A stretch of DNA of 64,000 nt from Candidatus Woesearchaeota archaeon. GTDB lineage: Archaea > Nanobdellota > Nanobdellia > SCGC-AAA011-G17 > UBA489. A program made the position numbers and the translations under genes. Below the pieces are notes generated by a model. That model did no database searches. It worked only from the letters and a program-made list of their open reading frames with translations, and was not told the origin of the DNA. Shown one piece after another: positions 1-64,000 of this stretch (position 1 is its first letter; every line of letters begins with the position of its first letter). Location of the stretch: contig JABIKK010000005.1 of NCBI GenBank assembly GCA_018655015.1, positions 1 through 64,000 on the forward strand. Direction: 5' to 3'.

Positions 1-820
1 ATCTAACCATGGCGCCTGAAGATCTTTCTGATTGTCCTGTTATGGGGTATTTTCTTTCTTGCATACAAGTTAGTATTTCTTGTTGTGTTGCTGGATCCAT
101 ATTTCCAACTTCGTCTATGAATAGTACTCCCTTGTTTGCTTTATGTATCATTCCTGGAACCAATCTTTCATATGCAGGAGTTCCTAATCCTCCGCTTTGT
201 AATGGGTCGTGAAGTACGTCTCCTAAAAGCGCACCCGCATGACTTCCAGTAGCATCAATGAATGGAGCCTTTTCCTTTCTTGAGTTATCTATCAACATCT
301 TGGGAACTTTGATACCCTTTCTTGTTTTCTTGTTTAAATTTAAGAACAAGATAAATATTGCAATAAACATCATTGAGGATATTAATGACGCTGCTGCCAT
401 TATGTCTCCGTATTGTTTTCTAACCCACCAGGGTGAAAAAATTGATATTGCTATTAAGATGTAGAAGAAAATCATTTGACCCTTGAATTGTTTTAAGGAT
501 TCTATTTTGAATTTGTTAACATGTGTTTTTCCTTCTCCTCTGGGAAATATCCTTATTATTGGACTGTGTTCATCAGAAGGATTGTCAAAGGAAAGAATGT
601 CATCCAATTCCCCTTTGGGAATAAGCTCTGCTAATGCTTGACCAGTTAGAGATTTACCCGTTCCGGGTTCTCCAATAAGTAAAACATTTCTTCTTTGTCT
701 TGCGGCTTTTTTTATAATGTCAACTGCTTCTTCTTGGCCAACAATTTGATTTACCGTAGATGGACTTGTCTTTATATCTTTAGTTGTTTTAAATTTTTTA
801 ACAGATTTGGGACTAACCAT
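1..820 (-). CDS. lonB: Archaeal LonB-type ATP-dependent protease, C-terminus runs off window
   Basis: Minus-strand reading from ATG at 820: MVSPKSVKKF...IVGQEEAVDIIKKAARQRRNVLLIGEPGTGKSLTGQALAE (Walker A), TM insertion typical of archaeal LonB, then GVLFIDEVGNMDPATQQEIL (Walker B). Absent from ORF track because it is truncated by the window edge. Confidence 0.93.
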   Translation of the reverse strand, partial: MVSPKSVKKFKTTKDIKTSPSTVNQIVGQEEAVDIIKKAARQRRNVLLIGEPGTGKSLTGQALAELIPKGELDDILSFDNPSDEHSPIIRIFPRGEGKTHVNKFKIESLKQFKGQMIFFYILIAISIFSPWWVRKQYGDIMAAASLISSMMFIAIFILFLNLNKKTRKGIKVPKMLIDNSRKEKAPFIDATGSHAGALLGDVLHDPLQSGGLGTPAYERLVPGMIHKANKGVLFIDEVGNMDPATQQEILTCMQERKYPITGQSERSSGAMVR

Positions 821-845
821 TTTAATTGAGTAAACGATTGAAAAA

Positions 846-1109
846 TTAAATTATATCTTCTTCAGATACAACTACAAAGTCTCCAATTGCTATAACTGAG
901 GAGTATGGAATTAGAAGGCTGTTGTTTGAATCTCTTTCCAAATCAAGAGCTTCTGTGTATGTTGTTGCGTTTTTTAGAACTATTTGCATTAATTCACCAG
1001 TTCTTACTTCGAAACTGATGTTGCCTACTTCTCCAAATCTTTTACCTGATTTAGTTACAACTGTTTTTCCTAAAAGTTGTTTTGAGTAGTTTTTTTCTTC
1101 TTCTGCCAT
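846..1109 (-). CDS. PRC-barrel domain protein
   Basis: 87 aa; GKTVVTKSGKRFGEVGNISFEVRTGELMQIVLK resembles PRC-barrel beta-barrel fold. Confidence 0.75.
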   Translation of the reverse strand: MAEEEKNYSKQLLGKTVVTKSGKRFGEVGNISFEVRTGELMQIVLKNATTYTEALDLERDSNNSLLIPYSSVIAIGDFVVVSEEDII

Positions 1110-1172
1110 TTTAATTAATTCAACCCTATTTGGTATATAAATCTTTTTGTGTTTGGTTAGTTTTTAAAGGAT

Positions 1173-1820
1173 TTAAATCCTTGATAAAACTGAATCTACA
1201 AAAGACTTTGGAAATGTAGATAGTAAAGAGATTGCTTTAATCTGTGGAGAGATGGTTATCCTTTTTTCTCGATGTTCATTTAAAAAGATGGATAATTTAT
1301 CCTTATCTTGAAGGTTGTTTAAGATATTTAGGATTGAGAGAGTGAATGCTGAATCTACGTCTTCTTGAGATTCACTATTAAGGGATTGAGTTATTTCTTC
1401 CTTTGAGAACTCTACTCCTTCGGAGATGGAAATGTTATCTGATAAGAGATTATCCAAGGATTGGTCTGAGAATGTGAATATTTTGAAGTATTCATCGCTA
1501 ATATCCGTTTGATCACTAGTGACCTCTTCCTTTAGGAGTAATAATTCTTCTTTTGTGAACGAAGTCGGTTTGGATTCTAAGAAATCTATAGATATTGCAG
1601 ATTTGTAATCTTCATCTTTTTCATAAACAAATAATGAGTTTGATTTTTGGAGTTGACTTAGACTCTTGGCATCTGAAATAACGACTGCCGCAACTATGAG
1701 TGATATAATAAAGAATACAATGAATACAATGAATACGGCCTTAGTTATGCTTTTGATAATAAAGAAGATTATTAGGAAAATGATTATTGAGAATAAAAAT
1801 ATCCAAAACAATATAGTCAT
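1173..1820 (-). CDS. Hypothetical membrane protein (N-terminal TM hairpin, acidic C-terminal region)
   Basis: 215 aa ORF with two strongly hydrophobic N-terminal segments; no antisense competitor. Confidence 0.6.
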   Translation of the reverse strand: MTILFWIFLFSIIIFLIIFFIIKSITKAVFIVFIVFFIISLIVAAVVISDAKSLSQLQKSNSLFVYEKDEDYKSAISIDFLESKPTSFTKEELLLLKEEVTSDQTDISDEYFKIFTFSDQSLDNLLSDNISISEGVEFSKEEITQSLNSESQEDVDSAFTLSILNILNNLQDKDKLSIFLNEHREKRITISPQIKAISLLSTFPKSFVDSVLSRI

Positions 1821-1860
1821 GACTGTTTAAAAAAAGAAGTAGAATATAAACTTGTTGATG

Positions 1861-2190
1861 GGTGTCACACCTTGATTTCTTATGGAATTAAAATTAAGAG
1901 GAAAAACATTTGGAATGCCACGTAAAAGCTTAAACACAAAGAAGAAGGTCTGAAACTATTGTTTATTTATTTTATTTATTTTTATTTATAAGATTAATTA
2001 TATTATATTATATTATATTATAATCTTTATTTTATTTGTTCTATTTTTTTATTAATTTATTTTTTAGTATTTTATTTTCGAGAATTTTGGATTTTGTTTA
2101 TAAATAATTTTTCCAATGGAAACTATGGTGTGGGGTTTTGTTTGGCATCACAGATATCCTTAAATAAAATCTGCGGTTTCATCAGGATAA
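1861..2190. other. oriC: Candidate replication origin: AT-rich unwinding region flanked by inverted ORB-like motifs
   Basis: 2111-2135 TTCCAATGGAAACTATGGTGTGGGG matches the archaeal ORB pattern (TTCCAnTGGAAAC...GGGG). 1866-1886 CACACCTTGATTTCTTATGGA is an imperfect inverted copy. Between them are TTTAT repeats and (ATTAT)n. Immediately upstream of orc1/cdc6. Confidence 0.7.
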
Positions 2191-3408
2191 ATGGTTGATG
2201 TCAAGAATTTTCTGAGAGATTATGCGAAAAAAGAGAGTTTATTCAAAAATAAAAAAGTTTTACAGTCTAATTATACGCCAGATAAAGTTCCTTATAGGGA
2301 GGATCAAATCAACCTTTTAGCAGGCATTCTCGCACCTTCTTTGCGTATGGAAAGGCCAAGTAACATTTTTCTTTATGGTAAGACTGGAACTGGCAAAACT
2401 CTTGCAATTAAACATGTGACTGATCAAATTTTAGAGGTTGCTAAAGAAAGCAATCTTAATCTTAGGGTTATTTACCTTAATTGTAAACTGAAAAGGATTG
2501 CTGATACTGAATATAGGCTAATAGCTCAGATATCAAGAGAATTAGGGCAGGACATCCCTCCTACAGGGTTGCCTACTGATGAAGTATACAAGATATTTAC
2601 TAAGATTCTTGAAGAAAATAAAATGTTGTTGCTTTTGGTTTTAGATGAAATTGACGAGGTTGTTAAGAATACAGGTGATAAAATTTTATACAATCTAACA
2701 AGGTTAAATTCTGAATTAAAAAATAGTGAGATATCTATTGTAGGTATTAGTAATGATTTAATGTTTATTGATCAAGTTGATCCCCGTGTTAAAAGTAGTT
2801 TAAGTGAGGAAGAACTTGTTTTCCCCCCCTACAACGCAATACAATTACAAAAAATATTGAAAGAGAGATCTGATATCTCCTTTGAGAAAAGTGTTATCGG
2901 GGAAGGAGTAATTGAAAAATGTGCAGCTTATGCTGCTAAAGAACATGGTGATGCACGGAGAGCTTTAGAATTGTTAAGAGTTGCTGGTGAGTTGGCTGAG
3001 CGGAATAATTCTGAAAAGATTGCAGTTAAATTTATAGATCAAGCAGAAGAAAAAATTGAAAGAGATCGCGTTATTGATATTGTTTCTACACAACCCAAAC
3101 AATTCAAAATAACATTGTACAGTATTTTACTGTTCTCGAACTTATGCTCCAAAAATGGAAATTCCCAAGATATATACACTGGTGATATTTACGAGTTGTA
3201 TAAAGAAAATTGCTTAAAATGCGGCACTAAACCCCTAACGCAAAGACGAATTGGCGATATTATAGCTGAGTTAGATATGTTAGGAATAATTAATGCTAGA
3301 GTGATAAGCAAAGGGAGGTATGGTAGGACTAGAAGGATTACGTTGGGAGTTCCAGAAAACATTACAAAAAAGATTAACGATATGTTGAAGGAAGGACTTG
3401 GGTTATGA
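2191..3408 (+). CDS. orc1/cdc6: Orc1/Cdc6 replication initiator
   Basis: 405 aa; YREDQINLLAGILAPSLRMERPSNIFLYGKTGTGKTLAIKHV (Walker A), LLLLVLDEIDEV (Walker B), C-terminal winged helix. Confidence 0.95.
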   Translation: MVDVKNFLRDYAKKESLFKNKKVLQSNYTPDKVPYREDQINLLAGILAPSLRMERPSNIFLYGKTGTGKTLAIKHVTDQILEVAKESNLNLRVIYLNCKLKRIADTEYRLIAQISRELGQDIPPTGLPTDEVYKIFTKILEENKMLLLLVLDEIDEVVKNTGDKILYNLTRLNSELKNSEISIVGISNDLMFIDQVDPRVKSSLSEEELVFPPYNAIQLQKILKERSDISFEKSVIGEGVIEKCAAYAAKEHGDARRALELLRVAGELAERNNSEKIAVKFIDQAEEKIERDRVIDIVSTQPKQFKITLYSILLFSNLCSKNGNSQDIYTGDIYELYKENCLKCGTKPLTQRRIGDIIAELDMLGIINARVISKGRYGRTRRITLGVPENITKKINDMLKEGLGL

Positions 3409-5108
3409 CACAGAAAATAAATAAGGAAGTTTTAGAGTCTTTTCTAGAAAAAGGTTTTTTATTAGCGCCCGATATTTTAGACGAAGAGGGTTTCGATTCA
3501 GATTTTTTGAACTTAGTTGACACAAGAATATTATCAAAAGATAAACCTGTTGTTATTGGATTAGATATTTACAAAGGAGTTTCTAGAAAGGGTGTTTCTG
3601 GCATTAATTGGATTGAATTTGAGAAGAGTAGAGTTTTGCATGAGAAGGGAAAAACAAATAGAGTTTATTCTTCATTTTTAGAATTAATTTTTGATGAACC
3701 TAAGGAAGAACAGGGATACACAATAATAAAAAAAGAAGAACCTGTCGAAGAAGTTATTGAGGAGGTTGTGGATGAAGTTCCTGTTAAGGTTGAGAAAAAT
3801 CAAACTAGCTTGTTGGATGCAGGTTATCCTCTGAAAGTTGTAACTAGTTATGGTGATGAATCCAAACTTAGAGAAGTTAAAGATTTTGTTAATCATTACA
3901 AAAGTAGGTATAATTTTTTGAGAAAGCTTGTTGCTGGAAGACAAGAAATGCAGAATGTTATTTCTATTAATCGTGCTGCACCCAAGGAACGTGGGGACAA
4001 GGTCGCTCTTATTGGTTTAGTGTATGACAAGAGAATTACTAAGAAAGGTAATACTATGATCACATTAGAGGATACAACTGGGACAATTAGGGTTATTTTT
4101 GATGCCAATAAAGCAAAAGGTATCGAATATTTGTGTAATGATGAATTAATTGGTGTTGTTGGAACTGTTAATGAAAATTTTATGTTCGCAACTGAATTAA
4201 TTTTTCCAGATATACCTGAAAAAATCGAGACTAAATTGTTTAATGAAGAAGTTTGTGGTGCGTTTATTTCTGATGTTCATGTTGGAAGTACTTGGTTTAT
4301 TGAAGATAAGTTTTTAGAATTAATTGATTGGTTGAATGGAAAACACAAGGATCCTAAGATGGTTGAGCTGAGTAAGAAAATCAAATTTTTGTTTATTACT
4401 GGCGATATGGTTGATGGTGTAGGAATTTATCCCAATCAAGATAAAGAATTAACAATAAAGAGTATCAGAGGACAGTATGATCGCTGTACCGAATTTATTA
4501 AGATGATCCGAGAGGATATTCAAATTATTTTATGTCCTGGCAACCATGATGCGAGAAGAATTGCCGAACCACAACCACCTTTAGATGTTTATGCAGAGTC
4601 TTTAAAGCAAATAAAAAATTTAACGTTGGTTTCTAATCCCGCGATGGTTAATGTTCTGGGGAAAGAAGGTTTTGAAGGGTTCAACATTTTACTTTATCAT
4701 GGATATAGCTATGATTACTATGCGGCTAATATAGGCCCAATTATGCAGGACGGTGGCTATGATCGTGGTGATTTAATAATGAAGTTTTTGTTAAAGAAAA
4801 GACACCTTGCTCCAGTTCATACTTCTACCTTGTTTGTTCCAAACGGTAAAGAAGATTATTTAGTTATTGATCAAGTTCCAGATATTTTTGTTTCTGGACA
4901 TATTCACAAAAGTTCAGTTTCGAAGTATAAGGGTGTTACAAATATTATGGGGTCTTGTTGGCAATATAAAACAGATTTCCAAGAAAAAGTTGGACATCAT
5001 CCAGAGTACTGTAAAGTTCCGATTTTTAATTTTGGAACAGGCGATACAACAATTATAGACTTTGCACCAGAGAATAAAGCTCTCAATAAAGAAAATGGAA
5101 ATGAATGA
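3405..5108 (+). CDS. polB (DP1): DNA polymerase D small subunit DP1 (calcineurin-like phosphoesterase/OB fold)
   Basis: 567 aa; ISDVHVGS, FITGDMVDGVGIYP, CPGNHDARR, SGHIHKSS motifs; directly downstream of orc1/cdc6 as in Thermococcales. Confidence 0.95.
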   Translation: MTQKINKEVLESFLEKGFLLAPDILDEEGFDSDFLNLVDTRILSKDKPVVIGLDIYKGVSRKGVSGINWIEFEKSRVLHEKGKTNRVYSSFLELIFDEPKEEQGYTIIKKEEPVEEVIEEVVDEVPVKVEKNQTSLLDAGYPLKVVTSYGDESKLREVKDFVNHYKSRYNFLRKLVAGRQEMQNVISINRAAPKERGDKVALIGLVYDKRITKKGNTMITLEDTTGTIRVIFDANKAKGIEYLCNDELIGVVGTVNENFMFATELIFPDIPEKIETKLFNEEVCGAFISDVHVGSTWFIEDKFLELIDWLNGKHKDPKMVELSKKIKFLFITGDMVDGVGIYPNQDKELTIKSIRGQYDRCTEFIKMIREDIQIILCPGNHDARRIAEPQPPLDVYAESLKQIKNLTLVSNPAMVNVLGKEGFEGFNILLYHGYSYDYYAANIGPIMQDGGYDRGDLIMKFLLKKRHLAPVHTSTLFVPNGKEDYLVIDQVPDIFVSGHIHKSSVSKYKGVTNIMGSCWQYKTDFQEKVGHHPEYCKVPIFNFGTGDTTIIDFAPENKALNKENGNE

Positions 5109-8100
5109 AGAAACAAAAAATTACCTTGAAGGTATTGATTCGGAAGTGAACATAGTACTTGCTTTAGCAAATAGATGTAGGGCTAAAGGTCTAGATCCCG
5201 AGGATCATGTTGAAATTATGCTTGCAAAGAATATGGCTGAAAGAGTTGTTGGAATTATTAGTGTTGTTGCGCCCGAGTTGAAAGGTTCTGGGTTAGTTGA
5301 AAGGATACATGAACTTGAAGAAAAATACGGTATGCAGGATTGGAGAATTGCTTTAACTGTTGCACTCGAAACTGCTCAAGAAAAATTTGTTAAATTTGAT
5401 GATAAGGTTAAAGCCATGGAAATAGGCTTAAGGGTAGGTATGGCTTATATTACCAATGGTGTTGTTTCTTCCCCATTAGAGGGATTTACGAAATTAGAAG
5501 TTAAAAAAAGACGGGATGGTAAGGAGTACTTAGCATTGTTTTATTCTGGCCCTATTAGAAGTGCTGGTGGAACTGCAAGTAGCGTTTCTTTGATTATAGG
5601 CGATTACATTAGGAAGAATATGGGGTATGAACCTTATGATCCAGATGAAACAGAAGTAAGAAGAATGTGCACAGAACTAACAGATTACCATGAGAGGATT
5701 ACTAATTTACAATATTTTCCTTCTGATGAAGAAATAACTTTTCTGATTAACAATATTCCAATCCAAATTGATGGCGACCCAAGTGAAAAAATTGAAGTAA
5801 GTAATTACAAACGTCTTGATAGAATTGAAACGGATAGAATCAGGAATGGTGTTTGTTTAGTAACTGGCGAAGGAATTGCCCAGAAAGCTCCAAAACTTTG
5901 GAAGCAATTATCTGTTTGGGGAAAAGACTTTGGTTTAGAGAACTGGAATTTCTTGAAAGATTTTGTTGATTTACAAAAGAATGTAAAAGCAAAAAAGGAA
6001 GTTAAACCCGAAGGTGAAAAAGATGAGAAAGTAAAACCTGATTACACTTTTATCAAAGATATTGTGGCAGGAAGACCTGTGTTCACACATCCAATGGCTA
6101 AAGGTGGTTTTAGGCTAAGGTATGGCAGGACTAGGGTTTCTGGCTTTTCTGTAGATTCACTACACTCTGCAACAATGGCTGTTTTACAAGACTATATTGC
6201 GATAGGTACACAGTTGAAAGTTGAACGCCCTGGGAAAAGTACAGTTATTACCGTTTGTGATTCAATTGAGGGTCCAATTGTAAAATTAGAAGATGGATCT
6301 GTTTGTAAATTAGACTCAGTAGAAAAAGCAAAAGCTGTGAGGGACAAAATTAAAGAAATTATCTACTTAGGGGATATTCTAATTTGTTATGGTGATTTTT
6401 TTAATAGAGGTCATGGACTAGTTCCTGTTGGTTATTGTGAAGAGTGGTGGGCGCAAGAAGTTTTAGAGGCTGCTGAGAAAAAAGGTAGTGGTTATTTTGA
6501 AGAGTTATTGGAAAAAATAAAAAAAGATTATTTCTGTGAAATTTCTTTAGAAGAAGCAATAAATATTTCTGAAACTTTTAGTGTAGCATTGCATCCAAAA
6601 TATACATATAATTTTTCTGCGATAAGTATGGATGAATTAAAAGAAGTTAGTGAATGGGTTAAGAGTGGAAGTTTTTTAGAGGCTAAAGTCGTTTTACCTT
6701 TTAATGATAAAATTACTGCTAAAAGATCACTTGAATTATTAGGGGTACCCCACAAAGTTGTTAGTAATGAATATGTTGTAGTGTTTGGGGTGGATTCTAA
6801 GTTGTTGAAGTTTTATTTTGATAATCTGGATTTTAGCAAAGGAAGCGTCCTGGAGGCTTTAAACAAGAAGTTTCCAATCGCAGATAAGTTGGGAACAACA
6901 GTTGGTGCAAGAATGGGTAGGCCTGAAAAAGCAAAGATGAGAAAGTTAACTGGAAGCCCCCACGTATTATTTCCTGTTGGGGAAGAAGGGGGAAGATTGA
7001 GATCTTTTCAATGTGCAGTTGATGTTGGAAAAGTTAAGAATCAATTTCCAGTATACTCTTGTGAGTGTGGTAATGAATCTGTGTACCCTACTTGTGAAAA
7101 GTGTGGTAAACCTACCAAGAAAAAATATCTTTGTAGAAAGTGTGGAATGACAGAGGTTAAGTGTCATCCCGAAGAGATTACTGAACATAAAATGTGGGAT
7201 TTAGAAATTGGTAAATACTTTGATAGTGCTGTAAAACTTTCAGGTATAAACCGAAGTATGCTACCTGATTTAGTTAAGGGTGTGAGGGGGACTAGTAACA
7301 AGAACCACGTGCCTGAGAATTTAGTTAAGGGTTTGTTAAGAGCTAAACATAAAATATATGTGAACAAGGATGGAACGACAAGATATGATATGACTGAATT
7401 ACCAGTTACACATTTTAAAGCGAAAGAAATTGGTACAAGTGTAGAACAATTGAAAAAATTAGGTTACCTTAAAGATATTTCTGGAAATGATTTGGTTGAT
7501 GAAGATCAAGTTTTAGAATTAAAAATACAGGATGTAATTATGCCCGCACCCCAGGGAGCACCCGAAGAAGGCTCAGATGCTGTTTTTACAAGGGTTACAC
7601 AATTTGTTGATGAATTACTTACTAATGTTTATGGCGAAAAAGGATTTTACAATGTTAAGTCTAAAAATGATTTAGTGGGTCAATTAGTTCTTGCTTTAGC
7701 ACCCCATATAAGTTCCGGTGCAGTTGGAAGAATTATTGGCTTTAGCAATGCTCAAGGAATTTTAGCTCATCCTTACTTTCATAGTATGGTAAGAAGGGAT
7801 TGTGATGGTGATGAACTTTGTTGTATTATGCTAGTTGATGCAATGTTGAATTTTTCAAGACAGTACTTGCCTGCACATCGTGGGAGTACACAAGATGCAC
7901 CTTTGGTTCTTACAAGTATTTTGACTCCTGCGGAAGTTGACGACATGGTTTTTGATATGGATGTTGCATGGAAATATCCCTTGGAGTTGTATAGGGCAGC
8001 ACAAAATTGTGGAAAGCCATGGGATATTAAAATTGATCAGTTAGGTAGTAGGTTGGGAACAGAAAGACAATACTTCGATATGGGTTATACTCATAAGGTG

Positions 8101-8553
8101 AGCGATTTCAACGCGGCTGTTAATTGTAGCGCGTATAAGACATTGCCAACTATGGATGAAAAGGTTCAAGGTCAGATGGTTGTTGCACAACAAGTTAGAG
8201 CAGTTAAAACTGATGATGTTGCAAGATTAGTTATTGAAAGACATTTTATTCGGGATATCAAGGGTAATTTGAGGAAGTTTAGTATGCAACAGTTTAGGTG
8301 TGTTAAATGTAATGAAAAGTATCGTAGACCTCCGATTGCAGGGCACTGTACCCAAGGAAAGTGTTTCGGGAAGATTATATTTACAATTTCTCAAGGGAGC
8401 ATTGTGAAGTATTTGGAGCCTAGTTTGAAATTAGCTGAGCAGTTTAAGATTTCTTCTTACTTACAAGAAACTTTAGATATAACCAAGATGAGGGTCGAAA
8501 GTATTTTTGGTAAGACTCCCGAAAAGCAAGAAGGACTTGTTAAGTTTTTTTAA
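5095..8553 (+). CDS. polC (DP2): DNA polymerase D large subunit DP2
   Basis: YSGPIRSAGGTASSVSLIIGDYIRKNMGYEPYDPDETEVRR, DCDGDELCCIMLVDAMLNFSRQYLPAHRGSTQDAPLVLT, zinc-ribbon motifs; likely ATG at 5095, overlapping DP1. No intein insertion seen. Confidence 0.95.
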   Translation: MEMNEETKNYLEGIDSEVNIVLALANRCRAKGLDPEDHVEIMLAKNMAERVVGIISVVAPELKGSGLVERIHELEEKYGMQDWRIALTVALETAQEKFVKFDDKVKAMEIGLRVGMAYITNGVVSSPLEGFTKLEVKKRRDGKEYLALFYSGPIRSAGGTASSVSLIIGDYIRKNMGYEPYDPDETEVRRMCTELTDYHERITNLQYFPSDEEITFLINNIPIQIDGDPSEKIEVSNYKRLDRIETDRIRNGVCLVTGEGIAQKAPKLWKQLSVWGKDFGLENWNFLKDFVDLQKNVKAKKEVKPEGEKDEKVKPDYTFIKDIVAGRPVFTHPMAKGGFRLRYGRTRVSGFSVDSLHSATMAVLQDYIAIGTQLKVERPGKSTVITVCDSIEGPIVKLEDGSVCKLDSVEKAKAVRDKIKEIIYLGDILICYGDFFNRGHGLVPVGYCEEWWAQEVLEAAEKKGSGYFEELLEKIKKDYFCEISLEEAINISETFSVALHPKYTYNFSAISMDELKEVSEWVKSGSFLEAKVVLPFNDKITAKRSLELLGVPHKVVSNEYVVVFGVDSKLLKFYFDNLDFSKGSVLEALNKKFPIADKLGTTVGARMGRPEKAKMRKLTGSPHVLFPVGEEGGRLRSFQCAVDVGKVKNQFPVYSCECGNESVYPTCEKCGKPTKKKYLCRKCGMTEVKCHPEEITEHKMWDLEIGKYFDSAVKLSGINRSMLPDLVKGVRGTSNKNHVPENLVKGLLRAKHKIYVNKDGTTRYDMTELPVTHFKAKEIGTSVEQLKKLGYLKDISGNDLVDEDQVLELKIQDVIMPAPQGAPEEGSDAVFTRVTQFVDELLTNVYGEKGFYNVKSKNDLVGQLVLALAPHISSGAVGRIIGFSNAQGILAHPYFHSMVRRDCDGDELCCIMLVDAMLNFSRQYLPAHRGSTQDAPLVLTSILTPAEVDDMVFDMDVAWKYPLELYRAAQNCGKPWDIKIDQLGSRLGTERQYFDMGYTHKVSDFNAAVNCSAYKTLPTMDEKVQGQMVVAQQVRAVKTDDVARLVIERHFIRDIKGNLRKFSMQQFRCVKCNEKYRRPPIAGHCTQGKCFGKIIFTISQGSIVKYLEPSLKLAEQFKISSYLQETLDITKMRVESIFGKTPEKQEGLVKFF

Positions 8554-9710
8554 TTTAACATTAGTTTAGCATAAAAGATTAATGTTGGAATCATTAAAGA
8601 CCCCATTAAAACAGTTTTTGAAGTTTTTAGTCTGTAGGGTAAATATCCAATTACACTTGAGACGATCATAAAAATAAATCCTAAAATTCCTGAAAGTGCG
8701 AGAGTTATAGAAGATATCAAAATTATTGTCGCACGACTTAACTTTTTTGTACTTATTTTATTTCTTAGTTTTACGAATGCTCTTGAGAGGAGTATGCATG
8801 CTAGGGTGCATGGAAATAAGATCATCAATGAAAGTGCGAATAAATTGAATATTTCTGAAAGATTAGAGAATCCTAGTTCTCTTATCACCGCAACCGCACC
8901 ATTCCTCGATTTGTTTAATTCTATCAACATCACTAAACTAAAAAGAATATTCACCGTGTTTAGGCAACCAGTCAAAATCAGGTAGTCTCCTTTAGAATTG
9001 TTTTTAGTTATTGTTGTTTGTATTGTTGCTGCCTGGGCCGGGCCCACGGATGGAAGGAATGAGAAGAAGGAACCAAAGAATAAAGATTTTGTAATTGTAT
9101 TTAGGCTGTCTTTAGTTATTTCCGGTTCAGTTATTTTTTGTTGTGTTACATTTTTTTCAGAATTTATTAATAACGCGGGTATCCCAAATAACCCTGTGAA
9201 AATTGCTAAAAGTGGTTCGTTTATTTGAGAGTTTAATGCAACGTATCCTATTATTCCAGATAATACAAAAATACCTAATGCGATTAGTTTGTTCTTTTGA
9301 TGTAAGACTAAGAATATGGCTGTTAGTAAAAGAAATAAAGGAATTATTTTTTCAATGGTGTAATAGGTTGGTTTGATTATTTTTAGCATTAAAGGTATCA
9401 TTATGGAGATAAAGATTAGTGAGATCACGGATCCAACTAAAGTTAATAACACTGCTTCATGCGCTTTTCCTTTTTGCGAATATTCTTGGGAGGGATGTAA
9501 TGCTAGTGCAGATTCTGGATCTGGAGATGAAAGATGAATTGTAGGTATTGTGTTAAGGAATGTATGGGCGATTGCTGTTATGAAGATTATTGTAATCATC
9601 CCGTCAAAGGCAACATTTGACAATACTGTTGCAACTAAATTTGGATGTATTCCTGGTATGAGTCCGGTGATTGTTCCAAGAAGAACCCCTGCTAAGGTTT
9701 GCAGTAACAT
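8550..9710 (-). CDS. TctA/DUF112-family membrane protein (tripartite tricarboxylate transporter permease-like)
   Basis: 386 aa, multi-TM; LLGTITGLIPGIHPNLVA and FLPSVGPAQAATIQ glycine/proline motifs. Confidence 0.8.
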   Translation of the reverse strand: MLLQTLAGVLLGTITGLIPGIHPNLVATVLSNVAFDGMITIIFITAIAHTFLNTIPTIHLSSPDPESALALHPSQEYSQKGKAHEAVLLTLVGSVISLIFISIMIPLMLKIIKPTYYTIEKIIPLFLLLTAIFLVLHQKNKLIALGIFVLSGIIGYVALNSQINEPLLAIFTGLFGIPALLINSEKNVTQQKITEPEITKDSLNTITKSLFFGSFFSFLPSVGPAQAATIQTTITKNNSKGDYLILTGCLNTVNILFSLVMLIELNKSRNGAVAVIRELGFSNLSEIFNLFALSLMILFPCTLACILLSRAFVKLRNKISTKKLSRATIILISSITLALSGILGFIFMIVSSVIGYLPYRLKTSKTVLMGSLMIPTLIFYAKLMLN

Positions 9711-9795
9711 CTTGAAAGGTCATATTTACTCTTTAAATCCAGTTATTAGCAGTTTACGGCATTATTACGGTTGTTGGAAGATAGGAAAGCTTTTA

Positions 9796-9813
9796 AATTA
9801 ACAATTGTTAATT
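9796..9813. promoter_or_regulatory. Perfect 18-bp palindrome, candidate operator
   Basis: AATTAACAATTGTTAATT, self-complementary, just downstream of a TTTTAAA TATA-like element and about 10 bp upstream of the ATG (9824) of the HTH regulator gene. Confidence 0.6.
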
Positions 9814-9823
9814 GAGATTTAAG

Positions 9824-10207
9824 ATGGAATCTGATTTGAAAGTAATTCATTCGCAGGAAATTGAAGCGTGGTATGTTCTTCCCTTGATTAGGAAAGAGTT
9901 AGCATTGGCTATGAAACAAGAAGGACTTGATCAAAAAAGTATTGCTAAATTACTCGGTGTTACTGCTGCGGCCATTTCTCAATATGTTAACAATAAAAGG
10001 GGAAATGATTATAATTTGGATGAGCATCTTAAAGTAGATTTTATTAATTCTGCTAAAATTATTAGGAAAGATTCTAGTTTGATTTTCTCCGAAGTTCAGA
10101 AACTGTTGAAAATTCTTTGGAAAGAAGGCATTGTATGTAAAATTCATAGATCTAAAAGCTGGCATCCAGACGAGGGCGAGTGCGGAATTTGTTTTGAAAA
10201 TGAATAA
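9824..10207 (+). CDS. HTH transcriptional regulator with C-terminal Cys cluster, first gene of Fe-S operon
   Basis: HTH: LAMKQEGLDQKSIAKLLGVTAAAISQYVNNKRG. C-terminal CKIHRSKSWHPDEGECGIC. ATG at 9824 preferred over TTG at 9812. Confidence 0.85.
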   Translation: MESDLKVIHSQEIEAWYVLPLIRKELALAMKQEGLDQKSIAKLLGVTAAAISQYVNNKRGNDYNLDEHLKVDFINSAKIIRKDSSLIFSEVQKLLKILWKEGIVCKIHRSKSWHPDEGECGICFENE

Positions 10208-11378
10208 GAAAATTTATTTGGATAATTCTGCTACAACCAGAATGGATATGGATGTTAAGGACGAGTTTGACAAGTATTGTGTTGATGTTTATGGTAATCC
10301 TGGAAGTTTTCATACTGAAGGATTGAAAGCTAAACAAGCAGTTGCAAATGCTCGTGAAAGAATTGCAAAAGTTCTGAATTGCAAAAGTTCTGAAATTGTT
10401 TTTACTTCCGGAGGAACTGAAAGTGTTAACCTGGCCATAAAAGGATTAGTCTATGCTAGTAACGGAAAAAGAAAACAGATTATAACGACTAAAATTGAGC
10501 ACCATGCAGTTTTACATACTTGTGAATATTTAGAGAAGAAAGGTTTTGATGTAATCTATCTTAATATTGATGAAAATGGTGTTGGTGATATTGATCAACT
10601 GAAGAAAGTTATATCTGAGAACACTTTATTGGTTTCAATTATGTATGCAAATAATGAGATAGGAACAATTCAAAATATTTCCGAAATTGGTAGGATTTGC
10701 AAAGAACATAATGTTAAGTTCCACACTGATGCTTGTCAAGCTACAGGATATTTAGATTTAGACGTTGATAAATTGAATGTTGATCTGATGACTATTAATG
10801 GAAGCAAGGTATATGGGCCGAAGGGTGTTGGGCTATTGTATATTAAATCTGGAACTGTTATAGAACCTTTAATGCATGGTGGCGGACAAGAAAATAATAA
10901 GAGATCCGGAACTGAGAACGTTCCTGGCATAATGGCGTTTGCTAAAGCTGTAGAGATTAGCGAAGCCAAGAAAGAGAAAGAAGTTGTTAGATTAACAAAA
11001 TTAAGAGATAAGTTAACTAATGGAATATTGGAGAGTATACCTAAATCTAAATTAAATGGTCACCCGTCTACGAGGTTGCCTAATAACGTTAATATTAGTT
11101 TCTTAGACGTCGAAGGAGAGGCAATATTATTGTATTTAGATTCTAAGGGCGTTTATGCTTCAAGTGGCAGTGCTTGTACCTCCAAGACGTTAGACCCTTC
11201 ACATGTAGTTGTTGCAATGGGAGTTCCTTATGAGTATGCTCATGGAAGTATTAGGTTTACACTTGGAAGGGAAACTACTGAAGAAGATATTGATTATGTT
11301 CTAGAGATTTTACCTGAGATTGTTTCTAATCTAAGAAAGATATCTCCTTTTAATGTGGAGCTTACTGTAAAAAAATGA
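10200..11378 (+). CDS. iscS: Cysteine desulfurase IscS/NifS
   Basis: MNKKIYLDNSATTRMD, FTSGGTESVNLAIKG, HTDACQATG, NGSKVYGPKGVGLLY, SSGSACTSKT. ATG at 10200 overlaps preceding gene. Confidence 0.95.
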   Translation: MNKKIYLDNSATTRMDMDVKDEFDKYCVDVYGNPGSFHTEGLKAKQAVANARERIAKVLNCKSSEIVFTSGGTESVNLAIKGLVYASNGKRKQIITTKIEHHAVLHTCEYLEKKGFDVIYLNIDENGVGDIDQLKKVISENTLLVSIMYANNEIGTIQNISEIGRICKEHNVKFHTDACQATGYLDLDVDKLNVDLMTINGSKVYGPKGVGLLYIKSGTVIEPLMHGGGQENNKRSGTENVPGIMAFAKAVEISEAKKEKEVVRLTKLRDKLTNGILESIPKSKLNGHPSTRLPNNVNISFLDVEGEAILLYLDSKGVYASSGSACTSKTLDPSHVVVAMGVPYEYAHGSIRFTLGRETTEEDIDYVLEILPEIVSNLRKISPFNVELTVKK

Positions 11379-12019
11379 CACAATTAGAAGTGATTGGAAG
11401 TGAAAATAAAGATTGGTTTTATACTGAGAAAGTTAAAGATCACTTTTTTCATCCTAGGAATATATTTAAAACCGAACAAGAAGTTAAAGAGTTTAATGCT
11501 GATGGCGTTGGATTAGTTGGAAGTCCTGCTTGTGGGGATGGAATGAAAATGTTCATCAAAGTAGAGGATGATAAAATAAAAGCAATTAGGTGGCAAACAT
11601 ATGGTTGTGGAACTGCAATTGCAAGTACCTCTGCGTATAGTGTTATGTTGCTTGAAGATGGCGGGTTGAGTATTGAGAATGCATTGAAGATTAAACCTAA
11701 GGATATTGCTGATTATCTTGGTGGTGTTCCTGCTAGGAAATTTCATTGTAGTGTATTAGCTGACAAGGCATTGAGGGAAGCGGTTAATGATTACTTTAAA
11801 AAAAGTGGACAAGAAGATAGGATTGTTGAAGGTTCAGCTAAAATTATAGATAAAATTTTAAAGATTACAGACCATGACATAGAACATGCTGTCTTAGAAG
11901 GGGCTTATGACTTTGAGGCTGTTCAGAGAAAGACTAAAGTTGGCATTCATGATAAGGCTTGTATTCCAGAAGTTGAGAGGTTAATAGTGGTTTACAAGGA
12001 GAAGTATTTTGGTGATTAA
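11375..12019 (+). CDS. iscU: IscU-like Fe-S cluster scaffold
   Basis: DHFFHPRNI, VGSPACGDGMKMFIKVEDDKIKAIRWQTYGCGTAIASTS, GVPARKFHCSVLA: three conserved Cys. Confidence 0.93.
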   Translation: MTQLEVIGSENKDWFYTEKVKDHFFHPRNIFKTEQEVKEFNADGVGLVGSPACGDGMKMFIKVEDDKIKAIRWQTYGCGTAIASTSAYSVMLLEDGGLSIENALKIKPKDIADYLGGVPARKFHCSVLADKALREAVNDYFKKSGQEDRIVEGSAKIIDKILKITDHDIEHAVLEGAYDFEAVQRKTKVGIHDKACIPEVERLIVVYKEKYFGD

Positions 12020-12020
12020 A

Positions 12021-12602
12021 ATGGATAAATTAGAAGCTAAAAAAATTACAAAAGATATGACTATTGGATCAATCTTAGAAGGACATCCCGATAAGGCTAT
12101 GAAACTTTCTGAAATTATGGCTGAAGCAGGATTACATTGTGTGGGTTGTGGCGCTGCAGTGTTCGAAACATTGGAACAAGGGGTTATTGGTCATGGTTTT
12201 GATGAAACTATCTTGAATAAACTTATCGATGATTTAAATGGTGCTCTTGAAGAGGCAGAGGTTGTTATTGAAGAAGGTGAACCTTTAGATTTGACAGATG
12301 CTGCTGTTGCAAAAGTTAAGGAAATTGAAGTTAAAGAAAAGAAAGAAGGTTATGGATTGAGAGTTGCAGTTCTTGCTGGTGGCTGTGCTGGTTATTCCTA
12401 CTCCTTAAATTTACAGGAAAAGCCAGAGGGCAGCGATGTTGTTTTCGAAATTAAAGGCATAAGAGTTTTTGTTGATAGGGATAGTGTTCACATCTTGAAA
12501 GGTACCGAAATAAATTATATTGATTCTTTAGAAGAAAGCGGATTTAAATTTAGCAATCCCAATTCAAAAAATAATTGTGGTTGTGGAAAGTCTTTTAGTT
12601 AA
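12021..12602 (+). CDS. DUF1858-like domain fused to HesB/IscA-like domain
   Basis: N-term TIGSILEGHPDKAMKLSEIMAEAGLHCVGCGAAVFETLEQG (DUF1858-like); C-term LRVAVLAGGCAGYSYSLNL...NNCGCGKSF (IscA Cys motifs). Confidence 0.9.
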   Translation: MDKLEAKKITKDMTIGSILEGHPDKAMKLSEIMAEAGLHCVGCGAAVFETLEQGVIGHGFDETILNKLIDDLNGALEEAEVVIEEGEPLDLTDAAVAKVKEIEVKEKKEGYGLRVAVLAGGCAGYSYSLNLQEKPEGSDVVFEIKGIRVFVDRDSVHILKGTEINYIDSLEESGFKFSNPNSKNNCGCGKSFS

Positions 12603-12737
12603 TTCTTAATATTGTGTATCCTATCACAGAACAGAGAATTGTTAGTGCTAATAGTCTTTTTTCTAACTCTAATAGCTTCATAAGGGACAAAATATTCTGT
12701 TTATTTTATAATTCTCCTTAGAAATGTCGGAAAGATT

Positions 12738-12983
12738 CTAACAATAAGTTGTATCTAGGTTTCTAACCCACCTATCATTCATAGGTTTTACTTTACAACA
12801 GTTGGTGTAAGTAGTAGTTATTGGAGCTGGAGAGTGGGGCGCATAGCACGCACCAAGTTCTAATGGTTGAACTGGTTGTGTTGCTAATCCCGAAGGATTC
12901 GTGATCATCTGCCCAGATAACAATGTTGCAGCTAGAATGAATGTTACAGCTAAAACAAAGTTCCTATCAGCTTTTCTTTCCAT
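12738..12983 (-). CDS. Small secreted/membrane-anchored Cys-containing protein
   Basis: 81 aa; hydrophobic N-terminal segment FVLAVTFILAATLLSG followed by polar region with four Cys. Confidence 0.5.
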   Translation of the reverse strand: MERKADRNFVLAVTFILAATLLSGQMITNPSGLATQPVQPLELGACYAPHSPAPITTTYTNCCKVKPMNDRWVRNLDTTYC

Positions 12984-13020
12984 TCTTTTGTAGTCGAGTA
13001 GATACTATTTAAAGGTTTCT

Positions 13021-13695
13021 TCATTTATCGTTTAAGCCTGCGTATTCCTCATTTATGACATCGATGATTTTTTCTGCTTTTTTCTCGCCCATTCTATCGA
13101 TTTTTCTTAGATCGAGTTCTTTTGCAGTGAATAAGTTCCTTATACTCCTAAATTGTTTTAGAAGCGATCTTGCGAGTGTTGGTCCCACTCCCGGGAGAGT
13201 TTCTACGATATATTCCTGTTGTTCTTTTAATGTTGGGGCTTTTCTTTTTGGGATTAGTGAATAATGTCTTGTTGGCTTTTCCATTCTCTTTGCAATCACT
13301 GCGAGTAATGAGGCTGTATCTTTTGATGTCTTTGTATGGATTGTTGGGATTTGGAAATCAATCGCAATTGATGCGAGCATTCCCCTAATTGCGTTTGGAT
13401 GAAAGTTCCTTAGAGTGTATATGTTTTGATCGCCTTCAATGATAAGTAATTGTTTTGTGAAATTTCTTTTTAGTTCAAGTAGTTGTCTTAATATTCTTTT
13501 ATCCATTATGGAATTTAAAAAATCGGCTTGTGTTTTCTTCTCTATTCCTAATGCGTGAACGTTTCCTTGGATGTCCTTTGTTTCAATTATGAAATCAGCT
13601 ACTTCTAGTTGTTTCATGGTTACTTCAAAACCTTTTTTTGCAAGGTCGATTGTTATTCCAGATCTTTTCTCTCTGTGATCAACCAGTATCTTCAT
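13021..13695 (-). CDS. XPF/ERCC4-type nuclease with HhH domain (nuclease half of Hef)
   Basis: KILVDHREKRSG...LEVADFIIET...GIEKKTQADFLNSI (ERKxxxD-like), C-terminal LPGVGPTLARSLLKQF HhH. Confidence 0.92.
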   Translation of the reverse strand: MKILVDHREKRSGITIDLAKKGFEVTMKQLEVADFIIETKDIQGNVHALGIEKKTQADFLNSIMDKRILRQLLELKRNFTKQLLIIEGDQNIYTLRNFHPNAIRGMLASIAIDFQIPTIHTKTSKDTASLLAVIAKRMEKPTRHYSLIPKRKAPTLKEQQEYIVETLPGVGPTLARSLLKQFRSIRNLFTAKELDLRKIDRMGEKKAEKIIDVINEEYAGLNDK

Positions 13696-15178
13696 TTAGA
13701 TTCCCCTTCATGTAATTTAGTAGGCTGTGCATTTTTACTTCCTTCCTTTTTGCAGTCCAAAGCATTGCCTCGTCCAGTGTTTTTTCTGCAATTAGGTTTA
13801 TTATCTTACCTGGCTTTATTCTCGCAACCCTTCCAGAACGCTGTATTTTTCTTATCTCTGATGCAGTGTGATCATAGAATACGGCTATATCTAAAGAACC
13901 GATCGATATTCCTTCTTCGCCTATGGAAGTGCAAATGAGAGTATTATACTCATTATTGTTAAATTTTGAGATTGTGGCTAATTGGTCTTTTTGGGTTACT
14001 CCATTTTTTTGCCCAACAAGAGTTATAGGTTTAATTTTGTCTATCTTTGATAATTCTTCTTTTATTTCACTAACCGTGGATCTGTAATTTGCAAAGACTA
14101 TTACTTTTATTTGAGGATTTGTTTTATATTCTTTTTTTAGAATTTCTAATAGTTTTTTGAATTTTGGATGTTGTTCCTTCGAGTTTATTAACTCGTTTGT
14201 TAAACTAATGCTTTTTTCTATTAGTTTATTTTTTAGTAGGTTCTTTGATGCCTTGCTGGTTTCATTTTTTAATTTGTCAAAGTAATTACTTAGGGCCTTT
14301 GGTGTTTGGGTTTCTATTAGTCCTAACGCATGATTCACTTTGATCATTTCTGCAACTTCTGAGACGCCCCTGTATGCAAGAAAATCACCATTTTTTATTC
14401 TTGCTTGGAATCCTCTTTGGTACATTAGAAGATCGGTTTTATTTATTGCTGAAGGAGGTTTTAGAATTCCGTATTTTTTTAATCCGCTTGCTTTTGCCTT
14501 GTAGAATGTTCTTAAGTTGTTTTGAATCTTTTGAAATTTATCTGGAAGTTTTACTTTTATGTTTTCACTTTCTTTAGCTTGCAGATGGTCGGATAAATCT
14601 TCATCAACTTCCGTTCTGAGTTCGATGTTTTTTATGAATAGGTTCGAACAGACTTCAGACACCTTTTCTTTTGTTGCGCCAGGTGATGCAGTTAATGCCA
14701 GGATTAGTTGGTTTTTTGATTGTAAATTGTATTTCTTAGCAACAATTGTGTTTGCAAACTTTTCCTTTGAGCGGTGGCATTCGTCTACGATTAACAAGGA
14801 AGTATTTTCTAGAGATATTCTTTTATTTTCTACATCGTATTGAACTGTTTGGGGTGTAGCTACAATGACTTGTGAGCTGTTGAATAATTCTTTTCTTGTT
14901 TCTGGTTTTATTGTTCCAGTTAGTAATGTTATTTCTTCTTCGGGTATGTTTGTGGAATTTTTGATTTCATTAGCAATTTGTGATGACAATGGTTTTGTGG
15001 GGGATATGATTACAATCTTACTTTTTGGAAATTTATTTAGCCTTTCAACTAATAGCATGATTGCAAGTTTGGTTTTGCCTGTACCTGTTGGCAGACAAAC
15101 TAATGTATTCTTGTCTTCTATTGATTTGAAGATGTTGGTTTGATATTCTCTGGGAGTAAATTTTTCTATTTTGTACAT
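13679..15178 (-). CDS. Hef-type superfamily 2 helicase
   Basis: REYQTNIFKSIEDKNTLVCLPTGTGKTKLA, LLIVDECHRS (DECH), LALTASPG, QRSGRVARIKPG. Confidence 0.92.
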   Translation of the reverse strand: MYKIEKFTPREYQTNIFKSIEDKNTLVCLPTGTGKTKLAIMLLVERLNKFPKSKIVIISPTKPLSSQIANEIKNSTNIPEEEITLLTGTIKPETRKELFNSSQVIVATPQTVQYDVENKRISLENTSLLIVDECHRSKEKFANTIVAKKYNLQSKNQLILALTASPGATKEKVSEVCSNLFIKNIELRTEVDEDLSDHLQAKESENIKVKLPDKFQKIQNNLRTFYKAKASGLKKYGILKPPSAINKTDLLMYQRGFQARIKNGDFLAYRGVSEVAEMIKVNHALGLIETQTPKALSNYFDKLKNETSKASKNLLKNKLIEKSISLTNELINSKEQHPKFKKLLEILKKEYKTNPQIKVIVFANYRSTVSEIKEELSKIDKIKPITLVGQKNGVTQKDQLATISKFNNNEYNTLICTSIGEEGISIGSLDIAVFYDHTASEIRKIQRSGRVARIKPGKIINLIAEKTLDEAMLWTAKRKEVKMHSLLNYMKGNLNEDTG

Positions 15179-15206
15179 TTTAGCTAATCCTTAAAAACCT
15201 AGGTCT

Positions 15207-15494
15207 ATGAATTGGAATATGATTGTTAAGTTGTTTGGAGCATTGGATGTTTACGTTAGTTTGCTACTGATTTTAGCTAATTTTGGTGTGCAAGGCCCTA
15301 TTGCTATGGTTGCAGTTGTTTTACTCCTTATTAAATCTCTCGTGTTCTTTGGAGGTTTGTTGAGTTTCTTGGATATTTTTGGAGGGCTAATGCTTTTGTT
15401 TATGCTGCTTGCAGGCGTATCAGTTTATCCCTTAGTTTTGTGGCTATTTGTACTATGGTTCTTGCAGAAAGGACTTTTTAGTTTCTTGAACTAG
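15207..15494 (+). CDS. Small multi-TM membrane protein
   Basis: 95 aa hydrophobic ORF, divergent from Hef helicase gene. Confidence 0.6.
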   Translation: MNWNMIVKLFGALDVYVSLLLILANFGVQGPIAMVAVVLLLIKSLVFFGGLLSFLDIFGGLMLLFMLLAGVSVYPLVLWLFVLWFLQKGLFSFLN

Positions 15495-16244
15495 TTACTT
15501 TTGTTCTTTAACGTAAACTAGAATATAGAATACTGACATGAGTATTAATGAGAGAATTACTCCTAAGAGGATTGAGCCTCCGAAGGTTAATACCTTGGAG
15601 AGATAGAATGAAAGAATTATGGCTGCTAATGAGAAGATGTACAATGCTGGTGCGCCCATGAAAACTCTTGTTCCGTTTAATCTCGAGATTGGAAGCATTG
15701 TGGAAAAGGCAATTGAGAAAGGTATTATTGAAATGCTTGCAAGACTTGAACTTATGTTTGTTATGAAAATTGCTATGATTGTCAATGTTATAGGACCTAT
15801 TAAGGAGATGAGTGCTAATTCTCTGTCTGTGGGTTTCTCCCATTTTTTACCCACTCTTCCTGTTTTTGAAGCGATAAATTTAGGGCATAAAATTGCTGAG
15901 AAGAAAAGCTTACCAAGACTTAACACTGATGTAAGTGCAGGTATGATCAACCATGAGGGGAAACCTTTACCACTAAACGTAGTGGATCTTGTAAGCCCAT
16001 ATCTCTTTATGCTCCATAGTGAAAATTCTGTTGAAATTCCTTTTCCTTCAGAATATGCTTTTGTTATCTTAACAAAGATCATTAAGAATATCAAGGACAT
16101 TACAAATTGAAGTATTAGATTTTTTACCCAGAATATTGAATTAAATACGGATGATCCATCATCAAAGCCAAATACGAATCCAAGAAGTGCTGCAGCGATA
16201 ACTATTGATTTAATTTCTTGCCAGTTTGTTTTTTCTTTGACCAT
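15495..16244 (-). CDS. M50 (site-2 protease)-like membrane protein, apparently lacking the HExxH motif
   Basis: 249 aa multi-TM; PISRLNGTRVFMG resembles the second M50 motif; no HExxH found. Confidence 0.55.
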   Translation of the reverse strand: MVKEKTNWQEIKSIVIAAALLGFVFGFDDGSSVFNSIFWVKNLILQFVMSLIFLMIFVKITKAYSEGKGISTEFSLWSIKRYGLTRSTTFSGKGFPSWLIIPALTSVLSLGKLFFSAILCPKFIASKTGRVGKKWEKPTDRELALISLIGPITLTIIAIFITNISSSLASISIIPFSIAFSTMLPISRLNGTRVFMGAPALYIFSLAAIILSFYLSKVLTFGGSILLGVILSLILMSVFYILVYVKEQK

Positions 16245-16909
16245 TCTTGTTTTTTTAATAAGTTTGTAATTCCGTTTATATGGCCAGCGCCAACGACTGC
16301 TACCACTTTAGTATTATCTCTCGCAATTTTATATAAACCTTTTGACATATGTATATCTCTTTCTGTAATTAGTACCTTGTAAAGTGAAGGATAAAAAACT
16401 TTTAGTTGTTTGGTTAGTTCCGATATTTTTTCTTCTGTAGGGACCTTTGAAATATCAAATCCGCGGTGTTTATTTTTCATGAATAATACTTTCAGAAATT
16501 CTCTTACAAATCTTATTTTCTCTTTCCAGGTTATGTTTTTTGAGATTCCTTTTAATGTCAGTTTAATATCTTTATCGATCAATGCAATTGGGATATTTTC
16601 TTTTTTCGCAATTTTAATTGCCTGTTTCATCTCTGCTCCAGGAGAAGACTTTGTCACCTTGCTTATTTTTTTCTCAAGCCAAGCCCCAAGAATTCCAAAA
16701 GTGTAACCTTTGATTCCAATTTGTCTTATTGCTTTCAGGGCAGATCCTTTTTTCCTTTTATGGATCATTGTAAGGAATCTATCCTTGTCAAGTTCGATTG
16801 CAACCATGTTTGGCTTCTCTTTTAAGATGGTTTTTTCAACCTCAGTTAGACTGTCTTTTGACACGTGAGAGGTGCCTACAAATACTATATTTTTAAATCG
16901 TCTTAGCAT
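16202..16909 (-). CDS. TraB/PrgY family protein
   Basis: IVFVGTSHVSKDSLTEVEKTILKEKPNMVAIELDKDRF and VVAVVGAGHINGI, signature TraB motifs. Confidence 0.9.
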   Translation of the reverse strand: MLRRFKNIVFVGTSHVSKDSLTEVEKTILKEKPNMVAIELDKDRFLTMIHKRKKGSALKAIRQIGIKGYTFGILGAWLEKKISKVTKSSPGAEMKQAIKIAKKENIPIALIDKDIKLTLKGISKNITWKEKIRFVREFLKVLFMKNKHRGFDISKVPTEEKISELTKQLKVFYPSLYKVLITERDIHMSKGLYKIARDNTKVVAVVGAGHINGITNLLKKQEWSKKKQTGKKLNQ

Positions 16910-16977
16910 ATTGTCAAATAATACGGAAACTTTTATAAAGATTGGGCTATCAATTAGCTTGTTTTGGAGGATTACAA

Positions 16978-17283
16978 ATGCTTAAACTAAAAAAGATGAC
17001 TTCGGTGTATGACATGAAAGTATTTACTGATTCTGGTGATTATTTTGGCGATGTAGAAGAAGCAATCGTTACTATGACTAAGGTTTTTGGTTGGAGAATA
17101 AGGGCGACTAGAAATTCTTCGCTTTCTAAGGTTCTTGGTGGAGCGAAAGGCGTTATTGTGCCTCACAGATTAGTTAAGGCTGTGGGAGATATTATGGTAA
17201 TAAGTAAGACGGCAATTCCAGAGTATGGAGAGATTGGCGAAGGCGAATCTGTTGCCCAAGAGAATATACCAGAAGGGGTTTAG
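16978..17283 (+). CDS. PRC-barrel domain protein
   Basis: MLKLKKMTSVYDMKVFTDSGDYFGDVEEAIV...; ATG at 16978 preceded by GGAGG. Confidence 0.75.
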   Translation: MLKLKKMTSVYDMKVFTDSGDYFGDVEEAIVTMTKVFGWRIRATRNSSLSKVLGGAKGVIVPHRLVKAVGDIMVISKTAIPEYGEIGEGESVAQENIPEGV

Positions 17284-17307
17284 CTCCAAAAAACATGAGG
17301 TGATTTA

Positions 17308-17847
17308 TTGGTTTCTCCACTATACGGTTCAATAGAGTTTATGAAATCCTTTGGGATTTTTGATATAGTTTTACCTTTTTTATTAGTTTTCACAGTTATT
17401 TTTGGTATTCTTGAAAAGACAAAAGTTTTTGGAACCGAAGGCGATACGTCCCGGAAGAATCTTAATGCAATGGTGGCGTTTACAATTGCATTCTTTGTTG
17501 TTGCTGCAACCCAGATAGTTGCTTTGATGCAAGCAGCATTACCTTACATAATGTTCTTATTGATTTTAATAATCATGTTCATGATTCTGTTTGGTTCAAC
17601 TGTTGGAGAAGGAGAACTTAATCTTTGGGATCAGATTGGCGGTAAAAAAACTAAAGGGATATTTGCTTTTGGTTTGTTTATTGCAATAATTGCTATTGTC
17701 CTTGGAGCTATGGGTACACTTGAGAGTCTCATAGACTGGTTGTTTTTGTATATTACTGGCCCAGTGCTTTCTACTGTGATTCTTTTGTTGATAGTAGGAA
17801 TCTTTATGTGGGTAGTTGTTGGTGGAAAAACTGAGAGTAAGGATTAA
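17308..17847 (+). CDS. Multi-pass membrane protein, paralog 1 of 3
   Basis: TTG start after GAGGTGA; FGIFDIVLPFLLVFTVIFGILEKTKVFG matches the two following genes. Confidence 0.7.
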   Translation: MVSPLYGSIEFMKSFGIFDIVLPFLLVFTVIFGILEKTKVFGTEGDTSRKNLNAMVAFTIAFFVVAATQIVALMQAALPYIMFLLILIIMFMILFGSTVGEGELNLWDQIGGKKTKGIFAFGLFIAIIAIVLGAMGTLESLIDWLFLYITGPVLSTVILLLIVGIFMWVVVGGKTESKD

Positions 17848-17913
17848 TTATTCCATGCAAAAAGTATTAAAAGGACTTAATCTTTGGAATATTATTACTG
17901 AGGTGTAAACTGA

Positions 17914-18462
17914 ATGGATTTTTATGAGCTCCTAGGAAATTTTGATCAAATAGGTGGTTTTGATCTATTGTTACCATTTATTCTTGTATTCACTTTAGTG
18001 TTTGCAGTTCTACAGAAAATTAACTTGTTCGGAGATAAGAAGAATATTAATATGATTGTGTCTTTGGTGATTGCAATCTTCTTTTTGAATAATACTTATT
18101 TGATATTTGTATTACAAAAGTTTTTACCTAATGTTTCGATTATACTAATAGTATTCCTAATGCTCTTGTTATTGGTAGGAGTCTTTGGTGGTGAAACGGA
18201 TTTCAAGGAAGGTATGCTTGGATGGGCGTTCATAGTTTCGTTAATAGCTATTGGCTTTGCATTATTTTCAGATATGTTTAGTCCTGTTTCAGGCGGAGGC
18301 GTATCCGATTGGTGGTATAACTTTATCGGACCAGGAAACATGGGTATGGCATGGACACTTTTATTTTTGGCGATATTCATATTTACAATTACACGAGATA
18401 AAAAAGATAAGAATGAATTTATGAAATACATAGGCAAGGGCATCAAGAAATTATCAAAGTAA
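17914..18462 (+). CDS. Multi-pass membrane protein, paralog 2 of 3
   Basis: GGFDLLLPFILVFTLVFAVLQKINLFGDKKNINMIVSLVIAIFF. Confidence 0.7.
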   Translation: MDFYELLGNFDQIGGFDLLLPFILVFTLVFAVLQKINLFGDKKNINMIVSLVIAIFFLNNTYLIFVLQKFLPNVSIILIVFLMLLLLVGVFGGETDFKEGMLGWAFIVSLIAIGFALFSDMFSPVSGGGVSDWWYNFIGPGNMGMAWTLLFLAIFIFTITRDKKDKNEFMKYIGKGIKKLSK

Positions 18463-18463
18463 G

Positions 18464-18979
18464 ATGGCAACTATATTAGAAGCAAGTGGATTAGGAAGCA
18501 TCATCAGTATGATAATGGTGTTCTTACTAGTTTTTGTTGTTGTTTTTGCATTGTTAAAAAAATCTAAATTCTTTGGTGGCGATGGCTTTGACGCAATAAT
18601 TGCTTTTGTATTTGCAGTGTTTACTATTATGGTTCCCGAGACTCAGGTAGTTGTTGGTAATTTTTTGCCATGGTTCTTTATGTTCCTTTTATTAGCATTA
18701 GTGATATTCATGTTCTTTATGTTCATGGGTGTGAAGGGAGAGACTATTGCGGGATTAGCGAAGGAACCGTTTATGCAGGTAGTGGGGATTGGGGCTATTG
18801 TGGTTCTGTTCTTCATTTCAATGACTCAAGCCTTTGGTCCGTTTTTATTAGTTGATCCTAATGCTGTAGGCTTTTGGGCTACAACAAAAAGATTCTTGTT
18901 TACGAGGGAATTCTTAGGGGTAGTAGTGTTATTTTTCATTGGGGCTTACTCTATTACATTTTTGTCCCGTAATGATTAA
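18464..18979 (+). CDS. Multi-pass membrane protein, paralog 3 of 3
   Basis: GLGSIISMIMVFLLVFVVVFALLKKSKFFGGDGFDAIIAFVFAVF. Confidence 0.7.
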   Translation: MATILEASGLGSIISMIMVFLLVFVVVFALLKKSKFFGGDGFDAIIAFVFAVFTIMVPETQVVVGNFLPWFFMFLLLALVIFMFFMFMGVKGETIAGLAKEPFMQVVGIGAIVVLFFISMTQAFGPFLLVDPNAVGFWATTKRFLFTREFLGVVVLFFIGAYSITFLSRND

Positions 18980-19675
18980 TTATTTTTTAAGATCTTTCAG
19001 AATTTTTTCTAACTCTTTTACGTTGCTGGTTAAAGGGCTGATTATATTTGAGAGTAGTTTACCCAATGCCTTAATTTCTACACCTACATCTGATACAGAT
19101 TCATCGTACTCCTTTACCTTTCCTACAACAGAGTTTTGAAGGTTTTCAAATCTGTTTTCAACTCTCATTAATTCTTGTTTGATTGCATCAATATCATTTG
19201 TGATCTTATCTTTCCATGAAAGAATGTCGCCAAATTCTTCAGTCATTTTTTGCCATTTTTCACTTATGATTGATTCTGCAATTTCTTCAATGTCTTCTGT
19301 TGTTGCACCAAGACTTGATGAAGGATAATTAAATGGTTCTTGTTCTGCAGGCCATGATTGTGGCTGATAACTTTCTTGCACTTGTTCCATTTGCGGTTCT
19401 TGTATTGCTGGTTCTGAAAGAATAGATGGTTCTGGTGCTGCAGGTTCTTTTTCTTCCGAGTAAAGAACTGAAGGTTTCATTTCCGAAGGCGCCTCTTGAG
19501 GAACCAATGCTGCAGATTCGGCTGCAGGATTTGATTGTGATTTATTAAGTGCTTCAGAAATTTGTTGAAAAGAATATCCTTCTCCTTGAAGGGTTTGAAT
19601 TATCTCTGTATTTGATTTCCCCGTACCCTGGAGCTCATGTACTTTGTTTGTCGGTGTATCTTCTGGCAATCTCAT
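18980..19675 (-). CDS. Protein with N-terminal UBA-like helical segment, Pro/Glu-rich linker and C-terminal coiled coil
   Basis: GKSNTEIIQTLQGEGYSFQQISEALNKS then PQ/PE-rich linker and heptad-rich C-terminus. Confidence 0.6.
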   Translation of the reverse strand: MRLPEDTPTNKVHELQGTGKSNTEIIQTLQGEGYSFQQISEALNKSQSNPAAESAALVPQEAPSEMKPSVLYSEEKEPAAPEPSILSEPAIQEPQMEQVQESYQPQSWPAEQEPFNYPSSSLGATTEDIEEIAESIISEKWQKMTEEFGDILSWKDKITNDIDAIKQELMRVENRFENLQNSVVGKVKEYDESVSDVGVEIKALGKLLSNIISPLTSNVKELEKILKDLKK

Positions 19676-19691
19676 CAACCTCTTTTAGTAT

Positions 19692-20069
19692 TTACTCGCT
19701 TATTTCAGATTTAAACCTTTCTAATCTCTTTTCTAGTTGTTCATCTGTTACTAACTCAATAATATTTAACATATCCATGTATTTTTCTAGTACTTTGATT
19801 TGATCTTTCTTTGCAAAAATGCTCATTTCTTTAACTAAATCCTTTACAACCTCTTGAGTATTTTGTGTTCCTAGCCTTGCTTTCTTTGTTTCAAGAGAAA
19901 TATCTCTTAAACCCCCCATTAGTTTTTTGTATTCTTCAATCATATTTTGATTGATTACAAGGAGTCTTTCAGTTAGAATGTTGTACTTATTTTCAAGAGC
20001 TCTTATTCGCCCATTAAGATCTGCAATTATGTGACTCGGATCTGTTTGATTGAATTGTGGGGCTGGCAC
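19692..20069 (-). CDS. Coiled-coil protein
   Basis: 125 aa; DLNGRIRALENKYNILTERLLVINQNMIEEYKKL heptad pattern. Confidence 0.6.
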   Translation of the reverse strand: MPAPQFNQTDPSHIIADLNGRIRALENKYNILTERLLVINQNMIEEYKKLMGGLRDISLETKKARLGTQNTQEVVKDLVKEMSIFAKKDQIKVLEKYMDMLNIIELVTDEQLEKRLERFKSEISE

Positions 20070-20176
20070 TTTCCTCTTTTTTACCTCTTGATGGTCTTAG
20101 GTTTGGGCTTATTTAAATACTTTGTTAGATTTTTCAGGGGAGCAATTTATATAAATTTGACAGTTAGAACTAATGT

Positions 20177-22459
20177 ATGGCTTTTCAAAAAGAGGGAATC
20201 TATCAGGTAATTAGAGAGGGAAAAGAAGAAGTTCTAAAAGTGAATGCTGCGGCTTGGTCACACTCTCCGTCTGTGGAGGACGTTCCTAATGTAATGTCTG
20301 ATGTTATTGATATGCTGGTTGCTTCTCCTGGAATAAAAAGAATTATATTTAATCAACGTAAGAAGTTTGTTTATTCTTATGATCAAACGCAGATGTTATT
20401 AGAAATCTCTGGGATATATATTCACTTAGTTAAAGGTAAAAGAGTTTTGAGTATTTCCCAGTGGGGCTTTGATGAAGTTAGTTCTAGATTTTATGGGGAC
20501 AAAGTGGGGGAAGTTCAACATTTAGTTATGGGCCTGTTGAGAAGTGATCCGCTTGGTGCTTTTGTTGAAACACAAAGAATTTTGAGGGAAGAAAAAATAT
20601 TATTACAAAGAGATAAGGATGAAAGAATTGCAAAGGCAAGAACAAATTATATTACCCTTCTAATGGAAATTGTCGATTTGTTAGAAAAAACTCGTTTAGT
20701 TCAAATGGTTAGAGATAGGCTTGATGGTTTTCATTTAGGTGATAGAAGTTTGTATAGGGACATCTTCAGGGCTACAGTTACTCCTGATTTTATGTATACT
20801 CGTTTGAGGGCTAATCCTCCGTTGGATGGCGAAGAGTTAGATTATTATTCTGTTGGTAGTAATGAGGTTACAATTTTTAGAATGCCTAACGATATCAAGA
20901 CCTATTACCACGCAGTTCCCATAGAGTTTAAGTTAAAAGAAGATGAGTATGAGTTGTTGGATTTAGCAAAGAGTGTTTTGGCAGGCCATAAGCCAAGGAA
21001 CGACGAGTTTTTGGACCCCCCACGAATGCGTACAACATTCTATAATATTGGTAGAGATCTATTGGACGAACTTGCAAAAAACAAAGGTTTTGATATTCCT
21101 TATGAAAGAGTTTGTGAACTTGCAAAAATATTAGTTAGGTATACTGTCGGGTTCGGTTTAATTGAAGTTTTATTGGCTGATAAGAAAGTTCAAGATGTAA
21201 CTATTAATAGTCCAATTGGGAAGTCTCCAATATTTTTAGTTCACCAAGATTATGGCGAATGTTTTACTAATATTTTACCTAGTTTTGATGATGCTGAAAG
21301 TTGGGCAACAAAGTTTAGATTAATTAGTGGAAGACCACTGGATGAAGCAAATTCTGTTTTGGATACTGAGTTGTCTATTCCTGGTGCAAGAAGTAGAGTT
21401 GCAATTATGACTCGACCTCTTAGTCCAGACGGTTTAGCTTTTGCAATGCGAAGACATAGGGATAGGCCTTGGACTTTACCCTTATTTGTAAACAATAGAA
21501 TGATTAGTCCACTTGGTGCAGGTTTGATTAGTTTTTTGATTGATGGGGCAAGAACCATGCTTGTTGCAGGAACAAGAAGCAGTGGTAAGACAAGTTTACT
21601 TGGAAGTTTCTTAGTTGAGATTATGAGGAAGTACAGAGTAATTACGGTGGAAGATACATTGGAATTACCTGTCGAATATATGCGTAAGCTAGGATATAAT
21701 ATTCAAAACATGAAAGTTAGATCTGCATTAACCAAGGGCGGTTCTGAGCTTGGTGCTGATGATGGAATTAGAACTAGTTTGAGACTTGGTGATAGTAGTT
21801 TGATTATTGGAGAGGTTAGGAGTTTAGAGGCGAAGGCTTTGTATGAAGCTATGAGAACTGGTGCTTTAGCCAATGTTGTTGCAGGAACAATCCACGGAGC
21901 AAGTCCTTATGGAGTTTACGATCGTGTTGTGAATGATTTAGAAGTTCCTAAAACTAGTTTTAAAGCAACAGATGTGATTGTTGTTGCGAACCCCGTTAAA
22001 ACTGCAGATGGTTTGAGTAGTTGGAAAAGAGTTTTACAATTAACTGAAGTTAGAAAACATTGGAAAGATGATCCACTAATCGAAAGAGGGTTTGTAGATT
22101 TAATGAGGTACGATACCAAGAAAGATGAATTAATTCCAACTGCAGATTTATTAAATGGTGAAAGTGAAGTTATAAAATCTATTGCTGGAAGTGTTAGAGA
22201 ATGGGTTGGAAATTGGGATGCAGTTTGGGAAAACATATTGTTAAGAGCAAAGATAAAGCAAACTTTAGTTGAGTATGCAAGAAAGGCTAATAATCCAGAA
22301 ATTTTAGAATCTAATTTTACTGTGATGTCTAATGATATATTTCATCGTTTGATTGAACAAGTTAGAGGTGAAGTTGGATCTATTGATTCTAATCGTGTAT
22401 TTTATGAATGGGATGATTGGATTAGAAAATCAATAAAAAGTACTAAAAAGAAAATTTAA
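20177..22459 (+). CDS. Type IV filament/type II secretion ATPase (TadA/FlaI/GspE superfamily)
   Basis: LVAGTRSSGKTSLLGSFLVEIMRKYRVITVEDTLELPVEYM (Walker A, Asp box), LRLGDSSLIIGEVRSLEAKALYEAMRTGALANVVAGTIHGAS (Walker B, His box). Confidence 0.93.
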   Translation: MAFQKEGIYQVIREGKEEVLKVNAAAWSHSPSVEDVPNVMSDVIDMLVASPGIKRIIFNQRKKFVYSYDQTQMLLEISGIYIHLVKGKRVLSISQWGFDEVSSRFYGDKVGEVQHLVMGLLRSDPLGAFVETQRILREEKILLQRDKDERIAKARTNYITLLMEIVDLLEKTRLVQMVRDRLDGFHLGDRSLYRDIFRATVTPDFMYTRLRANPPLDGEELDYYSVGSNEVTIFRMPNDIKTYYHAVPIEFKLKEDEYELLDLAKSVLAGHKPRNDEFLDPPRMRTTFYNIGRDLLDELAKNKGFDIPYERVCELAKILVRYTVGFGLIEVLLADKKVQDVTINSPIGKSPIFLVHQDYGECFTNILPSFDDAESWATKFRLISGRPLDEANSVLDTELSIPGARSRVAIMTRPLSPDGLAFAMRRHRDRPWTLPLFVNNRMISPLGAGLISFLIDGARTMLVAGTRSSGKTSLLGSFLVEIMRKYRVITVEDTLELPVEYMRKLGYNIQNMKVRSALTKGGSELGADDGIRTSLRLGDSSLIIGEVRSLEAKALYEAMRTGALANVVAGTIHGASPYGVYDRVVNDLEVPKTSFKATDVIVVANPVKTADGLSSWKRVLQLTEVRKHWKDDPLIERGFVDLMRYDTKKDELIPTADLLNGESEVIKSIAGSVREWVGNWDAVWENILLRAKIKQTLVEYARKANNPEILESNFTVMSNDIFHRLIEQVRGEVGSIDSNRVFYEWDDWIRKSIKSTKKKI

Positions 22460-22472
22460 CAGGTGAATCTTA

Positions 22473-24611
22473 ATGCCTAAGAAAACTGATGATATAATTA
22501 GGGAGTATGAGAAGAAACTCGAGGATGAGTATGGTCCTGGCTATGTTGAAGCTTTTGAGCCCGACTTGGTAAACAAAGAATATGACTTGTTTCGTTCTGA
22601 AGTTTTAGAAAGGAAAGTAACTAACTATGAAAAATGGTGTTATTTTGCTGAAAGAATATTGAAGATTTCACCTTCTAAGAAAGACTTACCTAATCTTAAG
22701 AAGAGTATAGAAGTTGCACATTTGAATGTAACTCCTGAAGCCGCCGCTTCCTTTGGGGCTTTGGTTGCTTTTGGTTTGATATTATTTGGCGTTTTGGTTA
22801 TGGGAATAACTTATGCCTTTGGGAGTATTAGTTTCTTCTTCCCAATATTTTTGATTATGGCGGGTGCCTTGGCAATAAAACCGTTGAGCAATATACCTAT
22901 TTACCTTGCTAATCGTTGGAGACTAGAAGCAAGTAATCAGATGGTTCTTTGCATTTTGTATATTGTTATGTATATGAGACATACAAGTAATTTGGAACAT
23001 GCAGTTAAATTTGCGGCAGGACATATTGGTGCACCGTTAAGTTTAGATTTTAAGAAAATATTTTGGGATATTCAAACTGAAAAATATTTTAGTATTAAGG
23101 AAAGTTTGGATAAATATTTAGAAAATTGGAGAGACCATAACCTAGAATTTGTTGAGGCCTTTCATTTGATTGAAGGTAGTTTGTATGAGCCCAATGAATC
23201 TAGAAGAGTTATGCTCTTAGAAAAGTCTTTGGAAGTTATGCTTGAAGGAACTTACAATAAAATGTTGCACTACGCACATAATTTGAAAGGGCCAATAACA
23301 ATGCTTTACATGTTAGGTGTTATTTTGCCTATTTTAGGATTAGTTATTTTTCCATTAGTTGGAAGTTTTATGGGTGGCGCTGTTAAGTGGTATCATTTAG
23401 GAATGTTGTATAATGTTATTTTGCCAATTGTTCTCGTAATTATGGGAAATAATATGCTTGCTAAAAGGCCGACAGGTTATGGCGAAAGTGAGTTATTAAA
23501 AAATAATCCCGAATTTAAAATTTATGAACAATGGGTTGTTGATGATAAGGTTGTTCCAATAAGCCCGAAGGCTGCAAGTATTTTTGTGGGCAGTGTAATT
23601 GTTTTAATTGGTTTGTTGCCTTTGTTAATTCATTTTGTTAACCCTGGTTATGAAATGTCTTTAGGGGCACTTGGTCCATTATTAGATTACAAGGGAGAGA
23701 ATGGCCCTTATGGTGTGGGTGCTTTGATGCTTGGAATGTTAGTTCCTTTGGGAATTGCAATTGGAATTTCAATGTACTATGGGATTAAGACTAATCGGTT
23801 GATTAAGATAAAAAAGAAGGTTGATGATCTTGAAGAAGAATTCAGTGGCGCCGTTTTTCAGTTAGGAAATAGAATTGGAGATGGAATTCCTGCAGAAGTT
23901 GCTTTTGGAGAAGTTGCAAGGACTATGAGTGGTACGCCGACTGGTAATTTCTTTAGTACTGTTGATAGAAATATTAGAAAATTAGGTCATGGAATGAGTA
24001 AGGCCGTTTTCGATTCTAGAGTGGGTGCAATTTTATTGTTTCCAAGTAATTTAATACACAGTACGATGAAGGTCTTAGTTGAAAGCGCAAGAAAAGGTCC
24101 AAAAGTTGTGAGTGCTAGTTTGATTACAATCAGTAAGTATGTTGATAGAATAAAACAAGTTAATGAAAGATTGAAGGATTTGCTTGCAGATGTTCTGAGT
24201 AGTATGGTTAGTCAAATTAATTTTTTAACTCCTTTAATTGCAGGAATTGTTGTTGGTGTTGGTAGTATGGTTACAACAATTATTGGTAAACTTGGCTCTG
24301 CCTTTGAAACCGTTGGTGGTGCAGGGTCTGAGATCCCTTCTAATTTTGGCGCACTTGCAAGTATAATGAACATCAAAGATGCAATCCCTGGATATTTCTT
24401 CCAACTAGTTGTAGGATTGTATGTGTTGGAGATTACAATAATACTAACAATGTTGAGTACTAGTATTGAAAGGGGAATGGATAAGACAACAACTAGGTAT
24501 AGGATTGGAAAAAACGTTAAAAGAAGCATGTTGCTGTATTGTGTTGTAGCCTTGATAGGTGTAGTATTGTTTAATTTATTAGCTAATACTGTTAGTTTTG
24601 TTCCACAGTAG
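22473..24611 (+). CDS. TadC/FlaJ-like type IV filament platform membrane protein
   Basis: 712 aa, multiple TM; DDLEEEFSGAVFQLGNRIGDGIPAEVAFGEVARTM typical of TadC/T2SF cytoplasmic domain; follows the ATPase. Confidence 0.88.
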   Translation: MPKKTDDIIREYEKKLEDEYGPGYVEAFEPDLVNKEYDLFRSEVLERKVTNYEKWCYFAERILKISPSKKDLPNLKKSIEVAHLNVTPEAAASFGALVAFGLILFGVLVMGITYAFGSISFFFPIFLIMAGALAIKPLSNIPIYLANRWRLEASNQMVLCILYIVMYMRHTSNLEHAVKFAAGHIGAPLSLDFKKIFWDIQTEKYFSIKESLDKYLENWRDHNLEFVEAFHLIEGSLYEPNESRRVMLLEKSLEVMLEGTYNKMLHYAHNLKGPITMLYMLGVILPILGLVIFPLVGSFMGGAVKWYHLGMLYNVILPIVLVIMGNNMLAKRPTGYGESELLKNNPEFKIYEQWVVDDKVVPISPKAASIFVGSVIVLIGLLPLLIHFVNPGYEMSLGALGPLLDYKGENGPYGVGALMLGMLVPLGIAIGISMYYGIKTNRLIKIKKKVDDLEEEFSGAVFQLGNRIGDGIPAEVAFGEVARTMSGTPTGNFFSTVDRNIRKLGHGMSKAVFDSRVGAILLFPSNLIHSTMKVLVESARKGPKVVSASLITISKYVDRIKQVNERLKDLLADVLSSMVSQINFLTPLIAGIVVGVGSMVTTIIGKLGSAFETVGGAGSEIPSNFGALASIMNIKDAIPGYFFQLVVGLYVLEITIILTMLSTSIERGMDKTTTRYRIGKNVKRSMLLYCVVALIGVVLFNLLANTVSFVPQ

Positions 24612-24664
24612 GAGTATTTAAATAATTGAAAACGATTATAAATGATTGAATCTGGTGTTTTAAG

Positions 24665-27001
24665 ATGGTGAAAGGGGTAAAGAACTTTATATTGAATGGA
24701 TCGATGCGTTTTGTCTTTTTGTTCGCTTTAGTTTTTTTGTTTATATCAAAAAATGCCAATGCTGTAGTCTACATGGGCCAGTCTTATTCTGGTTGGGGAA
24801 TGATGGGGTATGGTTTTAATGATTTACAAAGCTTTTATTATGCTTATCCTGGTTGGATAGATTTTGCAGTTTTGTTTGCTTTATTTTATTCAGCTGCGCT
24901 TGGAGTTTTTGGTAAGAAATTTGAAGAGAATAATGCCGGAAAGGGTTTGGCTGTTGCAATTGGTTTAGTTTTATCTTTGAGTGTTGCTTTGTTTGAAGCT
25001 GCGCAGGGAGTTTACATGTGGCAATGGGGAGCACCTATTGTAATTGTGGCTTTATTGTTTGGAATATTTTTTGGAGTTTATGCTTTAGCAAGGAAAACAA
25101 AGTTAGGTGGTTTTACTGCGTTTTTGTTAGCTGCGCTTGCTACATATTTAATTTGGTTAGGAATAGTTACATGGACTGGAATGGGCCAAGGAACTTTTAT
25201 TAGTTTTACACTTGCGAATATTGATTTGAGTAATTGGCTTTTTTGGATTATGCTTGTTGCTGGGGTAATAATACTCATTGCTTTGATAGTATCTATGTGG
25301 TCTGGTGTGTCAAGAACCCCACTGCCTCAGGCTCAGGGTCCAAATCGTCCAGGTCCGCCAGGACGACCCGGAGTGCCAGGAGCACCGGGAACGCCTGGAG
25401 CACCAGGAGCACCGGGAACAGGTGGACCAGGAACAGGTGGACCAGGAACAGGTGGACCAGGAACAGGTGGAAGTCCACAACCTTCTACTCCTAATGCGCA
25501 AATGGTTAATCCCCACTTAGTTAGAAGGCTTGGACAGATTTATAGAAAACTTATTTCTTTAATTAGGGGAAATTCAAAAATAACGGCTCAGTTGATTGCG
25601 GTCTTGGCTGAATTAAAAAATGCGGCCCACAATGAACACTCTCTCTTGACAGATAGGGCAGGAATAACAAAAAGACTTGACTTACTAATTACTGATCTTG
25701 GAGTCTTTAACAAAACATTAATTTCTAAAGGCAACAACCTTGATGGCCTAGAAAATATGCGGGCTTACTTCAAAGGTCTATTTACTGAAATGAATAAAAT
25801 TTTAACAAAAACTAATCACGTTAATTCCCTAAAAGGTTTTGAAAGAAGGGCAAACAGACTCGCAGGTGCAATGTGGGATAAATATCTTGAACAAATGAGG
25901 AAAGCTGTTAAAGCTCTTAAGTCTGGGAGTTGGAGATATCTAGGGAAAGATGTTGGAAAACTTACTCTTGATCAGTTTCTAGAAATTCTTAATGGGTGGG
26001 AAAGGGAAGTTGGTAAATCTGGTGGGAAAGTTTGGAATAAAGGCGATAGTAATGATCAGACTAATGCTGGTGAGCTTGCTAAGATTGCAGATGCACATGA
26101 TCCAACTACTGAAGTATTATTAAAAAAACTTTATAGGGAAATCGCAAGGGGAAGTTATCCTGACAAGACTCTTAAGTATGAGGAAGTAACGAGGTCAAGG
26201 TTAACAGAGCTTTTCAAAAGGGCGACTGAAGCATACAAATCAAGGGACCCTCAAGAATTGGTAAAAATTAGAGATGAGATGAATGAAATAATTAGTGAAT
26301 CAATTAGGTCTCAACAAAAAGCCTTAGGTCCTGGTCAAAAAGCATTGACTCTTGGGGCGGGATCAGAGAATAATTTTAAAGTTTTAGACCAAAGAATAAT
26401 ACCTCCAATCAGAAAATCTCATTTTTGGAGCTCAAAAACTAAAGGGAGAACTAAATCATTAGTAACTTTTGCCCATGAAGCTTATTATAGTGACTTTGGA
26501 CAAAATAAAAACAAGCCAACCCTTAGGAAACATTTACTTGTTGATCTTATGGTAGCTTTTGAAGTTGTTGAAAACCTCAGAAAAGATTTGGAGAAAGTTA
26601 ATTATCAAAATAAAAACCCTAAGGTATACTCTTCATTTTTAGAGACTTACAATCAAATTATGCAATACAGGCAGCTATTTCGTAAGCTTTCAACAGATTT
26701 TGGATCTGGATCGTTTAATGGGTATTCAAGATCTGCTTTTAATAAATTAGTTAAAAATAATAATTTTGTAAAAAAATATAATTCTGAGTATGGAGTGGAT
26801 CCTGTTTCAGATAATTGGGCTGAGCATTTTACAAACATAACTGCTTTAGATTTTATGTTTAATTTTGCACTCTCCAATAAGGATGTAAAATTCTTTCCAC
26901 TAAATTATTTTAATGTAGCCTATTCAGCAGCAGTAAGGTTATCCACTGAATTATTCCCTAAAATGAGGAGAACACAGAAAAAAATATCTGAAGGATTTTA
27001 G
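24665..27001 (+). CDS. Large membrane protein: N-terminal multi-TM region, collagen-like Gly-X-Pro linker, long helical C-terminal domain
   Basis: 778 aa; GPNRPGPPGRPGVPGAPGTPGAPGAPGTGGPGTGGPGTGGPGTGG between TM region and ~500 aa soluble domain. Confidence 0.85.
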   Translation: MVKGVKNFILNGSMRFVFLFALVFLFISKNANAVVYMGQSYSGWGMMGYGFNDLQSFYYAYPGWIDFAVLFALFYSAALGVFGKKFEENNAGKGLAVAIGLVLSLSVALFEAAQGVYMWQWGAPIVIVALLFGIFFGVYALARKTKLGGFTAFLLAALATYLIWLGIVTWTGMGQGTFISFTLANIDLSNWLFWIMLVAGVIILIALIVSMWSGVSRTPLPQAQGPNRPGPPGRPGVPGAPGTPGAPGAPGTGGPGTGGPGTGGPGTGGSPQPSTPNAQMVNPHLVRRLGQIYRKLISLIRGNSKITAQLIAVLAELKNAAHNEHSLLTDRAGITKRLDLLITDLGVFNKTLISKGNNLDGLENMRAYFKGLFTEMNKILTKTNHVNSLKGFERRANRLAGAMWDKYLEQMRKAVKALKSGSWRYLGKDVGKLTLDQFLEILNGWEREVGKSGGKVWNKGDSNDQTNAGELAKIADAHDPTTEVLLKKLYREIARGSYPDKTLKYEEVTRSRLTELFKRATEAYKSRDPQELVKIRDEMNEIISESIRSQQKALGPGQKALTLGAGSENNFKVLDQRIIPPIRKSHFWSSKTKGRTKSLVTFAHEAYYSDFGQNKNKPTLRKHLLVDLMVAFEVVENLRKDLEKVNYQNKNPKVYSSFLETYNQIMQYRQLFRKLSTDFGSGSFNGYSRSAFNKLVKNNNFVKKYNSEYGVDPVSDNWAEHFTNITALDFMFNFALSNKDVKFFPLNYFNVAYSAAVRLSTELFPKMRRTQKKISEGF
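25337..25471 (+). repeat. Collagen-like coding repeat including a 15-bp tandem repeat
   Basis: ACAGGTGGACCAGGA repeated three times exactly at 25418-25462 plus a 9-bp partial copy; preceded by degenerate GGn-nnn-CCn triplets. Confidence 0.9.
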
Positions 27002-27041
27002 ATAAGAAATATTTATATAGCTTAAAAATGGTGATAAAAAC

Positions 27042-27464
27042 ATGGCAGAATTATTAATACTTCCCGCAATTTATTTAGGGATAGTTATTGGTTTGTACGA
27101 AGCTATTTTAGTGCATAGGGATGTAAGTGTGCCTGCACATAGGTTTGGCCATATGCTACATGCTCTAATCTTTGCATTGGTTGCTGTTTTTGCAACAATG
27201 AATGTAGAATTTGTATTTGCTTCAATCCCTGCCTTGGCTAATATTCCTTTAATTGGATCACCATTAATATTTAGGATTGCTATAGGTATTATTGCTATGT
27301 TAAAGATTCATGCAATTAGTGCGGCTGCACCTGGAATGGCTGGTGGAAGTGTTGGACTAAAAGAAAAATGGAGTCATAGTTTTATTGTTGCAGTATTAAT
27401 TGTTGCAGCACCATACGTTTGGCCGTTTATTGAGCCAGTAGTAGGATTTTTACCAGGAATTTAA
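27042..27464 (+). CDS. Small multi-TM membrane protein
   Basis: 140 aa; four hydrophobic segments. Confidence 0.65.
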   Translation: MAELLILPAIYLGIVIGLYEAILVHRDVSVPAHRFGHMLHALIFALVAVFATMNVEFVFASIPALANIPLIGSPLIFRIAIGIIAMLKIHAISAAAPGMAGGSVGLKEKWSHSFIVAVLIVAAPYVWPFIEPVVGFLPGI

Positions 27465-27465
27465 A

Positions 27466-27714
27466 ATGTTTGACTTAGGATTAAATGCAACTTCTTATTT
27501 ACCGTTCTTGTTAATACCTACAGTGTTTGTTATTGCAATATTGTGGGAATTAATATGGAAAGGGTTGGCTCTTTGGAAAGCTGCTAAGAGTGGACAAAAG
27601 TATTGGTTTATTGCAATTTTAGTGGTAAACTCTTTAGGATTATTGCCTATAATTTATTTAGTCTTTTTTCAAGGAAAGAAATTAACTAAGAAAACAAAAA
27701 AGAGAAAAAAATAA
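27466..27714 (+). CDS. Small membrane protein, DUF5652-like
   Basis: IPTVFVIAILWELIWKGLALWKAAKSGQKYWFIAILVVNSLGLLPIIYLVFF. Confidence 0.65.
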   Translation: MFDLGLNATSYLPFLLIPTVFVIAILWELIWKGLALWKAAKSGQKYWFIAILVVNSLGLLPIIYLVFFQGKKLTKKTKKRKK

Positions 27715-28263
27715 TTATTTCTTTTTATCATGTGCGTGATGTTTACCTGTTGTTCTTTCAAAGTAAGGTAATATTTTTATGAATCTAGGTATTCTTGAAA
27801 TAGGTCTTATGAATCTTATTGCAAATTTGGATCTAGACATTTTTCCTAGTTTTTCTGCCTCTCTTACAATTCTTGCCGTTTCTTTTTCAATAGAAGTTAC
27901 TTCTTTTATCCCTATTCCTGCATGTAATGCTGTTTGACTTTCTTTTACTGTATCTGAAAATCTGAATAGTAAGTATGCTTCTTCTGCCGCTCTGATGAAT
28001 AAGTAGAATGGGAAGACTGCTAAAATGTCTAACCAATAAAGTTTGATGAATGGTTTTATTTTTCTGACTCTTATATACTTGAATCCTAGGTCAACTACGA
28101 ACAAAGAAATTACAATTATATCTACTATTTCTATTTGGTGCTCATAGGTATGTGCTAAATCTTTGAAGAAAAAAGTTATTATGATTACTATGAGAAGGGC
28201 TAATAATGCATAGGGGATTAGTTTATCTACTAAATGTTCTAGTTTATGAAACCCCTTTTTCAT
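27715..28263 (-). CDS. Ion-transport/voltage-sensor-like membrane protein without pore
   Basis: IVDIIVISLFVVDLGFKYIRVRKIKPFIKLYWLDILAVFPFYLF resembles S2-S3 of voltage-sensor domains; no selectivity filter seen. Confidence 0.6.
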   Translation of the reverse strand: MKKGFHKLEHLVDKLIPYALLALLIVIIITFFFKDLAHTYEHQIEIVDIIVISLFVVDLGFKYIRVRKIKPFIKLYWLDILAVFPFYLFIRAAEEAYLLFRFSDTVKESQTALHAGIGIKEVTSIEKETARIVREAEKLGKMSRSKFAIRFIRPISRIPRFIKILPYFERTTGKHHAHDKKK

Positions 28264-28337
28264 GTAATTGTGCCTTCTTTTCTTTATTTAAACTTAACTT
28301 GGAAAGGCTTAAATATTTTGTTGGTGGTTAGGAGCTT

Positions 28338-28442
28338 ATGAGAGGTCAGTTTAATTATCTTAATGTTCTTATTGTCTTTATTATATTCGTCATAGTAGTA
28401 GTTGTTATTTTGAAAAAGGTCTTGGGTGGTATTCTTGGTTAA
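28338..28442 (+). CDS. Single-TM microprotein
   Basis: MRGQFNYLNVLIVFIIFVIVVVVILKKVLGGILG, 34 aa, ends at the next gene's start region. Confidence 0.45.
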   Translation: MRGQFNYLNVLIVFIIFVIVVVVILKKVLGGILG

Positions 28443-29337
28443 GATTTTTAGAAAAGGGATTTCACATTTACAATCACTACTTAGTTTGTTTTTTTTGATA
28501 GCCTTCATTATCTTTGCAGTGTTTTTTCTAAATAGAATTGCTGAAACTTCTGAAGGACCAATAAGGGATGATACTTGTAGGGCGAGTGTTGAAGCTAAAT
28601 CTAAATTTAAGCTGGAAACATTTGGTAGTCCTTTGGATTTGAACTGTCATGAGGAAGAAACAGTTTCTAAGGCTAAAACTAAAAGTCAAATTAATTTAGA
28701 TCTTGCAACTGAGATGTATAGGTGTTGGTATAAGTATGGTGAGGGTAAAAGAGATTGGTATGATAATTGGGATTTTGACGAAACAGATTTACATTGTAAG
28801 GTTTGTTCTAGGGTTTCATATCCTGACGCGAAGGACCCCCCAACTTTTGAAGAATTTAATATTTACTTGAATGAAAAGGAATTACCTGGAAAGGACATTA
28901 CCTTTGCGGATTATTTTGTTGGTGGTGAAAATGCAATAATCCAATTTGGTGGTCCTGGAACAGGTATTAATCCCGACGAGGTAATGGATCTTAGTAAATC
29001 TATCTATCTTGTGTACACCATCGCTAAGTTTGATAAAGATAGGATTGATGATTTAAGGGAAGCTTATAGTAAACATACAGATGGAGTAGCTTATGGTGTC
29101 GGGAGCGTCTCTGATGAGGTGGGAAGTGAAATCGACCCCGATACTGCTCTTGCGTTAGCAGGTACATTTGGGGCAGGAGTTGTTGGAAGTTTAGTTGGTT
29201 TAGGCCCCCTTGGCTGGGTTGTACTTTTTGTAGGGACTGCAAGTTACACGCTATACACGACTTCAGGTGCTGCAGATATACCCTATTATTCGTTAGCTTT
29301 ATTTAGTGCGGATGAACTTGTTGAGGTATGTGGATAG
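28426..29337 (+). CDS. Membrane-anchored extracytoplasmic protein
   Basis: 303 aa; N-terminal TM; GTG or TTG start; conserved Cys; glycine-rich C-terminal hydrophobic segment. Confidence 0.6.
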   Translation: MVFLVKIFRKGISHLQSLLSLFFLIAFIIFAVFFLNRIAETSEGPIRDDTCRASVEAKSKFKLETFGSPLDLNCHEEETVSKAKTKSQINLDLATEMYRCWYKYGEGKRDWYDNWDFDETDLHCKVCSRVSYPDAKDPPTFEEFNIYLNEKELPGKDITFADYFVGGENAIIQFGGPGTGINPDEVMDLSKSIYLVYTIAKFDKDRIDDLREAYSKHTDGVAYGVGSVSDEVGSEIDPDTALALAGTFGAGVVGSLVGLGPLGWVVLFVGTASYTLYTTSGAADIPYYSLALFSADELVEVCG

Positions 29338-29352
29338 TGAGGGTCAATTAAA

Positions 29353-29487
29353 ATGGAAGGTGAACAAGTTGGCTGGTTGATTTTTTTTATTGCGTTAGCG
29401 ATAGTACTTTTTGTAATTGTTCAAGGTATGGTGACTGGGCAGTACAATTTATGGGATAAATTGGTTGAGAAATTGGTGTTTAAATGA
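29353..29487 (+). CDS. Single-TM microprotein
   Basis: MEGEQVGWLIFFIALAIVLFVIVQGMVTGQYNLWDKLVEKLVFK, 44 aa; ATGA overlap with next ORF. Confidence 0.45.
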   Translation: MEGEQVGWLIFFIALAIVLFVIVQGMVTGQYNLWDKLVEKLVFK

Positions 29488-29624
29488 TAAAAAGAAAAAG
29501 TGCAAGTTTTGAATTTGAGAAATTAATTAAGTTAGTCTTAGTAATTATCGTTGTCGTTGTTTTATTCTATTCATTAACTACGGTTAAGGATACAGGAGAT
29601 ATGTTTTTGAGTATATTTAATTGA
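29484..29624 (+). CDS. Pilin-like single-TM microprotein
   Basis: MIKRKSASFEFEKLIKLVLVIIVVVVLFYSLTTVKDTGDMFLSIFN, 46 aa. Confidence 0.45.
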   Translation: MIKRKSASFEFEKLIKLVLVIIVVVVLFYSLTTVKDTGDMFLSIFN

Positions 29625-29660
29625 GGTATATTTATAAATTTGAGAGGTTTAATGGATTAA

Positions 29661-31247
29661 ATGATGTTTGGAAAAAAAGGGGAAATGTCTCCGATGGGGA
29701 GAGTTGCATCATGGATTATTATTTTAATAGTATTGGTTGTTATAATGTTTGGACCTGTTTCAAATCTGAGGGCAGGAACTAAAGATATTGGAAATAAGTC
29801 TGGAGAATTTGGTGCATCTTTGAAGGCTTTGGAACTTGAAAGGTTAATGGGTACAGACAGAGACGAACTAACTGGTGATGAGAAGGAAAAGTTAGCAGAG
29901 GATCCTAATTTGGATGCTAAGAATAAAATGAACCGGGCGTGGAAGTATATCGATGAAAGAAAGTATGCGGCTGCAAAAGATCTTCTTGATTCTGCGCGAA
30001 AAAGTTTAGATGAAGAAAAAGATAAGAGACTTTTAGATGAGATTGATGCCCTGTATAAAAAGGCCAATGGGCTCGGAGAGCAAAGAGTTTGGGAAACTGA
30101 ATTAGAAGAAATTGAAAAGAGATATGTTTTATATGCTGGCTCAGGAAATATAGAAAAACTTACTGAAATTAGAGATGATTTAATTGAATTTAAGAATGGA
30201 AAGTATGGTCTTGCATGGGATAATGCAGAAAAGTTACTTAAAAGGGTGAAAGTTGAGCTTAGCTCATTAGAAGTTAATTCTGAACAGGATTCTAGGGATA
30301 TCTTGAAAGAATATGCCGATTTATTGGAAAATGAATTGCCTAGTGGAAAAGATCCCAAGACATATTACTTAGATCTTGCAAGGAATTTTGTTCAAAAACT
30401 TCCAGAAAGATCTCGAGAGATATTTGACCTTTTTAGAAAATCTGAAGAGTCTACATCCGATAGTTATTCTAAATCAATTTCTATTAAAGAACTTGGTGAC
30501 TATCTTTATTCAAGGAGCGATTTGAAAGGCAATGCTGCATATGAATATGGCAGAGTTGTTGGAGACGTTGAATTAAAATCTGCACTTAATTCGGAAGATT
30601 TGAAAGTTGTTCTGCGTAACAGGGGTCTTCTCATAGATGAGGGTTACATGTCTTTTGTTAAATGGGATGTAGATCTTACAACTTCAATGATATATGATCC
30701 TGGACCAATATCTTATGAAAAAAGTATTGCGTTAAGTTTTCCTACTTGGTTTTTGTTTGATAAGGATGTAACTAGAACTGGGTTTAACGAGATTTTTCTC
30801 AATGATGCCCAAACTCTTAGTAAGTCCAAAACTGGAACTAATTTTAATATTGAATTTTGGCATAAACCCTCTAATTATGTTCAGGAAGTTATGAAACAAA
30901 CTGAAGGTGCTGAACTTGAAAGGTTTAAGACGAACGACCCACTCTACGTTGTAATTCGGTTTTGGGAAGAAAATGGCCTTTTGATAGGTCATTGTTCTAA
31001 TTTTGACCAAAAGGATGCACAAAAGAAAACTTTATTTTCATTTTATATGATAAATAACAACAAAATATTTCACAATGAGGGGATTTATTTTCAGAAGTGT
31101 TACGGTGCTAATGGAGATCTTTTAGAAAATGGAGAACTCGCAGACTTAACGTTTGAAGGTTATGATAAATTAGAAAAAAGTGAGCGTTTAAGGTTCGGGT
31201 TGAAGTTTAATCGTCCATTTAAGGATGTTAAAGAGTATGGTTCTTAA
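29661..31247 (+). CDS. Pilin-like/extracytoplasmic protein with helical-repeat region
   Basis: MMFGKKGEMSPMGRVASWIIILIVLVVIMFGP: KKG before N-terminal TM, then long helical region. Confidence 0.65.
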   Translation: MMFGKKGEMSPMGRVASWIIILIVLVVIMFGPVSNLRAGTKDIGNKSGEFGASLKALELERLMGTDRDELTGDEKEKLAEDPNLDAKNKMNRAWKYIDERKYAAAKDLLDSARKSLDEEKDKRLLDEIDALYKKANGLGEQRVWETELEEIEKRYVLYAGSGNIEKLTEIRDDLIEFKNGKYGLAWDNAEKLLKRVKVELSSLEVNSEQDSRDILKEYADLLENELPSGKDPKTYYLDLARNFVQKLPERSREIFDLFRKSEESTSDSYSKSISIKELGDYLYSRSDLKGNAAYEYGRVVGDVELKSALNSEDLKVVLRNRGLLIDEGYMSFVKWDVDLTTSMIYDPGPISYEKSIALSFPTWFLFDKDVTRTGFNEIFLNDAQTLSKSKTGTNFNIEFWHKPSNYVQEVMKQTEGAELERFKTNDPLYVVIRFWEENGLLIGHCSNFDQKDAQKKTLFSFYMINNNKIFHNEGIYFQKCYGANGDLLENGELADLTFEGYDKLEKSERLRFGLKFNRPFKDVKEYGS

Positions 31248-31295
31248 ATTGGCCAACAAAACATTTATATATCGTTAGAGGGAATGTGAATACTA

Positions 31296-31739
31296 ATGGG
31301 AAGAAGTGATTTTAGAAATTTCTTAAAAGATAAGAAGGGTGTGGAGCTTACACTTAACACAGTTATAATTGCTATCCTTGTTGTTTTAGTTTTAATTGTT
31401 GTTATTGGATTCTTTTTAGGAGGAACATCCAAAGCAAAGAATACTATTTCAGATATTTTTAGTGCTGGTATTGCTGGAAGCGATTTTGGCCTTGCAGTAC
31501 AACAATGTGAAAATTATTGTGATCAGGCTAAAGATTGGAGCCCTGCTTTGAAAGAGAAGTCTCCTTATTGTACTAAAGCATTTAATTTAGACATTGAGGG
31601 AACTGGAGAAGCGAAGACGCACATTAATGGCGAAAAGAAAGTAGCAAATTCATATTACTGTGGCGGAACTACTCTTAGCATACCTTGTCCCGAGTTGGAG
31701 TCAGCTTGTGGTAATAAGGAAGATGTTACTGCTGCTTAA
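31296..31739 (+). CDS. Pilin-like protein (class III-like signal)
   Basis: FLKDKKG|VELTLNTVIIAILVVLVLIVVIGFFLGG then Cys-containing ectodomain. Confidence 0.7.
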   Translation: MGRSDFRNFLKDKKGVELTLNTVIIAILVVLVLIVVIGFFLGGTSKAKNTISDIFSAGIAGSDFGLAVQQCENYCDQAKDWSPALKEKSPYCTKAFNLDIEGTGEAKTHINGEKKVANSYYCGGTTLSIPCPELESACGNKEDVTAA

Positions 31740-31781
31740 TTTTTAGACAAGTTTATATATTTAGTTCTTAGTTCGTAATTT

Positions 31782-32312
31782 ATGTTGAATAAAAGGGGTG
31801 GAGTTGGACCTTTCGGGGAGCAGACCGGAGCTTCGTTGGTTGAAGTTATGATTTTTTTAATTTTTATAGGGATAGTTTTAGGTGCTATTGCACAGAACGA
31901 TTCTATTGACAGAGATTCTTTATCTTCATTTGGTCGGTTGGATGGAGTTATAAGAGAAAAAGCAATGGTGATTGGTTCGGAGGACGTTGTTCCGATAAGT
32001 ATGGATAGTGATTATGCTCTTGTATTATTTGACAAAAAAATAAATAGCTGTGAAGGGAAAAAAATATTGAAGCCTGAAAATAAATGTAAGGATCGTGCTT
32101 GTTTATGTCTTTGCGAAATAGGTGCCAAAAGTGAAATGTGTGCAATTGCAAGCGCTAGGTGCTTAACTTACACGTTCGATCTTACAGAAGACTGTAGCTA
32201 TTTTAAGGGCCAATCAAGTCCATATACATTGCATGTAATGAATCTGAAAGGTAATATTTCTGTTTCAACTGAAAGGATTGATCCGTTAGAAAGCAATATA
32301 AATATTGCATAG
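31782..32312 (+). CDS. Pilin-like extracytoplasmic protein, Cys-rich
   Basis: MLNKRGGVGPFGEQTGASLVEVMIFLIFIGIVLG; multiple Cys. Confidence 0.6.
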   Translation: MLNKRGGVGPFGEQTGASLVEVMIFLIFIGIVLGAIAQNDSIDRDSLSSFGRLDGVIREKAMVIGSEDVVPISMDSDYALVLFDKKINSCEGKKILKPENKCKDRACLCLCEIGAKSEMCAIASARCLTYTFDLTEDCSYFKGQSSPYTLHVMNLKGNISVSTERIDPLESNINIA

Positions 32313-32324
32313 CCTGTTCTTTAT

Positions 32325-32693
32325 ATGTACAAAAAGGGGTTTTCATTGTCACCATTATTTATATTTTATATAGTGGTACCTTTGATTATTTTATTTTTAA
32401 TTTTTCCAAAGATTCAGGCGAATAAAGATGACACTGCTTATTTCTTAGACTTTCATTCGAAAGATATCGCACAAGGTTCACAGGCTTTTTTATGGGCTGA
32501 TGGGGAAGGAGAGTATGCCTATAATTTGCGTTATGGTTATGAGGTTGCAATAGATAATAGTCGTGGAGAGATTTTTGTTAAGTCTGGTGGGATGCAAGAT
32601 AGTTACAAATTTAAAACGAGAAATGGATATGTTTTAGATGCTTCAAAAATTGAAGATGGATCGTATTTAATTTCTAAAAGGGGTGTTAGTTAG
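32325..32693 (+). CDS. Pilin-like extracytoplasmic protein
   Basis: MYKKGFSLSPLFIFYIVVPLIILFLIFPKI. Confidence 0.6.
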   Translation: MYKKGFSLSPLFIFYIVVPLIILFLIFPKIQANKDDTAYFLDFHSKDIAQGSQAFLWADGEGEYAYNLRYGYEVAIDNSRGEIFVKSGGMQDSYKFKTRNGYVLDASKIEDGSYLISKRGVS

Positions 32694-33102
32694 AATGCCA
32701 GGGTTTATGCTTTTTAGTGAAGAGGTTAAATGGATATGGATAATTCCAGTCATAGCCGTAACGGCTTTAGTAATTGTGCTTGGTTTGGACTCTTTTTTGT
32801 CTAGGGAAGTTAATTCTGATAATGTGGATTTTTTATTAGAGAAAGAATATTTTAAACGGAACCTTGCAGAGAATGGAGTTCTTCACCCTGAAAAGCTAGA
32901 TGGACTTCAAATAATTGCAAGTACTGGGGTATTAATTAAAGTTGGAGTTGATGAATATCACTCTAATAAAGATAGGTATGATGAACGTGTATTCTGTGGA
33001 GCATTTAATGATAAGTATAGGTGTCATGATTTTGAGGAAGTCTATTTAGTGAATGATAAGTTGGAGATTGTAACAATCAGGATGGTGAGGAAAATTGCAT
33101 AG
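32683..33102 (+). CDS. Extracytoplasmic protein with N-terminal TM
   Basis: 139 aa; EVKWIWIIPVIAVTALVIVLGL; overlaps neighbours as in an operon. ATG at 32695 is an alternative start. Confidence 0.6.
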   Translation: MLVRMPGFMLFSEEVKWIWIIPVIAVTALVIVLGLDSFLSREVNSDNVDFLLEKEYFKRNLAENGVLHPEKLDGLQIIASTGVLIKVGVDEYHSNKDRYDERVFCGAFNDKYRCHDFEEVYLVNDKLEIVTIRMVRKIA

Positions 33103-33631
33103 AAAAGGGGCGACACCAATTTTGGATATAGTTTCATTAATTCTTTTATTTGCTCTATCGGTATCTTACTTATGGACTCTCTCATTTGCTGGGAATTTTT
33201 TTGGTGGTGAGGATTTACAAGAGATCGGAGCGTTGAGGACTCCTTCTAATGTTGCGTATGGCGATGCTTTCTTGAATATGCCTTTTGTAGAAGATTTGAC
33301 AATTGCCGATTTTATTGTTCAAGCTTCTGAAGAAGATTATGTTAAGTTGAGAGACCAGATGAATATTTTCTTTAAGGATACTGAGTTTGAATGGTATCTA
33401 GCCATTTATCTTGATAAGGATGATGAAAATCCCAAGATTGTTTACGGTCGTGAAAACTGGAGATTTAGAAATGGGTTTAATGGTTATGAAGATTATTTGA
33501 TCCCTAACTATGTTGAAGGCAATGTTATGAAGGTTACACTTGCTATTGATAAAGGAATATGGATTCCTGGCGAGGAAGCTGAAGAGAGATATTATAATGC
33601 TCCTGGCAGTGCGATAGGACAGGTGGTGTAA
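33095..33631 (+). CDS. Pilin-like extracytoplasmic protein
   Basis: MHRKGATPILDIVSLILLFALSVSYLWTL. Confidence 0.6.
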   Translation: MHRKGATPILDIVSLILLFALSVSYLWTLSFAGNFFGGEDLQEIGALRTPSNVAYGDAFLNMPFVEDLTIADFIVQASEEDYVKLRDQMNIFFKDTEFEWYLAIYLDKDDENPKIVYGRENWRFRNGFNGYEDYLIPNYVEGNVMKVTLAIDKGIWIPGEEAEERYYNAPGSAIGQVV

Positions 33632-34432
33632 ATGTTTATGAAATGTAAAAAGGGGTTTTTCCTTGTCTTCTATTTACTTGTGGTATTTTCTTTGATGGTT
33701 TCGGTTATAATTATTTTATTTGGTAATCGACCAGATGTGGATGATGATGCTAGATTAGGACAGATGGTTTTTGATATTTATGATGTTAGTATTGAAGCGG
33801 ATAAATATAGTTTTTTTATTAGAAAAGTTGGAGAGTATTCTTTACTTGGTTCAATGAAGGAAGAAATGGAAAAAGGTTTGAACAATGAGAATTGTTTGGT
33901 GTTTTATTCTGAAGGGTGTATTTTTGAACCTGAGAAAATAGTGGATTCTTTTGCAAGTAGTGTTGGGAGCCATTTTGATAAATACGTTACAAGAGTTTCA
34001 TCCGAGAACTTCACTTTTGATACAAGTTTTAATGGAGAATTTATTTTCTTAAACGGAGAATCCGATGCAAAATTAAATTTTGCTGAAAACCCTAAGAAGA
34101 TGAATTTTACAAAAGATTTAGATTTCGAAGTTTCTATTAAATATGATTTTTCATGGTATAAAGAAATGGAAGATTCATTAAGGTTAAATTTAATTTGTTT
34201 GGAACATGCAAAAGATGAACAACAAGTGGATAATATTGCGGAAGGTAGTTCTGGTAGGAATCCTCCAGAATGTTTAATGGAATATCCTAAATTTTCCGAG
34301 ATCACAAAGAAAAATAATGTTTTGTCTTTCAACTATGGGGCCGAAGGGTATCTATTTGAGGATAGTTTTAATGTTCCATTGGCTGTTGATTTAGGTGGCT
34401 TTAGAGACAAGGTTATGGGCAATATTGCCTGA
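33632..34432 (+). CDS. Pilin-like extracytoplasmic protein
   Basis: MFMKCKKGFFLVFYLLVVFSLMVSVIIILF. Confidence 0.6.
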   Translation: MFMKCKKGFFLVFYLLVVFSLMVSVIIILFGNRPDVDDDARLGQMVFDIYDVSIEADKYSFFIRKVGEYSLLGSMKEEMEKGLNNENCLVFYSEGCIFEPEKIVDSFASSVGSHFDKYVTRVSSENFTFDTSFNGEFIFLNGESDAKLNFAENPKKMNFTKDLDFEVSIKYDFSWYKEMEDSLRLNLICLEHAKDEQQVDNIAEGSSGRNPPECLMEYPKFSEITKKNNVLSFNYGAEGYLFEDSFNVPLAVDLGGFRDKVMGNIA

Positions 34433-34498
34433 GTTTTTAATACATTCATGATGTATAACAACAATCTATAAAAAGAGACTTTTCGTTTACTGACTAAG

Positions 34499-35506
34499 AT
34501 GATGGGTCTAAGTCTCGATGAAATTGTTTCTCAAATAAAAGAAAAGAAAGGTCTATCTGAAGAAGATATTAAATTAAGGATTTCTCAAAAAAGAGACAAA
34601 TTAAGTGGCCTTGTTAGCGAGGAAGGAGCTGCACATATTATTGCTAATGAGTTGGGGATAGATTTGATGGAATCTATTCGTAAACATGGATTAAAGATAA
34701 TTAAATTGAAACCTGGGATGAGAGTGGGTGTTACTGGCAAAGTTTTGAAAAATTATGAAGTTAGAACTTTCACAAGAAATGAAAAAGAGAGTAAGGTTGG
34801 AAGTTTTTTGATGGGGGATGATTCTGGTTTGATCAGGATTGTTTTATGGGATGAAAACCATATTGCAAGAATGGAGAACGGAGAAATAAAGCCCGATACA
34901 ATTCTTAAGATTGAAAATGGAACTGTTAAAGAAAATAATGGTTACAAGGAGATGCATCTTGGTAATTTTAGTCAGATAGAAGTTAATCCTGAAGGGGTTG
35001 ATGACATTAAAGTTGTTCAAACAAATAATACTACTGGGGACATGGGTGAATCTGAATTTAAAATATCTAAGTTAAGTGATGCTAATTCTGGGGATAATGT
35101 TACGGTGTATGGGACAATTGTTCAGTTATTTGAACCAAGATCTTACGATGGTTGTTCTGAATGTGGGAAGAAAGTTGTTGATGGGAAATGTGGCGCACAT
35201 CCAACTGGCGTTGTGAAGAAAATTCCAATATTGAATTTCTTTTTGGATGATGGCAATGCTGGTATGAGGGCTGTTGCGTTTAGAGATGCTGCAGCAAAGC
35301 TATTGGATTTAGATGAGGCTGGAATGGAAGCTTTAATTGGGAATGCTGCTGCTTTTGAAGATATTAAGGTGAAGATGCTTGGGGCGCAGAAGGTTTTGAG
35401 TGGAAGAGTGACTTCAAATGAACTTTATAATCGGAATGAGTTTATGGTGAGAAACGTTCATGCAATGGAAACTAAGGATGTTTTATCCAAAATGCTGAAT
35501 CAATAA
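34499..35506 (+). CDS. rpa: Replication protein A (OB-fold ssDNA-binding protein)
   Basis: GMRVGVTGKVLKNYEVRTFTRNEKESKVGSFLMGDDSGLIRIVLWDE and zinc-finger CSECGKKVVDGKCGAH. Confidence 0.9.
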   Translation: MMGLSLDEIVSQIKEKKGLSEEDIKLRISQKRDKLSGLVSEEGAAHIIANELGIDLMESIRKHGLKIIKLKPGMRVGVTGKVLKNYEVRTFTRNEKESKVGSFLMGDDSGLIRIVLWDENHIARMENGEIKPDTILKIENGTVKENNGYKEMHLGNFSQIEVNPEGVDDIKVVQTNNTTGDMGESEFKISKLSDANSGDNVTVYGTIVQLFEPRSYDGCSECGKKVVDGKCGAHPTGVVKKIPILNFFLDDGNAGMRAVAFRDAAAKLLDLDEAGMEALIGNAAAFEDIKVKMLGAQKVLSGRVTSNELYNRNEFMVRNVHAMETKDVLSKMLNQ

Positions 35507-35536
35507 TTTTTTAAGCTAAAAGGTGTGCTAGAGAAC

Positions 35537-35911
35537 ATGGTAAAAAGACGTGGTAAGAAAACTAAGGTTAGTATTAAGCGTGGAAACGATTTTTTATCAA
35601 TTTTTATTTTAGTAGTTTTGTTACTTGTATTTGCTAGTTTACGTTTTGGCGGATTTTTAACTGGGAGTGCTATTACTGATATTAAGGTTGAAAATGAAGT
35701 TTGGAGAGTTAACTCTTGTAGTATTGAATCTGCAAGTGATATGGCTTTGGAACTAAAATGGAATTATGGGTGTGGTGTGGATTATTGTCGTGAAGCTACC
35801 TATGGATTAGAGTTGCCTTTGAGAAATATTGTGGACTTAAAATGTGACACTAGTGATCAAAGGTCTAAGTGGGAAGGCTACTGTAAGGATATCTTTGAGG
35901 CTATATGCTGA
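35537..35911 (+). CDS. Hypothetical secreted/membrane protein with Cys
   Basis: N-terminal TM FLSIFILVVLLLVFASLRF followed by FLTGSAI and Cys-containing domain. Confidence 0.55.
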   Translation: MVKRRGKKTKVSIKRGNDFLSIFILVVLLLVFASLRFGGFLTGSAITDIKVENEVWRVNSCSIESASDMALELKWNYGCGVDYCREATYGLELPLRNIVDLKCDTSDQRSKWEGYCKDIFEAIC

Positions 35912-35980
35912 AATTTTGGCATTTACCGCATTTACTTTCTATCATACATTTCTTTAAAAAAACCAGAGAATTAACGATCT

Positions 35981-35995
35981 TGTCCTAAGAGGACA
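35981..35995. promoter_or_regulatory. Inverted repeat abutting TATA-like element upstream of 36049-radA operon
   Basis: TGTCCT AAG AGGACA (6-bp arms, 3-nt spacer) followed directly by ATATAAAA. Confidence 0.45.
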
Positions 35996-36048
35996 TATAA
36001 AATCAAAACCTTATGGGGCTTTTGCTAAGCAAGAGTAGGAGAAATTAA

Positions 36049-36339
36049 ATGAAAAATGAAAAAAGTTCTATGGACACAGTTCCAAATAGGCCATTCAAAG
36101 AATGGAAGGCAGGCAATTTGAAAGTTGCTTTGTGGAAAAATAAGAAAGACATGGAAGACGGTTCTGAAATCGAATTTAAGACAGTTAGCTTGACTAGAAG
36201 TTATAGGAAGACTGGCGAAGATATATGGAGACATGATGTTATTAATTTACGTAGAAATGATCTTCAAAAAGCAATATTAGTTTTGCAGAAAGCGCAAGAA
36301 GATTTATTGCTTTTTAATAATGAAAAGGATGATGAGTGA
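36049..36339 (+). CDS. Small conserved-looking protein, upstream of radA
   Basis: 96 aa; VSLTRSYRKTGEDIWRHDVINLRRNDLQKAILVLQKAQEDL; resembles small uncharacterised/ssDNA-associated proteins (tentative). Confidence 0.65.
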   Translation: MKNEKSSMDTVPNRPFKEWKAGNLKVALWKNKKDMEDGSEIEFKTVSLTRSYRKTGEDIWRHDVINLRRNDLQKAILVLQKAQEDLLLFNNEKDDE

Positions 36340-36349
36340 GGTGTGAGTG

Positions 36350-37306
36350 ATGAGCAAGAAAGAGATTAAAGTTACAGATTTGCCTGGAGTTGGTGCAGCT
36401 ACTGCTGAGAAGTTGGCGGAGGCTGGCTTTGACTCTTTGATGGCATTGGCAATTGCTACACCTGCAAAGGTGGTTGAGATTGCTGGTGTTGGAGAAGCTC
36501 CTGCTAGGAAAATAATCAATGCTGCAAGAAACTCATTGGATATGGGTTTTGAAAGTGGATTAGATTTACTTGATAAAAGAAAAAGCGTTGTTAAGATAAG
36601 TACTGGCTCAAGCAATTTTGATGAAATGCTGGGTGGCGGAATTGAATCAGGTGCAATAACAGAATGTTATGGGGCTTATGGTTCAGGTAAGACTAGTCTT
36701 GCACATCAGTTAGCCGTTAATGTTCAATTACCTAGAGAGCAAGGTGGTGCTGAAGGCGTTGCTGTTTGGATTGATACCGAAGGTACTTTGAGACCGGAGT
36801 ATTTGAAACCGATTGCAACAGAGAAAGGAATGGATCCTGACGAAGCTCTTAAAAATTTTAGAGGAGTAAGGGCATTTAACTCTGACCATCAAATGTTGTT
36901 GGCCGAAAAGGTTGAAGATTTGATTAAGAAAGATGGGTTGCCAATTAAATTGATTATTGTTGATAGCTTGATGGGGCATTTCAGAAGTGAGTTTGCTGGA
37001 CGTGGTACGTTGGCAGATAGACAACAAAAGTTGAATAAACATTTGCATGCGCTTTTGAAGATTGCAACACAATATAATATTGCAATTTACATTACAAATC
37101 AAGTGATGTCTAAGCCGGATACTTTCTTTGGAGATCCGACTGAACCTATTGGTGGACATGTTGTTGCACATACTAGTACGGTTAGAGTTTATCTTCGTAG
37201 AGGTAAGAAAGGAACTAGAGTTGCCAAGTTAGTTGATGCACCTGCATTGCCAGATGGTGAAGCTGCATTTATGATAACTAGTGGTGGAATAAAGGACGTT
37301 GCTTAA
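36350..37306 (+). CDS. radA: RadA recombinase
   Basis: HhH DLPGVGAATAEKLAEAG; CYGAYGSGKTSLAHQLAVNVQLP (Walker A); LIIVDSLMGHFRSEFAGRGTLADRQQKLNKHLHALL. Confidence 0.97.
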   Translation: MSKKEIKVTDLPGVGAATAEKLAEAGFDSLMALAIATPAKVVEIAGVGEAPARKIINAARNSLDMGFESGLDLLDKRKSVVKISTGSSNFDEMLGGGIESGAITECYGAYGSGKTSLAHQLAVNVQLPREQGGAEGVAVWIDTEGTLRPEYLKPIATEKGMDPDEALKNFRGVRAFNSDHQMLLAEKVEDLIKKDGLPIKLIIVDSLMGHFRSEFAGRGTLADRQQKLNKHLHALLKIATQYNIAIYITNQVMSKPDTFFGDPTEPIGGHVVAHTSTVRVYLRRGKKGTRVAKLVDAPALPDGEAAFMITSGGIKDVA

Positions 37307-37316
37307 CGTTCTTTAC

Positions 37317-37390
37317 TGTCCCCGCCAGGATTTGAACCTGAGTCTCAACCTCCGCAAGGTTACGTGCTATCCAGGCTACACCACGGGGAC
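37317..37390 (-). tRNA. tRNA-Arg(GCG)
   Basis: Reverse complement folds as cloverleaf: acceptor GTCCCCG/CGGGGAC, anticodon loop TTGCGGA, T-loop TTCAAAT; discriminator A. Confidence 0.9.
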
Positions 37391-37476
37391 TTAATGTTCT
37401 TTTCTCCTATCTTCTTTTAAAGCCTTTTCTGGGGTTTAGTAAGTTTTATAAATCCATTTCAGAGGTTTTTGATACA

Positions 37477-37653
37477 ATGGACAAAAAAGCAAACAAATGT
37501 GCCAGTACAGGCATAGAAATTACAAATGATAAGGGAAGCGTTATCTTTGATTGCCCTGGATGTGGGAAACATAAGGTAATAAGGTCTTATAATGCTAGAC
37601 AGACTTCCGCACAATACGTTTGTTCTGAATGTGGCTTTGTAGGTCCAAATTAG
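37477..37653 (+). CDS. Small zinc-ribbon protein (HVO_2753-like) upstream of aEF1B
   Basis: 58 aa: MDKKANKCASTGIEITNDKGSVIFDCPGCGKHKVIRSYNARQTSAQYVCSECGFVGPN. Confidence 0.85.
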   Translation: MDKKANKCASTGIEITNDKGSVIFDCPGCGKHKVIRSYNARQTSAQYVCSECGFVGPN

Positions 37654-37663
37654 AGGTATTAAA

Positions 37664-37942
37664 ATGGCTAAAGTTATTATTACATTCAAAGTTATGCCCG
37701 AAAGTTTAGATGTTGACCTAAATGGGATTAAAGAAATTCTAAAAAATAAGATTGCTAGTTTTGAAGGAAATATTCTTGGAGAGATGACTGAAGAGCCTGT
37801 TGCTTTTGGTTTGAAATCTGTGGTTGTTAAATTTGCATATGATGAAGCTAAAGGTTCAACTGATGATCTTGAAGATGAGTTAACAGCTGAAGAAACAATT
37901 CAAAGTGTTGAAGTTTTGAGTGTTGGAAGAGCAATGGGATAG
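37664..37942 (+). CDS. ef1b: Translation elongation factor 1-beta (aEF1B)
   Basis: MAKVIITFKVMPESLDVDLNGIKEIL...EPVAFGLKSVVVKF...SVEVLSVGRAMG. Confidence 0.92.
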   Translation: MAKVIITFKVMPESLDVDLNGIKEILKNKIASFEGNILGEMTEEPVAFGLKSVVVKFAYDEAKGSTDDLEDELTAEETIQSVEVLSVGRAMG

Positions 37943-37971
37943 TTTTTATATTCTGATTATTTTATTTTAAC

Positions 37972-38511
37972 ATGACCGAAGAAAAGAAATGTATTTTTTG
38001 TGGAATTACTGATGGGTCTATGCAGAGTGCTAAGATTTATGAGGATGATTTGGTTGTTTGTGTTTTGGATATTTTTCCTGCATCAAAAGGACATGTTTTA
38101 GTTATTCCTAAGAAACATATTGCTATTAGTGCTCAACTGGATGAAGCTTTATCTGCACATTTATTTAATGTTGGAAACAAAATGTCTGCAATATTGTTTG
38201 AGGCGATGGAAGCTGAGGGAACTAATTTATTGATTGCAAATGGTGCTGCTGCAGGTCAAAAAGTGGATCATTTAGTTTTACATGTTATTCCGAGGTACAA
38301 GGATGATGGTGTTAATATCACGTGGAACTCTGAGCAAATTAAAGAAGATGAGTTAAAGTATACTTTTGAAAAAATAACTTCTATGACTCAAGGTGCTAAA
38401 GCTCCTACTGAAGAAAAACCTAAGGAAGAACCCGTTAAAGATGTGCCTTTAGAAGAGGTTGTGGAAGATTTAGAAGAAGAGACCTTTGATGAGGAAGAGA
38501 GAATACCTTAG
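37972..38511 (+). CDS. HIT family protein with acidic C-terminal extension
   Basis: KCIFCGI, VLDIFPASKGHVLVIPKKH, KVDHLVLHVIPRY (HxHxH-like). Confidence 0.9.
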   Translation: MTEEKKCIFCGITDGSMQSAKIYEDDLVVCVLDIFPASKGHVLVIPKKHIAISAQLDEALSAHLFNVGNKMSAILFEAMEAEGTNLLIANGAAAGQKVDHLVLHVIPRYKDDGVNITWNSEQIKEDELKYTFEKITSMTQGAKAPTEEKPKEEPVKDVPLEEVVEDLEEETFDEEERIP

Positions 38512-39386
38512 ATAATTGGGATAAATAATGCTCCGCCTACAATTAAAGTTACTATTGTTCCGATTAAGAATGGTGGTACAAAAGGAATACCTTCTTTGAC
38601 TAATACTTGTTTTATATTTGCTTTTTTTAGTAATTCTATTTCTTTCTTATTTATTCCATAGGGATTAACCTTGCAAATTAGTTTCCTATTTTTGTAAACA
38701 TCTTTTTGTACCCAATCACCTTCAGTTAATTTGTTTACAGGTATTTCTTTGAACATGCATGCTAATTCTGTGCTCTTTAGTGCAGTTATTAGGTATGGGA
38801 TTATTAAGAGTATTAAAGCAAGAAGTCCTGTTAGTGATCTTGTGTTTGCGGGGAATATTGTGAAGGATGAAACGAACAAGAGTATGGCTATGATTAACAC
38901 ACCCATTTTTATTCCAACTGTTTTATGTGAGTGATTTAATTTTTTGAATTCTTTTTTGAATGAATCCTTATGTTTGAATGAAAGGTAAATTGCGTAGATT
39001 ATTCCATATATTGCTCCGACGATCAAAATGTTCAATAGTAATATTGCTGCGAAAGGGATTATGGAAGTTTCTATTAAATATGCAGGCCTTATTGCGAATG
39101 CAGAACCTAACGCAGTTATAAGTTTTGTATCGCCTCCACCCCATTGTCTAGTGTAGTACATCAAATTTCCGAAGATGAAAAATATTACAAAAAATATTAA
39201 TGTTTGAACAACGTAGGTTTGATCTCTTAGTAAAATTGATTGTAACCCTCTTGTTGCAATTACGAAGAAAAGTAAACTGTAGCTCAACCAATCTGGGATT
39301 TCTCTTGTTTTTAAGTCCGATATTGAGGCAATTGTTAGGATAACTAATGTCGCTGCCGTGATCAATATGTCGAATAAGACAATCAT
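38508..39386 (-). CDS. A24 family prepilin/preflagellin peptidase
   Basis: ASISDLKTREIPDWLSY and WGGGDTKLITALGSAF: the two catalytic Asp motifs. Confidence 0.92.
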   Translation of the reverse strand: MIVLFDILITAATLVILTIASISDLKTREIPDWLSYSLLFFVIATRGLQSILLRDQTYVVQTLIFFVIFFIFGNLMYYTRQWGGGDTKLITALGSAFAIRPAYLIETSIIPFAAILLLNILIVGAIYGIIYAIYLSFKHKDSFKKEFKKLNHSHKTVGIKMGVLIIAILLFVSSFTIFPANTRSLTGLLALILLIIPYLITALKSTELACMFKEIPVNKLTEGDWVQKDVYKNRKLICKVNPYGINKKEIELLKKANIKQVLVKEGIPFVPPFLIGTIVTLIVGGALFIPII

Positions 39387-39440
39387 TAGTTTATAAGCAT
39401 CAGAATAGGTTTATAAACTTTTTAGATTTTTGTGTAGTGA

Positions 39441-40505
39441 GTGGTTTCTATAATCGGGGCTGGACCTGTAGGTAATTATCTGGCTAGTAAGCTTTCTGCC
39501 GAAGGTGTCAAGGTTGATGTTTATGAGGAGCATTCTAAAGTTGGAGTTCCGATTGCTTGCACGGGGATACTAACTTCTTATTTATCTGACTTTGTCAAAG
39601 TTAGTGAAGATTATGTAGTGAATAAAATTGATAGAACTGATGTGTATTCCCCTAATGGTAGCTCTGTAAGTATTAAGTTGAAGAAGAATTTTATTGTTGA
39701 TAGAACTCTTTTTGATTCCCATTTTGCCGAAGTTGCTGAGTCTAATGGTGCTAAGATTCATGTTAATCGTAAACTTGTTTCTTTGAACAATGGTTTGATG
39801 AAATTTCAGAAAGGTAGAGATGTTAGAAGTGAAGTTATTGTTGGTGCAGATGGTCCAAATAGTGTTGTTGGTAGGAGTGCAGGTATATTTGGAGATAGAA
39901 ATTTTGTAGTTGGGCATCAAGCAAGAGTTAAGTTGAAAGAGAAAATTGATTCTAATGTAGTTGAATTCTTTTTGAATGAGGGGAATTATATTGGTTGGTT
40001 GGTTCCTGAAGATGAAAGAGTTGTTAGGCTCGGTGTTGCTTCACATGTAGGAACTGATAATTATTTTAATGAACTGCTAAAGAAAAGAAATGGCAAGGTT
40101 CTTGGTTGGCAGAGTGGCGTGATTCCAGTTTATGATCCTAAATTAAAAATTGAAAAAGATAATGTTTTTTTAGTTGGAGATGCTGCAACGCAGGTTAAGG
40201 CTACAACCTATGGAGGGATAATCCCTGGAATGCATGCTGCTGATGTTTTGAAAGATGTTATTCTGAATGGTGGAAGTTACACTAAATGTGTAAAGAAAAC
40301 AATTGGAAAGTCCTTGAAGACACATTTACATATTAGAAAATTAATGAATAAGTTTTCTAAGGATGATTATAATGAGTTGGTTAAACTTTGTAATAAAGAT
40401 TCTGTTAAGAAATTAATTTATGAACACGATAGAGAATATCCTAAGAAATTATTAACTTCTTTATTGTTAAAAGAGCCAAGATTCTTGAAATTTATTCGTT
40501 TCTAG
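39441..40505 (+). CDS. Geranylgeranyl reductase family FAD-dependent oxidoreductase
   Basis: VSIIGAGPVGNYLASKLSAEGVKVDVYEEHSKVGVPIACTGILT; VFLVGDAATQVKATTYGGIIPGMHAA. Confidence 0.9.
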   Translation: MVSIIGAGPVGNYLASKLSAEGVKVDVYEEHSKVGVPIACTGILTSYLSDFVKVSEDYVVNKIDRTDVYSPNGSSVSIKLKKNFIVDRTLFDSHFAEVAESNGAKIHVNRKLVSLNNGLMKFQKGRDVRSEVIVGADGPNSVVGRSAGIFGDRNFVVGHQARVKLKEKIDSNVVEFFLNEGNYIGWLVPEDERVVRLGVASHVGTDNYFNELLKKRNGKVLGWQSGVIPVYDPKLKIEKDNVFLVGDAATQVKATTYGGIIPGMHAADVLKDVILNGGSYTKCVKKTIGKSLKTHLHIRKLMNKFSKDDYNELVKLCNKDSVKKLIYEHDREYPKKLLTSLLLKEPRFLKFIRF

Positions 40506-40938
40506 AATAATTAGTGGGGTTTATTTCAACAGCATCACTTATTTCTGGTTGAACTGCTACTGCGTTTCTTCTACGTCTGTTGATAAGGGCTAATGCCCCG
40601 ATACCAAGAGCTGCTGTTCCGGCACCTGCACCGATTGGTCCCCAAGGAATTCCATTATCCTCTACATTAGATTCAATACTTTCTTGAGCTGATGTGAAAA
40701 GATGTCTTGTGTTACTTTCAGAAGGATTATCCTCTGAGCTACACTTCAAATTGTATGCTCCCAATAATAAGGCTGTTGCCGATACACCCATGACAACTTG
40801 CTTCCCTAGGTTTGGTGCGGCTGTTTCTAATATGTTATATGCTCCGACTGCACCTTGCTTAACTATTTTACCTGCCCCCGTTACTAGTGGCCATATTGTG
40901 TCTTTTACAATGCAATAATTTCCTTGTGTGTTTGTCAT
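40492..40938 (-). CDS. Hypothetical membrane protein
   Basis: 148 aa with two hydrophobic segments and RRRR stop-transfer. Confidence 0.5.
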   Translation of the reverse strand: MTNTQGNYCIVKDTIWPLVTGAGKIVKQGAVGAYNILETAAPNLGKQVVMGVSATALLLGAYNLKCSSEDNPSESNTRHLFTSAQESIESNVEDNGIPWGPIGAGAGTAALGIGALALINRRRRNAVAVQPEISDAVEINPTNYSRNE

Positions 40939-41071
40939 TTTGTTAAAATCACTAATTTTATTGAGTGGTGGATGTTTATAAGCTTTACTCTTTTTGTCAC
41001 TTCGTAGTAGTCATTGAATCTAGATTCTTGTGCCTAAAAATGCTTAAATATCTTCTAAAGGCTATTATGCT

Positions 41072-41596
41072 ATGTTTAGTGATACTTTTAGATCTTATGT
41101 TCAAGAACATCAATTCAAGAGGATTCCAGGGACTAAAGAGCATGAACAGGGTCTTTTTGGGCCAGTTATGCCTGATGAAGTGGCTGAAGAGGCTTTTACA
41201 ACTTCAAATGATGGCCTTTTGGGCAAACTAGAGGGTTTCTATTATCATGATTACTCTGGCGTTGCACCTTTTTCTGGGTTGTTACATGATAGTGCAGGGA
41301 TGATGCTTGCTGGCTTTTTAGGTTTTCAGAGTAGACTTCGATGTCTACCTTCTCTTTTGTTGGCTACTTCTGTGGCGTTTGTTCCGGAGGCAGTAAATTG
41401 GTCTAATGGTTATCTTGAAAGTGGCCAAGTTCCACTTCAATTAGGAATGGATGTTGGTCAAGTTGTGATGAGTTATGTTTTTGGAAAATCTGTTGGTTTT
41501 ATTTTAGATACAAGAAGAAACGAAAATAATCCAATAAACTATGGAGATTCTCAAGGCGGTAGAGAATGGTGGAAGCTTACAGGTCGTAGAAAGTAG
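41072..41596 (+). CDS. Hypothetical membrane-associated protein
   Basis: 174 aa ORF; no clear family. Confidence 0.5.
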   Translation: MFSDTFRSYVQEHQFKRIPGTKEHEQGLFGPVMPDEVAEEAFTTSNDGLLGKLEGFYYHDYSGVAPFSGLLHDSAGMMLAGFLGFQSRLRCLPSLLLATSVAFVPEAVNWSNGYLESGQVPLQLGMDVGQVVMSYVFGKSVGFILDTRRNENNPINYGDSQGGREWWKLTGRRK

Positions 41597-41642
41597 TTCA
41601 GCAAGATTTAAATATACATGGGAGAGGTTAATACTTATTGAG

Positions 41643-42869
41643 GTGTTGAATATTAAAAAGAATTATAATTTTTCTGGAATACACAAAAAAGGTGCAGTGC
41701 CAGGTGCAGCTTATTTAGTGATGATGATTGCATTGCTTTTAGTTTTATATGTTGTTATGTTGCCTGAAGGTGAGAAACTTGAACTTATGGGTGAAGGTGG
41801 AGTTGCTCTTCCTGGACAAGGTGTTCCTTTGGAGAATGGAAGACTTTTAGAACCATCTCATTTGTTATTGAGCGATAGTCCTGGATTGATGAAGCCTTTC
41901 TTGTATGATGTTACACAGAGAAATCTTGCGAGCGTAAACTTGTTTTCCTTGGAAGAACAGAATTATGAGTCTGTAGCAAATAATCTTAACCTAGAAAGTA
42001 GCGTGTTTAAGAGCGATCAAGTTGATTTTGTTTTTACTGTTAATGATTTGAATAATTTGAGAGATATTAAATTATTATTTTTTGTTATTGAAGGAGAAGG
42101 CGAACTTGTTGTAAAATTAAACGGTGCTAAAATATTAAGTGGCGAAGTCACGAATGAAATGTTGCCTTTAACCTTGCCTAGTTCAATGATAGGGGATGTG
42201 AATACTCTAACATTTGAAGTTAAGAGACCAAGTCTTTTCCAATTTATTTCATCTAATGAATATGTGTTGAAAGATGTTGTACTAATTAAAAACTATTTAG
42301 TTCAAAATAATTACGAAGCCAGACAGTTTGTTCTATCTAATTCCGAACTATCTGATATTAATCATATGTCTCTTTTGTATCGTTTGAACTGCATGACTGT
42401 TAACGAAAATGGAAGAATAAGATTAATGTTGAATGGAAAAATTGTTCATGATGCCTTATCTGTTTGTGATGCAGGGATAACAGAAGTTGACTTTAGTTTA
42501 ACAGATTTAATTGAGGGAAGAAATGTTTTGGAGTTTACTGTTGATGCTGGGCAGTATGTTCTTGAGAATCCAATAATTGAGATAGATTATACTCAACAGG
42601 ACTATTATAGGTATTACTTCATTATGGAAGTTCCAGATATCTTTGAGGTTGTGAACGGTGCCGACGTGGTATTACAGGCTAGATTTACTAATGATGGTTA
42701 TATCAAGGCAGGTAACTTCTTTGTTAATGGCTATCCTGTTAATTTTGATACTAATAGGGATGAATTTGTTACAAATTTGAATGGATTAATCTATGAGGGC
42801 CAGAATGTAATTACTGTTGTCCCGGATACTACTTTTGAAATGGTGACCCTTGATGTCTTCCTTGCTTAG
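41643..42869 (+). CDS. Pilin-like extracytoplasmic protein with beta-rich ectodomain
   Basis: GTG at 41643: MLNIKKNYNFSGIHKKGAVPGAAYLVMMIALLLVLYVVMLPEG; start uncertain. Confidence 0.6.
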   Translation: MLNIKKNYNFSGIHKKGAVPGAAYLVMMIALLLVLYVVMLPEGEKLELMGEGGVALPGQGVPLENGRLLEPSHLLLSDSPGLMKPFLYDVTQRNLASVNLFSLEEQNYESVANNLNLESSVFKSDQVDFVFTVNDLNNLRDIKLLFFVIEGEGELVVKLNGAKILSGEVTNEMLPLTLPSSMIGDVNTLTFEVKRPSLFQFISSNEYVLKDVVLIKNYLVQNNYEARQFVLSNSELSDINHMSLLYRLNCMTVNENGRIRLMLNGKIVHDALSVCDAGITEVDFSLTDLIEGRNVLEFTVDAGQYVLENPIIEIDYTQQDYYRYYFIMEVPDIFEVVNGADVVLQARFTNDGYIKAGNFFVNGYPVNFDTNRDEFVTNLNGLIYEGQNVITVVPDTTFEMVTLDVFLA

Positions 42870-42890
42870 TTGTATGTTTTTTGAGGTGTA

Positions 42891-44360
42891 ATGTTGGCAG
42901 AAAATACTGGAAGCGGAAAAAGTAATGATCTTCCAAGAGATAAACCTCCAAAGAAGAAATTTTCTGATAATTTTAATTGGCAAGAATTGACTAAATTTGC
43001 CCTTGCAATTTTAGGATTTTGGATTTCTGCTCAGTTTTTGAAAGGAACTACTTGGTTGATGGTTATTTGGTTCTTCTTAGGCTTGTTTATGGTGTTCCAA
43101 GTTCTGAAGATGATTCCCATTCATGATAACATAAAATTAGTTGTTAGAACTGTTTTAATTTTTGGGATGATTGCAATTGGTGTTTTATTTTTAGTGGCAG
43201 GTTATCAAAATGGAAGCTACAAAGAATTATTAATTGGTGTTGAGGAAACTGGTGCTGAAAGAGCAGTGGGGACTACTTGGGAAAAGATCTGGGGAAGTAT
43301 TAGGCATCCTGGACGTATTGGTGAGGAATTTAGTGATTGGAGTAATGTAGATGTTGCTGAAGAAGATGTGAAAAAAGGAATAGAGTTTTTTGATCTTAGA
43401 ACTAGAAGGCCTTGGTTTGAAGAGGGGAGCGAAATTGTGATTTATGGTTCGGCTAAGATAACATCTTTGCCTAAGATTGACACAAAAGTTACATTTGACT
43501 GTAGTATTAATGATACTGATATTGAAGGAAAGGATTATGATCCAAAGGGTAAACTAACTTTGAGAGGTATTGAAGGAAATACTGTTGATGTTTATGCTGG
43601 ACATGATGAAGAAGTAAGTTTTGAATGTATTTTGAATGGAATTCCTTTGAACTTAAGTAATAAAGAAAGGGAAGATAAAGAAGAAGACTCCAAAATATTT
43701 AAGGCCTTAATCGAAGGAATTTATTATGACTTTACAACTACAACGATATTAGGAGTTTATAATATTAAGAAAGAAAAATATGACCTGTTAATTGATCCTG
43801 AAGATTCTATTCCCGATAAAAATTTCAATGGGAAAATTTCAAGTAAATGTATTGATGGTTGTGGCCTTACAACTGTTCCATTAACAACGGATCAACTAAT
43901 ACAAACCGAAGTAGGTTCCAATTTGTTAAGAGTTATACTGAAGAAAGATTCAGACTGGTATGGTAATATTGATCGTGTTTCAAAAATTGATGTTAGGATG
44001 CCAAGCAATTTTAGATTAATCGGATGCGAGGACTTTGGAGGAGATGGAATTTTGGATGAAAGTGATCCTTACCTAGGTATATTGAATCATAATTTAAGAG
44101 ATGAAAAATATGAATATAGTGGTGGTCGTGACTTTTCATTTTATTGTGATTATGATGTTGTGGAGCCTAGAGACTTTTTAGGAAAGAGTGACATTATGGT
44201 TGCATCTACTTATGATTATAAGGTCGAAGGTAAAAAAACAGTTAAAATAGTTGAAAAAAGAACTAGTGATTATGGCTCCGGAAATATTGCAGATCCTGGA
44301 ACTGGAAGTGATTTAGATGGGGATGATGGAGAAGGAGATACGAGGTATTACTATGCGTAA
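42891..44360 (+). CDS. Membrane-anchored extracytoplasmic protein
   Basis: 489 aa; several TM in the first ~110 aa then Cys-containing ectodomain. Confidence 0.6.
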   Translation: MLAENTGSGKSNDLPRDKPPKKKFSDNFNWQELTKFALAILGFWISAQFLKGTTWLMVIWFFLGLFMVFQVLKMIPIHDNIKLVVRTVLIFGMIAIGVLFLVAGYQNGSYKELLIGVEETGAERAVGTTWEKIWGSIRHPGRIGEEFSDWSNVDVAEEDVKKGIEFFDLRTRRPWFEEGSEIVIYGSAKITSLPKIDTKVTFDCSINDTDIEGKDYDPKGKLTLRGIEGNTVDVYAGHDEEVSFECILNGIPLNLSNKEREDKEEDSKIFKALIEGIYYDFTTTTILGVYNIKKEKYDLLIDPEDSIPDKNFNGKISSKCIDGCGLTTVPLTTDQLIQTEVGSNLLRVILKKDSDWYGNIDRVSKIDVRMPSNFRLIGCEDFGGDGILDESDPYLGILNHNLRDEKYEYSGGRDFSFYCDYDVVEPRDFLGKSDIMVASTYDYKVEGKKTVKIVEKRTSDYGSGNIADPGTGSDLDGDDGEGDTRYYYA

Positions 44361-45375
44361 TGTTATTATTTTATTGGTTCTTGGATTACTTTTAACAGGA
44401 TGTTCTCAAATGACAACTAGAATGGATAGTCCACTTTCATTTGGATCGTTTGGAAGTGGTTCTGAGAAAAATGCTGGATTGGAACAGGAGAACTACCAGT
44501 TTAGTGGTCCTCAAAAAGGAGTAGTTGTGAACTTTAGAAAAGGGGCACCGAATGATCCTATTAGCGGAAGGTTTAGGGTGATTGCCGACATTGCAAACTA
44601 TATGGACAATTTTGCTTCGCTTGAATTAGATGTTTATGATTCTGGATCTTTAGAGGGATTTAATTATCTTGATGCAGTTCCAAAAGAAATTGGTCCTGCC
44701 ATAATTGATGACGAAGGGAAATTCTTTAAGCCCTCTACTCAAATAGTAGACATGGGAGAGTTTATTTATAGCAATGTAGATGATAGCTCTGAAATATATT
44801 TTACTTCGAAAGTAAGGTACTCTATGCAAAATGCCGCAGAAGTTACTTTTTGTGTGACTGATACTTTTGGTGAGAGTTCAACCAACTGTCCCGAAAGTCA
44901 ATCCTTGTCTGGAGGTAATCTTGGTGAGTCAAATTCAAGGGCGCCAGTTACAGTTAGAAGTGTTAAAAAAACACATGGGGGGGGAGATGGTTCAGCTACA
45001 CTAAATTTAGATATCCAAATAAGTGATGTTGGCGGAGGAAGAATTATAGACTTATTTGAAGAAGGTGAAATTTACAACAACTTTGTTGAGTTTAGTATTG
45101 GTTCTTTAGAAGGTCTTTCAAATAAATTTTATTGTGACTCAGAAGAATCGGTTGATCGATCTGGAAGGCATGATTCCGAGGAAACAATCTTTCCAATGAA
45201 AATAAAACTTGAAAAAGGCAGATCAGCTAATGTGTTCTGCAGTACTAATGCGGATGTTAACTCTGCGATAAATAATGTTAGGGCAGAAATTAGTTTAGAC
45301 TATAGATATGAATATGAGACTAAAACTGATGTAATTAAGGTGATTAGTGGTATTTCAAGAGCGAGTTTAGCATGA
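44353..45375 (+). CDS. Putative lipoprotein
   Basis: MRNVIILLVLGLLLTGCSQ lipobox; ATG at 44353 overlaps preceding gene. Confidence 0.65.
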   Translation: MRNVIILLVLGLLLTGCSQMTTRMDSPLSFGSFGSGSEKNAGLEQENYQFSGPQKGVVVNFRKGAPNDPISGRFRVIADIANYMDNFASLELDVYDSGSLEGFNYLDAVPKEIGPAIIDDEGKFFKPSTQIVDMGEFIYSNVDDSSEIYFTSKVRYSMQNAAEVTFCVTDTFGESSTNCPESQSLSGGNLGESNSRAPVTVRSVKKTHGGGDGSATLNLDIQISDVGGGRIIDLFEEGEIYNNFVEFSIGSLEGLSNKFYCDSEESVDRSGRHDSEETIFPMKIKLEKGRSANVFCSTNADVNSAINNVRAEISLDYRYEYETKTDVIKVISGISRASLA

Positions 45376-45414
45376 GGGTTAGTTTTTTAAAGAACACAAC
45401 ACTCAGGAAATAAG

Positions 45415-46368
45415 ATGAAGGTAAACAAAAGAGGGAATGTTTTAGTTTTATTCTTCTTAGTGGGATCTTTGTTTCTGGCAGGATGTCAGGGAACGACCGA
45501 AGATGCTCCTTTAGAAGGTCCTTATGTGGGTGGAACACAGGGATTACAGTTTGCATTCCAAGAAGGAGAACCTCCAGTATCAGTTTTAGATGATAATCAA
45601 GAGACATTTTATTTTACATTAGTTGTTAGAAATCTAGGAGAATTTACAGTTCCTGAAGGAAAAGCAATTGCATCATTAAGTGGTGTGGATGCTAATGCAT
45701 TTGGAATGGGATCATTAGATACAATGAATTTAGTTGATATCCAGAGTGTTTCTCCAGACCAAGGATTTGTAATTGAAGGTGCTGAAGAACTATTAGAGTT
45801 TGAAGAAGCAAGTTATGTTAACGATGTTGCAACAACATTTAATATTCCTATAAGGTCTGACCTTTGTTATATGTATCACACTGAAGCATTGACTGCTCCT
45901 TGTTTGAAAAAGAATGTGGTGAAACAATCTATTGGTGATGTTTGTGAGACTAACAATCCTTTACTACAATTGTCCAATTCAGGTGGGCCAATCCAAGTGA
46001 GTAATATGAGGCAGAAGGCAATTGGTTCAAGCAAGGTTCAATTTACATTTACTGTTGAGAATGTGGCAGAGGGAATAGTTTACTTGCCAGATACATTTAC
46101 TGACTCGTGTAGGGGTGGAGATGACAATAAAGATATGGTTAAGGTGTCTTTAAGAAATCCTCAAAATAACTTTGTTGCTGAGTGTACTGCTTTGGGTAAG
46201 AGCGATAGTGGTCAAATAAGGTTGGTTAATAAGAGAAAAGAATTAACTTGTACTGTGGATACTAGTAGTTTACAAGAAGTTAGTTATCAAGATATATTAT
46301 TTGTAGATGTTGATTATATGTACAGGGAAGCAATAACTACTAACTTGAAAGTCGAGAATGCGATTTAA
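45415..46368 (+). CDS. Putative lipoprotein
   Basis: MKVNKRGNVLVLFFLVGSLFLAGCQG lipobox; ectodomain with Cys. Confidence 0.65.
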   Translation: MKVNKRGNVLVLFFLVGSLFLAGCQGTTEDAPLEGPYVGGTQGLQFAFQEGEPPVSVLDDNQETFYFTLVVRNLGEFTVPEGKAIASLSGVDANAFGMGSLDTMNLVDIQSVSPDQGFVIEGAEELLEFEEASYVNDVATTFNIPIRSDLCYMYHTEALTAPCLKKNVVKQSIGDVCETNNPLLQLSNSGGPIQVSNMRQKAIGSSKVQFTFTVENVAEGIVYLPDTFTDSCRGGDDNKDMVKVSLRNPQNNFVAECTALGKSDSGQIRLVNKRKELTCTVDTSSLQEVSYQDILFVDVDYMYREAITTNLKVENAI

Positions 46369-46402
46369 TTAATTTTAAATAGTTAATTTCTTTATTGTTT
46401 TC

Positions 46403-46963
46403 ATGGAATTAAATGTTTTAAAAGATGAATATTCTACTTGTTCTAAATGTCCTGAATTAGTGGACTATAGGTCTCAAGTTGTTTTTGGATCTAAGCATAT
46501 GAATAAATGCCCCGTCATGATTATTGGCGAAGCTCCTGGAAAGGTTGAAGATGAAAATGGAGAACCTTTTGTTGGAAGAAGTGGACAAATTCTTAATAAA
46601 TTTTTAGAAGAAATTGGGTTAACTCGGGATAAGGTTTTTATTACTAACACTATATTGTGTAGGCCTCCCGAGAATAGGAATCCTAAGAGTGATGAACTTC
46701 TTCATTGTAGGGAAAGGTTGGATAAGACTATTGAGATATTAAATCCTAAAGTGATTATCACGCTCGGTAATTTTGCTACTAAGTATTTACTTGAGACCAA
46801 AGAAGGAATTACCAAAGTTCGTGGAAAAGTTTATGAGAAGAATGGGCGAAATATTGTGCCCATGGCCCATCCTGCCGTGGTGTTGTATAATGGTAGTTCT
46901 GAGGCAATTATGACTCAGTTTAGGGCTGATTTTAGTGTTGTTAAGGGCCTCTTGGGGAATTGA
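46403..46963 (+). CDS. Uracil-DNA glycosylase, family 4 type
   Basis: MIIGEAPGKVEDENGEPFVGRSGQILNKFL, NTILCRPPENRNP, MAHPAVVLY; four Cys suited to Fe-S cluster. Confidence 0.92.
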   Translation: MELNVLKDEYSTCSKCPELVDYRSQVVFGSKHMNKCPVMIIGEAPGKVEDENGEPFVGRSGQILNKFLEEIGLTRDKVFITNTILCRPPENRNPKSDELLHCRERLDKTIEILNPKVIITLGNFATKYLLETKEGITKVRGKVYEKNGRNIVPMAHPAVVLYNGSSEAIMTQFRADFSVVKGLLGN

Positions 46964-47016
46964 AGGAAAACTTTATATATTCTTGAATATGCATTTCATC
47001 ACCTTATGGTGGTAAA

Positions 47017-47622
47017 ATGAATAACTCAAAAGTATTTACACTGGCAATTTTAACAGCCTTATTTGTATTGACATTTAGCGTTGTTGCCGAGGCAAGTTAT
47101 TTTACTGATTTTTATGGTCCTAGGGAAACTTATTTTAGCGGAGCCGATAGCCGTAGTAGAAACTCTGATTCATATAGCAACTTTGGAAATTTTGATCGTT
47201 CTCTAACAGATTCTCGTTCAGGTAGTTCTTTTGATACTGTAGCAAATGGATATAGTAATAGTAATTATGGTTCATATAAACAAGATGGATATGTTGCAAT
47301 GAGTGATGGATATTCTTTTACAAAAAAACCATGTAGTACAAGAACTGTTAATGCAAATTTTGTTGGAAAGTATGGCGACTATAGAATCACTGAGAGGGTT
47401 TGTGATGGAATCTCTGGAGATTTCTACAAATCTAACGATTATAGGAATAATGTTAATAATAACGTAGGATACAATCAATATGACTACGGTTCTAATATGC
47501 ACCAAAATAACCAAAGAGATAATTATGATTTGAGAGAGAATTCAAATACAGGTTACAAAAATAGTGGTTATACTCATGGTCAATCAACATCTTTCGGTGT
47601 TGGAACAAGAATTATCTTTTAA
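47017..47622 (+). CDS. Secreted Asn/Ser/Tyr-rich low-complexity protein
   Basis: Signal peptide MNNSKVFTLAILTALFVLTFSVVAEA; repetitive N/Y/S composition. Confidence 0.65.
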   Translation: MNNSKVFTLAILTALFVLTFSVVAEASYFTDFYGPRETYFSGADSRSRNSDSYSNFGNFDRSLTDSRSGSSFDTVANGYSNSNYGSYKQDGYVAMSDGYSFTKKPCSTRTVNANFVGKYGDYRITERVCDGISGDFYKSNDYRNNVNNNVGYNQYDYGSNMHQNNQRDNYDLRENSNTGYKNSGYTHGQSTSFGVGTRIIF

Positions 47623-48416
47623 CCTATGTGGCGCAGGTAGCTAGGTATCTTTTCTATTTGTTCTGGTTTACTTTTTATTTCTTGTTTTTTATTTGTCTTT
47701 TTTGCTTTTACACGACTTGAATTTGGAAGTATAACTTCTGCTTCAAGCTCTTTGTCTATTTTTTTATTGTTTAAATTTAAATTTAGTTTTTTGTTAAGAT
47801 GTTTTACTACTTTTCTCGCTTCATTTAGTCCTATGTACCCTGGATTTTCAAATGTTTCAACTAACATTGTTATTGCAGGTATTTTTTTCCTTCCAGCTAA
47901 TCCTGGAAGTAGACCTGTAACCCCTACAATTGGCCCTATAAATTCATGTAGTTGCTTTTTTGTCTTTTTTGAATGTGCATACTTTTTTAACATGCTTTCA
48001 TTGTTTGCCGTGAAGTATATGTTTGGATCATCTGGAACTTCCTGTAAGGCTATTCCTCCAAGAGTTATGATTTCTTTTCCTTTTGTTTTTTCAAAAGCCT
48101 CGATCAATGTATTACAAAAGGAATGGCATGAATTCTCTGTTGTTGGTTGAACATCTCCAGACAATAGTAAAATATTTCTTCCTTTGATTTTTGCAGAGTA
48201 AATTTCTATGCTGGGTAATTCGATTAAGTTTTTTTCATTAACAAATACATAATGCGGCATTTCATTTGATCTCATTTCATATAGTTTTTTAGCCTTGAGA
48301 GCATCAATTAAGTATTCGACTGCAATCTTCCCAACATTACCTACGCCTGGAAGTCCCTCTATTAAGATGGGGTTTTTCGCACTTTGTTTTGTAGTTTTGT
48401 TAATTGTCCAACTCAT
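47619..48416 (-). CDS. PAC2 family (proteasome assembly chaperone-like) protein
   Basis: NPILIEGLPGVGNVGKIAVEYLIDALKAKKLYEM; GVTGLLPGLAGRKKIPAITMLVET. Confidence 0.9.
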   Translation of the reverse strand: MSWTINKTTKQSAKNPILIEGLPGVGNVGKIAVEYLIDALKAKKLYEMRSNEMPHYVFVNEKNLIELPSIEIYSAKIKGRNILLLSGDVQPTTENSCHSFCNTLIEAFEKTKGKEIITLGGIALQEVPDDPNIYFTANNESMLKKYAHSKKTKKQLHEFIGPIVGVTGLLPGLAGRKKIPAITMLVETFENPGYIGLNEARKVVKHLNKKLNLNLNNKKIDKELEAEVILPNSSRVKAKKTNKKQEIKSKPEQIEKIPSYLRHIG

Positions 48417-48570
48417 TTTGTTTTTTTGCCATTCTCCTATATTTTCCGTATTTGTCTTCTAGACTAAATTTTGCAGGTTTTGGAGTTATTGTTTTTTCCT
48501 TACAACTATTACATTCTTTTTCAAGTGTATATTTTTTGCAGTTTTTACATTGCAGAATTTCTGTTTTCAT
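48400..48570 (-). CDS. nop10: Nop10, H/ACA RNP ribosome biogenesis protein
   Basis: 56 aa, below ORF-track cutoff: MKTEILQCKNCKKYTLEKECNSCKEKTITPKPAKFSLEDKYGKYRRMAKKQNELDN. Confidence 0.9.
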   Translation of the reverse strand: MKTEILQCKNCKKYTLEKECNSCKEKTITPKPAKFSLEDKYGKYRRMAKKQNELDN

Positions 48571-49361
48571 TTCTTTGGTTTATGGACATCAAAGTGCCCG
48601 TTTTCTTTTTCTATTTCTGTTTTGATAGCTTCTAGAATTTCTTCTGTTTGCATTTCTAGTTCCCTAGGTTCCGAAGCTGTTATTGTGATATTGTACTTTG
48701 GGGCCGAAACATAATTAATTTTAACGTTATATTCTTTTTTCTTTGCTAATTCGATTGCTTTCTTTAAGGTTTTTTTAATTGATTCAATTCCATCACTTGT
48801 TGGGCAAGATAATTCTAAATCTCTTATATTTTTTATTTCTTGGGGTTTTAGTCTTGCTTTGATAGTTTCTTCAAGAAGCTCGCTCACTTTTTTATCAAAA
48901 TTCATGCCAGGGAGTATGTCTTCTCCATCTGCAATTTCTTGGAATATTTGACCAACTGTCTCTAAATCCTCTGTTAACTTGGCTTCAATATCTTTATAGA
49001 TTTTTATTGGATCTAATTTAAGTTGTTTAGAAACAGATTCAATTATTTTTTTACATTTATCTTCTAATTTGATTTCTCTTAGTTTGTTAAGTTTCTGTCC
49101 GGTTGTAACCCTTCTTAATGATAAGTCTAGGTTGCCGTATCTTTCATTTTTTCTTAGAACCTTACAAATTATTTTCTTACCTTCTTTAACGAAGTCTCTA
49201 ATGGTTCTAATTCTTCCAGGAGATATCTCAGAAATATGAATGATCCCTTCTTTGTGTTCGTATTCTTCTAGTTGAACAAAAACTGTTGTTCTTTGGATTT
49301 TTCTAACCATGCAAACAACGATTTCTCCTTCTTCTGGGAAACCTTTTTTCTTTTCCTGCAT
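48567..49361 (-). CDS. eif2a: Translation initiation factor aIF2 alpha subunit
   Basis: PEEGEIVVCMVRKIQRTTVFVQLEEYEHKEGIIHISEISPGRIRTIRDFVKEGKKIICKVL (S1 domain). Confidence 0.95.
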   Translation of the reverse strand: MQEKKKGFPEEGEIVVCMVRKIQRTTVFVQLEEYEHKEGIIHISEISPGRIRTIRDFVKEGKKIICKVLRKNERYGNLDLSLRRVTTGQKLNKLREIKLEDKCKKIIESVSKQLKLDPIKIYKDIEAKLTEDLETVGQIFQEIADGEDILPGMNFDKKVSELLEETIKARLKPQEIKNIRDLELSCPTSDGIESIKKTLKKAIELAKKKEYNVKINYVSAPKYNITITASEPRELEMQTEEILEAIKTEIEKENGHFDVHKPKK

Positions 49362-49549
49362 TAGCTTAATACCTCGAGAATTCTAGCTTTGATCATGCCT
49401 TTGCCCCCACTTGGGTCTGCAAGTTCTTTTCCACAAACAGTGCATACTACTTTTGAAGCTGGCTTACCAAAAATAATTTGGTTGTTCTTACATTTAGAAC
49501 ATGAAACCTTGATGAATTTGCTTTTTGGTTCTCTAATTAATTCTTTCAT
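49361..49549 (-). CDS. rps27e: 30S ribosomal protein S27e
   Basis: FIKVSCSKCKNNQIIFGKPASKVVCTVCGKELADPSGGKG. Confidence 0.95.
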   Translation of the reverse strand: MKELIREPKSKFIKVSCSKCKNNQIIFGKPASKVVCTVCGKELADPSGGKGMIKARILEVLS

Positions 49550-49636
49550 TTTATTGATATTTTCTGAATTTTGTTTATAAATCTTCTCTTTTGATTTAGC
49601 GTAATGTTTATATATTTCTCCCTTTATAAATAAAAT

Positions 49637-49870
49637 ATGGGGAAGGTGAGAATAAAGAAGAATTGTATTTCTAAAGTACCAATACTGTTAGACATCATAG
49701 CTTTTTTAATGGGAATTTTGGTTGTGTTGATTCTTGCTTTTTCAGGCGGTGCGATGAAGTATTGGAGATATAACGCATTTAAGGGTCTTTATGGATCTAT
49801 TGCACCTTTGGCTTTAGTTCTTTTTGTAGTAATACTAATTGTAATTTATTTGAAGATTAACGAGAATTAA
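49637..49870 (+). CDS. Small two-TM membrane protein
   Basis: 77 aa hydrophobic ORF in divergent gap between rps27e and rpl44e. Confidence 0.45.
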   Translation: MGKVRIKKNCISKVPILLDIIAFLMGILVVLILAFSGGAMKYWRYNAFKGLYGSIAPLALVLFVVILIVIYLKINEN

Positions 49871-50187
49871 TTTTTTTCTTCAATAGTTAGTTTTTTTGCT
49901 CTAGTCCCTGAGGATTTTACTTGAGTTTTTTTACAAGTAGTGCATGTTAATCTGAAGTCTGATTTTTTAGAGGTTTTTGCTCCAGTTCTTTTATATCCAG
50001 AAATAGGTTTTCTTGAAAATTTTCCATGGTTTCCAAACCCTGCTTTTGCAGAACCTCTCTTTGTGAGTCTTGCCATAGAACCACTTTTTAGTGTTCCCCT
50101 TTCTTTCTTTTTAGCAAGGGCTACAGTATGTTCTGTTTGAGCCTTACATTTTGGACAAAATGTTTTTTTACTTTTTGGAGTTTTCAA
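49867..50187 (-). CDS. rpl44e: 50S ribosomal protein L44e
   Basis: TFCPKCKAQTEHTVALAKKKERG; RLTCTTCKKTQVKSSGTRAKKLTI. Confidence 0.92.
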   Translation of the reverse strand: MKTPKSKKTFCPKCKAQTEHTVALAKKKERGTLKSGSMARLTKRGSAKAGFGNHGKFSRKPISGYKRTGAKTSKKSDFRLTCTTCKKTQVKSSGTRAKKLTIEEKN

Positions 50188-50797
50188 TTTGTATTTCCTC
50201 TGCCCTCTTTCTTGTTATTAAGAGCTCGGCGGTTTTCTTCGGTAAAAAGGACATATCCTCTTGTTCGAATGGGCCGTAGATATTTAAATCATCAGCAACG
50301 AATTTTGGTACTGAATGTAAAAATCTTACCATTCTACCATTTTCTGATTCACTTTGTTCTGTTTTTATATCTTTTGGTGCTACTTCTTTTTGTTTTATCA
50401 CTACTTTTTTGCTTATTAAAACATTGTGGAGTATTCCCTTTCTATAATTGTCTAAAAGCTCTAGGACTTCGTTGTATAGTCTTTTTTCTTCTGGGAGCAT
50501 ATTTGTTCCAGATTCTTTGATATTTGCTCTTGAGGAGAGCATAGCGAGGTTCACGATCTTGTTTTCTCTCTTTTCATAGAATTCTTTGATTATTTTTCTT
50601 GCATTTTCTAGTTGTAATTGAGTTTTTTTTGAATCTGATGAAAATATTGAGTCTGAGGATTGTTCTGTTTTTAGAACTGCTTTTTTTTCTTCAAGATATT
50701 GTGATGTTTGATCAAAGAACTCTTCATCTAGCTTTTGCAGTTCTGGATTAATTTTCTCCTTCCTGAGTAGCTCAAAGAGCGTTTCGAATGTTAGCAT
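50168..50797 (-). CDS. GINS complex subunit (Gins51/15-like)
   Basis: LTFETLFELLRKEKINPELQKLDEEFFDQTSQYLEE; LYNEVLELLDNYRKGILHNVL; next to rpl44e. Confidence 0.75.
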   Translation of the reverse strand: MLTFETLFELLRKEKINPELQKLDEEFFDQTSQYLEEKKAVLKTEQSSDSIFSSDSKKTQLQLENARKIIKEFYEKRENKIVNLAMLSSRANIKESGTNMLPEEKRLYNEVLELLDNYRKGILHNVLISKKVVIKQKEVAPKDIKTEQSESENGRMVRFLHSVPKFVADDLNIYGPFEQEDMSFLPKKTAELLITRKRAEEIQIENSKK

Positions 50798-50884
50798 TAA
50801 ATCCCCCACGATTATCTTACAATGTGGCCTTATTAAATTTTATGGCTAGGAAAGCTTATAACCTCCTTTTAAAGGGTTTTGAGT

Positions 50885-51832
50885 ATGAAAATTAAAGTTG
50901 TAGAAGAGGACTTTAGAGTCGAGGAAATAGCTTCTTTTGATTTCAAGGATTTCAATGAAATTGAAGGACAGACCTATGGTTGTTTTTTACTTACTAAGAA
51001 AAGAAGGAATACTTCTGAAGTAATATCTGAAGTTGCTAGACGTCTAAGGATTAAGACAAGGTCTGTTGGTTTTGCAGGCAATAAAGATAGAATTGCAATC
51101 ACAAAACAGTTTATTTCCATCCCTTTAGATTCTGAAGAAGAGGTTTCTAATGTAACCGGTTTAGAGATTAATGAGGTTTCTTTAATTTTTAAAGGTTGGA
51201 TTGATGAAAGAATAACTCTTGGAAGTTTAGTGGGTAATAAATTTGAAGTTATTGTAAGAGGTCTTGAGAACGAGAGAGAGATTGAAGTTGGGAAAGTGAA
51301 GAACTTTTTTGGCGAACAGAGGTTTGGAACAAATAATATTGATGTGGGAAGAGCATTAGTTAAAAATGATTTTGAAGAGGCATCTAAATTAATTGGATTG
51401 GAAGTAGATGATAGGAATTTTGTAAACGCTCTCAGGGGACTGGATTCAAGGCAATCAAGATTTTATGTTAGTGCGTATCAATCGTGGTTATGGAATGAAG
51501 TTGCTGAGAAAATTGATAATGTTGATTGTTTGGAGTTAATCGGATTCTTAACTGAATTTGAGGATGAAGTAGTTTCAAAACATTATAGTGGGCTCTTATT
51601 GAAGGAAGGCATTAGTAAAGAGGGTTTTATGATTAAGCAGTTGAAGGAAGCAAGTTTGGAAGGGTCCAAGAGGAAGTTATTTTTAGACGTTAAAAATTTC
51701 AGTTACGAGTGGGGTGTTGATGAGATATTGGAAGGGAAGAAGAAATGCAAACTTCTTTTTGAGTTGAGTAAAGGTTGTTATGCTACAGTTTTGGTGGATT
51801 CACTATTTGGTCCGACTTGGAAAAGTATTTAA
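50885..51832 (+). CDS. truD: tRNA pseudouridine(13) synthase TruD
   Basis: EDFRVEEIASFDF, VGFAGNKDRIAITKQFISI, FFGEQRFGTNNIDVGRALV. Confidence 0.92.
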   Translation: MKIKVVEEDFRVEEIASFDFKDFNEIEGQTYGCFLLTKKRRNTSEVISEVARRLRIKTRSVGFAGNKDRIAITKQFISIPLDSEEEVSNVTGLEINEVSLIFKGWIDERITLGSLVGNKFEVIVRGLENEREIEVGKVKNFFGEQRFGTNNIDVGRALVKNDFEEASKLIGLEVDDRNFVNALRGLDSRQSRFYVSAYQSWLWNEVAEKIDNVDCLELIGFLTEFEDEVVSKHYSGLLLKEGISKEGFMIKQLKEASLEGSKRKLFLDVKNFSYEWGVDEILEGKKKCKLLFELSKGCYATVLVDSLFGPTWKSI

Positions 51833-51855
51833 GCTATTATGTTTAAACTTTTTAT

Positions 51856-53631
51856 ATGAGGGGTGTAGATAGAGAGAGGAAAATGCTCCATGAGCATGAG
51901 ATAGTTTTATTTTCTTTTATGTTTGCATTTTTCGTTATAGGTTTATTTGTTTGGGGTTTTGATGCTAATGCATTAGATTACTCTGTTGAAGGTGTTTCTT
52001 TTGCTGATGGAACTTCCCTTAATTTAGTTGCAGAAAACGGAATAGAGAAAACTACTGATCTTATCTTGACTAATCCTTTAGATGGTGATTCTGCCATTGT
52101 TGTTTTGGAATTAGATTATGTTTGCGAAATATTTAGTGAAGAGGTTATTGTTGATGCGCAAACAGTTTGTGAAACTTTTAATTATGAGTTCTTGGACGGA
52201 TCAGTTATTTATCCAGGTGAATCTATTCGTGTTAGATTAATGTTTATTTCTGAAAATACTGTTAGTGCTGAAAGTATTTTTAATGTGATTACAACTGGAG
52301 GAATAACTACGTTTATAGTTAAGTTTGATTCTTCAGTAAATGGAGTTTCTACTGACACAGATTTGTTTGAGAATCCATTGTTTGAGTTGTTGAGGGATGC
52401 TCTTGGTTTAGGGGATGGTGTTTCTGCTGAAGGACTTTTAGATCCGATTATTTATGCAGATAGTACTACTGATTTAGGACTTACATTACAGCCTCAATTA
52501 TTTTTTGGTTCACAGGATGTTACATTATTAGATCAGAAAACAAAGACTATTGAATTTGTAAACTTGGCTCCCGAAGCAATTACTATTGAAGGGATTCAAG
52601 GCAGTTTACAAGGCATTATCTTGTCTGGAGATTTAAGTGTAGTATTGGCTGAAGGTGAAAGAATTCCTTTAGATGTTACTTGTGCCCCTACAGAAATAAT
52701 GTCTTTGAATGGAGAGGTGTTAACACTTCTAACAGATAGAGGAAATTTAGATCTTGAGATTTATTGTGATGGAATTGAGGGTCTTTCTAATGTGATAGAC
52801 AATACTGCTCCAGTGGTTAATATTCTTGAACCCGTTGCTAGTTCGGTTAGCGGGGCCACAAATGTTAAAGTTGTTGCCTATGATGGTGGCGCCATGTATG
52901 ATGTTGCTGTTTTGAAAGTGTATTTTGGTTCTAAACTAATTAAGAGATACACAACTCCTGCAATCAAAGGAAGTAATGTTTATGAGTTTAGTGTGGACAC
53001 GGCTGGACTGAGTTTAGGTTCTGATGAACTTTATGCTACTGCTGTAGACTACGCAGGAAATAGTGGTTTATCTGAAAAAGTGACATTAACTATTATTGCG
53101 CCCCCTATTGCGGTTGCTGCAGATGAAGCTGTTACAACAGATCCCGTGACTGAAGAGACAATTGTTCAAGAACCAGTAATTCCATTAGTTCAAGTTAATT
53201 TTGGAAGTGGTTATACTGCGGTTACAAGTGAAGATTTGATTAATGCTGGTGTTGCCGATGTTAAGATTGAATATCATGTATTTGGTGTCGGAGATGTTAA
53301 GTTTGAGTTTAAATCTGCTAATTTAGGAAATGTCAATCTGGATCAAGTTAAAAATAAAAATGTAGTTAAAAAATCTATAAGTGGGGCAGAAATAATAGAT
53401 ATGCCTCAATTTGTGATAGATTATTTTTTGAAAACTCTTGGAGCCGATTCTATGATTATGCCTATGAATAAACCTCAAGGGTATGTGCTTGGTGACGAAT
53501 TAATTGCTTATTACTATAGGGAAGATGGCAGTTCTTTTCAAATAATGCCTGATGATTTAATTTCTATATCTGAAGACGGTGAAATGTTATACTTAGAAAT
53601 GAAATCAAACTCTATTTTGGAAGGGAGCTGA
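51856..53631 (+). CDS. Large secreted protein with Ig-like domain
   Basis: N-terminal TM, DNTAPVVNILEPVASSVSGATNVKVVAYDGG...DYAGNSGLSEKVTLTI Ig-like region. Confidence 0.65.
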   Translation: MRGVDRERKMLHEHEIVLFSFMFAFFVIGLFVWGFDANALDYSVEGVSFADGTSLNLVAENGIEKTTDLILTNPLDGDSAIVVLELDYVCEIFSEEVIVDAQTVCETFNYEFLDGSVIYPGESIRVRLMFISENTVSAESIFNVITTGGITTFIVKFDSSVNGVSTDTDLFENPLFELLRDALGLGDGVSAEGLLDPIIYADSTTDLGLTLQPQLFFGSQDVTLLDQKTKTIEFVNLAPEAITIEGIQGSLQGIILSGDLSVVLAEGERIPLDVTCAPTEIMSLNGEVLTLLTDRGNLDLEIYCDGIEGLSNVIDNTAPVVNILEPVASSVSGATNVKVVAYDGGAMYDVAVLKVYFGSKLIKRYTTPAIKGSNVYEFSVDTAGLSLGSDELYATAVDYAGNSGLSEKVTLTIIAPPIAVAADEAVTTDPVTEETIVQEPVIPLVQVNFGSGYTAVTSEDLINAGVADVKIEYHVFGVGDVKFEFKSANLGNVNLDQVKNKNVVKKSISGAEIIDMPQFVIDYFLKTLGADSMIMPMNKPQGYVLGDELIAYYYREDGSSFQIMPDDLISISEDGEMLYLEMKSNSILEGS

Positions 53632-53636
53632 TCGAT

Positions 53637-54803
53637 TTGAAAAAATTTTTAACATTAGTTTTGTTTATGGTTTTAATTGTATTTTCTTCATCTGTAATTG
53701 CTCCGGGACCTGGTCCGCCAATTAAACCGGTTCCATTGGCATTTGTTACAGGAACAGATGATTATGCATTGACAGCTTTACAAGCTGACGACATCACGAT
53801 TGATCTTTCTGTTACTGGAACTGCAAAAGCTACAAATGATGTATTGGTACTGAGGGCAGAAGACGGAACCGATTATCTTGCTTTTGAACTAGCTGTGGAT
53901 TATACAACTGATGCAGATTCGGAAGACAATGTTACTAATGTCTCTCTTGAAAATGTTGTTGTGGACTTTGATCTTGATAATAATAAAATACTTGCAACTT
54001 CTCCCGGAACTTCTGCAGTATCAGCAATAAGTAAGATGTATATTCCTAAGCTAAGTGGTGCCAATGTGATTGTAGTTTGTAGTGGAGCTACAACAATTGC
54101 ACAAACAGGAACTGGTTGCGGTTCTACCGAAGGGGTTACAGAAGAATTAATTTACCTAAATGGTTACACCGGAAGATATACACTTAATTCATATTCTTAT
54201 GGGGGTAATGATTACTGGGAGGTTGAAGGGGTTACTGGAACAGGATTACATATATTCTCTTTGGATTTTGGTGGTGGAGATGGTTTAGATTTTGTAACTA
54301 CTGGAGAAGTTATTGATATGGATGAAGGCATTTCTAGGAATGTTATCTCCAGGGAAAGTTTGGAATATTTCTTATTGTACAAAGGAGATAAATATAAAAT
54401 TATGGTGAGATCTGTCGATGCAGGAAATAACTTTGCATCAATTTATGTTGAAGGAAAGGAAAATATACTTTCTGTAGAAATTGGCGACTCTAAAGAGCTT
54501 GATTTAGACCATGATGGTGTTGTGGATATTGTTCTAATGGTAGATAACATCAAATATCCAGATGTTTATTTGACTATTTCCCTCTATACTGAAGAGTTTA
54601 CTTTTGATCCAAAAGATCAAACAGAAACTACTAAAGATAGGGGAACGATGTTCGGTTCAGGTGACTTGTGGAGTAGATTTGTTGGAGATGAGGAGAATTC
54701 TAAGGCAGTTGTTTTTGTATACTTAGTAATTGGTTTGATTTTTGTAGGATTTGCTGTTTTGTTTGGTGGGAAGATCGTTGGGAAAGTTTGGCAGGCAACA
54801 TAG
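53637..54803 (+). CDS. Secreted surface protein with C-terminal TM anchor
   Basis: Signal peptide MKKFLTLVLFMVLIVFSSSVIA; ELDLDHDGVVDIVL; C-terminal TM VFVYLVIGLIFVGFAVLFGG. Confidence 0.65.
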   Translation: MKKFLTLVLFMVLIVFSSSVIAPGPGPPIKPVPLAFVTGTDDYALTALQADDITIDLSVTGTAKATNDVLVLRAEDGTDYLAFELAVDYTTDADSEDNVTNVSLENVVVDFDLDNNKILATSPGTSAVSAISKMYIPKLSGANVIVVCSGATTIAQTGTGCGSTEGVTEELIYLNGYTGRYTLNSYSYGGNDYWEVEGVTGTGLHIFSLDFGGGDGLDFVTTGEVIDMDEGISRNVISRESLEYFLLYKGDKYKIMVRSVDAGNNFASIYVEGKENILSVEIGDSKELDLDHDGVVDIVLMVDNIKYPDVYLTISLYTEEFTFDPKDQTETTKDRGTMFGSGDLWSRFVGDEENSKAVVFVYLVIGLIFVGFAVLFGGKIVGKVWQAT

Positions 54804-54842
54804 TTTAGGTAGTTTTATATATTTTAATTCTGGGGAACTTAT

Positions 54843-55895
54843 ATGTTCAAGTTTTTGAAGAATAAGGTTAAGGATGCTTTAGATAAGATAAGCAAGAAAG
54901 TAGAGGATGAGGTCCCGGATGAGGTCCCAGAGGTTCTTGAAGAGGCTAAGGAGACTAAAAAAGAAGAATCTAAGGAAAATGAAGTTAAGCCTACTGAAGT
55001 TAAAGAAGTTAAATCTAAAGGAATTATTAGCAAAATAAAGAAATCTATTTCTACTAAAAAAATAAGTGAGTCTAAATTCGAAGAACTTTTTTCTGAACTA
55101 GAAATGGCATTACTAGAAAATAATGTTGCGCTGGATGTTATTGATAAAATAAAAAAAGATCTCATTGGAGATATTGTTGATAAGCCAATAAAAAGAAATG
55201 AAGTCACCAGCAAGATTCTAAATAGTTTAATGGGGAGCATTGAAAGTTTATTTGATGTAGAAAGTGTTGATGTTGTTAAAGAGATAAAGAATAAATCTGA
55301 AAAACCTTATGTAATTTGTTTTGTTGGTGTTAATGGGTGCGGTAAGACCACAACAATCGCAAAGGTTGCAAATTATCTTAAGAAAAATAAATTAAATGTT
55401 TTGATGGTTGCAGGAGATACATGGAGGGCGGCAAGTATTCAACAATTAGAAGAGCATGGTAAAAATTTAGATATTAGGGTGATTAAACATAATTATGGTA
55501 GTGATCCTGCTGCAGTAGCATTTGATGGTATCAAGGCAGCAAAATCTAATAATGTTGATGTTGTGTTGATTGACACTGCTGGAAGGCAGCATAGTAATAA
55601 AGATTTAATGAGGGAATTAGAAAAGATAGTTAGGGTTTCTAAACCAGACTTGAATGTTTTTGTTGGTGAAAGTATTACTGGTAATGATTGCGTTTTACAA
55701 GCTAAACAATTTGGAGATGTTGTTGATTTGGGAGGAGTTGTTTTAACAAAAGCAGATGTGGATGAAAAAGGGGGGGCCGCAGTTTCTGTTGGATATGTGA
55801 CTGGAAAACCAATATTGTTTTTGGGAAAGGGGCAAGAGTACGAAGATCTTGAAGTTTTTAATAAAAAAAGTATAATGGATTCATTAGGAATTTAG
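54843..55895 (+). CDS. ftsY: Signal recognition particle receptor FtsY
   Basis: FVGVNGCGKTTTIAKVANYLKK, GDTWRAASIQQLEEHGK, LIDTAGRQHSNKDLM. Confidence 0.95.
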   Translation: MFKFLKNKVKDALDKISKKVEDEVPDEVPEVLEEAKETKKEESKENEVKPTEVKEVKSKGIISKIKKSISTKKISESKFEELFSELEMALLENNVALDVIDKIKKDLIGDIVDKPIKRNEVTSKILNSLMGSIESLFDVESVDVVKEIKNKSEKPYVICFVGVNGCGKTTTIAKVANYLKKNKLNVLMVAGDTWRAASIQQLEEHGKNLDIRVIKHNYGSDPAAVAFDGIKAAKSNNVDVVLIDTAGRQHSNKDLMRELEKIVRVSKPDLNVFVGESITGNDCVLQAKQFGDVVDLGGVVLTKADVDEKGGAAVSVGYVTGKPILFLGKGQEYEDLEVFNKKSIMDSLGI

Positions 55896-55947
55896 ATTTA
55901 TTTCTTTTAAAAAGGTTTAAATAGGCGTTACCCATGTGATTCAATAG

Positions 55948-57081
55948 ATGGCTACAAAAAAGAGGGCTACTCGTAAGAAGTGTTCGAATTGTCATAAACT
56001 TACCAGTACTGAACATAAGTTTTGTCAACATTGCGGACATAATTTGACGCCACATAAAAAAAGAGGAGTGCATAAGTGCCCTAATTGTAAGGGTGTTATA
56101 GAGGGACATTCTCGATATTGTAAGCATTGTGGAACTAGTATTGATACCTATGCCCACCATGCATTTGTTAGACTTCTGATGTTTTTTATTGTTTTTTTAG
56201 TTGTGGCTTTCGCTTTACTAATATTCTTTTCACCTGCATTAGTTGATTATGGAGGGGAACAAGTTACTGTTTCTGAAACAAAAGATCCATTTTTGAGGAT
56301 GGGTAACGCCGTTTGCACATGGAAAGATGATTCATTTAACCTTTGTACTAACGTGAACTGGGATGGAAATGAGAATGATTATGTTAAATGTAGTTTTTCA
56401 GGAAATATAGATGAGAAAAGTTGGACTTCAAGCCCGCTCACTTGTTGTGGAGATGTTGGGACTGATGAAGGAATTAAATTAGCGAGATCTTTTTTGTTTG
56501 ACGAAGGTGGGAATACTTATGAGGATGAAGGCGTGAGCGTTTCTTGTTCTGGAAAACCTTCTTCGTTTGGAAGTAATCAATTTTTACCAAAGCCTCTTGA
56601 AGAATATGAGATGAGTTATTGGTTTACAGCTAAATCAGCTAGTACTTCTGGCAAGGGCAGGGGTACTGAGTACATTAATTTCCCAAGTAGGGTGAAAAGT
56701 TGTGAATACACTGGTCGTTGGATAACTACTAGGGATATTAGTTCTGACTTTTGTATTGGGGCCGAAGGTGTGTTCAGTGGATATGCAGATCTTTTCGAAC
56801 AAACAGTTTACAGTGACCCTGGAACATTTAGGTGGGAGGGAGTTTCAGAGAATTTACTCAATCCTGAAGGAGTAGTTTATGAAAATTATGCAGTTTATTC
56901 TTCTTTATGTAGTCCTGATTTTGGCATAACTCCCAAATATTATGTAAGGGGTAACTTGGGAAGTGTAAATAGTACAACTGGCTTTGGAACAGATCAACTA
57001 GCTCTATCATGGGATTATTATAGTAACTTTCCACGCCCAGGTGTAAATATTTTCCTAGATTTAAACTGTACACTTTATTAA
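55948..57081 (+). CDS. N-terminal double zinc-ribbon protein with TM and extracytoplasmic domain
   Basis: CSNCHKLTSTEHKFCQHCG and CPNCKGVIEGHSRYCKHCG, then TM and Cys-containing ectodomain. Confidence 0.75.
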   Translation: MATKKRATRKKCSNCHKLTSTEHKFCQHCGHNLTPHKKRGVHKCPNCKGVIEGHSRYCKHCGTSIDTYAHHAFVRLLMFFIVFLVVAFALLIFFSPALVDYGGEQVTVSETKDPFLRMGNAVCTWKDDSFNLCTNVNWDGNENDYVKCSFSGNIDEKSWTSSPLTCCGDVGTDEGIKLARSFLFDEGGNTYEDEGVSVSCSGKPSSFGSNQFLPKPLEEYEMSYWFTAKSASTSGKGRGTEYINFPSRVKSCEYTGRWITTRDISSDFCIGAEGVFSGYADLFEQTVYSDPGTFRWEGVSENLLNPEGVVYENYAVYSSLCSPDFGITPKYYVRGNLGSVNSTTGFGTDQLALSWDYYSNFPRPGVNIFLDLNCTLY

Positions 57082-57125
57082 GAAAGTTTTATAAGGATGA
57101 ATTAGAGTGATTAAATGGTAGGAGG

Positions 57126-57722
57126 ATGATGATGAGGGACCATACAGTTTTTGCAGTCGTGTTGTTAGTTTTCGCAATAGGTTTTTATTCATTTACTTCT
57201 GTTAGTCCTACCGGTCAAGCTTATGGAGTTTATTCTGTGGGTGAACTTTATGATGGTCCTGTAACAACAGCTGCAGGTAATCACTTTTGGTCAGACAATA
57301 ATCCTCCACCATTGGGTAATCCTTTAAGGGTTAAGAGTCTCTTTGAGGGAGAAGTTAATGAGGAAAGAGGAACAATACAACTTTGTGTTGAAAGAGCCTT
57401 ACAATATTTACATCAAGCTACATTCGAAGAAGCAAAATATCAGTTTAGACGAACTGGTGTTTGCATGGGTGTAAATCCTGAGAACTTAGATATTGATGGT
57501 GATGGTTTTTTGACTAGAGAGGATATTGAGATCTCCGAAGCGTATTATAGTTTAAGTGGAATTACAAAAATACAAAAGAATGAATTAAATGAATTGCTTC
57601 CTTGTAGTGCTAGTAATGAGGGAAGACGTATTTTCCTGTCTGGCGAGTATAAAACATGTATTAACCTTAGGAATTCTCCTGGTTACAAATTCTTGAATTG
57701 GGACATGTTTGGTTATGTTTAA
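57126..57722 (+). CDS. Secreted protein with EF-hand/dockerin-like motif
   Basis: N-terminal TM; NLDIDGDGFLTREDIEISEAYYSL. Confidence 0.6.
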   Translation: MMMRDHTVFAVVLLVFAIGFYSFTSVSPTGQAYGVYSVGELYDGPVTTAAGNHFWSDNNPPPLGNPLRVKSLFEGEVNEERGTIQLCVERALQYLHQATFEEAKYQFRRTGVCMGVNPENLDIDGDGFLTREDIEISEAYYSLSGITKIQKNELNELLPCSASNEGRRIFLSGEYKTCINLRNSPGYKFLNWDMFGYV

Positions 57723-57775
57723 AGGGCCTTTTATAGGGGAAAGACTTATTAATTGACTATCCTTTGGTGGTAACC

Positions 57776-58444
57776 ATGGCGGGCTTAGATGAGACTACTA
57801 AGAATATATTATTGTTCTTAGGCTTGGTTGTGTTAATTGGAGCAATAGTTTTTATTACTCTTAGTTTCTTTGATGATTCTGATCCTTCTTTAGATGTTGA
57901 AGAAAACATAAATGAAAGTATTGAGAATTTAGAAGAGTTACCTGATCAAGGTTTAGAACTTACAGAAGTAGTTGTTTCTTCTCAATTTAGTGACTCTGTT
58001 AAGCCAGATCACATACAGAAAGGAAGCATGAAAATAAGACTGGGAAATGTTTATGCTGAAGAATCTAATGGAGGGGAATGGGATTTGTATATTGAAGTTC
58101 TTGGCGAAGATTTGTTAGTTGATGAAGGCGAAAGTAGAGCTGCAGGCAATTTCTTTTTTAGAAGTCCACTTTCTTGGAATGCGGACTTGATGAAGCATAG
58201 AAAAGATTTGAATCCTCTTCTAACTTGCGATCTTAATTCAGAAGGAAGGTTCTGGAATACAACTTATTGCATAAGTCTGAACGCATTGGACGAAGGTTAT
58301 TTTGGTCAAACTGTTAGATTAGTTTATACTGACAAAAGTATTGCAGATGTTGAGGAGCTTACCTTACTTGCACTAACAAGAGAAGATAGGACTTTTATTT
58401 TTGAATTACAAATACCGAAAGAGTTTTATGAGCAATTAGTTTAA
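57776..58444 (+). CDS. Single-TM extracytoplasmic protein
   Basis: MAGLDETTKNILLFLGLVVLIGAIVFITLSFF; ATG at 57776. Confidence 0.55.
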   Translation: MAGLDETTKNILLFLGLVVLIGAIVFITLSFFDDSDPSLDVEENINESIENLEELPDQGLELTEVVVSSQFSDSVKPDHIQKGSMKIRLGNVYAEESNGGEWDLYIEVLGEDLLVDEGESRAAGNFFFRSPLSWNADLMKHRKDLNPLLTCDLNSEGRFWNTTYCISLNALDEGYFGQTVRLVYTDKSIADVEELTLLALTREDRTFIFELQIPKEFYEQLV

Positions 58445-58451
58445 AGTTTGT

Positions 58452-59147
58452 ATGTTAAAAAGAGGGCAAGGGTCTTTTGAGTACATTGTGCTTTTAGGTA
58501 TTATTCTAATTGTAGTTTTGCCCCTGTACATATATGGTGTGGATAGAATTGATGATTCTTTTAGGCTGAGTAATGCAGAAGATGCATTGGGAATTGTTGT
58601 ACTAGCGTCAAATGAATTAAATGAATTCGGTAGAGGGAATAAGAGAATTGTTAAAATTCAAGTTCCTTCTGGGGTTGATGAATTTTATATCAATAAGGGC
58701 GAAATAGTTTATTCTCTTAATGGTGTCAATGTAAGTAGGGGTATTAGTTTTGAGGCTTTGGGAGAGCTACCTACCAATCCCGGCTTGCATTCTGTAAGAA
58801 TTAGATCTATTGAGGATGGCATCATTGTTTTGGGTGACTGGTTGCGTATTAATGAAATTATTCCAGAGTGTGTTGTTTTTCCTCCAAATCCCAATAGAGA
58901 AATTCGTGTGGATATTTTTGGATCTGGATTTGAAGAAGGTGCAGTGTTGTATGTTAATGGTGAATTACTAAGTTCTGAATATGTAGAATATCAAGACTTT
59001 GAATGGATTAAGTTATTTTTGACAACGGGCGTGTTTTCTGGAAATGCCCATGGAAAGGAGTATGATGTGATTGTGGAGAATCTTGGTGGGGCAAGGTCCA
59101 ATGAAGAAACTTTTTTAATCTATGCAAATAACAAGCAATGTCCTTAG
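58452..59147 (+). CDS. Class III signal peptide protein (pilin-like) with IPT/TIG-like C-terminal domain
   Basis: MLKRGQGSFEYIVLLGIILIVVLPLYIYG: canonical archaeal class III signal; C-term IRVDIFGSGFEEGAVLYVNGELL. Confidence 0.8.
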   Translation: MLKRGQGSFEYIVLLGIILIVVLPLYIYGVDRIDDSFRLSNAEDALGIVVLASNELNEFGRGNKRIVKIQVPSGVDEFYINKGEIVYSLNGVNVSRGISFEALGELPTNPGLHSVRIRSIEDGIIVLGDWLRINEIIPECVVFPPNPNREIRVDIFGSGFEEGAVLYVNGELLSSEYVEYQDFEWIKLFLTTGVFSGNAHGKEYDVIVENLGGARSNEETFLIYANNKQCP

Positions 59148-59189
59148 GCATATGGGCAATTTTATAAATACCTTAAACTAGGCTTTCTC

Positions 59190-60545
59190 ATGGTACTTGA
59201 TAGTCTTGGAGATGCCCTCAAAGGGGTTTTTAAGAAGCTTACTAACTCGGTTTATATCAATGAGAGGTTAATTGATGAGTTAGTTAAAGAGGTTCAGAGA
59301 GCGTTATTGAGTTCTGATGTTAATGTTAAGTTAGTTTTTGAGCTGACAAATAAGATTAAAGAGAGATCTCTTGGTGAGAAACCTCCTAGCGGAGTTACAC
59401 CCAAGGAACATGTTGTTAAGATTGTATATGAAGAATTAGTTCACTTCTTTGGCAAGGAGAAAAAAGGTATTGAAATTTCTCCCAAGAAAAAACCCTTTTT
59501 CATTATGTTGGTAGGGTTATTTGGTGCAGGAAAAACAACTACGATTGGTAAACTTGCAAAATATTATTCTAATCGTGGAAAGAAGGTTGCAGTTGTGGGA
59601 TTAGATGTTCACAGGCCTGCTGCACATCTACAACTGAAACAGGTTGCTGAAAAAGTTAAGGTCGATTCTTTTGTTGATGGAAAAGTTAAGGATCCAGTTA
59701 AATTGTGGAAATCCTTTGGAAAAGATCTTGATAAATATGATTTAGTTTTAGTTGACACTGCTGGAAGAGATGCTTTAAGTGGGGATTTAGTTAAAGAGAT
59801 TAAATCTGTAAGTAAAATTGTAGAACCTGATGAAATATTATTAGTCCTTAGTGCAGATATTGGACAAGCGGCATCGGATCAAGCTAAAATGTTCCATGAA
59901 GCTTGTGGTGTGACAGGTGTTATTGTTAGTAAGTTAGATGGAACTGCAAAAGGTGGTGGAAGTTTAAGTGCTTGTGCTGTGACTGGTGCTCCTATCAAGT
60001 TCATTGGTGTTGGTGAACGTCCAGAAGACTTGGAGGTGTTTAATCCTGAAGGTTTTGTTGGAAGATTGCTTGGCTTAGGTGATTTAGAAGCTTTACTTGA
60101 GAAAGCAAAGGGTGCAGTTGATGAAGGGCAAGCTGAAGAAATGAGTAAGAAGATGTTGAGTGGAGATTTTAATCTAATTGACATGTATAATCAAATGGGT
60201 GCCATGAAAAAGATGGGGCCTTTAGCAAAAGTTATGGAAATGATTCCTGGTGCTGGAGGAATGAATATTCCTAAAGATGTTTTAGAGGGACAACAGGATA
60301 AGATGGAATCTTGGAAGTTTATTTTAGATAGTTGTACAAAAGAAGAACTAGAGGATCCAGACTTAATTGGTAGAAATAGGATTGAGAGGATTGCGAATGG
60401 TAGTGGTAGGGATATTGCTGATATTAGGAGCTTATTGAAACAGTATAAACAAAGTAAGAAAGTTATTAAGATGATGAAAGGCAAAGATCCTGAGAAATTA
60501 ATGAAGAAGTTCGGTAAAATGGGTGGACAAAAGTTCAAGTTCTAA
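59190..60545 (+). CDS. srp54: Signal recognition particle protein SRP54/Ffh
   Basis: LVGLFGAGKTTTIGKLAKYY, GLDVHRPAAHLQLKQVA, LVDTAGRD, Met-rich C-terminal M domain. Confidence 0.96.
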   Translation: MVLDSLGDALKGVFKKLTNSVYINERLIDELVKEVQRALLSSDVNVKLVFELTNKIKERSLGEKPPSGVTPKEHVVKIVYEELVHFFGKEKKGIEISPKKKPFFIMLVGLFGAGKTTTIGKLAKYYSNRGKKVAVVGLDVHRPAAHLQLKQVAEKVKVDSFVDGKVKDPVKLWKSFGKDLDKYDLVLVDTAGRDALSGDLVKEIKSVSKIVEPDEILLVLSADIGQAASDQAKMFHEACGVTGVIVSKLDGTAKGGGSLSACAVTGAPIKFIGVGERPEDLEVFNPEGFVGRLLGLGDLEALLEKAKGAVDEGQAEEMSKKMLSGDFNLIDMYNQMGAMKKMGPLAKVMEMIPGAGGMNIPKDVLEGQQDKMESWKFILDSCTKEELEDPDLIGRNRIERIANGSGRDIADIRSLLKQYKQSKKVIKMMKGKDPEKLMKKFGKMGGQKFKF

Positions 60546-60611
60546 TTATTATTTTCTTTTGTAGTAATGCTTATTAATGAATTGTTTTTTATTTAGTTAG
60601 AGGTGATAGTA

Positions 60612-60713
60612 GTGAAGATTCGATGTGAACGATGTGATAAAGAGGCCTTTAAGTTGGAAGAAAATTCTAGTCTATTAGGAGATTACTTCTGTGAAGAGTG
60701 TAGAAGCGAGTAA
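60612..60713 (+). CDS. Zinc-ribbon microprotein
   Basis: GTG start, 33 aa: MKIRCERCDKEAFKLEENSSLLGDYFCEECRSE; preceded by GAGGTGA. Confidence 0.6.
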   Translation: MKIRCERCDKEAFKLEENSSLLGDYFCEECRSE

Positions 60714-60744
60714 ACCTTTTAAGTTAATTCTAGTTGTTTAAATT

Positions 60745-61356
60745 ATGAAGTTAATTGGTAATGGTGCCGAAGCTAGAGTTTATTTGGACGCTAAAAAAAA
60801 TATTGTTCTAAAAAGAAGAATCGAGAAAGGTTATAGGATTACCGAAATTGATAAAAAATTAAGAGTTAGAAGAACGAGGAGAGAAGCTAAAGTTCTTGCT
60901 AAGTTGGGAGACATATGCCCTGATGTAGTTGATGTGTTTGACAACGATATTTCTATGAACTATTTGGAAGGTCCGATGGTTAAGGATGTTGTAGATGGAA
61001 TGATTAAAAGTAAATCTTTGAAGATCTTCAAGTTGGTTGGAGAAAAAGTTAGTAAGATGCACTCAATGAATGTGATTCATGGGGATTTAACAACTTCCAA
61101 TATGATTGTTTTAGGTAATGATGTTAAATTGATTGACTTTGGATTGTCTTTTTCTACAGATAAGGCTGAGCATAAGGCCGTCGATGTTCATTTGTTTAAG
61201 CAGGCATTAGAAAGTAAACACCATGAACACTTTAAGATTTATTTTGAAAGTTTTTTGAAAGGGTATAAAAAGGGAAACATTGATTATTCAGAAGTTATTG
61301 ATAGGCTTGAAAAGGTTGAAAAAAGAGGAAGGTATAAGAGAAGAGTTGGAGCATAA
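60745..61356 (+). CDS. bud32: Bud32 kinase (KEOPS component), stand-alone
   Basis: GNGAEARVYLDAKKNIVLKRRIEKGYRITEIDKKLRVRRTRREAKVLAKLG; VIHGDLTTSNMIV; KLIDFGLSF. Confidence 0.95.
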   Translation: MKLIGNGAEARVYLDAKKNIVLKRRIEKGYRITEIDKKLRVRRTRREAKVLAKLGDICPDVVDVFDNDISMNYLEGPMVKDVVDGMIKSKSLKIFKLVGEKVSKMHSMNVIHGDLTTSNMIVLGNDVKLIDFGLSFSTDKAEHKAVDVHLFKQALESKHHEHFKIYFESFLKGYKKGNIDYSEVIDRLEKVEKRGRYKRRVGA

Positions 61357-61391
61357 GTTATTTAAACTGCTTTTTTAGGTTTAATCTTCAT

Positions 61392-61464
61392 AGCCCCGTA
61401 GTGTAGTGGTCAAGCATGGGGGATTTTGGGTCCCTCGACCCAGGTTCGAATCCTGGCGGGGCTA
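61392..61464 (+). tRNA. tRNA-Gln(TTG)
   Basis: Acceptor AGCCCCG/CGGGGCT, anticodon loop TTTTGGG, T-loop TTCGAAT; discriminator A. Confidence 0.9.
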
Positions 61465-61572
61465 TTTTTCTTAATGAAAAATCTTATAAATGAATTAATC
61501 GAGATTTTACAGAAGGGTGAATCAGTGAAAGCTGAGTCATACTGGATTTATTCTAGTGACCCTTAATTCAAA

Positions 61573-62028
61573 ATGGCAAGAAGATACTCAAAGAAGAAAG
61601 GCGTAAGTGGTAGTACTAGACCTGTTAATGTGGATAATTCTGCATGGGTTAACAAGGATGTAAAGGCTGTTACAGATGTTATAGTTGAGCTTGCTAAGGC
61701 TGGTAAAAGTGCTAGTCAAATTGGAATTGTTTTAAGAGATTCTTATGCGGTTCCAGATGTTAAAGAGGCTTTTGGTAAAAGTATCGGTACTATTCTAACT
61801 GAAGGTGGAATTAAAAAAGAAGTTCCAGATGATTTATTATCTTTGATTAGAAGGGATATTGCAATTGCTAAGCATATTGAATCCAATAAGAAGGACATGA
61901 CTGCTAAGAGAGGACAGCAATTAACTTTGAGTAAGATTAACAAACTAGTTGGATACTACAAAGCAACTAGTGTTCTAAGTGCTGATTGGACCTATGACAG
62001 ATCCAAAGCTATGCAGTGGATTGTTTAA
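61573..62028 (+). CDS. rps15: 30S ribosomal protein S15
   Basis: MARRYSKKKGVSGSTRP...GQQLTLSKINKLVGYYKATSVLSADWTYDRSKAMQW. Confidence 0.95.
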   Translation: MARRYSKKKGVSGSTRPVNVDNSAWVNKDVKAVTDVIVELAKAGKSASQIGIVLRDSYAVPDVKEAFGKSIGTILTEGGIKKEVPDDLLSLIRRDIAIAKHIESNKKDMTAKRGQQLTLSKINKLVGYYKATSVLSADWTYDRSKAMQWIV

Positions 62029-62081
62029 TATACTTTCAAGTTTAGATATCTACTTAAAATGAATTTCTTTATTATCCTAAA

Positions 62082-63509
62082 ATGGGGCAGGATCTTTTAG
62101 ACTACATAGGTGAAGTATCTTCAGATTTTTTAGATGTGGTGAGTAAAAGTTCTAAACCTGTTAGAATTGTTGGTAACTTGGATACAGACGGGATAACTTC
62201 TACTTCAATTATTTGTAAGACATTATCTAGATTGGATATTCGATATGTTGTCTCTGTTGTAAAGCAAGTTAATTCGGAATTGTTGGATGCCCTAAAAAGA
62301 GAGGATTATGATGTGATTATTTTTTCTGATTTAGCGACTGCTTATATTACTGAATTGAGTAATGAATTTGATAACGATATATTTGTTTTAGATCATCATT
62401 TTCCAGAGGTGGAGGAAAAAAGAGTTGGAAAAGTTAGGCAAGTTAATCCTCATTTGTTTGGTGTTAATGGTACCAAAGAAATATCTGCTGCAGGAATTTC
62501 TTATTTCTTTGCAAAGAGCCTTAATGAAGTGAATAAGGATATGTCCTATCTTGCATTGGTAGGTGCTATTGGAGATATGCAGGAAGATTATGGGTTTAAG
62601 GGAATGAATTGTTTAATTTTAGAAGATGCACTTTCAGAAGGAACTGTTGAGATTAAAGAAACTTTGAGATTATTTGGTATTCAAACTAAACCCTTGCACA
62701 AAGTTTTAGAGTATAGTACTAACCCTTACATTCCAGGCGTTACTGGAAGTGAAAGGGGAGCCATTAAGTTTATTGAGGATTCGGGAATAGAATTATATGA
62801 TAAGGCTAGGAAGGTTAGAAGACTTGTTAATTTAAGCAAACAAGAGTTAGCGAAATTAGTTACCGCTATTGAAATTAAGAAAACTTCTGGAACTATGGCA
62901 GAATCTACAGTCGGACCTGTATTTTTGCTAAAGGATGAAGATGAGGATAGTTTAAAGAAAGATTTGAGAGAGTTTTCAACTTTATTAAATTCTTGTGGTC
63001 GAATGGGTTGGCCTAGTTTGGGGATTGGCGTATGTTTGGGCGATAAGGTTGCATCCAAGAAGGCGAATGAATTATTGAGAAGTTATAGAAAAGAAATAAT
63101 TGATGCTTTGAATTGGTATTATGAAAATAGAAGTACTCCCAATGTTTTGGAGAAAAAAGGTTATGTGATTATTTTAGCGGGTTCGAACATAAGGGATACG
63201 ATTATTGGGACACTTGCATCTTTGTTAGCTAAAAGTAAGGTTTATCCTGATGGGACAATTATAATGTCCACTGCATATACTCTTGATGGACTCATTAAAG
63301 TTAGTTTGAGGATTACAGGAGATACAGATTCTGATACAGACTTGAGAGTGATTATTAAGGAGTTAGTTGCTGAAGGCGGAGGTTATGGTGGAGGGCATAA
63401 GTTGGCGGCAGGTGCTTCTATTCCTCAAGAGAAGGAAGATATTATGGTGAGAGAAGCTATTTCTTCTTTGAATAAATATGTTAGTAGCAGGGCTGTTACT
63501 GCTGAATAA
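62082..63509 (+). CDS. DHH family RecJ-like exonuclease
   Basis: VGNLDTDGITSTSIICKTL, VLDHHFPEVE, GGGYGGGHKLAAGASIP; located between S15 and S3Ae. Confidence 0.92.
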   Translation: MGQDLLDYIGEVSSDFLDVVSKSSKPVRIVGNLDTDGITSTSIICKTLSRLDIRYVVSVVKQVNSELLDALKREDYDVIIFSDLATAYITELSNEFDNDIFVLDHHFPEVEEKRVGKVRQVNPHLFGVNGTKEISAAGISYFFAKSLNEVNKDMSYLALVGAIGDMQEDYGFKGMNCLILEDALSEGTVEIKETLRLFGIQTKPLHKVLEYSTNPYIPGVTGSERGAIKFIEDSGIELYDKARKVRRLVNLSKQELAKLVTAIEIKKTSGTMAESTVGPVFLLKDEDEDSLKKDLREFSTLLNSCGRMGWPSLGIGVCLGDKVASKKANELLRSYRKEIIDALNWYYENRSTPNVLEKKGYVIILAGSNIRDTIIGTLASLLAKSKVYPDGTIIMSTAYTLDGLIKVSLRITGDTDSDTDLRVIIKELVAEGGGYGGGHKLAAGASIPQEKEDIMVREAISSLNKYVSSRAVTAE

Positions 63510-63554
63510 GGCGATAGAAAGGTTTATAACTGGTTTTTTAATTTGTTACCTAAT

Positions 63555-64000
63555 ATGGCAAAAGGTAAAAAAAATAAGAAGAATAGCACAAAAGGAATTG
63601 CTAAACCGAAGCCTAAGATTACTAAGAAGCAAGCAACCGTTAGAAAGAAGAAGAAAAAATGGTTCGGCATTATTGCTCCTAAGGAATTTAATAATAAGCT
63701 AATCGGAGAGACTTTTGCTGCAGAGCCTGGAGAAATGGTTGGAAGGGCTTTAAAAGTTAATTTAATGAATTTGTATAATGACTATAAGAGGCAGGGCGTT
63801 AATCTTAGATTGAAAGTTGTTTCTGTAAATGATGATAATGCTGTTTGCAAGACTGTTGGTTATGAATTATTAAAATCGCATTCAAGAAGGGCTGTTAGAA
63901 AAGGAACAGATAAGATGGACGATTCTTTTGTAGCAGAATCCAAAGATGGGGCTAAATCAAGAGTTAAGCCAATGATAATTACAAGGCATAGAGTTTCAGA
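63555..64000 (+). CDS. rps3ae: 30S ribosomal protein S3Ae, truncated by window edge
   Basis: KKWFGIIAPKEFNNKLIGETFAAEPGEMVGRALKVNLMNLYNDYKRQGVNLRLKVV. Confidence 0.93.
   Translation, partial: MAKGKKNKKNSTKGIAKPKPKITKKQATVRKKKKKWFGIIAPKEFNNKLIGETFAAEPGEMVGRALKVNLMNLYNDYKRQGVNLRLKVVSVNDDNAVCKTVGYELLKSHSRRAVRKGTDKMDDSFVAESKDGAKSRVKPMIITRHRVS

Follow-up and report, generated by a model that had tools for sequence, protein, structure and literature searches.

A probable Orc1-dependent replication origin upstream of orc1 in a woesearchaeal genome without a local reversal of strand asymmetry

Gene context of the orc1 upstream region

The analysed window is a stretch of 64,000 nucleotides from the genome of a Candidatus Woesearchaeota archaeon (G000), a 16-contig draft of 700,797 bp that is about 92% complete. 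Near the left end of the window, a pair of sites resembling the archaeal origin recognition box (ORB) and an AT-rich stretch occupy the gap between two divergent genes, one at 1820 on the minus strand and the other, orc1, at 2191 on the plus strand (Table 1). The preliminary description had placed this region directly upstream of orc1/cdc6-DP1-DP2, and this is borne out by the gene and Pfam calls. The flanking genes also point away from it, as had been claimed: the leftward genes are on the minus strand, and orc1, DP1 and DP2 are on the plus strand. The gene order LonB-PRC-origin-orc1 is common to this genome and the relative G002, and orc1 orthologues within the order have 52-89% identity. 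An Rfam search of the window yielded two tRNAs and nothing else.

Table 1. Features of the orc1 locus (positions in the window)
Feature	Position	Strand	Remarks
LonB-type ATPase/protease, N-terminal part	2..820	-	Pfam; the rest is on contig C1, at its left end
PRC-barrel protein	846..1109	-	Pfam; lagging-like composition
215-aa protein without Pfam match	1173..1820	-	nearest gene leftward; lagging-like composition
ORB-L, inverted ORB-like site TTCCATAAGAAATCAAGGTGTGACAC	1862..1887	-	G-rich end leftward, away from the AT-rich element
Candidate duplex unwinding element (AT-rich stretch)	1956..2110	.	91.6% AT; unwinding predicted
ORB-R, direct ORB-like site TTCCAATGGAAACTATGGTGTGGGGT	2111..2136	+	G-rich end toward orc1; motif score, conservation
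Candidate orc1 TATA box CTTAAATAAA	2159..2168	+	about -32 to -23 from the ATG; read from the sequence
orc1/cdc6 initiator gene, 405 aa	2191..3408	+	Pfam Cdc6_lid, Cdc6_C
Weaker ORB-like site inside orc1	2327..2352	-	21.8 bits, in the range of shuffled-genome maxima
DP1, DNA polymerase D small subunit	3405..5108	+	Pfam DNA_pol_E_B, Metallophos
DP2, DNA polymerase D large subunit	5101..8553	+	Pfam PolC_DP2 domains

The contig of the window (C16) runs on into contig C1. A single LonB gene is split between the two contigs with about six residues missing; with the LonB of G002 as the reference, residues 4-281 match C16 and residues 288-622 match C1. Contigs C1 and C13 overlap by 95 bp. The joined scaffold C13+rc(C1)+C16 is 270 kb long, with orc1 at 207.9 kb. 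An identical 45-bp stretch is present in the same orientation near the right ends of C16 (beyond position 64000, the end of the window) and C5; it is likely to be a repeat at which the assembly broke.

Assembly breaks at most about 220 bp from the orc1 start were observed in three of the five genus members (L003, L004 and L005, from G004, G003 and G001, respectively), where they fall within or beside the AT-rich element. The putative origin is thus frequently missing from draft genomes.

ORB-like sites and the AT-rich element

The sequence TTCCAATGGAAACTATGGTGTGGGG, previously claimed to fit the ORB layout at 2111-2135, is indeed present there on the plus strand. The exact core of ORB-R, TTCCANTGGAAAC, has a single occurrence in the 700,797-bp genome, at this locus. 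The imperfect reverse copy claimed upstream is also real and corresponds to ORB-L, within which the CACACC...GGAA reported earlier occupies positions 1866-1887. The two sites are identical at 16 of 22 positions, and the orc1 start lies 55 bp past ORB-R.

A 26-bp ORB motif model was trained on the orc1-upstream regions of 38 order-level relatives, the genus of the window being excluded. With this held-out model, ORB-R (31.3 bits) and ORB-L (29.7 bits) rank second and third among 1.4 million positions. The first rank is taken by a site at C1:2103 (33.3 bits), and the fourth and fifth by the site inside orc1 (C16:2327, minus strand, 21.8 bits) and a site at C1:2429 (13.6 bits). The maxima of the same motif model in three Markov-1 genomes were 19-23 bits, and thus only the top three matches exceed the chance level. 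All five best matches are located less than 5 kb from orc1 on the joined contigs. A check for stronger ORB clusters elsewhere, suggested in the preliminary description, revealed none in the available sequence, the only comparable sites being the two on C1, which after contig joining lie about 4.3 and 4.6 kb to the left of orc1 and are oriented like ORB-L. As the draft is only about 92% complete, a second origin could sit in the missing part.

The C1 sites (2103-2128 and 2429-2454, L189) share GGAAATGAAGGGGT, and each is followed by tandem CAACAATCATCAACA-type repeats. They may serve as additional initiator sites or fork barriers, or else belong to a dispersed repeat. A similar lone site, scoring 23.4 bits, was observed in G012 about 7 kb upstream of orc1. 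The weaker site inside orc1 is present in four of the five genus members and absent from other genera; it probably reflects coding constraint.

The pair of inverted and direct ORBs was found in all 40 order-level genomes with sufficient upstream DNA, a count that is partly by construction, as 38 of the 40 form the training set and one site of each kind was picked per genome. Held out among the 40 were the genome considered here and G002. Relative to the orc1 start, the inverted ORB is located at -288 to -565 and the direct ORB at -69 to -171 in these 40 genomes. Nine further untrained genomes, more distant or separately fetched, were also considered: the pair is present in six (L207, L211, L213, L214, L215, L217) and absent in three, among them ones titled Altiarchaeota, Desulfurococcales and Tiamatella. 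In the single contigs G014 and G038 and in 400 kb of G012, all three from the training set, the pair constitutes the two best matches.

The best 150-bp window of the AT-rich stretch contains 138 A/T positions, which is the genome maximum; this value is reached by eight of 698,333 genome windows, every one at this locus. The five ATTAT units described between the sites were located at 1997-2021. Single-strand folding of the element was no better than that of shuffles. A TATA-like box near -30 of orc1 is common among the relatives, and here it is separated from the end of ORB-R by about 20 bp.

Strand asymmetry in the genome and its relatives

Four-fold codon sites were used to part gene-strand from chromosome-strand composition. 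The G/T-rich strand was treated as leading, an assumption borrowed from bacteria. With the sign set contig by contig, 93-96% of the genes in this genome agree with the sign of their contig. The log-likelihood ratios are lagging-like for the three frames leftward of the site (-11.4, -7.1 and -12.7) and leading-like for orc1, DP1 and DP2 (+23, +27 and +52). In the 270-kb scaffold, 13 of 13 20-kb bins, left and right of orc1 alike, have positive GC and negative AT asymmetry, 96% of the genes agree in sign, and the best change point is remote from orc1. Two joined chains, together about 540 kb of the unclosed genome, have a single sign in all 107 5-kb bins. The skew inflection near 2.0 kb, which the preliminary description had named as its own test, is absent, the asymmetry being uniform for about 206 kb leftward and 62 kb rightward of the site. 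The reversal of strand asymmetry expected of a bidirectionally firing origin does not occur at this site. A skew reversal does not define oriC as a sequence element, and many archaea have no clear skew. The keto skew of the 1-3 kb flanks (about 55 loci) was dropped, since A-rich coding strands and spurious ORFs confound it.

In G014, represented by one contig of 736.7 kb, each of the 37 20-kb bins has the same AT sign, 35 of the 37 share one GC sign, and no overall reversal of asymmetry was found along the contig. The best change point lies about 13 kb from orc1 and is a step in strength only (permutation p 0.003). A linear-gradient sawtooth fit placed the jump at 352 kb, away from orc1, and was not taken as support. 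An exact prefix/suffix check revealed no terminal overlap or repeat at the ends of G014. An open frame runs across the joined ends, which speaks weakly for a circle.

The best change point in 400 kb of G012 is at most 7 kb from orc1. It comes from a full-sequence, gene-level test, in favour of which a break near 127-147 kb derived from sparse K-run counts was set aside. In G126, the best breakpoint adjoins orc1. The two sides of orc1 differ in G166 (p 0.0007) and G184 (p 0.003), with the best breakpoints 95 kb and 186 kb away, respectively. The best breakpoint of G147 is about 40 kb off orc1, no significant step at orc1 was observed in G206 (p 0.15), and no significant change point was found in G038, where the skew is weak. 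The asymmetry is one-sided both left and right of orc1 in G161 and G183; G184, G185 and G094 appear bidirectional or nearly symmetric. Chromosome-wide asymmetry of one strand may be common in the class. The sign relative to the direction of orc1 is the same in this genome and G012 and opposite in G014 and G161, and thus the asymmetry does not fix the direction of the fork.

K-run positions are those among the matches listed, with one strand lost; G166 was analysed again using the complementary pattern. G/T runs are strongly strand-unequal in G161, G166, G183, G126 and G206, which are nearly closed genomes from this class (17 versus 130, for example), and are even between strands in others (for example 77 versus 78).

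The putative origin and its mode of firing

The region 1862-2136 is very probably a chromosomal replication origin used by Orc1, with forks probably leaving it unequally. The preliminary description had proposed an origin beside orc1, for which the usual picture would be two diverging forks with a skew inflection at about 2.0 kb. An Orc1-dependent origin is strongly supported by the ranks under the held-out motif model, the conserved pair, its uniqueness, the AT-rich element and the adjacency of the initiator gene; the diverging forks with an inflection are not supported in this genome. Several features of an orc1-adjacent oriC were found here: a position next to the initiator, at least two ORBs above chance, an AT-rich region and an arrangement conserved together with the gene. 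The change points in G012 (within 7 kb of orc1), G014 (about 13 kb away) and G126 (beside it) also speak for an origin. On the other hand, there is no sign change here, the breakpoints of G184 and G166 are distant, G206 has no significant step, and the best breakpoint of G147 is about 40 kb off.

Orc1, the product of the adjoining gene, would bind both inverted ORBs and help to open the AT-rich element between them, where the MCM helicase would be loaded. As ORB-R immediately precedes the TATA box of orc1, it is likely that Orc1 also regulates its own gene. Since the site is not a point of skew inflection, the forks probably depart unequally, perhaps mainly one way.

The locus is very probably an orc1-adjacent archaeal oriC, one apparently undescribed in this lineage. 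Origins of this type are known from Pyrococcus (oriC), Sulfolobus (oriC1) and haloarchaea (oriC1) (review PMC4010727). As in these, the initiator gene is directly preceded by an AT-rich region with putative ORBs at its flanks, which are inverted and each G-tailed. However, the reviewed origins replicate bidirectionally, whereas the site described here has no skew inflection; it also differs in having one inverted and one direct putative ORB at stereotyped distances, and two extra ORB-like sites about 4.3-4.6 kb off. No description of ORBs in DPANN archaea was found in the open literature.

Our tentative preference is for a real origin that fires mainly one way, with one strand leading nearly everywhere; either a single fork covers most of the circle, or the origin and the terminus adjoin. 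The single sign of the 13 and 107 bins in this genome points to such firing, as do the uniformity of G014 in 37 (AT) and 35 (GC) of 37 bins and the one-sided asymmetry around orc1 in G161 and G183. The same signature has been called one-directional in Ca. Chazhemtobacterium aquaticus Ch65 and related Microgenomates (PMC7143001), for which this mode was proposed and which likewise have a small genome, with a single sign of asymmetry throughout the chromosome as seen here over about 540 kb. However, these are bacteria with GC asymmetry only and no Orc1/ORB origin, whereas here both GC and AT are involved; the direction of replication is a proposal in both cases. In Pseudoalteromonas chromids, the signature is backed by read depth, by which the direction was demonstrated (PMC7858055). 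There, too, the skew lacks two bidirectional inflections and the mode varies between relatives, but the chromids are bacterial secondary replicons, whereas here it is the main chromosome, with the direction deduced from sequence. Against one-way firing, the polarity relative to orc1 is inconsistent among relatives, three of them (G184, G185, G094) look bidirectional or nearly symmetric, and the circular form of this genome and G014 is a presumption.

It is unlikely that this is an ordinary bidirectional origin whose segment has recently been transferred to a place midway along an old replication arm, hiding the inflection. Composition trails rearrangement, so a recent move would keep the skew uniform around the new site, and relatives with asymmetry steps at orc1 do exist. 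However, as the LonB-PRC-origin-orc1 order is common to G002, the entire segment would have had to move, and the explanation would not account for G014, where an overall reversal is missing throughout.

A role of the ORBs mainly as an operator for repression of the orc1 promoter by Orc1, with replication starting elsewhere, is improbable. The short distance between ORB-R and the TATA box and the lack of a skew inflection would fit, but the far inverted ORB, which is kept 290-565 bp upstream, the AT-rich element and the location of change points close to orc1 (G012, G014 and G126) would be left unexplained, and the available sequence contains no second ORB cluster. It is very improbable that the chromosome is linear or copied by a single fork from its end, with the orc1 locus as a secondary or dormant origin: uniform polarity fits one fork on a linear molecule too, but a dormant origin should not show such conservation, and the ends of G014 have no terminal overlap or repeat by the exact check and, when joined, are spanned by the open frame that weakly favours a circle.

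If the origin fires mainly one way, loading of Orc1/MCM at the paired ORBs must be able to release or retain one fork only. Possibly, some DPANN archaea replicate their main chromosome mostly one-directionally from a canonical Orc1/ORB origin, with relatives in the class ranging to bidirectional; we put this forward with reserve. No report of an archaeal main chromosome copied in one direction was found in the open literature, and PMC7111523 mentions one DPANN archaeon whose skew has a normal peak. Skew-based detection of origins can fail in such genomes, as can growth-rate estimates presuming two symmetric arms. The uncultured lineage gains a precise and conserved candidate origin, and a motif usable for origin finding class-wide.

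The genome encodes a second Cdc6 paralogue at G000:C13:60690-61769 (L081:3691-4770), which is divergent, at about 36% identity, and has no good ORB match nearby. One such divergent paralogue is present in most genomes of the class.
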